NCBI GenBank assembly: GCA_947629305.1
Contig: CANRDD010000004.1
Span: forward strand, 1-41,088
Direction of reading: 5' to 3'
Length of the DNA stretch: 41,088 nucleotides
From: an uncultured Bacilli bacterium
GTDB taxonomy: Bacteria; Bacillota_I; Bacilli_A; RF39; UBA660
This document shows positions 1 through 41,088 of this stretch, in pieces. A program made the translations under genes and the position numbers. Each line of letters opens with the position of its first letter. Within the stretch, counting starts at the first letter, position 1. The notes under the pieces are model-generated. The model saw only the letters and a list, made by a program, of their open reading frames with translations, was not told the DNA's origin and made no database searches.

Positions 1-24
1 TCACTATTTGCTTAGTTTTTGCAT

Positions 25-60
25 ATAAAAATAACAGTAGACTTTAATCTATCTGTTATT
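25..60 (-). terminator. Probable intrinsic terminator of the zincin-like gene
   Basis: AATAACAG (30-37) pairs perfectly with CTGTTATT (53-60), and an inner TAGA/TCTA pair lengthens the stem past one bulge. Read on the minus strand the hairpin is followed by TTTTTA. It overlaps the stop codon of the preceding gene, which is common for terminators in this window. The stem is AT-rich, so strength is uncertain. Confidence 0.5.
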
Positions 61-1353
61 TATGGCTGAGTAGTAACTATTTTTTTCTCTTAATCTTAAA
101 ATTCCTGATTTAGTTTCTCCAATTATTTCATAAGAATCATAATTATAATCATTATTATTTTTGACATCAACCATTCTTCTGGCTATCATTAAACCTTGAT
201 CAAGCCAAGCTTGATCTATTTTCTCTAAAAAACCATATTTTTTATAACTATCTTCAAAATATTGTTTATATTTTAAATATAAAACTTTAGAAAAATATTG
301 TTCTAAAACTTGCATATTTTCTGTTATACTAGCTCTTTTAATAACTTTTTCCCATTTATTAAAAAATTCAAGAGCTAAAGGCCAATATTTTTCATAATTT
401 TGGATTTTATTCTTACCATAATATTCTGCTTCATTAAACATTCTTCCCCCAAGTTTATGAAATATGTCGGTTATTTTCGCTGCTTCTAAATCATTTAAGA
501 CTTCTTCCATGAAAACATCTTGATCATCACTTTTAACCATAATACTCAAACCAGATTTAAGAACATTATTACCGTGATCATCCTTAATTAAAAATTCACT
601 TTTAAAAGCATGATTAACTTCATGAATAAATTCATGATCATCAATAATTAAAATAGGAAAAACAACAAAATAATGTCCATTTGATGAACTAATTTGAAAA
701 GCATAATCTTCTCTTATTTGTTTTTTAATTAAAGGATATATTCTTTTAAATTTATTTAAATCCTTATTACTTCCTACTACTTCCCATAAATTATTATTTT
801 TTCTTAAATTATCAATATAATCTCTAATATCAATTAATATTTGATATCTTTCTTCTTCTTTTAATATTTCTTTTTCTTCATTTATATATTCTTTTATTTC
901 TTCATTAAATAAATTAATATTTTGATTAAAAAAAGATTTTTCTTCTAAATCATAATATTTTTTAGATCCAAATAAAAATTCTAATACTTTTAAATAACCT
1001 ATACTAGGTATATTATTCTTTTTTACTTCTTTTAAAACCCCATCAATTTTTATTCCTAAATTATTCTTACTTATATTCTTATATGTTCCTGTTAATGTTA
1101 AATTAGAAATATCAAAACCTAAATACTTTAATATATTCTTTGTTATATTAATTCTTCTTTTAACTAAACTTATTAATACAGCATTATAAATATCATCAAT
1201 AATTGGTGGTATAAACCACATAAAAGTTATTTTATCCCATATATTTAAAAAATGTTCTTCATATTCATCTCCATAATAAAGACAAAAAGCTTTAATTAAT
1301 TTATCTTTATTATTTTCTATAATATTTAAATATTTATTATTTAATTCATCCAT
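49..1353 (-). CDS. Putative zincin-like metallopeptidase of unknown family
   Basis: This is a 434-residue soluble protein with no signal peptide or membrane segment visible. Two overlapping HExxH strings sit at residues 240-248 (HEFIH, then HEVNH). The second is the more likely zinc site, because HE-[IVL]-NHA is a usual form of the motif. A run of acidic residues follows at about 283-290 (EEVLNDLEA) and could supply the third, glutamate, ligand. A zinc peptidase fold is therefore inferred from the motif only; the substrate is unknown. The ATG start is preceded by GGGGGAAA at a good distance. The gene has its own promoter inside the 3' end of spoIVFB and a hairpin at its stop, so it is probably a separate transcription unit. 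I do not recognise a characterised homologue. Confidence 0.6.
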   Translation of the reverse strand: MDELNNKYLNIIENNKDKLIKAFCLYYGDEYEEHFLNIWDKITFMWFIPPIIDDIYNAVLISLVKRRINITKNILKYLGFDISNLTLTGTYKNISKNNLGIKIDGVLKEVKKNNIPSIGYLKVLEFLFGSKKYYDLEEKSFFNQNINLFNEEIKEYINEEKEILKEEERYQILIDIRDYIDNLRKNNNLWEVVGSNKDLNKFKRIYPLIKKQIREDYAFQISSSNGHYFVVFPILIIDDHEFIHEVNHAFKSEFLIKDDHGNNVLKSGLSIMVKSDDQDVFMEEVLNDLEAAKITDIFHKLGGRMFNEAEYYGKNKIQNYEKYWPLALEFFNKWEKVIKRASITENMQVLEQYFSKVLYLKYKQYFEDSYKKYGFLEKIDQAWLDQGLMIARRMVDVKNNNDYNYDSYEIIGETKSGILRLREKNSYYSAINNR

Positions 1354-1378
1354 TAGTATTTTCCCCCATGTAGGCTCT

Positions 1379-1408
1379 ATTATAGCATATTATTCTAGTA
1401 TTGTTCAA
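1379..1408 (-). promoter_or_regulatory. Promoter of the zincin-like gene, inside the spoIVFB 3' end
   Basis: On the minus strand, TTGAAC and TATAAT are 18 bases apart, and the -10 is extended by TG (TGCTATAAT). The element overlaps the last codons of spoIVFB. TGCTAWAAT recurs at several other promoters in this window (4213, 9669, 13839). Confidence 0.6.
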
Positions 1409-2111
1409 ACATTTCTTTTAACTTCTTTTTTTCACTAATAATCTTATTATTTTCTTTAAAATATTGATAAGTATCTTTTTTTAAAATATTTAAATTACCT
1501 TTTTTAGTACTAAGATATTTAAATGGATAATTATGTAAATATCTTTCTAATAAAAAACGATGATAATTATATTTTTGATTCTTAAATATTTCATATGTTT
1601 TAATTATAAATAAAATAACTAATAAATAATTATTTAAAGAATACCAATAATTAAATAAAGAATATAATATAATACTAATAATAGATATAAATAAATATAT
1701 TTTATAAGCTTTTTGATAAGAAAATAATTTATTTAAAAAAGATAAAAGAATGTAACTACCATCTAAAGGTATAATAGGTAATAAATTAAATAATATAATA
1801 CTTAAATTATATTTATGTAATTCTATACTTGGTATAATAAATAAAAAACATTGCATAATGACGCCAGCTATAGAAATTAAAAAGTCTTCTATAACTTTAC
1901 TATTTAAATCTTTTTCTATTTTGGTTATTCCCCCGAAGGGATAAATAGTAATACTTTTAATATGATAACCAAATAATTTAATCAATATAACATGACCTAA
2001 TTCATGAATGATAATAATAAATAATATTATTAGAGCTCTTTTAATATAACCACATAAAAAAGCTATTAAGATTAAATAATAAGTTAAATTATGAATTTTG
2101 ATAATCTTCAT
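1395..2111 (-). CDS. spoIVFB: SpoIVFB-like M50 intramembrane metalloprotease
   Basis: This is a site-2-protease family (M50) membrane enzyme. In Bacillus subtilis SpoIVFB cleaves pro-sigma-K in the membrane around the forespore. The zinc motif HELGH is at residues 36-40 within the first hydrophobic block. The third-ligand motif PLDG is at 115-118, with D117 as the predicted ligand, and several further hydrophobic helices are present. At 238 residues it is slightly shorter than the B. subtilis protein. The gene lies directly after a SpoIVFA-like gene and overlaps it by 23 bases, in the order mreC-mreD-spoIVFA-spoIVFB known from B. subtilis. The overlap suggests translational coupling. No sigma-K gene is in the window, so the substrate is inferred from family and synteny. 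Confidence 0.88.
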   Translation of the reverse strand: MKIIKIHNLTYYLILIAFLCGYIKRALIILFIIIIHELGHVILIKLFGYHIKSITIYPFGGITKIEKDLNSKVIEDFLISIAGVIMQCFLFIIPSIELHKYNLSIILFNLLPIIPLDGSYILLSFLNKLFSYQKAYKIYLFISIISIILYSLFNYWYSLNNYLLVILFIIKTYEIFKNQKYNYHRFLLERYLHNYPFKYLSTKKGNLNILKKDTYQYFKENNKIISEKKKLKEMFEQY

Positions 2112-2700
2112 ATTTTATATATTCATTATTCTTCTTTATAACAAGATATAATTCTTCTCCATCTACTTCCCCTAGAACTGTTTCTTTTTCTAAATAATCA
2201 TATAATTTAACAGAAACATTAGTTAAATTACCATACCATATATCTGCTCCATCAACCCCTTGCACAATAACCGTATTACCATACCCTTCTTTTTGTCCCA
2301 CATAAACCACAACACCTGAACTTAAATTATTTATTAAACTATGGCTTTCCACGGTAAGCTTTGATCCATCTTGATAATCACTAATATCTTTATAAACTAA
2401 TTTTCCTTTAAAAACTGTTTTACTACTTTCTTCTTTTGGAATTACTTCCCCGAATAAATCTTCATACCAATTCTTTATTTTAACAAAAGGTAATGATTCT
2501 TTAAAAACATATTCTTTATATAAAAATAAATTCTGATCATTTTGATTAATATAAATAATACTAATTAAAAAAAAGATCATACTCAATAACACTTTTGAAA
2601 TAAATTGATGATACTTACTCTTTTTATTATTTAAAGTTTCCTTATTACTTATTACTTTCTTATTTTTCTTTCTTTTAAAAGCTTCAACATATTCTTCCAA
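2089..2700 (-). CDS. spoIVFA: SpoIVFA-like membrane-anchored LytM/M23-domain protein
   Basis: The 203-residue protein has a lysine-rich cytoplasmic N-terminus, one membrane segment at about residues 36-52, and a C-terminal LytM/M23-like domain from about 110 (GVVVYVGQKEGYGNTVIV). The metal-binding HxH of active M23 peptidases is not seen, as in SpoIVFA, which is a regulator and not an enzyme. SpoIVFA holds SpoIVFB inactive until SpoIVB cleaves it. Position between mreD and spoIVFB supports the call. The start is a TTG at 2700, with GGGTGA six bases upstream that overlaps the mreD stop; there is no internal ATG near the N-terminus. Confidence 0.82.
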   Translation of the reverse strand: MEEYVEAFKRKKNKKVISNKETLNNKKSKYHQFISKVLLSMIFFLISIIYINQNDQNLFLYKEYVFKESLPFVKIKNWYEDLFGEVIPKEESSKTVFKGKLVYKDISDYQDGSKLTVESHSLINNLSSGVVVYVGQKEGYGNTVIVQGVDGADIWYGNLTNVSVKLYDYLEKETVLGEVDGEELYLVIKKNNEYIKYEDYQNS

Positions 2701-2707
2701 TTTTTAT

Positions 2708-3097
2708 TCACCCATCTAATTTTATGTTATAAGACCTTATTTTATCCATCAGAATAATAAAAATACTATTAATGATAAATACCCTTAAAAAACTATATAA
2801 ACTAATGTAACTAAAAAGACTCATCGCTATAAAATAATAACAAAGAACAAAAAAGATATTTTCTAAATAAAATCTAAAAAAAGACTTATATTTATATTTA
2901 AATATATATTTTTTTATTAAATAAAAGATTATAATAATTATAATATTTAAAAAATAAGTATTTAAAAACCAATAATCTAAGAGAAAAGCTATAACTAAAT
3001 TTAAAAATAAATTATCTTGATTTAAGTTATATAAGAAAAAATAAGTATTATAAATGGTATAATTCGATATTAAAAAATCAAGTATTAAATAAATCAT
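2708..3097 (-). CDS. mreD: MreD-like rod-shape membrane protein
   Basis: This is a 129-residue, almost entirely hydrophobic protein with about four to five membrane helices. It is assigned as MreD mainly from size, hydrophobicity and position: its ATG overlaps the TGA of mreC by four bases, and spoIVFA follows after seven bases. MreD works with MreC and MreB in the elongasome that directs lateral wall synthesis. It is somewhat shorter than typical MreD (about 160-170 residues). Sequence alone gives no diagnostic motif, so the call rests on gene order. Confidence 0.72.
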   Translation of the reverse strand: MIYLILDFLISNYTIYNTYFFLYNLNQDNLFLNLVIAFLLDYWFLNTYFLNIIIIIIFYLIKKYIFKYKYKSFFRFYLENIFFVLCYYFIAMSLFSYISLYSFLRVFIINSIFIILMDKIRSYNIKLDG

Positions 3098-3750
3098 TTC
3101 AACCCCACGATTAAAACATAATCCAGATTATTAAAATCAACCTTACTTTCTACTTCCACGATCTTTTCAATTCCTAGATTACTTAACGTTATTTTCTTAA
3201 CTTTCCCAACATAAATATTACTTGGAATATCAGTTAAACCAGAGGTATAAATTAAATCTCCTTCATTAATTAAATCAAAATTAGTTATATTACTAACAAT
3301 TAAATGATTATCTTGATATTTTAATATACCATAGACATCATTTATTTTAACTGATATATTACTATTTTTATTAGTTATTAATTGAACTATAGATGTATAT
3401 TGATCTGTCTTTTTAATTAAGCCAATTAACCCATCTTCATTTAAAACAACTTCTCCTTTCTTTAAATGATGTTTATCTCCTTTATAAATCGTTATAGTAT
3501 CACTAAAATCTAGTAAATCCCTATATTTAACTTTTGATGTGATAACATCATAATCTAAAGTATTTTGAAAATCAATTATTTGTCCTAATCTTTTATTTTC
3601 TTCTATTAAATTAGTATTTAATAAATTTACTATCTTTTGATAATCAAAATTATGATTTAATAATATAATAAAATGATTATAACTATTTCTTAATAAAAGA
3701 AGAATAAATAAAATAAGGATAATTATATATCTTTGATATCTTTTTTTCAT
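3094..3750 (-). CDS. mreC: Rod shape-determining protein MreC
   Basis: The 218-residue protein has an N-terminal membrane anchor at about residues 8-28, a short heptad-like stretch, and the MreC extracytoplasmic beta domain. Features typical of that domain are VVLNEDGLIGLI at about 102-113, a SIVQLITN-like strand, and the late segment LIYTSGLTDIPSNIYVGKVK. MreC is a scaffold linking the wall synthases to MreB. It is short for the family (usually 270-300 residues), mostly because the coiled coil is reduced. mreB is not beside it in this window. It follows the SPOR-domain gene after seven bases and is translationally coupled to mreD. Confidence 0.88.
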   Translation of the reverse strand: MKKRYQRYIIILILFILLLLRNSYNHFIILLNHNFDYQKIVNLLNTNLIEENKRLGQIIDFQNTLDYDVITSKVKYRDLLDFSDTITIYKGDKHHLKKGEVVLNEDGLIGLIKKTDQYTSIVQLITNKNSNISVKINDVYGILKYQDNHLIVSNITNFDLINEGDLIYTSGLTDIPSNIYVGKVKKITLSNLGIEKIVEVESKVDFNNLDYVLIVGLK

Positions 3751-3757
3751 ATTACTA

Positions 3758-4204
3758 TTATGCTTGGCTTTTTAAAAATAATTCATTCATTTCTTTTAAA
3801 ACAACTTCAATTGTTTTATTCTTACTTCCCTTGGTTAATACATCATCATATCTAGCTATTTTTTCAAAAGTATTATGATTTATTTTTACTTTTTTAATAT
3901 AATAATCATAATTAAAACTATCTAAATAATCTTGGACTTTCGTTTTATTATTTATTGTTACCCCAAGAAAGACGCGATAATATTCCCCATCAAAATAAAG
4001 ATAGGAATTATGATAATTATTCTTAAAATTGATAGCATTAGCTTGATCTTTAAAAACTCCGGCTTGAAAAACATAAACATTATCATCGTCACTACTTAAA
4101 GCTGCAACCTCTCTTTTAATATCTTTATAAAAGAAAAAAGCAAGTAAAGCTCCAAAGAAAAGAGCCATTAAAAATATTTTTCCATAACTTTTCGTCTTAA
4201 TCAC
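3758..4204 (-). CDS. SPOR-domain membrane protein, SpoIIB-like by position
   Basis: The 148-residue protein has one membrane segment at about residues 10-26, then a SPOR-type repeat at about 43-108 (VYVFQAGVFKDQANA followed by YYRVFLGVT). SPOR domains bind denuded septal peptidoglycan. In B. subtilis the SPOR protein SpoIIB is encoded a few genes upstream of mreBCD-minCD-spoIVFAB, and this gene holds an equivalent place directly before mreC. A role at the sporulation or division septum is therefore a reasonable inference. The start is read as GTG at 4204; upstream Shine-Dalgarno pairing is weak, so the start is uncertain. An extended -10 promoter lies just upstream. Confidence 0.7.
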   Translation of the reverse strand: MIKTKSYGKIFLMALFFGALLAFFFYKDIKREVAALSSDDDNVYVFQAGVFKDQANAINFKNNYHNSYLYFDGEYYRVFLGVTINNKTKVQDYLDSFNYDYYIKKVKINHNTFEKIARYDDVLTKGSKNKTIEVVLKEMNELFLKSQA

Positions 4205-4212
4205 CCAAGTTT

Positions 4213-4221
4213 ATTTTAGCA
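4213..4221 (-). promoter_or_regulatory. Extended -10 promoter of the SPOR-mreC-mreD-spoIVFAB operon
   Basis: TGCTAAAAT on the minus strand lies about ten bases before the GTG of the SPOR gene. The -35 position has no good match, which is usual for extended -10 promoters. The same TGCTAAAAT string occurs upstream of a candidate small RNA (13839-13847). Confidence 0.4.
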
Positions 4222-4254
4222 AATAAAAAAAAGAAAATTTGTCGAAGGAAAGAC

Positions 4255-4719
4255 TTAAGATGCAATTAAAACAGGATTTAAAAATTTAGAATTATAGTAA
4301 TCTACATAAGCAATTTTAACTTGCCAAGAAGTAGTAGCTTTCGCACTTGGCACTTTAATTTGTCCTTGAAAAGAAGTAATATCATAACCTTTATAAAAAG
4401 AGTTATAAGAAAAATTAGGTAAATCTTTGATTATATTTTTCTTTTCATCATAAATAGTTAAATATACTTTTCCCTCTTTTAGATCATTATCTTTAATTTT
4501 AATAATTAAATAATGAGGACTAACATTACTTATAACTTCTTGGGAAGAAAAAAGCTGCATAGGCTTATCGGTGATACTAAAATAATTAGTTTCCGTATTA
4601 ACTGTAACATCTTTATAAACATCATACTTACTTAAAAAGCCACATAAAACCGTGCTTACCACACAAACTAAAAGTAAGCAAGGCATAAATAATAAACTTA
4701 ATTTTTTAAAATTAACCAT
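4255..4719 (-). CDS. Uncharacterised secreted or membrane-anchored protein
   Basis: About 154 residues. A hydrophobic N-terminal segment (about residues 5-25 from the ATG) looks like a signal anchor; it contains two cysteines (CLLLVC) and a third near its end, but no clean lipobox. The rest reads as a small beta-rich extracytoplasmic domain, with strands such as HYLIIKIKD and KVYLTIYDEKK. I do not recognise the family. ATG at 4719 is preferred to the GTG at 4728, although the ribosome-binding site is weak for both. It follows the CAP-domain gene by about 40 bases on the same strand and is probably co-transcribed with it. Confidence 0.5.
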   Translation of the reverse strand: MVNFKKLSLLFMPCLLLVCVVSTVLCGFLSKYDVYKDVTVNTETNYFSITDKPMQLFSSQEVISNVSPHYLIIKIKDNDLKEGKVYLTIYDEKKNIIKDLPNFSYNSFYKGYDITSFQGQIKVPSAKATTSWQVKIAYVDYYNSKFLNPVLIAS

Positions 4720-4758
4720 GGTTATCACTAATATTAATATGAACTATTTTAAAATTTT

Positions 4759-5349
4759 TTATGTAAAAAATTGAACCCAATAAATCTTTTTCCCCTTTCG
4801 TGCCATGCCAACACCAATCCTTTGAAAATTTTTATTTATCATATTATGATAATGACCTAAAGAATTTTGCCAAGCTAAAACAACCTCAGGAACAGAAAAA
4901 TAATCTCTGGCAATATTTTCCCCGAAGTATTTATAGGTATAGCCATTTTCTGACAAAATACTCTCAACTCTTTGCCCATTTGGTCTTTGATGTTCAAAAT
5001 AAGCTGATGCAGCTATTTCTTCCGATCTAACTTGAGCTAAATGAGCTAAAGTATTATCCCACATTAAAACTTTAACACCTGCCTTTTTTCTTATTTCATT
5101 TGTTAGAACAAAGACTTTTTGTGTATCAGATAAATTCTCTTCTTTTCCTTCTTTCTCTTCTTTTACCTTTTTTACTTCCTCTTTAACTTTTTCTTTAATT
5201 ACTTTCTTAACTTCCTTTTTTTCCTCCTTTTTTTCTGGCATAACTAAATAAGATAATTCATATCTTCTTCTATTATGGACATAATTAACCTTAACACTTT
5301 CTACTTTTATACCCCAAATAAATAATCCTAAAATTAAAACAATTTTCAT
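4759..5349 (-). CDS. Secreted CAP/SCP-domain protein (YkwD-like)
   Basis: The 196-residue protein has a short N-terminal hydrophobic signal (residues 1-15), a highly charged Lys/Glu linker at about 40-75, and a CAP domain from about 80 to the end. CAP hallmarks are FVLTNEIRKKAGV, LAHLAQVRSEEIA, FEHQRPNGQRV, YFGENIA and LGHYHNMINKNFQRIGVG, including the paired histidines and glutamates of the CAP cavity. Family members such as B. subtilis YkwD are exported, and some are spore-coat associated; the molecular function is not settled. It begins with ATG after AAAAGGGGAG and has a strong sigma-A type promoter. Confidence 0.85.
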   Translation of the reverse strand: MKIVLILGLFIWGIKVESVKVNYVHNRRRYELSYLVMPEKKEEKKEVKKVIKEKVKEEVKKVKEEKEGKEENLSDTQKVFVLTNEIRKKAGVKVLMWDNTLAHLAQVRSEEIAASAYFEHQRPNGQRVESILSENGYTYKYFGENIARDYFSVPEVVLAWQNSLGHYHNMINKNFQRIGVGMARKGKKIYWVQFFT

Positions 5350-5381
5350 CTTCCAAACTCCCCTTTTTATAACTTAAATCA

Positions 5382-5410
5382 ATTATAACATACCATTCAG
5401 AAAAATGCAA
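5382..5410 (-). promoter_or_regulatory. Sigma-A type promoter of the CAP-domain gene
   Basis: On the minus strand TTGCAT (5405-5410) and TATAAT (5382-5387) are exactly 17 bases apart. The -10 is also extended (TGTTATAAT). It lies about 30 bases before the CAP-domain start codon. Confidence 0.75.
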
Positions 5411-5436
5411 ACATTTGTTTATATATTTTTCAAAAT

Positions 5437-5459
5437 AAAAAAGCTAATTAATTATTAGC
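5437..5459 (-). terminator. Intrinsic terminator after the YtxH-like gene
   Basis: On the minus strand GCTAAT and ATTAGC form a stem around a five-base loop, followed directly by six T residues. The stem starts inside the last codons and stop of the small protein. It ends the 9.7-5.4 kb operon. Confidence 0.75.
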
Positions 5460-5633
5460 CATTTTATTCATTGTTTTAATTTTAGCATTCATCAAGCGAT
5501 CAGCATCATTCTTGGCACTTTCCATGGTTCTAGCCATTTGTCTTTTTGTATTTTCACTTAATAACATATACATACCAGCTCCCATTAAGCCAACTGCTGC
5601 AACCCCAGAGACAAATCCCATTAATTTTTGCAA
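5448..5633 (-). CDS. Small YtxH-like membrane protein
   Basis: The 61-residue protein has one membrane helix at about residues 5-24 (glycine- and alanine-rich) and a basic, charged amphipathic tail. This is the layout of YtxH/gas-vesicle-like small proteins of Firmicutes, whose function is unknown. The start is TTG at 5633: AGAGGTGA lies six bases upstream of it, whereas the first ATG is 12 bases further in and too far from that site. The TTG-with-GGTGA arrangement recurs in this window (11921, 28708). It is the last gene of the recD2 operon. Confidence 0.7.
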   Translation of the reverse strand: MQKLMGFVSGVAAVGLMGAGMYMLLSENTKRQMARTMESAKNDADRLMNAKIKTMNKMANN

Positions 5634-5655
5634 AAATATTCACCTCTTGTTTTTA

Positions 5656-7845
5656 TTATGGTATTATTTCTTTATTATATACTTCTAAAATACAATCTTT
5701 TAAATTTGTTTTACGATACATCGCATAATTATTTTTAACTCCACTTATAAAAGAAGAAGATTCTCCTATTATCGTTAAAGTTTTTTTAGCTCTTGATACT
5801 CCTGTATATATTAATTTATTATAAAGCATTTTATAATAACTATGACATATAGGCATAATAACATGATCAAATTCTGACCCTTGTGATTTATGGATCGTTA
5901 TCGCATAAGCATGTTTTAATTGTTTTAAATCTTTCTTTTCATATATTACTTTATTAGTTTCAAAATCAATTGTTATATTATTTCCATTTATATCTAAAAT
6001 ATATCCTATATCCCCATTAAAAACATTATTATCTAAATTATTAATTGTTTGTAATACTTTATCTTTTTCTCTAAAAACAATATCTCCCATCATTATTTCT
6101 TTTTTATTTTTATCTGGAGGATTATATATTTTTTGTAAAGCTAAATTAAGATTATCAATCCCATTTTCTCCTTTATACATTGGCGCAAGTATTTGCATCT
6201 TTTTTTCATCTATTCCTTTTGTTCTACTATACTTTATTACTTCTTCAATCATACTTTTTATTTTACTACTTTCTGTTTCACAAAAAGAATAATCATCTTT
6301 TTTTAAATAAAATTCTTCTGATAAATCAGCATTCTTTATTTCTTGAGCTAAATAAGGAATATAAGAATTATTACTTTGCCGATAGATTTGTTTTAAAGGA
6401 ATATAATTAAAGAAGTCAGATGTAATTAAATCATTTAAAACTAAGCCAGGACCAACAGATGGAAGCTGAAATGTATCACCCACTAAAATAAGTTTAACAT
6501 TATTATTTAAAGCCTTTAATAAAGCAGCAAAAAGATCAACATCGATCATACTTACTTCATCAACAATAATTAATTTATGTTTAGTTTTATTATTTTCATT
6601 ATAGAAAAAATCATTACTATCTTTATACCATCTTAAATAACGATGAATAGTAGAAGCGGGTAAATTAGTTGAACTAGCTAATTTTTTACTAGCTCTTCCT
6701 GTTGGAGCTAAAAGAGCAATAGCATCTAAAATATCTAAAGGGGCTAAATTTTCTTCATCAATAAATAATCTAACAATAGCTTTAATAATTGTTGTTTTCC
6801 CTGTTCCAGGTCCCCCAGATATAATTGTTATATTATTTTTTAAAGCACTAATAATAGCTTTCTTTTGTTCATCATTATATTTAATATTATAACTTTTTTC
6901 TAAAGCTAATAAATTACTTTCTAAATTTTTAAATTCTTTAAAAGGTTGACTATCTATATTCTTTAATATTTTCGCAATATCTTTTTCTTTATCATAATAA
7001 CTTTTTAAAAAATAACGCCTATCTATTTGTACTACTAAATTTTCTTCTTTTAATATATCTATTGTTTCATCAAAAGATTCATCACTTAAAAAAATATTAA
7101 AATTTTGATTTAAAGATTTAGCTATTTCTTCTTTATAATAAAAAGTATCTCCAGCACTCATACTTAATATTTGCATTGCTTCTAATAAACAAGCTTTAAT
7201 TCTAACTAAAGTATTATCTCCATAGTTATTTATATAAATACTATCTAATCTACTAAATGTTATTATATCTTTTAAATCATAAAAAGAATCATTAAAGATA
7301 TCATCTATGCGATCTTTAAATTTAGGATATATTCTACTACATTCTTCAATCGTAAAACCTAAATTTTGTAATTTAATAATAGCTTCACTACTCTTATTAT
7401 AATTAATTAAAGAATTATATATTTTTTGACTTTTAATTAATGGTAAACCAATAGCCACTAGGTTCTCGGGGCCTTCTTTTATTTTATCTAAAGTAAATTC
7501 CCCATAGGCATCAACAATTCTTTTGGCTGTTTTCTCCCCACAGGCATTAATAAAAGAGCTCGCTAAAAATTCTGTGATAGCATCCGCGGTTGTTGGTTTT
7601 TCAATTTCATATGAATAACTCACAAACTGTGGTCCAAACTTTTCATTATTTTTATATTCCCCATGTAATGTTAAAGAAATATCAATATTAGCTTCACTAA
7701 ATGTCCCTGTGATCGTTATTGTTTTATTTATTTTTTCTTTTAATTCAGGATCATCTGTTTCTTTAATTCTAAATAAAGCTACAATATAACCATTATCATT
7801 ATTTTGAAATATTACTTTTTTAATTTTGCCTTTAATATAATTCAT
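5656..7845 (-). CDS. recD2: RecD2 family ATP-dependent DNA helicase
   Basis: This 729-residue superfamily 1B helicase moves 5' to 3' and is involved in DNA repair and replication-fork maintenance in bacteria lacking RecBC. The RecD2-specific N-terminal region runs to about residue 310, including a helix-hairpin-helix part near 100-200. The helicase core follows, with the Q-motif NDEQKKAI (about 324-331), Walker A GGPGTGKT (344-351), a Walker B near 430 (IIVDEVSMID), GDTFQLPSVGPG, and the C-terminal AITIHKSQGSEFD and YTGVSRAKK motifs. Length is typical. The start ATG overlaps the mtaB stop as ATGA, so translation is coupled. Confidence 0.95.
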   Translation of the reverse strand: MNYIKGKIKKVIFQNNDNGYIVALFRIKETDDPELKEKINKTITITGTFSEANIDISLTLHGEYKNNEKFGPQFVSYSYEIEKPTTADAITEFLASSFINACGEKTAKRIVDAYGEFTLDKIKEGPENLVAIGLPLIKSQKIYNSLINYNKSSEAIIKLQNLGFTIEECSRIYPKFKDRIDDIFNDSFYDLKDIITFSRLDSIYINNYGDNTLVRIKACLLEAMQILSMSAGDTFYYKEEIAKSLNQNFNIFLSDESFDETIDILKEENLVVQIDRRYFLKSYYDKEKDIAKILKNIDSQPFKEFKNLESNLLALEKSYNIKYNDEQKKAIISALKNNITIISGGPGTGKTTIIKAIVRLFIDEENLAPLDILDAIALLAPTGRASKKLASSTNLPASTIHRYLRWYKDSNDFFYNENNKTKHKLIIVDEVSMIDVDLFAALLKALNNNVKLILVGDTFQLPSVGPGLVLNDLITSDFFNYIPLKQIYRQSNNSYIPYLAQEIKNADLSEEFYLKKDDYSFCETESSKIKSMIEEVIKYSRTKGIDEKKMQILAPMYKGENGIDNLNLALQKIYNPPDKNKKEIMMGDIVFREKDKVLQTINNLDNNVFNGDIGYILDINGNNITIDFETNKVIYEKKDLKQLKHAYAITIHKSQGSEFDHVIMPICHSYYKMLYNKLIYTGVSRAKKTLTIIGESSSFISGVKNNYAMYRKTNLKDCILEVYNKEIIP

Positions 7846-9074
7846 ATACGCCTTTCATAAATAGATCCAATATCTAATAATTCATCTATTTTAACTAATA
7901 AATAATTACTAGTACGACCTATACTATAACCATTTTCATTTGTTTCAATTAAAACATCCATCTTTTGTCCCTTAAATTTATGATAATATTCTTCTTCTAA
8001 TTCTTTTGATAAAGCCATAAGTTTTTTAACTCTTTCTTTTTTTACTTCTTCCTTTACTTGCTCAGGCATTTTACTTGCCGTGGTATTTTCCCTTTTCGAA
8101 TAAGGAAAAACATGGATCTTGGCAAATTGACATTCTTTAGCATAAGCAAGAGTTTGCGCAAAGTCTTCATCTGTTTCATAAGGATGCCCAACGATAATGT
8201 CCGTGGATAAAGCAATATTAGGTCTTATTTTTCTTAGCAAAGCAATTTGCTTCGTAAAATAAGCTAAATCATATTTTCTATTCATCTTTTGTAAAATTTT
8301 ATCTGTTCCACTTTGTAAAGGAATATGTAAGTGATCACATAACTTTGGCGTTGTTTTTAAGGTTTCCATAAATTTTTCATTTAACTCCGTGATTTCAATA
8401 CTAGATAATCTAATTCTTTTGATCTCGGGAATTAAAGCTAAAGCTTTAATTAAATCACTTAAATCATGCCCATTATTTTCATAATGCCCTGTGTGAATAC
8501 CCGTTAAAACTATTTCTTGATGACCATTTAAAGCCAAAGTTTTAGCTTCTTCTAAGATTTCATAAAAGTCTTTACATCGTACTTTCCCTCTTACAAAAGG
8601 AATAATACAATAAGAACAGAAGTTATCACAACCATCTTCAATTTTAATAAATGCCCTTACATGATTAAAATCTTTAATTTGCATATTTTCAAATTCTATA
8701 TCTCTATTATTATTAAAATTAACAATATTTTCTTTATTACTTAAATATTCTTCTATTAATAAAGCAATTTTACTTTTATCTTTATTTCCTAGTAAAATAT
8801 TAATACCTAATGTTTGATATAGTTCTTGTTTATTTTGACTACTACATCCAGTTACAACTAATACTCTATCAGGATAATTTCTTTTTATTCTTCTTATTTC
8901 TTTTAAACACTTATTATCCGCGGTATTAGTTACTGTACAAGTATTAACAATAATAATATCGGCTTCATCTAAATTTTGTACATACGAAAAATTATGATGA
9001 AGCATTTTTTCCTTCATCATATTTGATTCATACTGATTAACTTTACAACCAAAAGTAATAATATTAAACTTCAT
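7842..9074 (-). CDS. mtaB: tRNA (N6-L-threonylcarbamoyladenosine(37)-C2)-methylthiotransferase MtaB
   Basis: This radical-SAM enzyme converts t6A37 to ms2t6A37 in tRNAs reading ANN codons. Cluster-binding cysteines of the N-terminal MTTase domain are C10 (FGCKVNQYES), C46 (NTCTVTN) and C77 (TGCSSQ). The radical-SAM CxxxCxxC is at 149-156 (GCDNFCSYC). A short TRAM-like domain forms the C-terminus. The FGCKVNQYE signature separates MtaB from MiaB and RimO. Length 410 is slightly short of B. subtilis MtaB. It overlaps recD2 by four bases and follows the membrane-protein gene by eight. Confidence 0.94.
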   Translation of the reverse strand: MKFNIITFGCKVNQYESNMMKEKMLHHNFSYVQNLDEADIIIVNTCTVTNTADNKCLKEIRRIKRNYPDRVLVVTGCSSQNKQELYQTLGINILLGNKDKSKIALLIEEYLSNKENIVNFNNNRDIEFENMQIKDFNHVRAFIKIEDGCDNFCSYCIIPFVRGKVRCKDFYEILEEAKTLALNGHQEIVLTGIHTGHYENNGHDLSDLIKALALIPEIKRIRLSSIEITELNEKFMETLKTTPKLCDHLHIPLQSGTDKILQKMNRKYDLAYFTKQIALLRKIRPNIALSTDIIVGHPYETDEDFAQTLAYAKECQFAKIHVFPYSKRENTTASKMPEQVKEEVKKERVKKLMALSKELEEEYYHKFKGQKMDVLIETNENGYSIGRTSNYLLVKIDELLDIGSIYERRI

Positions 9075-9082
9075 TTTAACCT

Positions 9083-9574
9083 CTACCCCAAATTTTTTTG
9101 TAATTGTTTTAATGCTTTTAAAAAAGCTTCTTCTTCTTGATAAGATATAACCCTAACTTCAATTTTTGGTATCTTTTCTTCTTTAACCGAAACTAAATTA
9201 TCTAAATTAACTTTCTTAACTGATAAATCATCTAACATTTCTTCTTTTTCATAATTTAATTTATAATTATTTGTTTTCTTAAGTAATTCATCATAACTAA
9301 TAATAGCTTTATTTTCTTGATCCTTTTCATAATCTGTGAAGTTAATGGTTGGACTTTGTTCTTCTTCAATTCCTTTAGATATTTCTTTAATTATTTTCAT
9401 TTCGCTCGTCTCTTCTAATTCCTCATCATTTTTCTTTGGTTCTTCTTTATTTATTTTAATAAAATAAATTAAGGTCACCACTAATACCATTAATATAACA
9501 ATAGCAAAGAAAAATATTAAATCAACAAATGTTAATGTCTGTAAAAAACTCCATATATCTTTAAATAATTTCAT
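9083..9574 (-). CDS. Single-pass membrane protein with acidic cytoplasmic tail
   Basis: About 163 residues from the ATG at 9574. One strong membrane helix at about residues 16-40 is followed by a Glu/Lys-rich tail, predicted cytoplasmic, ending in a helical segment (EEEAFLKALKQLQKNLG). The family is not recognised. ATG 9574 is chosen over an upstream TTG because GGTGG lies about seven bases before it. It is the first gene of an operon with mtaB, recD2 and the YtxH-like gene, driven by a near-perfect promoter with an ~80-base structured leader. Confidence 0.6.
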   Translation of the reverse strand: MKLFKDIWSFLQTLTFVDLIFFFAIVILMVLVVTLIYFIKINKEEPKKNDEELEETSEMKIIKEISKGIEEEQSPTINFTDYEKDQENKAIISYDELLKKTNNYKLNYEKEEMLDDLSVKKVNLDNLVSVKEEKIPKIEVRVISYQEEEAFLKALKQLQKNLG

Positions 9575-9597
9575 TTTATACCACCACAATAATATTT

Positions 9598-9668
9598 TAG
9601 CACTTTATTTCTTGGACTTTAAGACCTAAAGTGGAACTTTACATTTTTAAATGTAAAATAATGTTTTT
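9598..9668 (-). promoter_or_regulatory. Structured 5' leader of the mtaB-recD2 operon
   Basis: Between the promoter at 9669 and the ATG at 9574 the minus-strand leader holds a hairpin TTTACATTT/AAATGTAAA (a 9-bp stem). It also contains three related strings, CACTTTA, TTAAAGT and TAAAGTG. ACTTTA can pair with the near TAAAGT or, as CACTTTA, with the distal TAAAGTG, giving two exclusive folds. A second extended -10 (TGCTAAAAT) lies near 9600. No known riboswitch class was recognised. Confidence 0.35.
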
Positions 9669-9697
9669 ATTATAGCATCAATATTTTTGTTTGTCAA
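9669..9697 (-). promoter_or_regulatory. Consensus sigma-A promoter of the mtaB-recD2 operon
   Basis: On the minus strand TTGACA (9692-9697) and TATAAT (9669-9674) are 17 bases apart and the -10 is extended by TGC. This is a full consensus promoter, driving the membrane-protein/mtaB/recD2/YtxH-like operon. Confidence 0.85.
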
Positions 9698-9730
9698 AAA
9701 TCTCATTTCTAAATTTTCCTTTTAAAACAA

Positions 9731-9767
9731 TAAAAAAATCTGATTTCAACAATAGTTGATATCAGAT
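9731..9767 (-). terminator. Strong intrinsic terminator upstream of the mtaB-recD2 operon promoter
   Basis: ATCTGAT/ATCAGAT plus the inner pair TCAAC/GTTGA form a 12-bp stem with a single T-T mismatch and an AATA loop. On the minus strand it is followed by seven T residues. It can end both the surface-protein transcript and the candidate small RNA that starts near 9842. Confidence 0.85.
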
Positions 9768-9842
9768 GCAACCCATAAGGGAATGCATTTGATTTCCACA
9801 TTCAAATGTATCCTTTTTTATTTTATGCAAATTTCCTTGACA
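9731..9842 (-). ncRNA. Candidate small RNA, possibly encoding a 19-residue peptide
   Basis: This stretch has its own promoter (9848-9876) and ends at a strong terminator, giving a transcript of roughly 110 bases. Inside is a second stem, GGATACATTTGA against TCAAATGCATTCC (about 9779-9816, one bulge and one G-U pair). A short frame also fits: TTG at 9805 with AAGGA five bases upstream, ending at TGA (9746-9748), would give MNVEIKCIPLWVASDINYC. Whether it acts as RNA, peptide mRNA or both is unknown. No Rfam family was recognised. Confidence 0.4.
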
Positions 9843-9847
9843 TATTC

Positions 9848-9876
9848 ATCATAACATAAAAATGTGCTTTTGACAA
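9848..9876 (-). promoter_or_regulatory. Promoter of the candidate small RNA
   Basis: On the minus strand TTGTCA (9871-9876) and TATGAT (9848-9853) are 17 bases apart, with an extended TG (TGTTATGAT). It lies between the stop of the surface protein and the terminator, with no annotated gene downstream before that terminator. Confidence 0.5.
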
Positions 9877-9890
9877 TAATCTTGTGCCAT

Positions 9891-9916
9891 CTTTTATAAA
9901 ACTCTTTTATAAAACG
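9891..9916. repeat. Tandem duplication of a 13-bp unit at a gene end
   Basis: The 13-bp string TCTTTTATAAAAC occurs twice without a gap. The second copy contains the stop codon of the surface-protein gene ending at 9907. Each unit is itself palindromic in its core (TTTTATAAAA). Confidence 0.7.
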
Positions 9917-11109
9917 ACATATGGATCATTTAATGTTCCTGTGCCATTTACTTTTAAATTTTCACTTAAATTAATAACAGGTCTGGCACTTCTTAATAGA
10001 TTACCAGCAATATCATTAATAATTGAACCATCGGTACTTACCATGAAAGGATAAAATAAATTAACATATTTAGCACCTGTCATTGTAAAATAAGGTGTTT
10101 TTATATTTTCATTATATAAATAATAATTTTCATTTTTATCTTTAGAACCACCAGCTAACATGACTTCATCCGCGGTAAGTAAACCAATTTTCGCACTTAT
10201 TTCTTCACCAAGACAAACAAAGGATGGATTAAAATCAGTTGTAATACGGTTATAAGCACTAAATACATTATTATTAATCGTAATATCATTACAAAATTTA
10301 CTACTAGCAATATAATCAGAATAATTAGTTAAATTTAAATCATACCAATTTTCTAAATTATCTTTAATTAAAGATTCATCATAAGCTATATTATCTTCAT
10401 CATACATCGTTAAAACATCAATAACATTATCTAAAACTAATTTAACAGAGCCATCCCCATTAATTTTGACAATTCGCCATGTTAGCCCTGCAAAAGAAAC
10501 ATAATTATTAACAACATTTCCCCGAAAGTAATAAGCTGTTCCTAAATCATCTAAATCAGTAATTAGTCCTTCATCAACCGTGGCTGCTTCGCCAATTTTT
10601 GTTAAAGATTCATCATATATTTCATTTTGGGCAAGAATTAAATCTTTAAATGACATAGCTTCATTTTGAATAGAAGCCACGATTACTTTTCCAGAATAAT
10701 TCTTTTCTTCCCCACTTTTAAAATTTAATGTATAATTTTGGGTTGTTCCCGCATCTATAGCAATAGAATTAGATATTATATCTGATTTTAAATCATTACT
10801 TATATTTAAATTACCATCACTATTTTTAAGTTCATATGTAACATTATCATTTGGTCCTTTTATATCCGATAATTGGATATAATAATAAACTTTATCAGCA
10901 CTATTATTAGTCACGGAAAAACATAGTTCTCCATCATTTTTTAAATTAAATTCATTTCCTGTTAAATAATTAATTGTTATATTTCCATCAACAACAATAA
11001 TAGCTTCATCACTATGTTTTTCATAAAATAAATAACCAACACCTAAACTAAGACATATACAAATTAAAAAGCCAATTATCGTTAACATTGATTTAAACTT
11101 TCTTTTCAT
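9907..11109 (-). CDS. Membrane-anchored surface protein with a DUF6273-like C-terminal domain
   Basis: About 400 residues from ATG 11109. It has a basic start (MKRKFKS), one membrane helix at about residues 8-30, then a large extracytoplasmic region. An early beta domain resembles a TasA/Ig-like fold. The C-terminal half carries motifs shared with other surface proteins of this genome: YYFRGNVVNNYVSFAGLTWRIV, a LLTADEVMLAGGS segment, and the end RSARPVINLSENLKVNGTGTLNDPY. It has no LPXTG. ATG 11109 is chosen over an upstream TTG because that TTG is the -35 box of the promoter. It is related in its C-terminal part to the proteins ending at 21430 and 40732 but lacks their GC-rich variable segment. 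Function unknown; surface exposure inferred. Confidence 0.7.
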   Translation of the reverse strand: MKRKFKSMLTIIGFLICICLSLGVGYLFYEKHSDEAIIVVDGNITINYLTGNEFNLKNDGELCFSVTNNSADKVYYYIQLSDIKGPNDNVTYELKNSDGNLNISNDLKSDIISNSIAIDAGTTQNYTLNFKSGEEKNYSGKVIVASIQNEAMSFKDLILAQNEIYDESLTKIGEAATVDEGLITDLDDLGTAYYFRGNVVNNYVSFAGLTWRIVKINGDGSVKLVLDNVIDVLTMYDEDNIAYDESLIKDNLENWYDLNLTNYSDYIASSKFCNDITINNNVFSAYNRITTDFNPSFVCLGEEISAKIGLLTADEVMLAGGSKDKNENYYLYNENIKTPYFTMTGAKYVNLFYPFMVSTDGSIINDIAGNLLRSARPVINLSENLKVNGTGTLNDPYVVL

Positions 11110-11133
11110 ATAACCATATCCTAACTTATTTAA

Positions 11134-11163
11134 ATTATACTTTATATTAAAAGATAATGTCAA
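11134..11163 (-). promoter_or_regulatory. Promoter of the surface-protein gene
   Basis: TTGACA (11158-11163) and TATAAT (11134-11139) on the minus strand are both perfect matches, 18 bases apart, about 25 bases before ATG 11109. It fixes the start codon of the gene downstream. Confidence 0.8.
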
Positions 11164-11191
11164 CTAAATTAGCCTATTTTCCTTAAAAATC

Positions 11192-11842
11192 TTAATTCAT
11201 AATTTCTTTTTTCGTTATAATAAATATTTTCTTTTTTTTATAAAAAGCATAAAAAACATCATCTTTAGTTAAATTATGTCTAGATAATTCATTTATTAAC
11301 CATGTTTCATTTTTCTTAATATATTTTAAAGCTTTCTTTTGAATAGATCCATCTAATATTAAAGGCATAGGATAACTACTTTTTATTTTAAAGGGATTAT
11401 ATTTAAAAATAGATAATTTACCATTAGGTTCTAAAAAAGCATATTCAACATCTTCAATATCTTTAATTTCTTTTTGTCTTAAACTAATTAATAAATCATC
11501 TAAAGTATATCTTTGTTTAACCATTTCTTTATAATTAATTTTTCCATTACAAATAATTAATGATGGTTTACCATCAAAAATAGTTCTAAATCTTCTTGAT
11601 TTAATAGCAATAAAACCAAAGACTATTTCTAAAACAACTAGTAAAGCTATTGGTATAATGGTTAAATAAATAGGATCTTTAATATTTTCAATAGAAATAG
11701 CCACAAGTTCCGCAATTAAAATGGAAACAATTAAATCAATAACACCAAGTTGCCCTATTTCTCTTTTGCCCATGAGACGATAAGCTATTGTTACAAAAAA
11801 ATAAAAGAAAATAGTTCTAATAATCGCGGTAAATAATTCCAT
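11192..11842 (-). CDS. YetF/DUF421 family membrane protein
   Basis: About 216 residues from ATG 11842. Three N-terminal membrane helices are followed by a cytoplasmic domain typical of the family. The signature YRLMGKREIGQLGVIDLIV is at about residues 17-35, and the downstream KPSLIICNGKI and YTLDDLLISLRQKEIKDIEDVEYAFLEPNG segments match the DUF421 tandem domain. YetF-type proteins are linked to spore and membrane functions in Bacillus, with no defined biochemical activity. The ATG has GGTGAT eight bases upstream, so it is preferred to the upstream start at 11878. It is divergent from the TIGR04086 gene. Confidence 0.85.
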   Translation of the reverse strand: MELFTAIIRTIFFYFFVTIAYRLMGKREIGQLGVIDLIVSILIAELVAISIENIKDPIYLTIIPIALLVVLEIVFGFIAIKSRRFRTIFDGKPSLIICNGKINYKEMVKQRYTLDDLLISLRQKEIKDIEDVEYAFLEPNGKLSIFKYNPFKIKSSYPMPLILDGSIQKKALKYIKKNETWLINELSRHNLTKDDVFYAFYKKKKIFIITKKEIMN

Positions 11843-11920
11843 TTTAAATATCACCAATATTATTATGAACATAAACATATCTTTTTAAACATTATCATAA
11901 TATTTAATAGGTGATTTATT

Positions 11921-12260
11921 TTGAAATATTTAAAATATTTAGGTTTTTATACTTTATTATTAATATTAATGATATTTATATGTAGTTTTTTAAATTTATT
12001 AGGTCTTAATTCAACAATTACAAATCTATTCTTATTTATTTATAATCTTATTTTATTTTTAATATTTGGTTTTAAAAATGGTTCTAAAAGTAAAGAAAAA
12101 GGCTATTTAGCTGGATTAAAAATAGCCCTTTTATTTCTCATTATTTTATTATTAACAAATATATTTATTAGTCATAATATCTTTCATATAACTACTATTA
12201 TATATTATGTTATTTTATTATTAACAGGTACTTTTGGAGGAATGTTAGGTATTAGCAAAG

Positions 12261-12277
<17 letters not shown>
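11921..12277 (+). CDS. TIGR04086 (DUF3792) family membrane protein
   Basis: The 118-residue protein has four predicted membrane helices and the family motif KNGSKSKEKGYLAGLKIA at about residues 51-68, followed by a final helix with TGTFGGMLGI. Members are common in spore-forming Firmicutes and have no known function. The start is TTG at 11921 with AGGTGA five to six bases upstream; no ATG fits. It converges with the small membrane protein on the other strand, and their 3' ends overlap by 17 bases. Confidence 0.8.
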
Positions 12278-13689
<1,412 letters not shown>

Positions 13690-13699
13690 TCACAATTTA

Positions 13700-13727
13700 A
13701 TTATAACAAAAAAAAGAACAATTGTAA
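13700..13727 (-). promoter_or_regulatory. Promoter of tgt
   Basis: On the minus strand TTACAA (13722-13727) and TATAAT (13700-13705) are 16 bases apart, with an extended TG (TGTTATAAT). The -35 lies within the loop side of the upstream terminator hairpin, so promoter and terminator overlap. Confidence 0.6.
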
Positions 13728-13737
13728 CTAATTGCTC
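13708..13737 (-). terminator. Intrinsic terminator just upstream of tgt
   Basis: GAGCAATT and AATTGTTC pair with one G-U wobble around a six-base loop; eight T residues follow on the minus strand. It would insulate tgt from upstream transcription. Confidence 0.7.
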
Positions 13738-13757
13738 ATAAAAAATTATTTTTTTAT

Positions 13758-13804
13758 TAAATAAAAGAATACTATTTATTCTTTCAAACGGTTAAATAGT
13801 ATTC
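13758..13804 (-). terminator. Hairpin with T-rich tail, 12-bp perfect stem
   Basis: Perfect inverted repeat of 12 bp, 14-base loop, tail TTTTATTT on the minus strand. It is the probable end of either the candidate small RNA or the transcript from the gene at 14011-14640. Confidence 0.6.
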
Positions 13805-13838
13805 ACAAATCTAATCTATCTAATTAATAGACATTCTT
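13764..13838 (-). ncRNA. Second candidate small RNA
   Basis: An extended -10 box (TGCTAAAAT, 13839-13847) lies about 70 bases before a perfect 12-bp stem, GAATACTATTTA/TAAATAGTATTC (13767-13778 and 13793-13804), with TTTTATTT after it on the minus strand. The implied transcript is about 70-75 bases. No sensible reading frame is inside, and the -35 is poor. It may instead be a free-standing terminator for the gene ending at 14011. Confidence 0.3.
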
Positions 13839-13847
13839 ATTTTAGCA
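13839..13847 (-). promoter_or_regulatory. Extended -10 element
   Basis: TGCTAAAAT on the minus strand, identical to the element at 4213-4221. No convincing -35 match 17 bases upstream. Confidence 0.35.
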
Positions 13848-14010
13848 TATTCCCTTTTAATTAGATAAATATAAATTTTAAAATTGTTATAAAGAAGGAA
13901 TTATTTTATATAAATAACTATTACGAATTTAATTATAATAAATTTTTTTTAATATTTTATTTTTTTATAAAACGGAGGCTAATTTCAATTACTTTTTTTT
14001 AATAATTAAT

Positions 14011-14640
14011 TTATTTTTTTCTTACTCTTTTTAAAGAATTAGCTGGCTCTAGTTCTAAACATGCCATATTTTCTTCTAGCATTTGTCTATATACTTCATC
14101 TTTATTAGCTTCTTTACTATAAGCTAATTTAACATCCGGAACATATTCCTTTAAATTAGCCATAGTTCTTTCTTCTGTTTCTTTTAAACAATATAAATAA
14201 CTTAAAGTTTGACTATATTTATTAATATCTTTAATACTTTTAGTTTGACTATATTGTTTTAAAATACTATTTACTAGCACAAGTGGTAAAGAAAAACAAG
14301 TAAAACATAAACCTAATAATAAACATTGCATAAAGACTTGTTCAGGATAAAAATTAAATATAGACATTAATAATGTTTCACAAGCTTTTAATTCTGAGTT
14401 TAAAAGCATTAATCTGAATAATATCCCAATGCTAAAAGAAATACCTAAAGTTCCTATTAATTCCCAAATATTCTTTCGTGACTCTTCTTTTGTCTTTTGA
14501 CTACTTCTTAATTTAATTTGCGTATTCTTTATTTCTTTATTAATAACCCTTAAGAAATGATGATGTTTAAGTAATTCTTTTGTTTGTCTACTAAGTTCTT
14601 TTTCTTTACTAGAGATAACTTTTCTTTTTTTCTCATTCAT
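14011..14640 (-). CDS. Two-helix membrane protein with flanking coiled coils
   Basis: About 209 residues from ATG 14640. A charged N-terminal helical region (residues 1-60) precedes two membrane helices (about 65-85 and 103-128), then a second helical, charged C-terminal part. The family is not recognised. The layout (coiled coil, two helices, coiled coil, about 210 residues) matches the protein at 25816-26469, though sequence similarity is not obvious. ATG 14640 is preferred to the TTG at 14664 because GGGGGAA lies about seven bases upstream. Confidence 0.55.
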   Translation of the reverse strand: MNEKKRKVISSKEKELSRQTKELLKHHHFLRVINKEIKNTQIKLRSSQKTKEESRKNIWELIGTLGISFSIGILFRLMLLNSELKACETLLMSIFNFYPEQVFMQCLLLGLCFTCFSLPLVLVNSILKQYSQTKSIKDINKYSQTLSYLYCLKETEERTMANLKEYVPDVKLAYSKEANKDEVYRQMLEENMACLELEPANSLKRVRKK

Positions 14641-14710
14641 AAAAAATTCCCCCTTTACTAACAACTTTACCTATCTTAACATAACTTTACATAAAATGCA
14701 AGTGTTAATT

Positions 14711-14739
14711 TTGACATAATTTTTCTTTCTTCATATACT
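14711..14739 (+). promoter_or_regulatory. Sigma-A promoter of the + strand membrane-protein gene
   Basis: TTGACA (14711-14716) and TATACT (14734-14739) are separated by exactly 17 bases, about 20 bases before the ATG at 14759. Confidence 0.8.
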
Positions 14740-14758
14740 TAATATAAAGGTGATATCA

Positions 14759-15136
14759 ATGCAAGATTCTACTATTATTCTTTCTTTAACTTGGATTATA
14801 GCTTTTTTTAGTTTTTATAAATATTATAAAATTCAAAAGAAAATTAATTATATGGAAGAAAATAAAGCTACTTGTACAGATTTTATTATTAAAAATACAT
14901 ATAAAAGAAAATATTATATTTATTATTATAAAGTAGATCATAAAGATATTATAATTGAAGATAAAATGCTTATTCCTTATATGAAAAAAAGAATTAAGAT
15001 TGGCACTTCTTATAAAATATATCTTAATTCTCATAATGATCATGATTATGTTAGTCCTATTGAACTAATTACTTATAAATTATATTTATTTTTAAGTATT
15101 TGTTTAATTATAATACCTTTAATTATTTTATATTAA
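14759..15136 (+). CDS. Small two-helix membrane protein, DUF3592-like layout
   Basis: About 125 residues from ATG 14759. One membrane helix at each end (about 6-23 and 106-125) encloses a small, presumably extracytoplasmic or cytosolic, beta-rich domain with many Tyr and Lys residues (KRKYYIYYYKVDHKDIII). The layout recalls DUF3592 proteins, but no family motif is certain. AAAGGTGA is five bases before the ATG, so the upstream GTG (14750), which is part of that site, is not the start. It ends two bases from the queA stop on the opposite strand. Confidence 0.55.
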   Translation: MQDSTIILSLTWIIAFFSFYKYYKIQKKINYMEENKATCTDFIIKNTYKRKYYIYYYKVDHKDIIIEDKMLIPYMKKRIKIGTSYKIYLNSHNDHDYVSPIELITYKLYLFLSICLIIIPLIILY

Positions 15137-15137
15137 T

Positions 15138-16163
15138 TTATTTAATAAACATCGCATCGCCAAAAGAAAAGAAACGATAATTATGCTTAATAGCATAATT
15201 ATAAGCATTTAAAATATGATCTTTACCCGCTAAGGCGGAAACTAACATTAAAAGAGTACTTTTAGGTAAATGAAAATTAGTTATTAATCCATCAATAGCT
15301 TCATATTTATAACCAGGATAAATAAAAATATCGGTATAACCTTGGCATGGTTTAAATTCTCCATATTTTTTAATGACTGTTTCTAAAACTCTAGTTGATG
15401 TTGTCCCAACGGCATAAATCTTTCTGCCTTCTTTTTTGGCTTTATTTAATTTTATTGCTTCTTCTTCCTTTAAAATATAATATTCACTATGCATTTTATG
15501 TTTGGTAATATCAGTCTCTTCCACCGGTCTAAAGGTGCCAAGACCAACATGCAACGTAACATAAATTATTTCAATCCCCATATTTTTTAATTCATCTAAT
15601 AGTTCTAAAGTAAAATGAAGTCCTGCGGTTGGAGCAGCAGCTGATCCTAATTCTTTAGCATAAACTGTTTGATAACGGGAGTTATCAGATAGTTTGGCAT
15701 GGATGTAAGGAGGAAGAGGCATTGTTCCTAATTTTTCTAATATTTCCATAAAAATACCATCATATATAAATTCTATTAAAACTAAACCTTCTTCTTTTTT
15801 TTCTAATACTTTAGCTTTTAAAAGACCATCACCAAAAGAAATAATTGTTCCTTCATGTAATCTTTTAAAAGGTTTAGATAAAGCTTCCCAAATATTATTT
15901 TCTTTATTTTCTAAAAGTAATAATTCTATTACTGCTTTTGTATCCTCTTTTTCTCCGATTATCCTAGCTGGATAAACTTTTGTATCATTTAAAACTAAAC
16001 AATCACCTTTTTTTAAATAACTTTTAATATTTTTAAAAATATTTTCTTCAATATCGCCTGTTTCCTTATCTAAAACAAGTAATTTTGAATCACTTCGATT
16101 TAAAAGAGGTGTTTGGGCTATTAATTCTTTTGGTAATTCATAATTATATTCTTCAATATTCAT
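15138..16163 (-). CDS. queA: S-adenosylmethionine:tRNA ribosyltransferase-isomerase QueA
   Basis: QueA adds the ribosyl moiety of S-adenosylmethionine to preQ1 in tRNA, giving epoxyqueuosine. Family motifs include [13 protein letters not shown] near the N-terminus, [25 protein letters not shown], the AGLHFT segment at about 180, [10 protein letters not shown] at about 205-214, and [22 protein letters not shown] near the end. Length 341 is normal. It is the last gene of the ruvB-folD-glyA-kinase-queA run and follows the kinase gene by three bases. Confidence 0.95.
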
Positions 16164-16166
16164 ATC

Positions 16167-16739
16167 TTACCTCTTTAATTTTAAAATTTGATTTACTTTT
16201 TCATATGCTAAAGAAAAATCATCCATGGCAATATTATATATATTAATAAATTGGCCATATTGTTCTTCTAAAGCCATGCCTATAACATAATAAGCAAATT
16301 GTTGATCAGTTGAATTTTTTAAACTAAAACTTTGATAATTATGATGATCTCTTTTTAATCTTTCTTCATATAAAGCTTCATTTTGTAAATATAAATTAAA
16401 ATAATAAATATCATAATTAAGTTTCACAAATCTTTTCAAAAGTTCTTCATAGATATCATAAAAAGAATATTCTTTATATCCTAAATTAGCATACACTTCT
16501 TCTGTAAAAAAGGTGCGATCAAATATTAAATCCATAGGAATATTTTGCATTTGCTCTAAATAAGTAAGCAAGGCATCATACATTTGGCTACTTAAGTTTT
16601 TGCCTGTTATACTTTTATCCTTTTGGCCTGATAAACGATATAAATTAGAACCAGGTAAATTTTCTCTTAAATAATTAGCTAAAGTGGATTTACCTGTCCC
16701 TTGGGGGCCTTCAATTACAATTAATTTTGCTTTTTCCAT
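16167..16739 (-). CDS. P-loop nucleoside/nucleotide kinase (thymidylate-kinase-like)
   Basis: The 190-residue protein has a clear Walker A, EGPQGTGKST, at about residues 10-19. A DR motif (FDRTFFTEEVYA, about 69-80) is typical of deoxynucleoside and thymidylate kinases, and a lid-like basic stretch (ERLKRDHHNY) sits at about 131-140. The size and motif spacing fit the dNK/TMK family, but the dTMP-specific DRY pattern is not exact. Substrate is therefore uncertain. It sits between glyA and queA; placement next to glyA and folD fits a one-carbon/nucleotide context. Confidence 0.65.
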   Translation of the reverse strand: MEKAKLIVIEGPQGTGKSTLANYLRENLPGSNLYRLSGQKDKSITGKNLSSQMYDALLTYLEQMQNIPMDLIFDRTFFTEEVYANLGYKEYSFYDIYEELLKRFVKLNYDIYYFNLYLQNEALYEERLKRDHHNYQSFSLKNSTDQQFAYYVIGMALEEQYGQFINIYNIAMDDFSLAYEKVNQILKLKR

Positions 16740-16749
16740 ATACTACTCC

Positions 16750-17973
16750 TTAATAAGCAAGAGGGAATTTTTTGGTTAATTCTAAAACTTCCTCGCTTAA
16801 TTTATTTAATAATTCTTTATTATCTTTATTTTTTAAAGCCTTAGCTATAATATGGCCAATGGTTTTAAATTCTTCTTCTTTTAAGCCCCGGGTGGTCATG
16901 GCTGGGCTTCCCAAGCGAATACCACTTGTAATCATTGGCTTTTGGGTATCTGCTGGAATCGTATTTTTATTTACGGTGATATGAATCGTATCAAGTAAAT
17001 CTTGGGCATCCTTTCCTGTGATACCAGCTCCTTTTAAAGTATTAACTAAAATTAAATGATTATCTGTTCCACCTGATATAATCGGAAAACCTTCTTCTTT
17101 AAGGGCTTCGGCTAAAGCTTTAATATTTTTTAAAACTTGTTCTTGATAAGTTTTAAATTCGGGCTTTAAGGCTTCATAGAAACACTCTGCCTTGGCGGCG
17201 ATAACATGCATCAAAGGTCCACCTTGAATACCTGGAAAAACAGCCTTATCTATTTTTTTAGCTATTTCTTCATTATTAGTTAGAATAAGGCCTCCTCTTG
17301 GTCCTCTTAATGTTTTATGGGTTGTTGATGTCACAACGTCGGCGTATGGCACAGGTGATGGATGAAGTCCTGCAGCAACTAGCCCTGCAATATGTGCCAT
17401 ATCAACCATAAGATAAGCACCTACTTCATCACAAATTGCCCGAAACTTAGCAAAATCAATAATTCTTGAATAAGCTGAAGCTCCAGCTATAATCATCTTT
17501 GGTTTTTCTTCTAAAGCTAGTTTTCGCAAAGCTTCATAGTCAATTTGTTCAGTCGTGGGATCAACATCATAGAAGATTATTTCGTAATCTTGCCCTGAAA
17601 AAGATAAAGGATGACCATGGGTTAAATGCCCCCCGTTGGAAAGATTCATTCCCATTACTTTATCCCCTTTGTTAAGTAAGGCTCTATAAACTGCCATATT
17701 AGCTTGGGATCCTGAATGAGGCTGAACATTAGCAAAAGATGCCTTAAATAACTTTTTCGCATATTCTTGAGCTAATGTTTCAAAAACATCAATATTTTCA
17801 CAACCTCCATAGTATCTTTTACCAGGATAACCTTCCGCATATTTATTCGTTAAAATACTTCCTTGTAAAGTTAATATATCTTTAGAAACATAATTTTCAC
17901 TAGCAATTAATTCAATATTTTCATTTTGTCTTTTTAATTCTTTTTTTAATGTTTCTTCTAATATTTTATCCAT
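16750..17973 (-). CDS. glyA: Serine hydroxymethyltransferase
   Basis: This pyridoxal-phosphate enzyme interconverts serine and glycine, forming 5,10-methylene-tetrahydrofolate. Family motifs are [11 protein letters not shown] near residue 20, [15 protein letters not shown] at about 45-59, the PLP-lysine motif [15 protein letters not shown] at about 215-229, and GITSGIRLG-like [16 protein letters not shown] near 350. Length 407 is typical. Its ATG overlaps the end of folD by eight bases, which pairs two enzymes of the same one-carbon cycle. Confidence 0.96.
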
Positions 17974-18814
17974 TTATATCTTCCTTTCTTTGCAAAGCAT
18001 AAGCCTTTAGGGTATTATCAATAATCATAGCCACGGTCATAGGACCTACTCCGCCGGGATTGGGAGTTATAAAGGCACATTTTTCTTTTACACCTTCTAT
18101 ATCAACATCCCCCTTAATATGCCCATTTTCTCTTGTTATACCCACATCAACCACGGTTGCACCATCCTTTACCATATCTTTTGTAATTAAATTAACCTTG
18201 CCAGTTGCACTAATAATAATATCAGCCTTTAAACATAATTCTGGTAAATTTTTAGTATGACTATGCGCAATCGTAACAGTGGCATTTTCATTTAATAAAG
18301 CTAAACTTAAAGGATGACCAACAATATTACCTCGGCCAATAATTAAAACATGAGCTCCATCTAAAACAATATTATAATGTTTTAATAAAGTAATAATTGC
18401 TTTGACTGTACAAGGCATTAATGTTTCTTTATTTAGATATAAATTATATATATTATCTTTAGTAAATCCATCAACATCTTTTAAAGGATTTATTAAAGAT
18501 GAACAATAATCAAAATTAATATGATTAGGAACAGGACTTTGTAATATAATACCTGTTATTAAAGAATCATTATTTAATTTATTTATTAAAGATATAACAT
18601 CTTTTTCTAAAACATTTTCATCTAATAAATATAATTTAAAATCTATTCCTACTTTTTTACAATATATTTCTTTATTATGAACATATATTTTACTAGCTTC
18701 ATTATTTCCTATTAAAATAACAGCTAAAGAAGCTTTAATCTTTTCTTTTTCTATTCTTTCTTTATATTCTATTAATAATTCATCTCTTAATTTTTTTCCA
18801 TCTAATAAAATCAT
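17966..18814 (-). CDS. folD: Bifunctional methylene-THF dehydrogenase/methenyl-THF cyclohydrolase FolD
   Basis: FolD oxidises 5,10-methylene-THF and hydrolyses the product to 10-formyl-THF. Motifs seen are the catalytic [14 protein letters not shown] region (Y44 and the nearby lysine), [20 protein letters not shown], the cofactor loop [17 protein letters not shown], and the C-terminal [15 protein letters not shown]. The usual GRSxIVG reads GRGNIVG, a mild variation. Length 282 is standard. It is ten bases downstream of ruvB and overlaps glyA. Confidence 0.96.
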
Positions 18815-18824
18815 TTTTTACTCC

Positions 18825-19829
18825 TTAATCAAATAAACCTTGATAATGATCAATTCCTAAATGTTTATAGGCTAAATCTGTTGCTACTCTTCCCCGATTA
18901 GTTCTTTTAATAAATCCTTCTTGTAATAAAAATGGTTCCACGACATCTTCTATCGTCGTTATTTCTTCCCCAATTGCGGTCGATATTGTTTCAATACCCA
19001 CGGGTCCTCCATTAAATTTATTAATTAAGGCTTGTAAATATTCGATATCGATTGTATCTAAACCATATTTATCGACATTTAATCTTTCTAATGACTTTAA
19101 AGTAATATCTAAATCAATATAGCCATTTCCTTCCACTAAAGCAAAGTCTCTTACTCTTTTAAATAATCTATTAGCAACTCTTGGTGTTTTCCGACTTCTT
19201 TTCGCTAGTTCTAAAGCGGCATCATCATCAATATTCATATTTAAAACATGACTGGTTCGAATAACAATATCCTTTAATTCTTCATCAGAGTAAAATTCTA
19301 ATTTATTAATAATTCCAAAGCGATCTCTTAAAGGACTAGATAAATCCCCAGCTCTAGTTGTGGCTCCAACCAAAGTAAAGGGAGGCAAATCAATTTTGAT
19401 GTTCCGACTTTTACCTTCAGTGCCAATGACGATATCAATTTCAAAATCTTCCATCGCCGGATATAATATTTCTTCAATAAAAGAAGGAATACGGTGGATT
19501 TCATCGATAAATAAGACATCACCTGGCTCTAGGGTCGAAAGTATCGCGGCTAAATCACCACTTTTTTCAATAGATGGCCCACTGGCGGTTTTAATATTAG
19601 CATTCATTTCATTGGCTATAATATGTGCAAGGGTTGTTTTCCCAAGACCAGGAGGTCCATATAATAAAACATGATCTAAGGGTTCTCCCCGCATTTTCGC
19701 AGCTTCCATAAATATATGTAAGTTTTCTTTAATCTTAGCTTGCCCAACATATTCTTCTAAACTTTCTGGCCTAATATTTTTTTCAAAAATATCTTCTTTT
19801 TGTTCTTCTGAATCTATAATTCTTGCCAT
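18825..19829 (-). CDS. ruvB: Holliday junction branch-migration ATPase RuvB
   Basis: RuvB is the hexameric AAA+ motor that drives RuvA-bound Holliday junctions. Motifs are [11 protein letters not shown] (residues 20-30), Walker A GPPGLGKT (58-65), Walker B LFIDEIHR (106-113), sensor-1 region GATTRAG, and the C-terminal winged-helix ending in [20 protein letters not shown]. Length 334 is typical. ruvA is not present upstream, where the next gene is divergent, so it must be elsewhere. It heads the operon ruvB-folD-glyA-kinase-queA; a TATAAT (19861-19866 on the minus strand) probably serves it. Confidence 0.97.
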
Positions 19830-19904
19830 TTTTTAATTCGCCTCTTTTCTCATAATTAATATTATACACGAAAAAAAGGATTTTTAAAAATTAATTGCTA
19901 ATTA

Positions 19905-19933
19905 TTGAAGAAATATAAAATATATTGTATAAT
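19905..19933 (+). promoter_or_regulatory. Sigma-A promoter of the GspE-like ATPase gene
   Basis: TTGAAG (19905-19910) and TATAAT (19928-19933) are separated by 17 bases, 24 bases before the GTG start at 19957. Confidence 0.78.
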
Positions 19934-19956
19934 TACATTTAGAATAAAAGGTTTGG

Positions 19957-21348
19957 GTGAAGAAAGTGTTTAAGCAATATGATTTTGAAAATAAACCTGT
20001 TGTTGATATTGTCAATGAAATGATTATAGATGCAATTAATCATAAAGCTTCCGACATTCACTTTGATCCAACGGAAGATACTTTAAATGTTCGAATTAGA
20101 ATAGATGGGGAATTATTAGAATATGCTAAAGTTCCTAGTTCTGTTAAGAAAAATTTATTAACAAGAATTAAAATAATATCTGGGATGAATATAACAGAAA
20201 CAAGATTACCCCAAGATGGAGCTATTAAAAATTTAGGAGAAGATATAGATCTAGATTTACGGGTTTCTTCCTTACCTATTGTTGATGGTGAAAAAATAGT
20301 TATTCGGATCCTTGATTATCGGATGAGTAGTGCTGGATTAGAAAACTTAGGATTATCACCAGTTAATTTAGAAAAAATAAAACATTTAATGGGTTTACCA
20401 AATGGAATTATTATGACCACTGGAGCTACTGGATCTGGTAAATCAACAACTGTTTATGCCATGTTACAAATATTAAATACCATATCAAGAAATATAATAA
20501 CTGTTGAAGACCCCGTTGAAATGAAAATACCGGGTATTAATCAAGTTCAAGTTATGAGTGAAATAGGTTTAACCTTTGGTAATACTTTAAGAAGTATTTT
20601 AAGACAAGACCCTGATGTTATAATGATTGGGGAAATAAGAGATACAGAAACAGCAAAAATTGCCGTTAGAGCATCAATCACAGGGCACTTAGTTTTATCA
20701 ACTATCCATACCAATAATTCTTTAAATACCATTGAACGTTTATTAGATATGGATGTAGAAAGATATTTATTAGGTTCCGCTTTAATGGGTATTATATCTC
20801 AAAGATTAGTTAAAAAATTATGTCCTTATTGCCGAGAAGCTAAAAATACAACCGATTATGAAAAAACATTATTTAAAAAAGCTTTAGGACAAGATGTTGA
20901 ACAAGTTTATGTTGCCCATGGTTGTGATAAATGTATTAATGGTTACAATGGAAGACTTGCTTTACATGAAGTATTAGTCTTAAATCAAGATATAAGAGAT
21001 GCTATTATTAATAATATTAGAAAAGAAGAATTAAGAGAATTAGTTTATAAAAAAGCTGGAACAATATCATTATTACAAGATGGATTAGAAAAAGTATTAC
21101 AAGGATTTACTACTATAGATGAAATATTAAGAGTTATAGATGTTGATTCAGACTTTGGTGATAGTGATACAGAAATAAAGAATGCCTTAATAGGAAAAAC
21201 AAAAGAAAATTATGCTAATATACCAACAATAGAAAATAATCAAGAAACATTAGAAGAACCTTTAATAGAAGAAACAGTTACTCCTGAAGTATTTGTTCAA
21301 CAAGTTATGGATGCTATACCAAGCGATAATAATATAGAAGCATTATAA
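19957..21348 (+). CDS. Type II/IV secretion ATPase (GspE/PilB/ComGA family)
   Basis: This is the hexameric assembly ATPase of type IV pili, competence pseudopili or type II secretion. Seen in the sequence: an N2 domain from residue 15 (DIVNEMIIDAINHKASDIHFDP), Walker A GATGSGKST (156-164), Asp box and Walker B (DVIMIGEIRD, about 220-229), the His box GHLVLSTIHTNNS, and a tetracysteine zinc knot C289/C292/C323/C326. The MshEN N1 domain of full-length PilB is absent, and a unique acidic tail of about 65 residues follows the core. Start is GTG 19957 with AAAGG upstream. No pilin, GspF or prepilin peptidase gene is adjacent, so it is an orphan within the window; it ends with a terminator facing the surface protein at 21430. 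Confidence 0.9.
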   Translation: MKKVFKQYDFENKPVVDIVNEMIIDAINHKASDIHFDPTEDTLNVRIRIDGELLEYAKVPSSVKKNLLTRIKIISGMNITETRLPQDGAIKNLGEDIDLDLRVSSLPIVDGEKIVIRILDYRMSSAGLENLGLSPVNLEKIKHLMGLPNGIIMTTGATGSGKSTTVYAMLQILNTISRNIITVEDPVEMKIPGINQVQVMSEIGLTFGNTLRSILRQDPDVIMIGEIRDTETAKIAVRASITGHLVLSTIHTNNSLNTIERLLDMDVERYLLGSALMGIISQRLVKKLCPYCREAKNTTDYEKTLFKKALGQDVEQVYVAHGCDKCINGYNGRLALHEVLVLNQDIRDAIINNIRKEELRELVYKKAGTISLLQDGLEKVLQGFTTIDEILRVIDVDSDFGDSDTEIKNALIGKTKENYANIPTIENNQETLEEPLIEETVTPEVFVQQVMDAIPSDNNIEAL

Positions 21349-21383
21349 AATATCGTTCTTAAATAAAAGAACGATATTTTTTT
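21347..21383. terminator. Bidirectional intrinsic terminator between convergent genes
   Basis: AAAATATCGTTCTT (21347-21360) and AAGAACGATATTTT (21367-21380) form a perfect 14-bp stem with a six-base loop. T-runs flank it in both directions, so it can stop both the ATPase gene and the convergent surface-protein gene. Confidence 0.9.
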
Positions 21384-21429
21384 AAAAAATCTTAATAATG
21401 TTTATTCATTAGACCTATTTACTCTACTC

Positions 21430-23013
21430 CTAGCCAAGGAAAATTGGCTTTGCATAGCTTCCTTCACCTTCTAAATAATTTACCGTAGATTTGAGATAGA
21501 AGGAAGGACGAATCCCATAGGTGTAGTCCTTAACATATTGACGACCAATGTTGCCTTCGGAACGAATCATTTCAGAAAGACCGGAAAGATCGGTATTACG
21601 AGATATAGACCATTCATATACCGCATTAAATAACCAATTTGCATTTCTATTTGCATCAGAATTATATTCATTTAAATTTGTTTGCCAATTATCTTTACTT
21701 GACGCAAATCCATAGTCTGCTACATACATTAAGCCTACTTGAGCATCTACTGTCTTTGTTGCTACTTTATTGGTTCCTGTTGTATTATTGCTCATTTCTA
21801 CTTTAAACACTTCTTTAGCTGGGCGTCTACTTTCTTCTTGTGATATTCCTGCTATGTTCCATGTTACTTTCTCTATTTTATCTTTCCATTCACCCATTTT
21901 ACTTAAATATCCTGTTGTTGTATTATTTAATGTTGAATATATTGTACTTTTTTGCCATTCACTGGAAGAATTACTACTTGATCCTGACCAATAGAAACTA
22001 TCGACACTATCGCTCCTTATTCTTTTAGGATATGAAACAGTTGGTATCAATGGACTTCCAGTTTGTATACCAGATCCTCCTAATTCATCTTTTGTTATAT
22101 ATTCTGATTTAATTAATTTTACCAAATTTTGGGTAGTTCCCCCTTCTACTTTAACGGGGATTACTCCTATTATACGGTATAAATTTTTATTATCATCACA
22201 TCCACCTGAATCTGTTTTTGTTCCTAGACAAACATAGTTATTTGGTTCATTTCCTGAATATCTATAACTTCCATCGGCAGCTCCATATCCACCAGCTAAT
22301 TTATTATCTAAATCGTGATATAATAGTTCTCCTTCGCCACTTGTTCCAACTAATGAGAGAATATATTCATTTAAAGGAATTAAAGTAACATAATGTTCTT
22401 TTTCTTCTTCATATTCTCCTGTTGCTTTAACAAAAACATTAGCATTAAATGTTTTATTCATGGTATTTGGATCATCAACTTCACTATTTATCCATATATA
22501 TAATTCATAATTCTTTTCATGATTATATGCAACAGATGCATCCATAAGCTTTAATATAACACTATTATTTTGACTTGCTATTTGACTTAATTCATCTTCA
22601 CTAAATGTATTTTTTATATCTTTTAAATCACTTAATTTACCACTTATAATAAAACTTTTACTTCCTTTTAATTTTATTCCATATTTTAAATTATTTTTAT
22701 CTAAACTATTATTATTTGTTATACCTAAATAAAGACTAAATGATGTTCCTTCTTCACAAGTAGATGTTATATTAAAATTATATGGTTTTACTTTAGATAT
22801 AACTAATTCATCATCCATTGGTGCCATATTATTTAAATTAACACTTTCATTATCACTAAAGGCTATTTTAGCACAACTTTTTAATGTAACTTTAGTTGGT
22901 TCTTTGGTTGTTTCTATAGGTTCTAAATAAGCTTTAGAAACACCTATAGCTAATATACTTATAATTAATAAACCAATTATACTTAATAATATTATTCTTT
23001 TCTTATTTTGCAT
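21430..23013 (-). CDS. Membrane-anchored surface protein with variable GC-rich C-terminal segment
   Basis: The 527-residue protein has a basic start, a membrane helix at about 7-26, a beta-rich, Asn/Ser-rich N-terminal part, and a C-terminal DUF6273-like domain beginning near 245 (NNYVCLGTKTDSGGC, LYRIIGVIPV). The end of the domain is shared with the partial protein at 40732: AQVGLMY, DYGFA, SKDNWQTNL, NANWLFNAVYEWSISR, then GIRPSFYLKS and a GSY-KPIFLG terminus. Between ISR and GIRPS lie 27 residues (21517-21597) that differ from the paralogue and are about 41% G+C. No LPXTG is present; attachment is by the N-terminal helix. Function unknown; exposure on the cell surface and a ligand-binding role of the C-terminal domain are inferred. 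Confidence 0.75.
   Translation of the reverse strand: MQNKKRIILLSIIGLLIISILAIGVSKAYLEPIETTKEPTKVTLKSCAKIAFSDNESVNLNNMAPMDDELVISKVKPYNFNITSTCEEGTSFSLYLGITNNNSLDKNNLKYGIKLKGSKSFIISGKLSDLKDIKNTFSEDELSQIASQNNSVILKLMDASVAYNHEKNYELYIWINSEVDDPNTMNKTFNANVFVKATGEYEEEKEHYVTLIPLNEYILSLVGTSGEGELLYHDLDNKLAGGYGAADGSYRYSGNEPNNYVCLGTKTDSGGCDDNKNLYRIIGVIPVKVEGGTTQNLVKLIKSEYITKDELGGSGIQTGSPLIPTVSYPKRIRSDSVDSFYWSGSSSNSSSEWQKSTIYSTLNNTTTGYLSKMGEWKDKIEKVTWNIAGISQEESRRPAKEVFKVEMSNNTTGTNKVATKTVDAQVGLMYVADYGFASSKDNWQTNLNEYNSDANRNANWLFNAVYEWSISRNTDLSGLSEMIRSEGNIGRQYVKDYTYGIRPSFYLKSTVNYLEGEGSYAKPIFLG
21517..21597 (-). other. Variable segment of the surface-protein C-terminus
   Basis: Twenty-seven codons between the conserved flanks ISR and GIRPSFYLKS. 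It differs at nearly every residue from the 26-codon segment in the paralogue (40822-40899), while flanks on both sides are highly similar. G+C here is 33 of 81 bases, well above the surrounding gene. Confidence 0.6.
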
Positions 23014-23035
23014 AATAAATATTCTCTTTTCTAGG

Positions 23036-23126
23036 AAATATGTAAAGTATTAAGAACTCACTTTCCCTAGTACTAGTATATATATATATCGGAATGCAAG
23101 AATAAATTTTACCACTTTACATATTT
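23036..23126. repeat. 13-bp inverted repeats flanking a promoter candidate and TA tract
   Basis: AAATATGTAAAGT (23036-23048) and its exact reverse complement ACTTTACATATTT (23114-23126) enclose 65 bases. These hold an extended -10 (TGGTAAAAT on the minus strand, 23106-23114), a TTGCAT -35-like box (23094-23099), a 13-base alternating TA tract (23077-23089) and a TATACT box (23075-23080). It lies between the spoIVB terminator and the surface-protein start. It could be an invertible or slippage-controlled promoter, or simply an RNA stem. Confidence 0.45.
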
Positions 23127-23140
23127 TACAATTAGTTTAC

Positions 23141-23170
23141 AAAAAGAAGGAGATTATTTATCTCCTTCTT
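23141..23170 (-). terminator. Intrinsic terminator of spoIVB
   Basis: AAGAAGGAGAT and ATCTCCTTCTT form an 11-bp perfect stem with a five-base loop, followed by TTTT on the minus strand. The stem overlaps the last codons (Glu-Glu-Gly-Asp-Lys) and the stop. Confidence 0.85.
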
Positions 23171-24122
23171 CTAACATAGTAGTTATAAATATACCGTATC
23201 CTGTTAAAGGATTATCTATGATTACATGAGTTACAGCTCCAATTATTTTATTATTTTGAATTATTGGTGAACCACTCATGCCTTGAACTATACCCCCAGT
23301 TTTATTTATTAAATTATCATCATCTATTTCAAATGTTATATTTTTAATTTTACCTGTTTCATTTATTTTAGTTATATTTATACTAAATTCTTCTATTTTA
23401 TCTTTATCTAATACAGTATATATACTAGCTTTCCCTATTTTTACTTCTTCTGGCATAGCTACCTCAACTAAGTTTTTATTTGGTAGAGTATCTTCATACT
23501 TACCAAATATTCCTACATTAGTATTTTTATCTATATTACCATAGATAGTATTATAATAAAATTTAGCATTTTTACTTCCTGGTATTCCTTTGGAACTTTT
23601 ATCTATACTAGTAATATAATTTTTAAAGATAATACCACTTTTTATTTCGACAATAGATGAAGTATTAGTTTCCGTTATTTCATGACCAAGAGATCCAAAT
23701 ACATGTGTTCCTGGATCAATATAGGTTAATGTTCCTATTCCTGTTATAGAATCTTTAACATATAATCCTGTTTTATATATCCCATCTTCTTTTATTAAAG
23801 ATAATTTACTATTTTTTTCTATTCCTTTTCTTAAATAAGTAATATTTACTTCTTTTTTATCTATATTTTTTTCGATAATATTAGTTAATTCTTTAATTGT
23901 ATTTATTTTAATATTATTTACTTTTATGATATAATCTCCTGATTTAATAGTAGGATCTCCTTTATTATATTTACCATTTATAGGATAAAAACCAATAACC
24001 ATTACGCCACTGCTGGAAACTTCAATACCTAAAGTTTCTCCTCCAGGAATAATAGCTTTAGAATAAGCAAGTACTTCCAAAGGAAAAACTAATAATATTA
24101 ATAAAATAAATAATTTTTTCAT
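23154..24122 (-). CDS. spoIVB: SpoIVB sporulation signalling peptidase (family S55)
   Basis: SpoIVB is secreted from the forespore, where it cleaves SpoIVFA to release SpoIVFB and so activates sigma-K. The 322-residue protein has a signal peptide (1-19), a PDZ domain at about 28-105, and an S55 protease domain. The catalytic residues are seen as H147 (FGSLGHEIT) and S283 (GIVQGMSGSPIIQ), with AVTHVIIDNPLTGYGIF at the end. It is shorter than the B. subtilis protein (about 425), mainly before the PDZ. It lies downstream of the proS terminator with GAGGCGAT before its ATG; a CATAATA string about 20 bases upstream could be a forespore-sigma -10, but this is weak. Confidence 0.93.
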   Translation of the reverse strand: MKKLFILLILLVFPLEVLAYSKAIIPGGETLGIEVSSSGVMVIGFYPINGKYNKGDPTIKSGDYIIKVNNIKINTIKELTNIIEKNIDKKEVNITYLRKGIEKNSKLSLIKEDGIYKTGLYVKDSITGIGTLTYIDPGTHVFGSLGHEITETNTSSIVEIKSGIIFKNYITSIDKSSKGIPGSKNAKFYYNTIYGNIDKNTNVGIFGKYEDTLPNKNLVEVAMPEEVKIGKASIYTVLDKDKIEEFSINITKINETGKIKNITFEIDDDNLINKTGGIVQGMSGSPIIQNNKIIGAVTHVIIDNPLTGYGIFITTMLEEGDK

Positions 24123-24168
24123 AAATTATCGCCTCTTTATTTATATTATGGATTATATTACTAAATAT

Positions 24169-24201
24169 AAAAAAACAATAATTGGTTAATACCAATTATT
24201 G
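24169..24201 (-). terminator. Intrinsic terminator of proS
   Basis: CAATAATTGG and CCAATTATTG form a perfect 10-bp stem with a six-base loop immediately after the proS stop, followed by seven T residues on the minus strand. It ends the nusB-xseA-xseB-proS run and separates it from spoIVB. Confidence 0.88.
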
Positions 24202-25611
24202 CTAATATTGTTTTCCTATATATATTTTTGTTAAAGCTTTATTTCCGCATACAACACATGGTCCATCTATTTCTTCATTATCAATTAAACATCTACTTTT
24301 CATATTTGTATCATTTTTAATTTTTAATTCACATTCTTCTTTACCACACCAATTAATTTTAATAAAACCAGCTTTATTATTACTAATATCTAATAATTCA
24401 TCATAAGTTTTAGCTTCATATATCATTTCATTTCTTCTTTTTAAAGCTTTATTATACATATTATTTTGAATTTCTATTAATAAATTATTTATTTCTAATA
24501 TTATATCTTTATATAATATTACTTTTTTTTCTAAAGTATCTCTTCTAACTAAAGTAACTTTTCCTTGTTCTAAATCTCTTTTGCCAAGTTCTAAACGAAT
24601 AGGATATCCTTTTACTTCGGCTTCAGCAAATTTAAAACCTGGTGTTTTACTTCTATTATCTACTTTATATGTTATATTATTTTCATTTAATAAGTTCTTT
24701 ACTTCTTCTATAGGACCATCTACATCACCAATAGGAATAATAATTACTTTCCAAGGAGCTATTTTAGGTGGTAAAACTAAACCATGATCATCACCATGAA
24801 CCATGATTAAACCTCCAATCATTCTCGTTGTTACGCCCCAGCTTGTTTGATAAGGATATTCTAATTTATTATCCTTACCCACAAATTTAATATCAAAAGC
24901 TTTGGTAAAGTTTTGGCCAAAATAATGACTAGTGCCATTTTGAAGAGCATAACCATCATACATCATTGCTTCAATTGTATATGTTTCAACAGCCCCAGCA
25001 AACTTTTCTTTTTCCGTCTTTTTCCCTGTTATAACAGGTATAGCTAAATAGTCTTCTTGAAACTTTTTATAGACATTTAACATTCTAAGGGTTTCTTCTT
25101 TAGCTTCTTTGCTTGTTGCATGCATCGTATGTCCTTCTTGCCATAGTATTTCTCTTGTTCTTAAAAATGGTCTTGTTGTTTTTTCCCATCTAACTATTGT
25201 ACACCACTGATTATATAAAAGAGGTAAATCCCGATAAGAATTAATTATTTTTTTAAAATGTTCACAAAATAATGTTTCACTTGTTGGTCTTACACACATT
25301 CTTTCTTCTAATTTTTCTAATCCCCCATAGGTAACCCAAGCAACTTCAGGGGCAAAACCTTCCACATGTTCTTTTTCCACATTTAAAAGACTCTCGGGGA
25401 TAAACATTGGCATTTGCACATTTTCATGTCCTAATTTTTTAAATTCATCATCTAATATCTTTTGCATATTTTCCCAAATAGCATAACCTAAAGGTCTAAT
25501 AATCATACTTCCTTTAACAGATGAATAATCAACTAAATCTGCTTTTAAACAAACATCAGTATACCATTTAGCAAAATCAACATCTCTATTAGTTATTTCT
25601 TTTACTTCCAT
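24202..25611 (-). CDS. proS: Prolyl-tRNA synthetase, archaeal/eukaryal-type (short form)
   Basis: This class II synthetase charges tRNA-Pro. It is the short, insertion-less ProRS with a C-terminal zinc-binding extension, as found in archaea, eukaryotes and some Firmicutes and Mollicutes. Motif 2 reads RWEKTTRPFLRTREILWQEGHT (in two pieces at about 141-162) and motif 3 contains GLIMVHGDDHGLVLPP. An anticodon-binding domain follows, and the C-terminal cysteines (WCGKEEC ... CLID ... CVVCG) fit the zinc domain. Length 469 is typical. AGGTGA at the start overlaps the stop of xseB, nine bases away, so the genes are translated from one message. Confidence 0.95.
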   Translation of the reverse strand: MEVKEITNRDVDFAKWYTDVCLKADLVDYSSVKGSMIIRPLGYAIWENMQKILDDEFKKLGHENVQMPMFIPESLLNVEKEHVEGFAPEVAWVTYGGLEKLEERMCVRPTSETLFCEHFKKIINSYRDLPLLYNQWCTIVRWEKTTRPFLRTREILWQEGHTMHATSKEAKEETLRMLNVYKKFQEDYLAIPVITGKKTEKEKFAGAVETYTIEAMMYDGYALQNGTSHYFGQNFTKAFDIKFVGKDNKLEYPYQTSWGVTTRMIGGLIMVHGDDHGLVLPPKIAPWKVIIIPIGDVDGPIEEVKNLLNENNITYKVDNRSKTPGFKFAEAEVKGYPIRLELGKRDLEQGKVTLVRRDTLEKKVILYKDIILEINNLLIEIQNNMYNKALKRRNEMIYEAKTYDELLDISNNKAGFIKINWCGKEECELKIKNDTNMKSRCLIDNEEIDGPCVVCGNKALTKIYIGKQY

Positions 25612-25619
25612 TTTCTCAC

Positions 25620-25832
25620 CTATTCTGTTTTAAATTCTTTTAATTCATTATCTTCTGTTAATATTTTATTAACTTTAGATGTAGCATCATTTAATTTATC
25701 ATTACAAAATTTAACTAATTTCATTGCTTCTGTATATTTAACAATAGCAACATCTAAATCAACATTACCACTTTCTAATTCTTTAACAATTTGTTCTAAT
25801 TCACTTAAAGCATTTTCAAATGTTTTTTCCAT
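25620..25832 (-). CDS. xseB: Exodeoxyribonuclease VII small subunit XseB
   Basis: About 70 residues from ATG 25832. XseB forms with XseA the single-strand-specific exonuclease VII, with several small subunits per large one. The family signature is FENALSELEQIVKELESGNVDLDVAIVKY, read here in two parts at residues 4-32, followed by the amphipathic helix GMKLVKFC-like AMKLVKFCNDKL. The upstream start at 25895 would add 21 residues unlike the family; ATG 25832 has GGGTGA six bases before it. The gene overlaps the end of the coiled-coil membrane protein, which separates it from xseA, an unusual insertion. Confidence 0.9.
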   Translation of the reverse strand: MEKTFENALSELEQIVKELESGNVDLDVAIVKYTEAMKLVKFCNDKLNDATSKVNKILTEDNELKEFKTE

Positions 25833-26469
25833 CTTCTTCACCCTTTCTTTTAAGTACTCTTTTAAATTCTCGGTAATTTTCTGGTGTTTCCTCAAAACTT
25901 AAATTTTCTTTATCTAAATCTATTATTTTCAAGTTAATTATTTCTTCAATATAATTAATCATTAATCTTAATTTTTGTTCTTCATTCTCATAATTATTTA
26001 TCATATCTTTATAATGCTTTTTTGATTCTGTTTCTTCCTTTAATTCATCCTTTAACATCGCTATATTATCTAATAAAAGATCTTGATTACGATATTTAAT
26101 TTTTATTTTTCTACTAGAATAAGTATCTTGCCAATATTCTATATAACTATCTAATAATTTAATAATAGGTATAATTAAAAGACTTAATAAAGGAATACAA
26201 AAAGTAGAACTAGTTATTAATAAAATAATTATTATTTCTAAACCAATTTTCTTTAATTTATTTTTAAAAATTATTTGACTATCTTTTATATAATTATCCT
26301 TATTTTGATACAAATATAATTTTAAATTTAATTCTTTTATTTTTTCTTCTAATATTTTAATTTTATCAACATTTTGTTGATAAAATTCTTGATAAGATAT
26401 CTTCTTTTGTTTAATAAACATTAATTTATTCCAATAATTTCCTTTTCGTAAATTCAATTCTTCTAACAT
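25816..26469 (-). CDS. Coiled-coil membrane protein inserted between xseA and xseB
   Basis: The 217-residue protein has an N-terminal coiled coil (about 25-60), two membrane helices (about 75-110) and a long C-terminal coiled coil (about 130-190). The family is not recognised. Its stop lies 17 bases inside xseB and it starts 13 bases after xseA with GGAGG before the ATG, so it is tightly embedded in the operon. It shares size and layout with the protein at 14011-14640. No link to exonuclease VII is known; the position may only reflect co-expression. Confidence 0.6.
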   Translation of the reverse strand: MLEELNLRKGNYWNKLMFIKQKKISYQEFYQQNVDKIKILEEKIKELNLKLYLYQNKDNYIKDSQIIFKNKLKKIGLEIIIILLITSSTFCIPLLSLLIIPIIKLLDSYIEYWQDTYSSRKIKIKYRNQDLLLDNIAMLKDELKEETESKKHYKDMINNYENEEQKLRLMINYIEEIINLKIIDLDKENLSFEETPENYREFKRVLKRKGEEDGKNI

Positions 26470-26482
26470 TTTAAACCTCCAT

Positions 26483-27751
26483 TTACCCCTTTTCTATTTC
26501 TTTAACCATAGCTTTAACATTACCTTCATGTAATCTTATATCTATTATATCATTTTCTTTTAAATCTTTATTTGATTTAATTATTTTATTATCTATCGTT
26601 ACTAAAGAATAACCTTTTTCTAAGATACCTAAAGGATTAACTAATTTTAAAGTATTAACTAGTAAACTATATTTATTTCTTTTTTCATTAATTAAAGCTT
26701 TTGGATTTTGTAAAATATAAGATAATTTTATTTTATCTAATTCTTGTTCTTTTTTATTTAATATTATTTTAATATTATTATTTAAATTATCTATATATGT
26801 ATCTAATTTTTGCATTTTTATTTCATACATAGACATAGGACTTTTTAAAACATAACTATTTTTTAAATTTCTTAAATTAATAAATTTCGTATTAATATAA
26901 TTTTTAATAAATTTATTTGATCTTATTTTATAATTATCTAAAATATTATTTAGATCTAAAACAGTAGGAACAGCCATTTCCGCGGCACCAGTTGGAGTTG
27001 GAGCCCGAAGGTCAGCCACAAAATCAGCAATGGTCCAGTCAATTTCATGACCGACAGCACTAATGATGGGAGTCTTACATTCATAGATACTTCTAGCTAC
27101 AATTTCTTCATTAAAAGCCCAAAGGTCTTCAATTGAGCCTCCGCCTCTTCCGACAATAATTGTATCAACACCAAATTCATCAGCTCTTTTAATTTGTCTA
27201 ACAATATCTTTGCTAGCTTCCTTCCCTTGCACTAAACAAGGAAATAATATCGCTTCACACAAAGGATATCTTCTTTTAATGGTACTCATAATATCTCTTA
27301 CTGCTGCCCCAGTTGACGCGGTCACAACCCCAATTCTCTCAGGATATTTAGGTATTTTCTTTTTATGCAAAGAATCAAATAATCCTTCTTGGGCTAACTT
27401 TTTCTTTAACTTTTCAAATTCAATATATAAAGCGCCAATTCCATCAACTTCCATCTTATCAATATAAATTTGATAACTACCTTGCGCCGGATAAGCACTT
27501 AAACGCCCTTCCACCAACACATTCATTCCATCTTCTGGTTCAAATGTTAATTTAGAAGCACTAGATAAAAACATAACAGCACTTATTCTTGATGTATCAT
27601 CTTTTAACGTAAAATATAAATGTCCTTTGGTATGATTCTTAAAATTACTTATTTCCCCTTTTAAATATACTTTATTTAAAAACTTATCATTATCTAAAAT
27701 ACTTTTAATATAATTATTTATTTCACTTATTTTTAAATATTTATCTTTCAT
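26483..27751 (-). CDS. xseA: Exodeoxyribonuclease VII large subunit XseA
   Basis: XseA is the catalytic subunit of exonuclease VII, which degrades single-stranded DNA to oligonucleotides. An N-terminal OB-fold (about 1-105) includes VYLKGEISNFKNHTKGHLYFTLKD. The catalytic domain includes RIGVVTASTGAAVRDI, the key IIVGRGGGSIEDLWAFNEE at about 200-218, and SAVGHEIDWTIADFVADLRAPTPTGAAE in two parts at about 231-258. A coiled coil follows, and the C-terminus has ILEKGYSLVT. Length 422 is typical. It follows nusB by nine bases. Confidence 0.96.
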   Translation of the reverse strand: MKDKYLKISEINNYIKSILDNDKFLNKVYLKGEISNFKNHTKGHLYFTLKDDTSRISAVMFLSSASKLTFEPEDGMNVLVEGRLSAYPAQGSYQIYIDKMEVDGIGALYIEFEKLKKKLAQEGLFDSLHKKKIPKYPERIGVVTASTGAAVRDIMSTIKRRYPLCEAILFPCLVQGKEASKDIVRQIKRADEFGVDTIIVGRGGGSIEDLWAFNEEIVARSIYECKTPIISAVGHEIDWTIADFVADLRAPTPTGAAEMAVPTVLDLNNILDNYKIRSNKFIKNYINTKFINLRNLKNSYVLKSPMSMYEIKMQKLDTYIDNLNNNIKIILNKKEQELDKIKLSYILQNPKALINEKRNKYSLLVNTLKLVNPLGILEKGYSLVTIDNKIIKSNKDLKENDIIDIRLHEGNVKAMVKEIEKG

Positions 27752-27760
27752 TATTCTATC

Positions 27761-28155
27761 CTATTCTTTTATTATTTGATCTAATACGGCATTAATTATT
27801 TTTCTAACTGCTTCATCACAATATTTTTTAGCAAGTTCAATAGCTTCATTTATAACAACAATATCGGGAGTATCTGTATACTTTAATTCATATATAGCTA
27901 AACAAAGTATTGCTTTAGCATTTTTATCTAATCGATCTATTGGCCATTCTTTTAAATATTTATTAGCTTCTTTTTCTAATATATCTTGATTCTTTAATAC
28001 TCCATATACTATATCATTAACAAATTCATTTTCTATTGGGACATTATCCTTTATTAATTTATTTAAATCATATTTTATATTTCTATCCTTATATATATCT
28101 ATTTGATATAATATTATCATTATTTTTCTCTTAAAGAACTTCTTGTTAAAGCCAT
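27761..28155 (-). CDS. nusB: Transcription antitermination factor NusB, apparently frameshifted near its start
   Basis: NusB binds boxA RNA with S10 in rRNA antitermination. The body is clear: ILYQIDIY, then TDTPDIVVINEAIELAKKYC and RKIINAVLDQI near the C-terminus. The frame open from ATG 28120 (119 residues) lacks the usual N-terminus. Upstream, ATG 28153-28155, preceded by AGGAAG, encodes MALTRSSLREK, an excellent NusB N-terminus, in a frame that stops at TAA within a few codons. Adding one base in the run of five A residues (28123-28127) would join them as LREKIMIILYQID. The start at 28120 has no good ribosome-binding site. So the gene is frameshifted by a real mutation, a sequence error, or slippage. 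It heads the xseA-xseB-proS run. Confidence 0.85.
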
Positions 28156-28213
28156 TATTATGCCACTTCCTAACTAGTAAATTATATCAAATAATTATTT
28201 AAAAATAAATATC

Positions 28214-28708
28214 TTATATTAATACCGCTTTAATTATTAATTGATATCCTTTATTTATTTGATCACATGTTGTTAATACTAATACTTTTTCTTTATTCTT
28301 AATCTTAACATTAATACTCCCATCTTTTATTTCTTTATATATATCTGTTACTTGATAAGTATATATATTATCTTTATATATTATTTTTATTATATCTTTT
28401 TTTCTTAAATATCTTAAATTATTAAAAAAAGATACCTTCCCTACTCCCGAGTGACCTGCGATAAATAACCTACCCTCTTTTGATGACTTTAAAACTTCAA
28501 TATTTTGATCAACATTATTTCGAGAATCATTTATATCATAAAAACCTAAATTCATTTTTATTTTATCTATTACTAAATAACCTAAATAATCATAAGTATT
28601 ATATTCTATATTACTAATATTTATTTCTTTATAATTATTATCTTTAGGTATAAAGATAATAATTAATATACTAATAATAATTATTAATATAAATATTATT
28701 TTCTTCAA
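28214..28708 (-). CDS. Sortase-family transpeptidase with a missing consensus arginine
   Basis: About 164 residues from TTG 28708: one membrane helix (4-20), then the sortase beta-barrel. The catalytic histidine is H86 (LFIAGHSG) and the cysteine C148 (VLVLTTCDQ). The arginine that normally follows on the next strand appears as Q156 (KGYQLIIKAV), as I believe occurs in some Firmicutes sortases. Sortases join sorting-signal proteins to the wall or to pilins. No LPXTG-type protein is in the window, so the substrate is unknown. TTG 28708 is chosen because AGGTGA is five bases upstream, the same arrangement as at 11921; the upstream GTG belongs to that site. Confidence 0.8.
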   Translation of the reverse strand: MKKIIFILIIIISILIIIFIPKDNNYKEINISNIEYNTYDYLGYLVIDKIKMNLGFYDINDSRNNVDQNIEVLKSSKEGRLFIAGHSGVGKVSFFNNLRYLRKKDIIKIIYKDNIYTYQVTDIYKEIKDGSINVKIKNKEKVLVLTTCDQINKGYQLIIKAVLI

Positions 28709-28727
28709 ATAAATCACCTAGTAACTT

Positions 28728-28755
28728 ATTATAATAATTATTAATAAATTAACAA
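28728..28755 (-). promoter_or_regulatory. Promoter of the sortase gene
   Basis: TTGTTA (28750-28755) and TATAAT (28728-28733) on the minus strand are 16 bases apart, about 20 bases before the TTG start. A perfect 12-bp palindrome (GTAGAATTCTAC, 28793-28804) lies about 40 bases further upstream and could be an operator. Confidence 0.55.
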
Positions 28756-28810
28756 GGGTACTTTTTAGCGAATATTGTCGAAAAAACATTATGTAGAATT
28801 CTACAAAAAG

Positions 28811-28832
28811 AAAAAGAACTAGCTATAGTTCT
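28811..28832 (-). terminator. Intrinsic terminator of the ABC exporter operon
   Basis: AGAACTA and TAGTTCT form a 7-bp stem with a four-base loop, followed by TTTTTC and more T residues on the minus strand. It overlaps the stop codon of the second exporter gene. Confidence 0.75.
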
Positions 28833-31128
28833 AATTCATTTTTTCAAATTGAGAATTATAAAGATTAGCATAGAAGCCATTTTGTTTCATTAATTCTTCA
28901 TGATTACCTTGTTCAATTATATTTCCTTCATTCATAACTAATATTAAATCAGCATTTTTAATTGTAGATAATCTATGCGCTATAATAAATGATGTTCTTC
29001 CAACAGTTAATTTATCCATCGCTTTTTGAACTAATTCTTCTGTTCTTGTATCAACATTACTTGTTGCTTCATCAAGTATTAAGAATGGAGCATTTTCTAT
29101 CATTCCTCTGGCAATAGTAAGTAATTGTTTTTGTCCAGATGATATACTACTTACATCCGTTAATTTACTATCTAATCCATTTGGTAATGTTTTAATAAAA
29201 TGAGCACATCCTACAACTTTACAAGCTTCCATTATTTGTTCATCTGTTATATTCTCTTTATTAAATCGGATATTATCTCTTATTGTTCCATTAAAAACCC
29301 AAGTATCTTGTAAAACCATAATAAATAAATCATGAATATTTTCTCTTGTTAATTCTTTGGTTGAAACACCATCAATTAATATTCTACCTTCATTTATTTC
29401 ATAGAAACGCATTAATAAATTAACAAGGGTTGTCTTACCTGCTCCAGTAGGTCCAACTATAGCTATCTTTTGTCCTGGTTTTATATGGGCATTAAAATCT
29501 TTAATAATTAATTTATCAGGATTATAACCAAATTTAACATGATCAAATACTATTTCTCCTAATACTTTATCTACTTCTAAATATTTCGTTTTATTACTTT
29601 CATCTTCTAATTCTTCTTGATTTAAAAATTCAAATATTCTTTCACTAGAAGCCGCGGCAGATTGTAAACTTGTCATTGCTTGAGCAATTTGATTTAAAGG
29701 ATTAGTAAATAATCTAATATATAACATAAAGGCAACAATAACTCCAAAAGATATATTACCATTTAATGTTAATATAGCTCCAACTATACAAACAGCCACA
29801 TAACCAAAATTACCAATAAAACCCATGAAAGGATGCATTAATCCTGATAAAAAATGACTCTTTCTTTCCGAATTATAAACTAATTCATTTAATTCATCAA
29901 ATCTTTTATTAGCTTCTTCTTCCCCATTATATAATGTTACAACATTATGTCCAGAGAATATTTCTTCAATATGACCATTTATATTTCCTAATTCTCTTTG
30001 TCTTTGAATAAAGTATTTTTGACTCTTACTTAATACTTTAAACATAAAGATAAAACCAAATAAACTAGATAATATCGCGGTTATAGCCATAATAAAATTA
30101 GTATAAAACATCATAATAATAGAGCCAATAAATAAAGTAATAGAACTAACCATAGTACTAAAACTTTGATGTAATGATTGACTAATTGTATCAACATCAT
30201 TAGTTACTCTTGATAATGTATCTCCGATAGTTGTATTATCAAAATATTTTAAAGGTAAATTATTTATTTTTTTACTTATTAAACTTCTTAATTTTTTCGA
30301 ATATTTAACTGTTACTTGAACAACAATTAAACTTAAGATAAAACTTAATATAGCATTAAATCCATATAATAAAGCTATTTTTATTACTATATCTTTTACT
30401 TTATCCATATTTATTTCTGATTTAATTAAATTATTAATATTACTTGGCATATTATCTATAGCTTTATATATTTCTTCTTCATTATTAATATTACTTATAT
30501 TATTTATAAAACTTATTTGATCTTTAGTTGTAATATTTATATTATTATATTTAAAATCAGGTAATAATATATTTAATAAATTATCAGATAAAATACTTAT
30601 ATCATTATTAGATAATTCTATTAATTTTAATAATGATAATTTATCTTCAATTGTTATTGTATTATTTTGATATAAAGAATCTTCTAAAAACTTTTCTTTA
30701 ATAGAATTATCTAATAAAGAAAATTGTTGTAAAAATTCTTCTTGTTTAATACTTGTTATTTGTTTTATTTCTTCTTCCTTAAAATTATTACTTAAAAATT
30801 TAGGATCAGATATTTTTTTAATGATATCAGATACATTTAATATATCTGATATCTTTTGTTCATTTATTTGGGAAGTTATTTTACTTGTTAAATCTTTAAT
30901 AACTTCTGTTTTAGGTACTAAACCAATAGTTAATTCATCAGTTAAAGAAGAAAGTTTATTAGGAGCTAAAATTGTTAAAATTGATGCTATTATAGCTAAA
31001 ACAAAAGATATAATAATTGGATACCAATAAGAACGCATACTTTGAGCTAAATTAAGAATAGCTAATTTAAAATTCTTTGGTTTTTCAAATGAAGGACCAT
31101 GGCCTCTTCTTCTTGGTTCATTAGACAT
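28831..31128 (-). CDS. ABC exporter half-transporter with large loop insertion and consensus catalytic site
   Basis: About 765 residues from ATG 31128 (GGAGG nine bases upstream; the TTG at 31134 is too close to that site). Type IV ABC exporter: six-helix domain and C-terminal ATPase. An insertion of about 180 residues lies between helix 1 and helix 2 (about residues 60-245), predicted outside the cell, helical and rich in Asn, Ile and Lys. The ATPase has Walker A GPTGAGKTT, Walker B FLILDEATSNVD with the catalytic glutamate, but a non-consensus signature SSGQ (ISSGQKQLL). With the partner this makes a heterodimer with one degenerate site. Likely a multidrug, lipid or peptide exporter; substrate unknown. 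Confidence 0.9.
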   Translation of the reverse strand: MSNEPRRRGHGPSFEKPKNFKLAILNLAQSMRSYWYPIIISFVLAIIASILTILAPNKLSSLTDELTIGLVPKTEVIKDLTSKITSQINEQKISDILNVSDIIKKISDPKFLSNNFKEEEIKQITSIKQEEFLQQFSLLDNSIKEKFLEDSLYQNNTITIEDKLSLLKLIELSNNDISILSDNLLNILLPDFKYNNINITTKDQISFINNISNINNEEEIYKAIDNMPSNINNLIKSEINMDKVKDIVIKIALLYGFNAILSFILSLIVVQVTVKYSKKLRSLISKKINNLPLKYFDNTTIGDTLSRVTNDVDTISQSLHQSFSTMVSSITLFIGSIIMMFYTNFIMAITAILSSLFGFIFMFKVLSKSQKYFIQRQRELGNINGHIEEIFSGHNVVTLYNGEEEANKRFDELNELVYNSERKSHFLSGLMHPFMGFIGNFGYVAVCIVGAILTLNGNISFGVIVAFMLYIRLFTNPLNQIAQAMTSLQSAAASSERIFEFLNQEELEDESNKTKYLEVDKVLGEIVFDHVKFGYNPDKLIIKDFNAHIKPGQKIAIVGPTGAGKTTLVNLLMRFYEINEGRILIDGVSTKELTRENIHDLFIMVLQDTWVFNGTIRDNIRFNKENITDEQIMEACKVVGCAHFIKTLPNGLDSKLTDVSSISSGQKQLLTIARGMIENAPFLILDEATSNVDTRTEELVQKAMDKLTVGRTSFIIAHRLSTIKNADLILVMNEGNIIEQGNHEELMKQNGFYANLYNSQFEKMN

Positions 31129-32881
31129 TTTCAAGTTCCTCCTTCGTTACTTGGGATAAAGCAATTTCTTTATAAACATCACAAGTTTTCATTAATTCTT
31201 GATGTGTTCCTTCTCCCACACATACACCATCTTCTAATACTAATATTTTATCAGCATGAATAATTGTCCCAATTCTTTGGGCTACAATTATATTGGTAGC
31301 ATTTTGCGTATATTCTTTTAATTTTTTTCTTAAAATAGCATCTGTTTTATAATCAAGAGCCGAGAAAGAATCATCAAAGATATAGATTTCTGGATCACGG
31401 GCAATGGCTCTAGCAATAGCTAATCTTTGCTTTTGGCCTCCGGAGACATTTGTTCCTCCTTGAGATATATGTGCATCATACTCATCCGGCATTTTTTCCA
31501 CGAAGTCTTTGGCTTGGGCAACTTTGACAGCTTCCTTTATTTTTTCTTCATTTATAGGCTTTTTGCTTTTACCAAAGCTAACATTATAATTAACAGAGCC
31601 TGAGAACATTACCGCCTTTTGGGGTACATAACCAATTAAATTATGTAAATATTCTAAATCATAATCTTTAACATCAATACCATTAATTAAAATTTGCCCT
31701 TCGGTAGCATCAAATAAACGGGGAATTAACTGAATTAAAGTTGTTTTCCCACATCCTGTTGAACCTATGATAGCTAAAGTTTGCCCAGCTTCTACTTTAA
31801 AAGATATATTTTTAAGCATTGGCGCATCAGCATCCGGATATTTAAAACTTACATTTTTAAATTCAACTTGCCCATGAATATTATTTTTATTTTCTTTAAC
31901 ATTTCCACCTATAATAGTTAATTCTTCATCTAATACTTCATTAATTCTTTTCGCTGAAACACTAGCTCTTGGCAACATAATAAAGATCATAACTAACATA
32001 ACAAAGGACATAACAACTTGCATTGCATAAGAAGAAAAGACAACCATATTACCAAAAATCGTTAATTTATCCATCATTAAAGCTTTATTAAGAAGTATTG
32101 CCCCAATAAAATAAATACCTAAAGTAAGACCATACATCACAATATTCATAACTGGTCCCATGATTGACATAACACTTTGATTAAATAATTGATTAGAAGC
32201 TAAATCATTATTTGCTTTTTGAAACTTTTCTTCTTGATACTTTTCGGCATTAAAAGCTTTAACAACTCTTATTCCTGTTAAATGTTCTCTTGTTAAATCA
32301 TTAATATTATCAATTAATTTTTGAACTATTTTAAATCTTGGTAAAACAATAATCATTAAAATAATAATAACTGTAATTAGAAAAGCAACGGAACAAGCAG
32401 TTAAAATTGACCATTCTAAACCTTTATTTAATATTTTTAAAACAGCCCAGATTGCCATGATTGGTGATTTAATTAATAATTGCATTCCCATTGCTAAAAA
32501 CATTTGCACTTGTGTTACATCATTGGTTGCTCTCGTAATTAAACTAGCTGTCGAAAACTTTTTAATTTCATTAGTCGAAAAACTTTCTACCTTCGTAAAT
32601 AAGCTTTTCCGAACAGTTTTAGAGAAACTGGCCGCGATTAAAGAGACAACATAACCAACAACAACCGCGGTAGCTAAGCTCCCTAAAGCACATAAAACCA
32701 TCATGGCGCCATTTTCTAAAATGTCCGCCATTTTACTTCCTTCTGTTTCAACTAATCTTGTTATTTGTGACATATAATCAGGTATTTTTAAATCTAAATA
32801 AACTTGTGCTACAATAAAAATAATACATACAAAAAATAACCCTACCGATTTCTTATCAACTTTTTTTAGTAGTTTAAACAT
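31121..32881 (-). CDS. ABC exporter half-transporter with degenerate catalytic site
   Basis: The 586-residue partner of the preceding protein has six membrane helices (about 1-320) and an ATPase domain. Motifs are Walker A GSTGCGKTT, Q-loop IGYVPQKAVMFSG, a consensus signature VSGGQKQRLAIARA, and Walker B IYIFDDSFSALD, where Asp replaces the catalytic Glu. This Asp with the SSGQ signature of the partner forms the degenerate site known from LmrCD, BmrCD and TM287/288. Its stop overlaps the partner's start by eight bases. It has its own sigma-A promoter upstream. Confidence 0.92.
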   Translation of the reverse strand: MFKLLKKVDKKSVGLFFVCIIFIVAQVYLDLKIPDYMSQITRLVETEGSKMADILENGAMMVLCALGSLATAVVVGYVVSLIAASFSKTVRKSLFTKVESFSTNEIKKFSTASLITRATNDVTQVQMFLAMGMQLLIKSPIMAIWAVLKILNKGLEWSILTACSVAFLITVIIILMIIVLPRFKIVQKLIDNINDLTREHLTGIRVVKAFNAEKYQEEKFQKANNDLASNQLFNQSVMSIMGPVMNIVMYGLTLGIYFIGAILLNKALMMDKLTIFGNMVVFSSYAMQVVMSFVMLVMIFIMLPRASVSAKRINEVLDEELTIIGGNVKENKNNIHGQVEFKNVSFKYPDADAPMLKNISFKVEAGQTLAIIGSTGCGKTTLIQLIPRLFDATEGQILINGIDVKDYDLEYLHNLIGYVPQKAVMFSGSVNYNVSFGKSKKPINEEKIKEAVKVAQAKDFVEKMPDEYDAHISQGGTNVSGGQKQRLAIARAIARDPEIYIFDDSFSALDYKTDAILRKKLKEYTQNATNIIVAQRIGTIIHADKILVLEDGVCVGEGTHQELMKTCDVYKEIALSQVTKEELENV

Positions 32882-32952
32882 TTTATTCTCTCCTTACTTT
32901 AAAAAATTTATGTTAAAAAATAATTATTAGACCTTTTTTAGTCACATAATAA

Positions 32953-32981
32953 ATTTTAGTAAAATAACCAAAGAAAGTCAA
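32953..32981 (-). promoter_or_regulatory. Promoter of the ABC exporter operon
   Basis: TTGACT (32976-32981) and TAAAAT (32953-32958) on the minus strand are separated by exactly 17 bases. The ~65-base leader contains a short imperfect hairpin (GACTAAAAAAGGTC) near the start that could be an operator. No adjacent regulator gene is seen. Confidence 0.7.
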
Positions 32982-33016
32982 TGAAATATTTGTGAAAATT
33001 AGGAAAAATATATGTG

Positions 33017-33048
33017 AAAAAACAATAGATTTAAATTCTATTGTTTTT
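33017..33048 (-). terminator. Intrinsic terminator of dusB
   Basis: AAAAACAATAGA and TCTATTGTTTTT form a 12-bp perfect stem with a seven-base loop, followed by T residues on the minus strand. It overlaps the stop (TAG) of dusB. Confidence 0.85.
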
Positions 33049-34021
33049 CTAAAAATATAATATATTCATCTAATATTTTAAATACTTCATCTTTATTCTT
33101 AGCATTATATACTTTTATTTTTATTTCTTTATTTTGAGGTAAACCTCTTAAATAATACATAAAATGATTTCTTATTTCAAGTAAAGCTCTTTTTTCGCCT
33201 TTAAGTTTAATTAATTCTTTTATTTGTTCTTTTAACATTGTAATTTTTTCTTTAAAAGAAACCTTTTTAATAATTTCCCCATTTTCTATATAAGCTAAAC
33301 ATTCTTTAATTAACCATGGATTACCTAATAAACCTCGGCCAATCATCACCGCGGTACATCCTGTCTCATCAAGCATTCTTTTAGCCTCAAAACAAGAAGT
33401 AATATCTCCATTACCTATAACAGGAATATGGACTGCCCCCACAACTTCCTTAATAATTTCTAAATCAACTTTACCGGCATAACCAGCACTTCTTGTCCGG
33501 CCATGAATAGCAATAGCTTTGGCTCCCGCTTCTTCACAAATCCTCGCAATTAAAACAGCATTCTTACTTTTTTCATCCCAGCCACTGCGAATCTTGACTG
33601 TGACAGGAACATCAACGGCCTTGGAAACTTTCGATACGATTTCTCTTACCCTTTCAGGATCCTTTAATAAGGCGCTGCCTGCCCCAGCACGTAAGGCAAC
33701 TTTAGGAACAGGACAACCCATATTTAGATCAATAATAGCTTTAGGAAGCTTTTGGTTGACGATTTTTGCCGCCTTAGCAAGAGTCTCGGCACTTGCACCA
33801 AATAACTGAATAGCATAAGGAATTGTTAATTTTTCAAAACCATCTAACATCTCTAAAGTTTTCGCATTTTCCCGAACTAAAGCCTCAGCACTTATTAATT
33901 CACTAATAGCATAACCTGCTCCCATTTGGGCACATAAATTAATATAAACAGGATCAGAGACCCCAGCCATAGGAGCTAAAACAATTTTATTGGGAATATC
34001 TATATTACCTATATGCCACAT
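33038..34021 (-). CDS. dusB: tRNA-dihydrouridine synthase DusB
   Basis: This FMN enzyme reduces uridines in the tRNA D-loop. About 327 residues from ATG 34021; an ATG four codons earlier is directly against GGAG, too close to be used. Motifs are NKIVLAPMAGVSD near the start, IDLNMGCPVPKV (about 95-106) with the catalytic cysteine in LRAGAGSALLKD-type context, VTVKIRSGWDE, HGRTRSAGYAGKVD, PVIGNGDI and CTAVMIGRGLLGNPW. The MGCPVPKV motif is typical of the DusB group. It follows pduL by a few bases. Confidence 0.95.
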   Translation of the reverse strand: MWHIGNIDIPNKIVLAPMAGVSDPVYINLCAQMGAGYAISELISAEALVRENAKTLEMLDGFEKLTIPYAIQLFGASAETLAKAAKIVNQKLPKAIIDLNMGCPVPKVALRAGAGSALLKDPERVREIVSKVSKAVDVPVTVKIRSGWDEKSKNAVLIARICEEAGAKAIAIHGRTRSAGYAGKVDLEIIKEVVGAVHIPVIGNGDITSCFEAKRMLDETGCTAVMIGRGLLGNPWLIKECLAYIENGEIIKKVSFKEKITMLKEQIKELIKLKGEKRALLEIRNHFMYYLRGLPQNKEIKIKVYNAKNKDEVFKILDEYIIFLEKQ

Positions 34022-34038
34022 TAAATCTAACATCTCCT

Positions 34039-34602
34039 TTAATTAATAATTAATTTTTGCGTATCACCTTGATTTAATAAAAAGGCATTGGCATCATCTG
34101 TATCTAAATGCACTTCCATAAAGCCATCACTACTAACTTTGGCTTCAACTTCAATAACACCTTTTTTAATTCCATCAATAACAAGTGATAATTTTTGGCC
34201 ATCTTGAACATGATATTTTTCCGCATCTTCTAAAGAAAAATGAACATGTCTATTTGCAATAATCGCTGCTTTAACTTTAACACTTCCCTTTGGCCCAATT
34301 ATTTCTATTTCTTCGGCATCTTCTAAATCCCCACTTCTTCGAACTGATGGATTTAAACCAAATATTCTTGCATCACTCTTAGATATTTCCACTTGATTAT
34401 ATTTTCTTAAAGGTCCAATTATTCTAACATTATTCATTTGTCCTTTTTCTGTTTTTAAACTCACTGTTTCATTCGCAGCAAATTGCCCAATTTGATTTAA
34501 TTTATTTCTTACTGTTAAAGGTTCATCAAAAAGTTTTTGATAAGTTTCCTCATTTAAATGCACATGTCTTGCACTAATTCCTATCTTAATTTTTACTTCC
34601 AT
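34039..34602 (-). CDS. pduL: Phosphotransacylase PduL
   Basis: PduL moves acyl groups between CoA and phosphate (acetyl-CoA to acetyl phosphate or the propanoyl form). In Firmicutes it can replace Pta in acetate production. The 187-residue protein has two internal repeats. The zinc-binding histidines are in ISARHVHL (about 9-16) and IANRHVHFS (about 115-123), with EVHLDTDDANAF near the C-terminus. No microcompartment genes or encapsulation peptide are seen, so a housekeeping acetyl-phosphate role is more likely than propanediol degradation. It overlaps the end of the phosphatase-like gene by 17 bases. Confidence 0.93.
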   Translation of the reverse strand: MEVKIKIGISARHVHLNEETYQKLFDEPLTVRNKLNQIGQFAANETVSLKTEKGQMNNVRIIGPLRKYNQVEISKSDARIFGLNPSVRRSGDLEDAEEIEIIGPKGSVKVKAAIIANRHVHFSLEDAEKYHVQDGQKLSLVIDGIKKGVIEVEAKVSSDGFMEVHLDTDDANAFLLNQGDTQKLIIN

Positions 34603-35215
34603 TTAATAATTCCTCCTCATATACTCTTATATCATTTATTTTATTATTTTCGATATCTAAAACTATTATATCCATATCTTTTTCTGTATCATCTAATATT
34701 AATTCATCATTAAAGGTTAATATTAACCGATCATCTAAATTAAAACCATGTTCCGTATAATCTAATAAATAACTTAATATGGCTCTTTTATGCGTAAATA
34801 TAACAATATCTCCTTCATTATCTTTAATTATTTTATTAACTATTTTTTGCATTCTTTCTTTCGTATCATTTAATGATTCTCCAGCCGGATATTTAAAATT
34901 AAAATCTCTTTCTTGCATAAATCTTAACATTTTAATATTATGTCGACCCATATTTCCAATTACCGAATCTCTTAAATGCTTATCAATATAAATTGGTAAT
35001 TTATATTGATAAGCTAAATACTTTGCGCTATCAATTGCCGAGGCATAATCACTTGCATAAATACTTTCAATTTCTTCTAAATTCATTAAGATTTGGGCTT
35101 TCTTTTCTCCTAGAATAGATAAGGGTCTATTAATTCTTTTTTCTTCTAAAGAAACATCTGTTAAATAACTAATATTATCAATAACTAAATTATTACTAAT
35201 TAAATATAGCTTCAT
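34586..35215 (-). CDS. Histidine-phosphatase-fold protein lacking the catalytic RHG motif
   Basis: The 209-residue protein follows the phosphoglycerate-mutase/histidine phosphatase plan: N-terminal strand MKLYLI, then RPLSILGEKKA, SIYASDYASAIDSAKYLA, PAGES (110-114) and VIFTHKRAI with H142. The motif that follows the first strand in active enzymes, RHG, is replaced by S7-N8-N9, so both the catalytic histidine and the neighbouring arginine are absent. The second arginine (SDxxRAxxTA) is also missing. It is probably not a phosphatase; it could be a binding or regulatory protein. It overlaps the upstream export gene by four bases and pduL by 17, so it is kept in the operon and not decaying. Confidence 0.75.
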   Translation of the reverse strand: MKLYLISNNLVIDNISYLTDVSLEEKRINRPLSILGEKKAQILMNLEEIESIYASDYASAIDSAKYLAYQYKLPIYIDKHLRDSVIGNMGRHNIKMLRFMQERDFNFKYPAGESLNDTKERMQKIVNKIIKDNEGDIVIFTHKRAILSYLLDYTEHGFNLDDRLILTFNDELILDDTEKDMDIIVLDIENNKINDIRVYEEELLNGSKN

Positions 35216-35727
35216 TTTAATATTCCTTTCAAAACACCAAATGATAATAACATCATAATTAAACCTGCGACTAAAACACCAAGGGAAGCTGCAATTAAAG
35301 ATTTTTTCTTATCTAAACCAAGTAACGATGCGATTAAAGAACCTGTCCAAGCTCCCGTTGTTGGGAGAGGTACAGCCACGAAAAGAAATAAACCATAGTA
35401 TTTTAAACTATCAATTTTTCCTTCTTTTTTCGATGCATGTTTTTCACACCAATTGGCAAACTTTCTTAATCCTTTTTTCTTTTTAAAATAATTAAAGACT
35501 GGGGTAATAAACCAAAGAATAAAAGGAATAGGAATAATATTAGCAATAATACAAATAGTTAAACTGGGAATAGCATCAAGCCCAAGAAGAGTTGCCGCGA
35601 TCATCCCTCCTCTTAATTCTAAAATAGGTAACATTGATATAATAAAAATAGTGACATTTTTTCCTAACCAAGTTTTTCCTAAAAAAGAAAATATATTCAT
35701 AAAAAAAGTAACTAAACCTTCAACCAT
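35212..35727 (-). CDS. Small multidrug-export family membrane protein (Sm_multidrug_ex)
   Basis: About 171 residues from ATG 35727, with four to five membrane helices. Family motifs seen are LELRGGMIAA at about 35-44, the basic helix KFANWCEKHASKKEGKI, and VPLPTTGAWTGSLIASLLG at about 118-136. Despite the Pfam name (small multi-drug export) the function is not experimentally well established. The upstream start (35763) would lie 12 codons earlier and adds a hydrophilic stretch; GGTG lies six bases before ATG 35727. It heads the operon with the phosphatase-like gene, pduL and dusB. Confidence 0.8.
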   Translation of the reverse strand: MVEGLVTFFMNIFSFLGKTWLGKNVTIFIISMLPILELRGGMIAATLLGLDAIPSLTICIIANIIPIPFILWFITPVFNYFKKKKGLRKFANWCEKHASKKEGKIDSLKYYGLFLFVAVPLPTTGAWTGSLIASLLGLDKKKSLIAASLGVLVAGLIMMLLSFGVLKGILK

Positions 35728-35777
35728 TTTAACACCATCATTTCTATTTAAATTATAACACATAACTTTCTAAAATA

Positions 35778-36845
35778 TTAATTATTTTCTTTTAAAGATG
35801 CAACTTTTCCATCACTTATTTGCGTAAATTTCTTTTGAATTTTTTCACTCGTAATATGTAAATCATCAATACTTTGATTTACTTGTTTAACACATCTAGA
35901 TAATTTATCCCATCTTTCTTTATATCTAGTAAATTCTATACTTAATAAATTTAATTCTTCTTGAATAATTTTGGCATATTTATCTCTTTCCATATTTTTT
36001 AAAATCATACTAATAATAGATAAAGTACTAATTAAAGTTGTAGGTCCACATATCCAAACCTTTTTTTGATAAGCCAAATTAATTAATTCAGGATGATAAG
36101 CATTAATCTCGGCAAAAATAGCTTCAGCTGGTAAAAACATAATAGCCTCATCCCCTGTTTCCCCTGGAATAATATATTTTTCACTTATATCTAATATATG
36201 TTTTTTAACATCTTGAATAAATAATTTTTCTCTTGCTAATCTTTCTTCTTTACTTTTATTAAGATCAGTCATTTTTTGATAATTTTCTAAAGGAAACTTT
36301 GAATCAATTGCGATTGTCCCTAAAGGAGATGGTGCATATAATAAAGCATCAACAATAAGACCATTTTTAAATTTATGTTGCGTTTCATATATCCCATTTT
36401 GACTAGATCCAAAAGCATTATTTAAAATATATTCTAAATTAACTTCCCCAAAAGTACCTCTTGTTTTCTTATCTGTTAAAACACTTTGTAAAGAAACAAT
36501 TTCCCCACTTAAACTATCAATTTTCTTTTGAGCTTCATCAATCTTGGTTAATCTTTCTAAAACATGCATAAATGTTTTATTACTTCTTTCAAAATTTTGA
36601 TCTAATCTTTCATTAACTTTATCATTAATATGATTTAATTTATTTTCAATAGAATCATTTAATTTATTAAAATCATTAAATAAATCTTGACTAAACCCAA
36701 ACTTAAATTCTCCTATTTCTTTATTTATATTAGCTTCAAAATGCCCTAATTTTTCCATTAAATCACTATTATTATTCTTTCTTAAAACAAGAATTAATAA
36801 AATAATTAAATTTAATATTAATAAACTAATTATAATATATTCCAT
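35778..36845 (-). CDS. rmuC: RmuC family DNA recombination protein
   Basis: About 355 residues: one N-terminal membrane helix (2-20), a coiled coil (about 30-120), then the RmuC domain. Motifs include TRGTFGEVNLEYIL at about 130-143, VDALLYAP, GTIAIDSKFPLENY, and GDEAIMFLPAEAIFAEI at about 231-247. The nuclease-like fold of RmuC (PD-(D/E)xK-like) is linked to limiting DNA inversions and rearrangements in E. coli. ATG 36845 is chosen over TTG 36851, as AAGGAG lies nine bases upstream. Its promoter is immediately upstream. Confidence 0.9.
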   Translation of the reverse strand: MEYIIISLLILNLIILLILVLRKNNNSDLMEKLGHFEANINKEIGEFKFGFSQDLFNDFNKLNDSIENKLNHINDKVNERLDQNFERSNKTFMHVLERLTKIDEAQKKIDSLSGEIVSLQSVLTDKKTRGTFGEVNLEYILNNAFGSSQNGIYETQHKFKNGLIVDALLYAPSPLGTIAIDSKFPLENYQKMTDLNKSKEERLAREKLFIQDVKKHILDISEKYIIPGETGDEAIMFLPAEAIFAEINAYHPELINLAYQKKVWICGPTTLISTLSIISMILKNMERDKYAKIIQEELNLLSIEFTRYKERWDKLSRCVKQVNQSIDDLHITSEKIQKKFTQISDGKVASLKENN

Positions 36846-36868
36846 AAACAATTACTCCTTGTATTTTA

Positions 36869-36897
36869 ATTATACAATACAAATAATTGTTTGTAAA
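36869..36897 (-). promoter_or_regulatory. Sigma-A promoter of rmuC
   Basis: TTTACA (36892-36897) and TATAAT (36869-36874) on the minus strand are exactly 17 bases apart, about 24 bases before ATG 36845. It lies immediately after the asnB stop. Confidence 0.78.
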
Positions 36898-36900
36898 TAT

Positions 36901-38715
36901 CTATTTAAAAAATACTTTATACCAAACTAAAAAACAATAAATAGTCCATATTTTTCGGTAATTATCTTTTTTATTATTCTTATGATCATCTAATAATTTT
37001 AATAAATATTTTTCTTGAAAAAATTCTTGAGCTACTTCTTCCTCGAAAGTATTTTTAACTTGATGATAAAAATCATCTGTTTTAAGCCAAGAACGAACAG
37101 GCACAGGAAAACCTAATTTTTTCTTATTATAAGCATCAGTTGGAATTACTTCTTTAGCTGCCTTTCTTAAAGCTACTTTTGTATTATCCTTCGTTACTTT
37201 ATATTTAGTTTCTATTTTTGATGCTACTTTAAATACTTCTTTATCAATAAAAGGTACTCTTCCTTCTAAAGAATTAGCCATAGTCATTCGATCAGCTTTA
37301 AGAAGAATATCTTTCATAAGCCAGTAGTCAATATCAATAGCTTGCATTTTAACTATATCACTTTCTTTAGCATATTCTTTATAGGTATCTTGCACAACAT
37401 CAATAGCTTTTAATTTAGCTTTATTTTTTAATACTTTATTTATTTCTTTATCCCCAAAAACACGGTTAACCCCAATATAAGAGTTTTCTAATTTTTCCCC
37501 TCTTCTAATTAAAAAATTAATACCTCTTACCTCTGGAAATAAATGCGCTATTCTCGCAATAAAATGTCTTATTCCAAAAGGTATTTTATTATACCAAGCT
37601 AAATCAACATCTTGTCGATAGATATTATATCCTCCAAAAAATTCATCTGATCCTTCGCCTGATAAAACAACTTTAACGTCTTTAGAGGCAAGTGATGCCA
37701 CGAAATAAAGAGCAACCGCGGCGGGATCAGAAGTTGGTTCATCTAAATAATACATAACTTTAGGTATTGCATCTAAATATTCCTCTTTACTTATAATCTT
37801 ACTTTTATTAGCTAAACCTAATTTTTCCGTTAAAGATTTTGCATAATCAATTTCATTATAATTTTTTTCATCATAACCAACTGTATAGGTTTTAGCAGGT
37901 TTAGCTAAAGCTACTAAATAAGATGAATCAACGCCACTTGATAAAAAAGAACCAACTTCAACATCACTTAATAAATGTTTTTGAACAGAATCTTTCATTA
38001 CCTTACTTATACTTTCTACTGCTTCATCAAAACTTTGTTTTTCTTCTTTAAATTCTTTATGATAATATTTATCGATCTTTATTTTTCCATCTTGGAAAAA
38101 TAAAGAACAACCAGCATCTAAACGATAAACATTTTTAAAAAATGTTTCATTAGTTGGTGTAAAACTAAAAGATAAATAAGGCCCTAATATTTCTTCATTA
38201 AATTCTTTTTTAAATAAAGGATGTTCTAAAAAGGCTTTTATTTCCGAGGCAAACATAAAAGTATTTTGCATATATGTATAATATAAAGGTTTAATGCCAA
38301 AATTATCTCTGGCTAAAAATAAACTATTATTATTCTTATCATAAATAGCAAAAGCAAACATTCCTCTTAAATGTTTAGGTAAATCTTTTCCCCATTTTTC
38401 ATAACCATGCACTAATACTTCCGTATCACTATTTGTCTTAAAAAGATGATTACTCTTTTTTAATTCTTCTTTTAATTCTAAATAATTATATATTTCACCA
38501 TTAAAGATAACAACAATACTATTATCCTCATTATACATTGGTTGATTACCTAAAGTTAAATCAATAATAGCTAATCTTTGATGAGCTAAAGCAATATTAT
38601 CATCAATATAAAAACCTTCCCCATCAGGACCTCGATGTTTTAATTTCGCACTCATTTTTTTTATTATTTCTTCTTTATGATCTAATTTATTAACAAATCC
38701 TACTATTCCACACAT
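36901..38715 (-). CDS. asnB: Glutamine-hydrolysing asparagine synthase
   Basis: AsnB makes asparagine from aspartate, ATP and glutamine. The N-terminal glutaminase domain (about 1-200) begins MCGIVGF, exposing the nucleophile Cys2, with FNGEIYNYLELKEEL and RGMFAFAIYD. The synthetase domain has the PP-motif SSGVDSSYLVAL at about 259-270, VLSGEGSDEFFGGY at about 342-355, and LKADRMTMANSLEGRVPFID near 465. Length 604 is typical of this asnB group. It follows the LtaS-like gene by nine bases, so the two share a transcript. Some members of this group amidate wall precursors; the asparagine role is the safer call. Confidence 0.93.
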   Translation of the reverse strand: MCGIVGFVNKLDHKEEIIKKMSAKLKHRGPDGEGFYIDDNIALAHQRLAIIDLTLGNQPMYNEDNSIVVIFNGEIYNYLELKEELKKSNHLFKTNSDTEVLVHGYEKWGKDLPKHLRGMFAFAIYDKNNNSLFLARDNFGIKPLYYTYMQNTFMFASEIKAFLEHPLFKKEFNEEILGPYLSFSFTPTNETFFKNVYRLDAGCSLFFQDGKIKIDKYYHKEFKEEKQSFDEAVESISKVMKDSVQKHLLSDVEVGSFLSSGVDSSYLVALAKPAKTYTVGYDEKNYNEIDYAKSLTEKLGLANKSKIISKEEYLDAIPKVMYYLDEPTSDPAAVALYFVASLASKDVKVVLSGEGSDEFFGGYNIYRQDVDLAWYNKIPFGIRHFIARIAHLFPEVRGINFLIRRGEKLENSYIGVNRVFGDKEINKVLKNKAKLKAIDVVQDTYKEYAKESDIVKMQAIDIDYWLMKDILLKADRMTMANSLEGRVPFIDKEVFKVASKIETKYKVTKDNTKVALRKAAKEVIPTDAYNKKKLGFPVPVRSWLKTDDFYHQVKNTFEEEVAQEFFQEKYLLKLLDDHKNNKKDNYRKIWTIYCFLVWYKVFFK

Positions 38716-38724
38716 ATAGTCTCC

Positions 38725-40662
38725 TTATTTAAAATATTTATAATAATCATTTTGCATAATTAAAGAACTCATATTAATTTTATTAGCCACGATTTTATTC
38801 ATATTTTCAACATAATTATCAGGTAATTCTTCATCTGTTTTTGGCACAAATTTCCCACTTGCAGCATAATATGAACCATAGTCACTAACCCAACTACGAT
38901 TCCCAAAGATAGCTAAACCTGGTTCAGTACTTAAAATATCTTTACCTATAATAAGACGAGAATCATAATTTACCCCAAATAAATTATAAATAGTTGGTAA
39001 AACATCTATTTGACTACCTATTTTCTTTACTTCCACCTTATCCATTTTATTATTCCACAAAATAAAATTACTATGATTAATTTCAATAACATTATCTTTT
39101 TTATAATTAGATGCTTCATTTACTTCTTCATCACTTAACATATATGGATAGTGATCACCCACCAAGGCAATAACTGTATCATCAAGAATGCCCGCATCAC
39201 TTAATTTATTTAATAATAATTCTAAAGCTCGATCAAGTTCTATTTGAGCCGCTAAATAAGCTTTAACCGAATCAGAATATGGTAAAGATGCCACTTCATC
39301 TTTATGTTTTTTACTCATGGCATTACTTGATAAGCTATAGCCTCCATGGCCACTTACAGTAACATAGTAAGTCATAAATGGTTTAGAACTATTTGCATAA
39401 TCATTAAAAGTTGCTTCAATCATTTCTACATCAGATTCAGGCCAAATATTACAATTAATAACTTTTTCTAAACCATTTTTACAACCTTTAAAATTTGTAA
39501 AACCTAAAGAAGCTAAATATTTATATCTATTTTGAAATGTATAAGAGTGATCATGATAAGCGTATGTCGCATAACCAAGATCATCAAAAGCATTCGCAAG
39601 ACCAAATGGATAAACATTTTCTCCACTTTTCCATGGTTTTAAAAAACCTGTCGAAGCTACTAAACCTGTTAATTCTTGAAACTCTCCTCCAATAGTACTA
39701 CTAATAGTTGGGGTATAAAAATCTTTAAATACAAAACCATTATTAATTAACTTATATAATGTTGGGGTTCTATCTTTATCAACAGCTATTTCATTAAATG
39801 ATTCAGCCATAAACAAAATTAAATTCTTATTCTTAAAAAATCCTGTATATTCATTTTGTCTAGTTCCACTTTGATTTAAAAAATATTCATGCATTTGTTT
39901 TATAGTATTATTATTTTCATTCTTAATTAATTTATCAAAATCTATATCTAAATTATTATATTTATATTCTTTATTTTCTTCTATATTATCTATATTACTA
40001 TTATCTATATTAGGTATATCTAAATTAATTTTTTCTTCAAATCCAATTATATTTCTTTCTAAATCTAAGAAAAAACTATTCATAACACCTAATTTTTTAA
40101 TAGATAATTCTATATTATTAACATTATAATATAATTCATATTCTTCCCCTTTTCTTATCTTTAAAACAATATTAAATCCTATAAATATAATAATACCTAT
40201 ACCAACAAAGATACTATTATTAAGAATACTTTTCTTTTTTATAATAATCTTTTTATTTAAAGTAATCATTATAATTAATGGTATAAATAATATCATAATA
40301 TATAATATATTTTTAAGAACTAATAATAAGCCATCTGAGGCAAAATCTATGACTTGATCAGTAGCCGCTAATAAAGATAAATTAAAATAAAAACCAAAGA
40401 TCTTATATACACATAATTCTAAAGAATATAAAAACATAATTAATATACTCATTATATACATAATAACTTTATTAACTTTATGATTAAATAAACTAGTTAA
40501 AAAAGAAAGAATAAAACTCATAAATAAACTATATATAAATATTAATAATAAACTAAAATTAAATATATTATTATTAGTTAATAATTTAAACATTATTTCT
40601 AAATAAAATATTAATAAAAAATATATAATAACTACAATATTCTTTTTTAAAAAATCTTTCAT
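38725..40662 (-). CDS. LtaS-like sulfatase-family phosphoglycerol transferase
   Basis: About 645 residues from ATG 40662 (GGTGG five bases upstream; earlier TTG/GTG codons are part of that site). Five membrane helices (about 1-165) precede an extracytoplasmic sulfatase-fold domain. The metal-ligand glutamate is in LILFMAESFN (about 281-290), the predicted threonine nucleophile is T323 in SSTIGGEFQ, and VGDHYPY supplies late ligands. LtaS-type enzymes polymerise glycerol phosphate from phosphatidylglycerol to make lipoteichoic acid; relatives do related transfers. Asp/Asn-rich stretch at 215-250 links the two halves. Identity as the principal LTA synthase is not certain. Confidence 0.85.
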   Translation of the reverse strand: MKDFLKKNIVVIIYFLLIFYLEIMFKLLTNNNIFNFSLLLIFIYSLFMSFILSFLTSLFNHKVNKVIMYIMSILIMFLYSLELCVYKIFGFYFNLSLLAATDQVIDFASDGLLLVLKNILYIMILFIPLIIMITLNKKIIIKKKSILNNSIFVGIGIIIFIGFNIVLKIRKGEEYELYYNVNNIELSIKKLGVMNSFFLDLERNIIGFEEKINLDIPNIDNSNIDNIEENKEYKYNNLDIDFDKLIKNENNNTIKQMHEYFLNQSGTRQNEYTGFFKNKNLILFMAESFNEIAVDKDRTPTLYKLINNGFVFKDFYTPTISSTIGGEFQELTGLVASTGFLKPWKSGENVYPFGLANAFDDLGYATYAYHDHSYTFQNRYKYLASLGFTNFKGCKNGLEKVINCNIWPESDVEMIEATFNDYANSSKPFMTYYVTVSGHGGYSLSSNAMSKKHKDEVASLPYSDSVKAYLAAQIELDRALELLLNKLSDAGILDDTVIALVGDHYPYMLSDEEVNEASNYKKDNVIEINHSNFILWNNKMDKVEVKKIGSQIDVLPTIYNLFGVNYDSRLIIGKDILSTEPGLAIFGNRSWVSDYGSYYAASGKFVPKTDEELPDNYVENMNKIVANKINMSSLIMQNDYYKYFK

Positions 40663-40687
40663 AACTACCACCAACAAATTCTTTATT

Positions 40688-40696
40688 ATTATATCA
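40688..40696 (-). promoter_or_regulatory. Extended -10 promoter of the LtaS-like/asnB operon
   Basis: TGATATAAT on the minus strand, about 25 bases before ATG 40662. The -35 region falls in the T-tail of the upstream terminator and is only a weak match. Confidence 0.55.
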
Positions 40697-40711
40697 TAAT
40701 TTAATTAATTT

Positions 40712-40733
40712 AAAAAGAACCTATTCGGTTCTT
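40712..40733 (-). terminator. Intrinsic terminator of the surface-protein gene at the window edge
   Basis: AAGAACC and GGTTCTT form a 7-bp stem with a five-base loop, followed by T residues on the minus strand. It overlaps the TAA stop of the surface-protein gene. Confidence 0.7.
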
Positions 40734-41088
40734 ATTTGCCAAGAAAAATTGGCTTTTCATAGCTTCCGTCTCCTTCCAAATATTTTACCGTGGATTTCAG
40801 ATAGAAGGACGGGCGAACGCCAAACGCGAGTTCGACACTCTGGAGGTTCACGCGGCCATAGTAGCCGACAAACAGCGCACGATTGGAATGGTCCGAATAG
40901 CGGGAAATAGTCCATTCGTAAACGGCATTATATAGCCAATTCGCACTTCTATTTGTATCATTATTATAAGAACCTAAGTTTGTTTGCCAATTATCTTTAC
41001 TTGCGGCAAATCCATAGTCTGAGGCATACATTAATCCTACTTGGGCATTCACTGTCTTGGTTGTTGTTTGATAGCTTCCTTTTGTACC
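40732..41088 (-). CDS. Surface protein C-terminal domain, 5' part beyond window, GC-rich variable segment
   Basis: Only the last 118 codons are in the window; the frame stays open to position 41088, so the gene begins outside. The visible part matches the C-terminus of the protein at 21430: AQVGLMY, SDYGFAASKDNWQTNL, NRSANWLYNAVYEWTISR, GVRPSFYLKSTVKYLEGDGSYEKPIFLG (read in pieces). Between ISR and GVRPS are 26 residues unlike the paralogue. These codons (40822-40899) are 42 of 78 G+C and only 13 of 78 A on the coding strand, against a very AT-rich genome. The GTG at 41052 is not the real start. Surface location and domain role are inferred. Confidence 0.7.
   Translation of the reverse strand, partial: GTKGSYQTTTKTVNAQVGLMYASDYGFAASKDNWQTNLGSYNNDTNRSANWLYNAVYEWTISRYSDHSNRALFVGYYGRVNLQSVELAFGVRPSFYLKSTVKYLEGDGSYEKPIFLGK
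40822..40899 (-). other. GC-rich, A-poor variable segment of the surface-protein C-terminus
   Basis: Twenty-six codons between CGC (Arg) and GGC (Gly) of the flanks. About 54% G+C with codons such as GCG, CGC, GTC, GGC and CTC that are rare elsewhere in the window. The segment at the matching place in the paralogue (21517-21597) is 27 codons and unrelated residue by residue. Confidence 0.65.

Follow-up and report, generated by a model that had tools for sequence, protein, structure and literature searches.

A hypervariable C-terminal gene segment in an uncultured RF39 bacterium, probably a remote target of a diversity-generating retroelement

What process would leave a 78-base segment of one gene so rich in G and C, and so poor in adenine, within DNA that is 25.7% GC overall? 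The question is raised by a gene cut off by the end of the window, the whole of the 41,088-nt contig 4 of a 1.14 Mb assembly (68 contigs, 93.6% complete) from an uncultured Bacilli bacterium. We consider it very probable that the segment lies in the variable repeat (VR) of a target of a diversity-generating retroelement (DGR), more precisely of a remote (trans) target that is one of at least eleven sharing a single template type.

The variable segment and its paralogues

Direct base counting on the coding (minus) strand of the segment gives T23 C22 G20 A13, in exact agreement with the 42 of 78 G+C and 13 A given in the earlier note, and in a sliding count across the window 80 of 41,011 windows of 78 bases reach at least 42 G+C, most of them overlapping the segment. 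The only other spots with such stretches are 26959-26983 and 16884. The note's description of the surrounding gene as strongly AT-rich is borne out for the window as a whole but less so for the gene, as flanking codons in the target family are 35-44% GC and so less AT-rich than the remaining window. Its placing of the segment between conserved flanks near the gene end proved correct, the conserved C-terminal PIFLG end lying close by in the open frame (Table 1).

Table 1. Features of the DGR target locus and its family in the window (IMH function and terminator function are predictions)
Feature	Position	Strand	Basis
Hypervariable VR core (the reported segment)	40822..40899	-	codon positions 1 and 2 variable, third base C or T
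Variable repeat (VR), about 99 nt, ATTTCCCGC ... CGCCCG	40810..40908	-	paralogue codon alignment and template repeat matches in relatives
Conserved GC-rich 3' VR boundary GGCGTTCGCCCGTCCTTC, candidate IMH	40804..40821	-	alignment and relatives; function by analogy
Probable DGR target gene, C-terminal 118 codons, cut by contig end	40735..41088	-	open reading frame and eleven-copy paralogue family
Stop codon of the target gene	40732-40734	-	open reading frame
Terminator-like hairpin GAACC-GAATA-GGTTC, then T run, directly after the target stop codon	40705..40731	-	read from sequence; function predicted
Full-length family paralogue, 527 aa, N-terminal membrane segment	21430..23013	-	protein search and codon alignment

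A search of the assembly for genes sharing this C-terminal region, one of the checks proposed in the earlier note, was productive. Nineteen places were located by protein search, and besides the window copy ten of them give close alignments over the segment, at 72-88% protein or DNA identity, on ten other contigs and in some cases as complete genes in mid-contig. The codon alignment of these eleven copies shows conserved flanks and, between them, a block of variable NNT/NNC codons set amid perfectly or nearly conserved ones. Across the paralogues the segment has a GC fraction of 0.51-0.62 and an adenine fraction of 0.12-0.21, compared with 0.29-0.37 adenine in the flanks. Over the 18 hypervariable codons, pairs of copies differ on average by 0.637 at the first, 0.652 at the second and 0.079 at the third position, the opposite of the order produced by ordinary evolution, against 0.12, 0.11 and 0.14 in the 5' flank, and the third base is C in 100 cases, T in 88, A in four and G in one. 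Third positions differ by 0.08 over the VR and by 0.14-0.16 in the flanks, while the first two positions of constant VR codons show a difference of 0.02. Adenine accounts for 66 of 184 fixed columns in the flanks and for not one of the 41 in the VR (Fisher P = 1.8e-7).

A template of AAC and AAT codons randomised at every adenine would leave no fixed A and a series of NNY codons, exactly the pattern seen. The GC-rich, A-poor composition then follows, since the fixed scaffold consists of T, C and G and the former adenine positions are spread over four bases. Each VR has about 35 randomisable sites, at which sharing between copies averages 0.337, against 0.337 in column shuffles, with a longest shared run of six (shuffle mean 6.07); as neither sharing nor run length exceeds the shuffles, the copies were randomised independently. 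They also differ by a few whole codons, a point that weighs against the DGR reading and means that the template changed or that more than one existed. The VR-equivalent of the full-length paralogue in the window also departs from the eleven at positions that these have in common, marking it as an older or different-template member of the family. A type II/IV secretion ATPase gene (T2SSE, E 2e-121; 19957-21348) adjoins this paralogue and converges with it.

An N-terminal hydrophobic segment is present in the complete paralogues of this genome and in many relatives, and the targets of some relatives contain fibronectin type III domains. The C-terminal domain had been called C-type-lectin-like or DUF6273-like in the earlier note, and the second assignment is retained here in a weak form, with a match at E 0.035 that falls below the cut-off; DUF6273 is matched in 3 of 28 targets, and Pfam and NCBIfam offer no further name for the domain. 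Profile searches of the PDB found no relative of the variable domain, and an AlphaFold prediction from a single paralogue sequence without an alignment gave a pLDDT of 31, so that neither brought support for a C-type lectin fold. The protein is probably anchored in the membrane and would bind something at the cell surface through a variable face at its C-terminus.

This genome holds a second VR family, comprising L140 (G000:C43:9132-9263, minus strand) and L141 (G000:C28:262-393, plus strand), between which 28 VR codons show 7 first-position, 13 second-position and 1 third-position changes, compared with 8, 6 and 15 over 97 flank codons; a template for this family was not found in the genus. 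L142 (G000:C58, 4056-5045) encodes a related protein whose N-terminus is pilin-like and whose C-terminus is similar to the second type of template in the relatives; it lies between two open reading frames with weak N_methyl (prepilin) matches. A DGR-diversified minor pilin would be of interest if true.

Cassettes in genomes of the same genus

Most same-genus genomes contain a cassette made up of a target gene, an A-rich template repeat (TR), a MutS-like open reading frame, Avd and a reverse transcriptase (RT). In the best cassettes the order is target gene with VR, TR, MutS_I-like frame, Avd, RT and a small open reading frame, and in a second type the TR lies downstream of the RT (L117, L118, L120). 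The motifs IGNMTSQ and YMDD are the DGR form of the RT motifs, the counterpart in group II RTs being QGxxxSP. RVT_1 is matched in most genomes of the genus, and many of these RTs are 355-371 aa long with IGNMTSQ and YMDD, while several carry QGxxxSP. A profile of the genus DGR RTs has its best PDB match in 8ub7 'Reverse transcriptase' (E 4.5e-50), which we take to be the Bordetella phage DGR RT-Avd structure. Avd in the relatives is supported by NCBIfam (E 4e-7, below the curated cut-off), by Pfam bAvd (E 8e-4) and by conservation, and the MutS_I-like frame matches at E 1.2e-5, above the Pfam cut-off; MutS_I (PF01624) is already described among DGR accessory proteins (PMC10053308).

In the family as a whole, 138 of 291 sampled genomes, from 89 of 150 genera, have a match to the DGR-RT profile at E 1e-20 or better, an upper-side estimate as this threshold may admit some non-DGR RTs. 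RTs found on viral contigs with the same profile are distant, with 26-36% identity to the genus RTs in their best segments, and this viral set therefore gives no support to a recent phage origin of the latter. Cassettes decay within the genus, as DGR RT genes interrupted by stops or frameshifts (L116 at G001:C1, G014:C22 and G004:C15) indicate.

To relate these cassettes to the window copy, a template was inferred from the VRs of its own genome by placing A at the variable positions; it is a search query, not an observed sequence. It matches A-rich repeats beside RT genes in the relatives at 80-82% identity (up to 82% over 103 bases), and at most of the genus cassette loci examined a TR adjoins the RT. 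The VR span in Table 1 is defined by the match to these RT-adjoining repeats, and in the relatives the TR/VR match stops right after the conserved ...CCG; by analogy, the conserved GC-rich boundary is a candidate IMH. All VR copies end shortly before the stop codon, that is at the target C-terminus. A degenerate VR pattern gave three matches in a set of genome contigs that may leave out the window's own genome, all in Verrucomicrobia and Spirochaetaceae records, and none among viral contigs.

For seven cassettes that have a VR of their own alongside, template adenines are changed at 134 of 246 positions and other bases at 13 of 464 (P = 2e-59), which places 134 of the 147 TR-to-VR changes on adenines (A to G 63, to T 49, to C 22). 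Dispersed VRs in the same relatives show 430 of 828 adenines and 96 of 1448 other bases changed, the same trend over a higher background, in which some pairs may belong to other templates. We infer that the same adenine-randomising reaction made the window copy. In such a reaction the DGR RT would reverse-transcribe an A-rich TR, composed mostly of AAC and AAT codons, inserting random bases opposite A, and the resulting cDNA would take the place of the corresponding sequence at the 3' end of the target gene. With AAY at every target codon, positions 1 and 2 alone would be mutable and stop codons would never be created. The predicted products are surface proteins anchored at the N-terminus, with a binding face at the C-terminus that is randomised.

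The cassette absent from the assembly

The earlier note had stated that the window lacks an RT and a TR, and the lack extends to the whole assembly, in which neither the RVT_1 nor the DGR-RT profile finds an RT, Avd has no credible match (one, at chance level, lies inside a 477-codon frame) and no TR was found, near any of the eleven VR genes or elsewhere. Its search for a template beside an RT thus fails in this assembly but succeeds in the same-genus genomes, where A-rich TRs matching the inferred template stand beside DGR-type RTs. VR genes in this genome are mostly at or near contig ends (C4, C8, C21, C33, C46, C54, C56, C61, C63), and in the relatives the cassette lies behind a VR gene, so that the absence is most simply explained by a gap in assembly or binning, and it is in such a gap that the cassette serving the window copy probably sits. 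As none of the eleven VR genes has a TR nearby, an existing cassette would come with a further missing stretch. With most target genes at contig ends, it is probable that repeats of the family interrupt assemblies and so conceal DGR cassettes in drafts.

The main rival is that a DGR once diversified these genes and that its cassette has since been lost, leaving the VRs frozen. This would account for an assembly that yields no RT, Avd or TR, it has a precedent in the broken RT genes of relatives, and the third-position difference within the VR, although low, is not zero. That difference is nevertheless smaller than in the flanks, and together with the near-identity of the constant VR codons it suggests fairly recent rewriting, and with most VR genes at contig ends, assembly or binning can easily miss a cassette situated behind a further one; we therefore regard a relic as unlikely. 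It is decidedly improbable, in our judgement, that the at least eleven surface genes are under recent DGR rewriting in a chromosome that has neither RT nor template, with the machinery supplied by a mobile element or another strain.

Explanations that dispense with a DGR fare worse. Exchange of cassettes or gene conversion among silent and expressed copies, which the earlier note had offered as an alternative, is suggested by the many related copies in one genome, but the strong matches are all open frames ending at the conserved C-terminus, with no silent donors among them, and there are no mosaics, the sites assorting independently in runs no longer than in the shuffles; we give it very little credence. 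Nor do we think it at all probable that point mutation under strong diversifying selection produced the pattern. Selection would fit a variation that alters amino acids in a likely surface protein, yet it leaves unexplained the fixed third bases beside neighbouring sites occupied by all four bases, the A-free fixed columns and the match to RT-adjoining A-rich repeats. Contamination, misassembly or a transferred GC-rich domain might be suspected for a segment less than 300 bases from a contig end, but with ten copies of the same layout on other contigs, some of them complete and mid-contig, this is the least credible reading of all. DGR-type adenine-directed mutagenesis, which the earlier note had proposed, is thus upheld by the eleven paralogues with NNC/NNT codons and no fixed A, and by the same-genus cassettes with matching TRs.

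Relation to known systems

The arrangement resembles that of Treponema denticola, a host-associated bacterium with a chromosomal DGR in which one RT and TR serve up to seven remote target genes and one template type many dispersed C-terminal surface-protein VRs, and in which strains with targets yet without the core cassette are known (PMC4891356). It differs in having at least eleven targets of one type and a second VR family, and in its targets, whose domain is a different, DUF6273-like one and which, in the cases examined, begin with a membrane segment at the N-terminus. The genus cassettes hold a MutS-like frame together with Avd; the accessory gene of T. denticola is outside the comparison. 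With the DGR of Bordetella phage BPP-1 (mtd, avd, TR, brt) the system of the genus shares adenine-specific TR-to-VR change, a VR at the gene 3' end, an Avd homologue and a homologous RT (the 8ub7 match), but it resides in bacterial chromosomes rather than a phage, has targets in trans, and in the best cassettes of the genus places the TR upstream of both accessory frames and the RT.

DGRs with several VRs are common (PMC6642488). The main text of the Roux et al. 2021 catalogue, the part drawn on here, reports DGRs as enriched in Firmicutes and the human gut, with C-terminal VRs and membrane-bound cellular targets, and leaves RF39, Mollicutes, Bacilli and DUF6273 unnamed, although its supplementary tables may overlap with our set (PMC8144416). 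DGRs with several remote targets are therefore a known kind of system, and our literature search, whose reach stopped short of supplementary tables, found no paper on those of this lineage.

DGRs are, to our knowledge, the fastest targeted protein-diversification systems known in prokaryotes. The finding would make them a common chromosomal trait of a small-genome bacterial family, one that drives a repertoire of membrane-anchored proteins encoded at dispersed loci. Given about 35 randomisable sites in each VR and at least eleven targets, one genome could vary much of its surface, and the gain from such variation, whether in adhesion, phage escape or host recognition, is testable.
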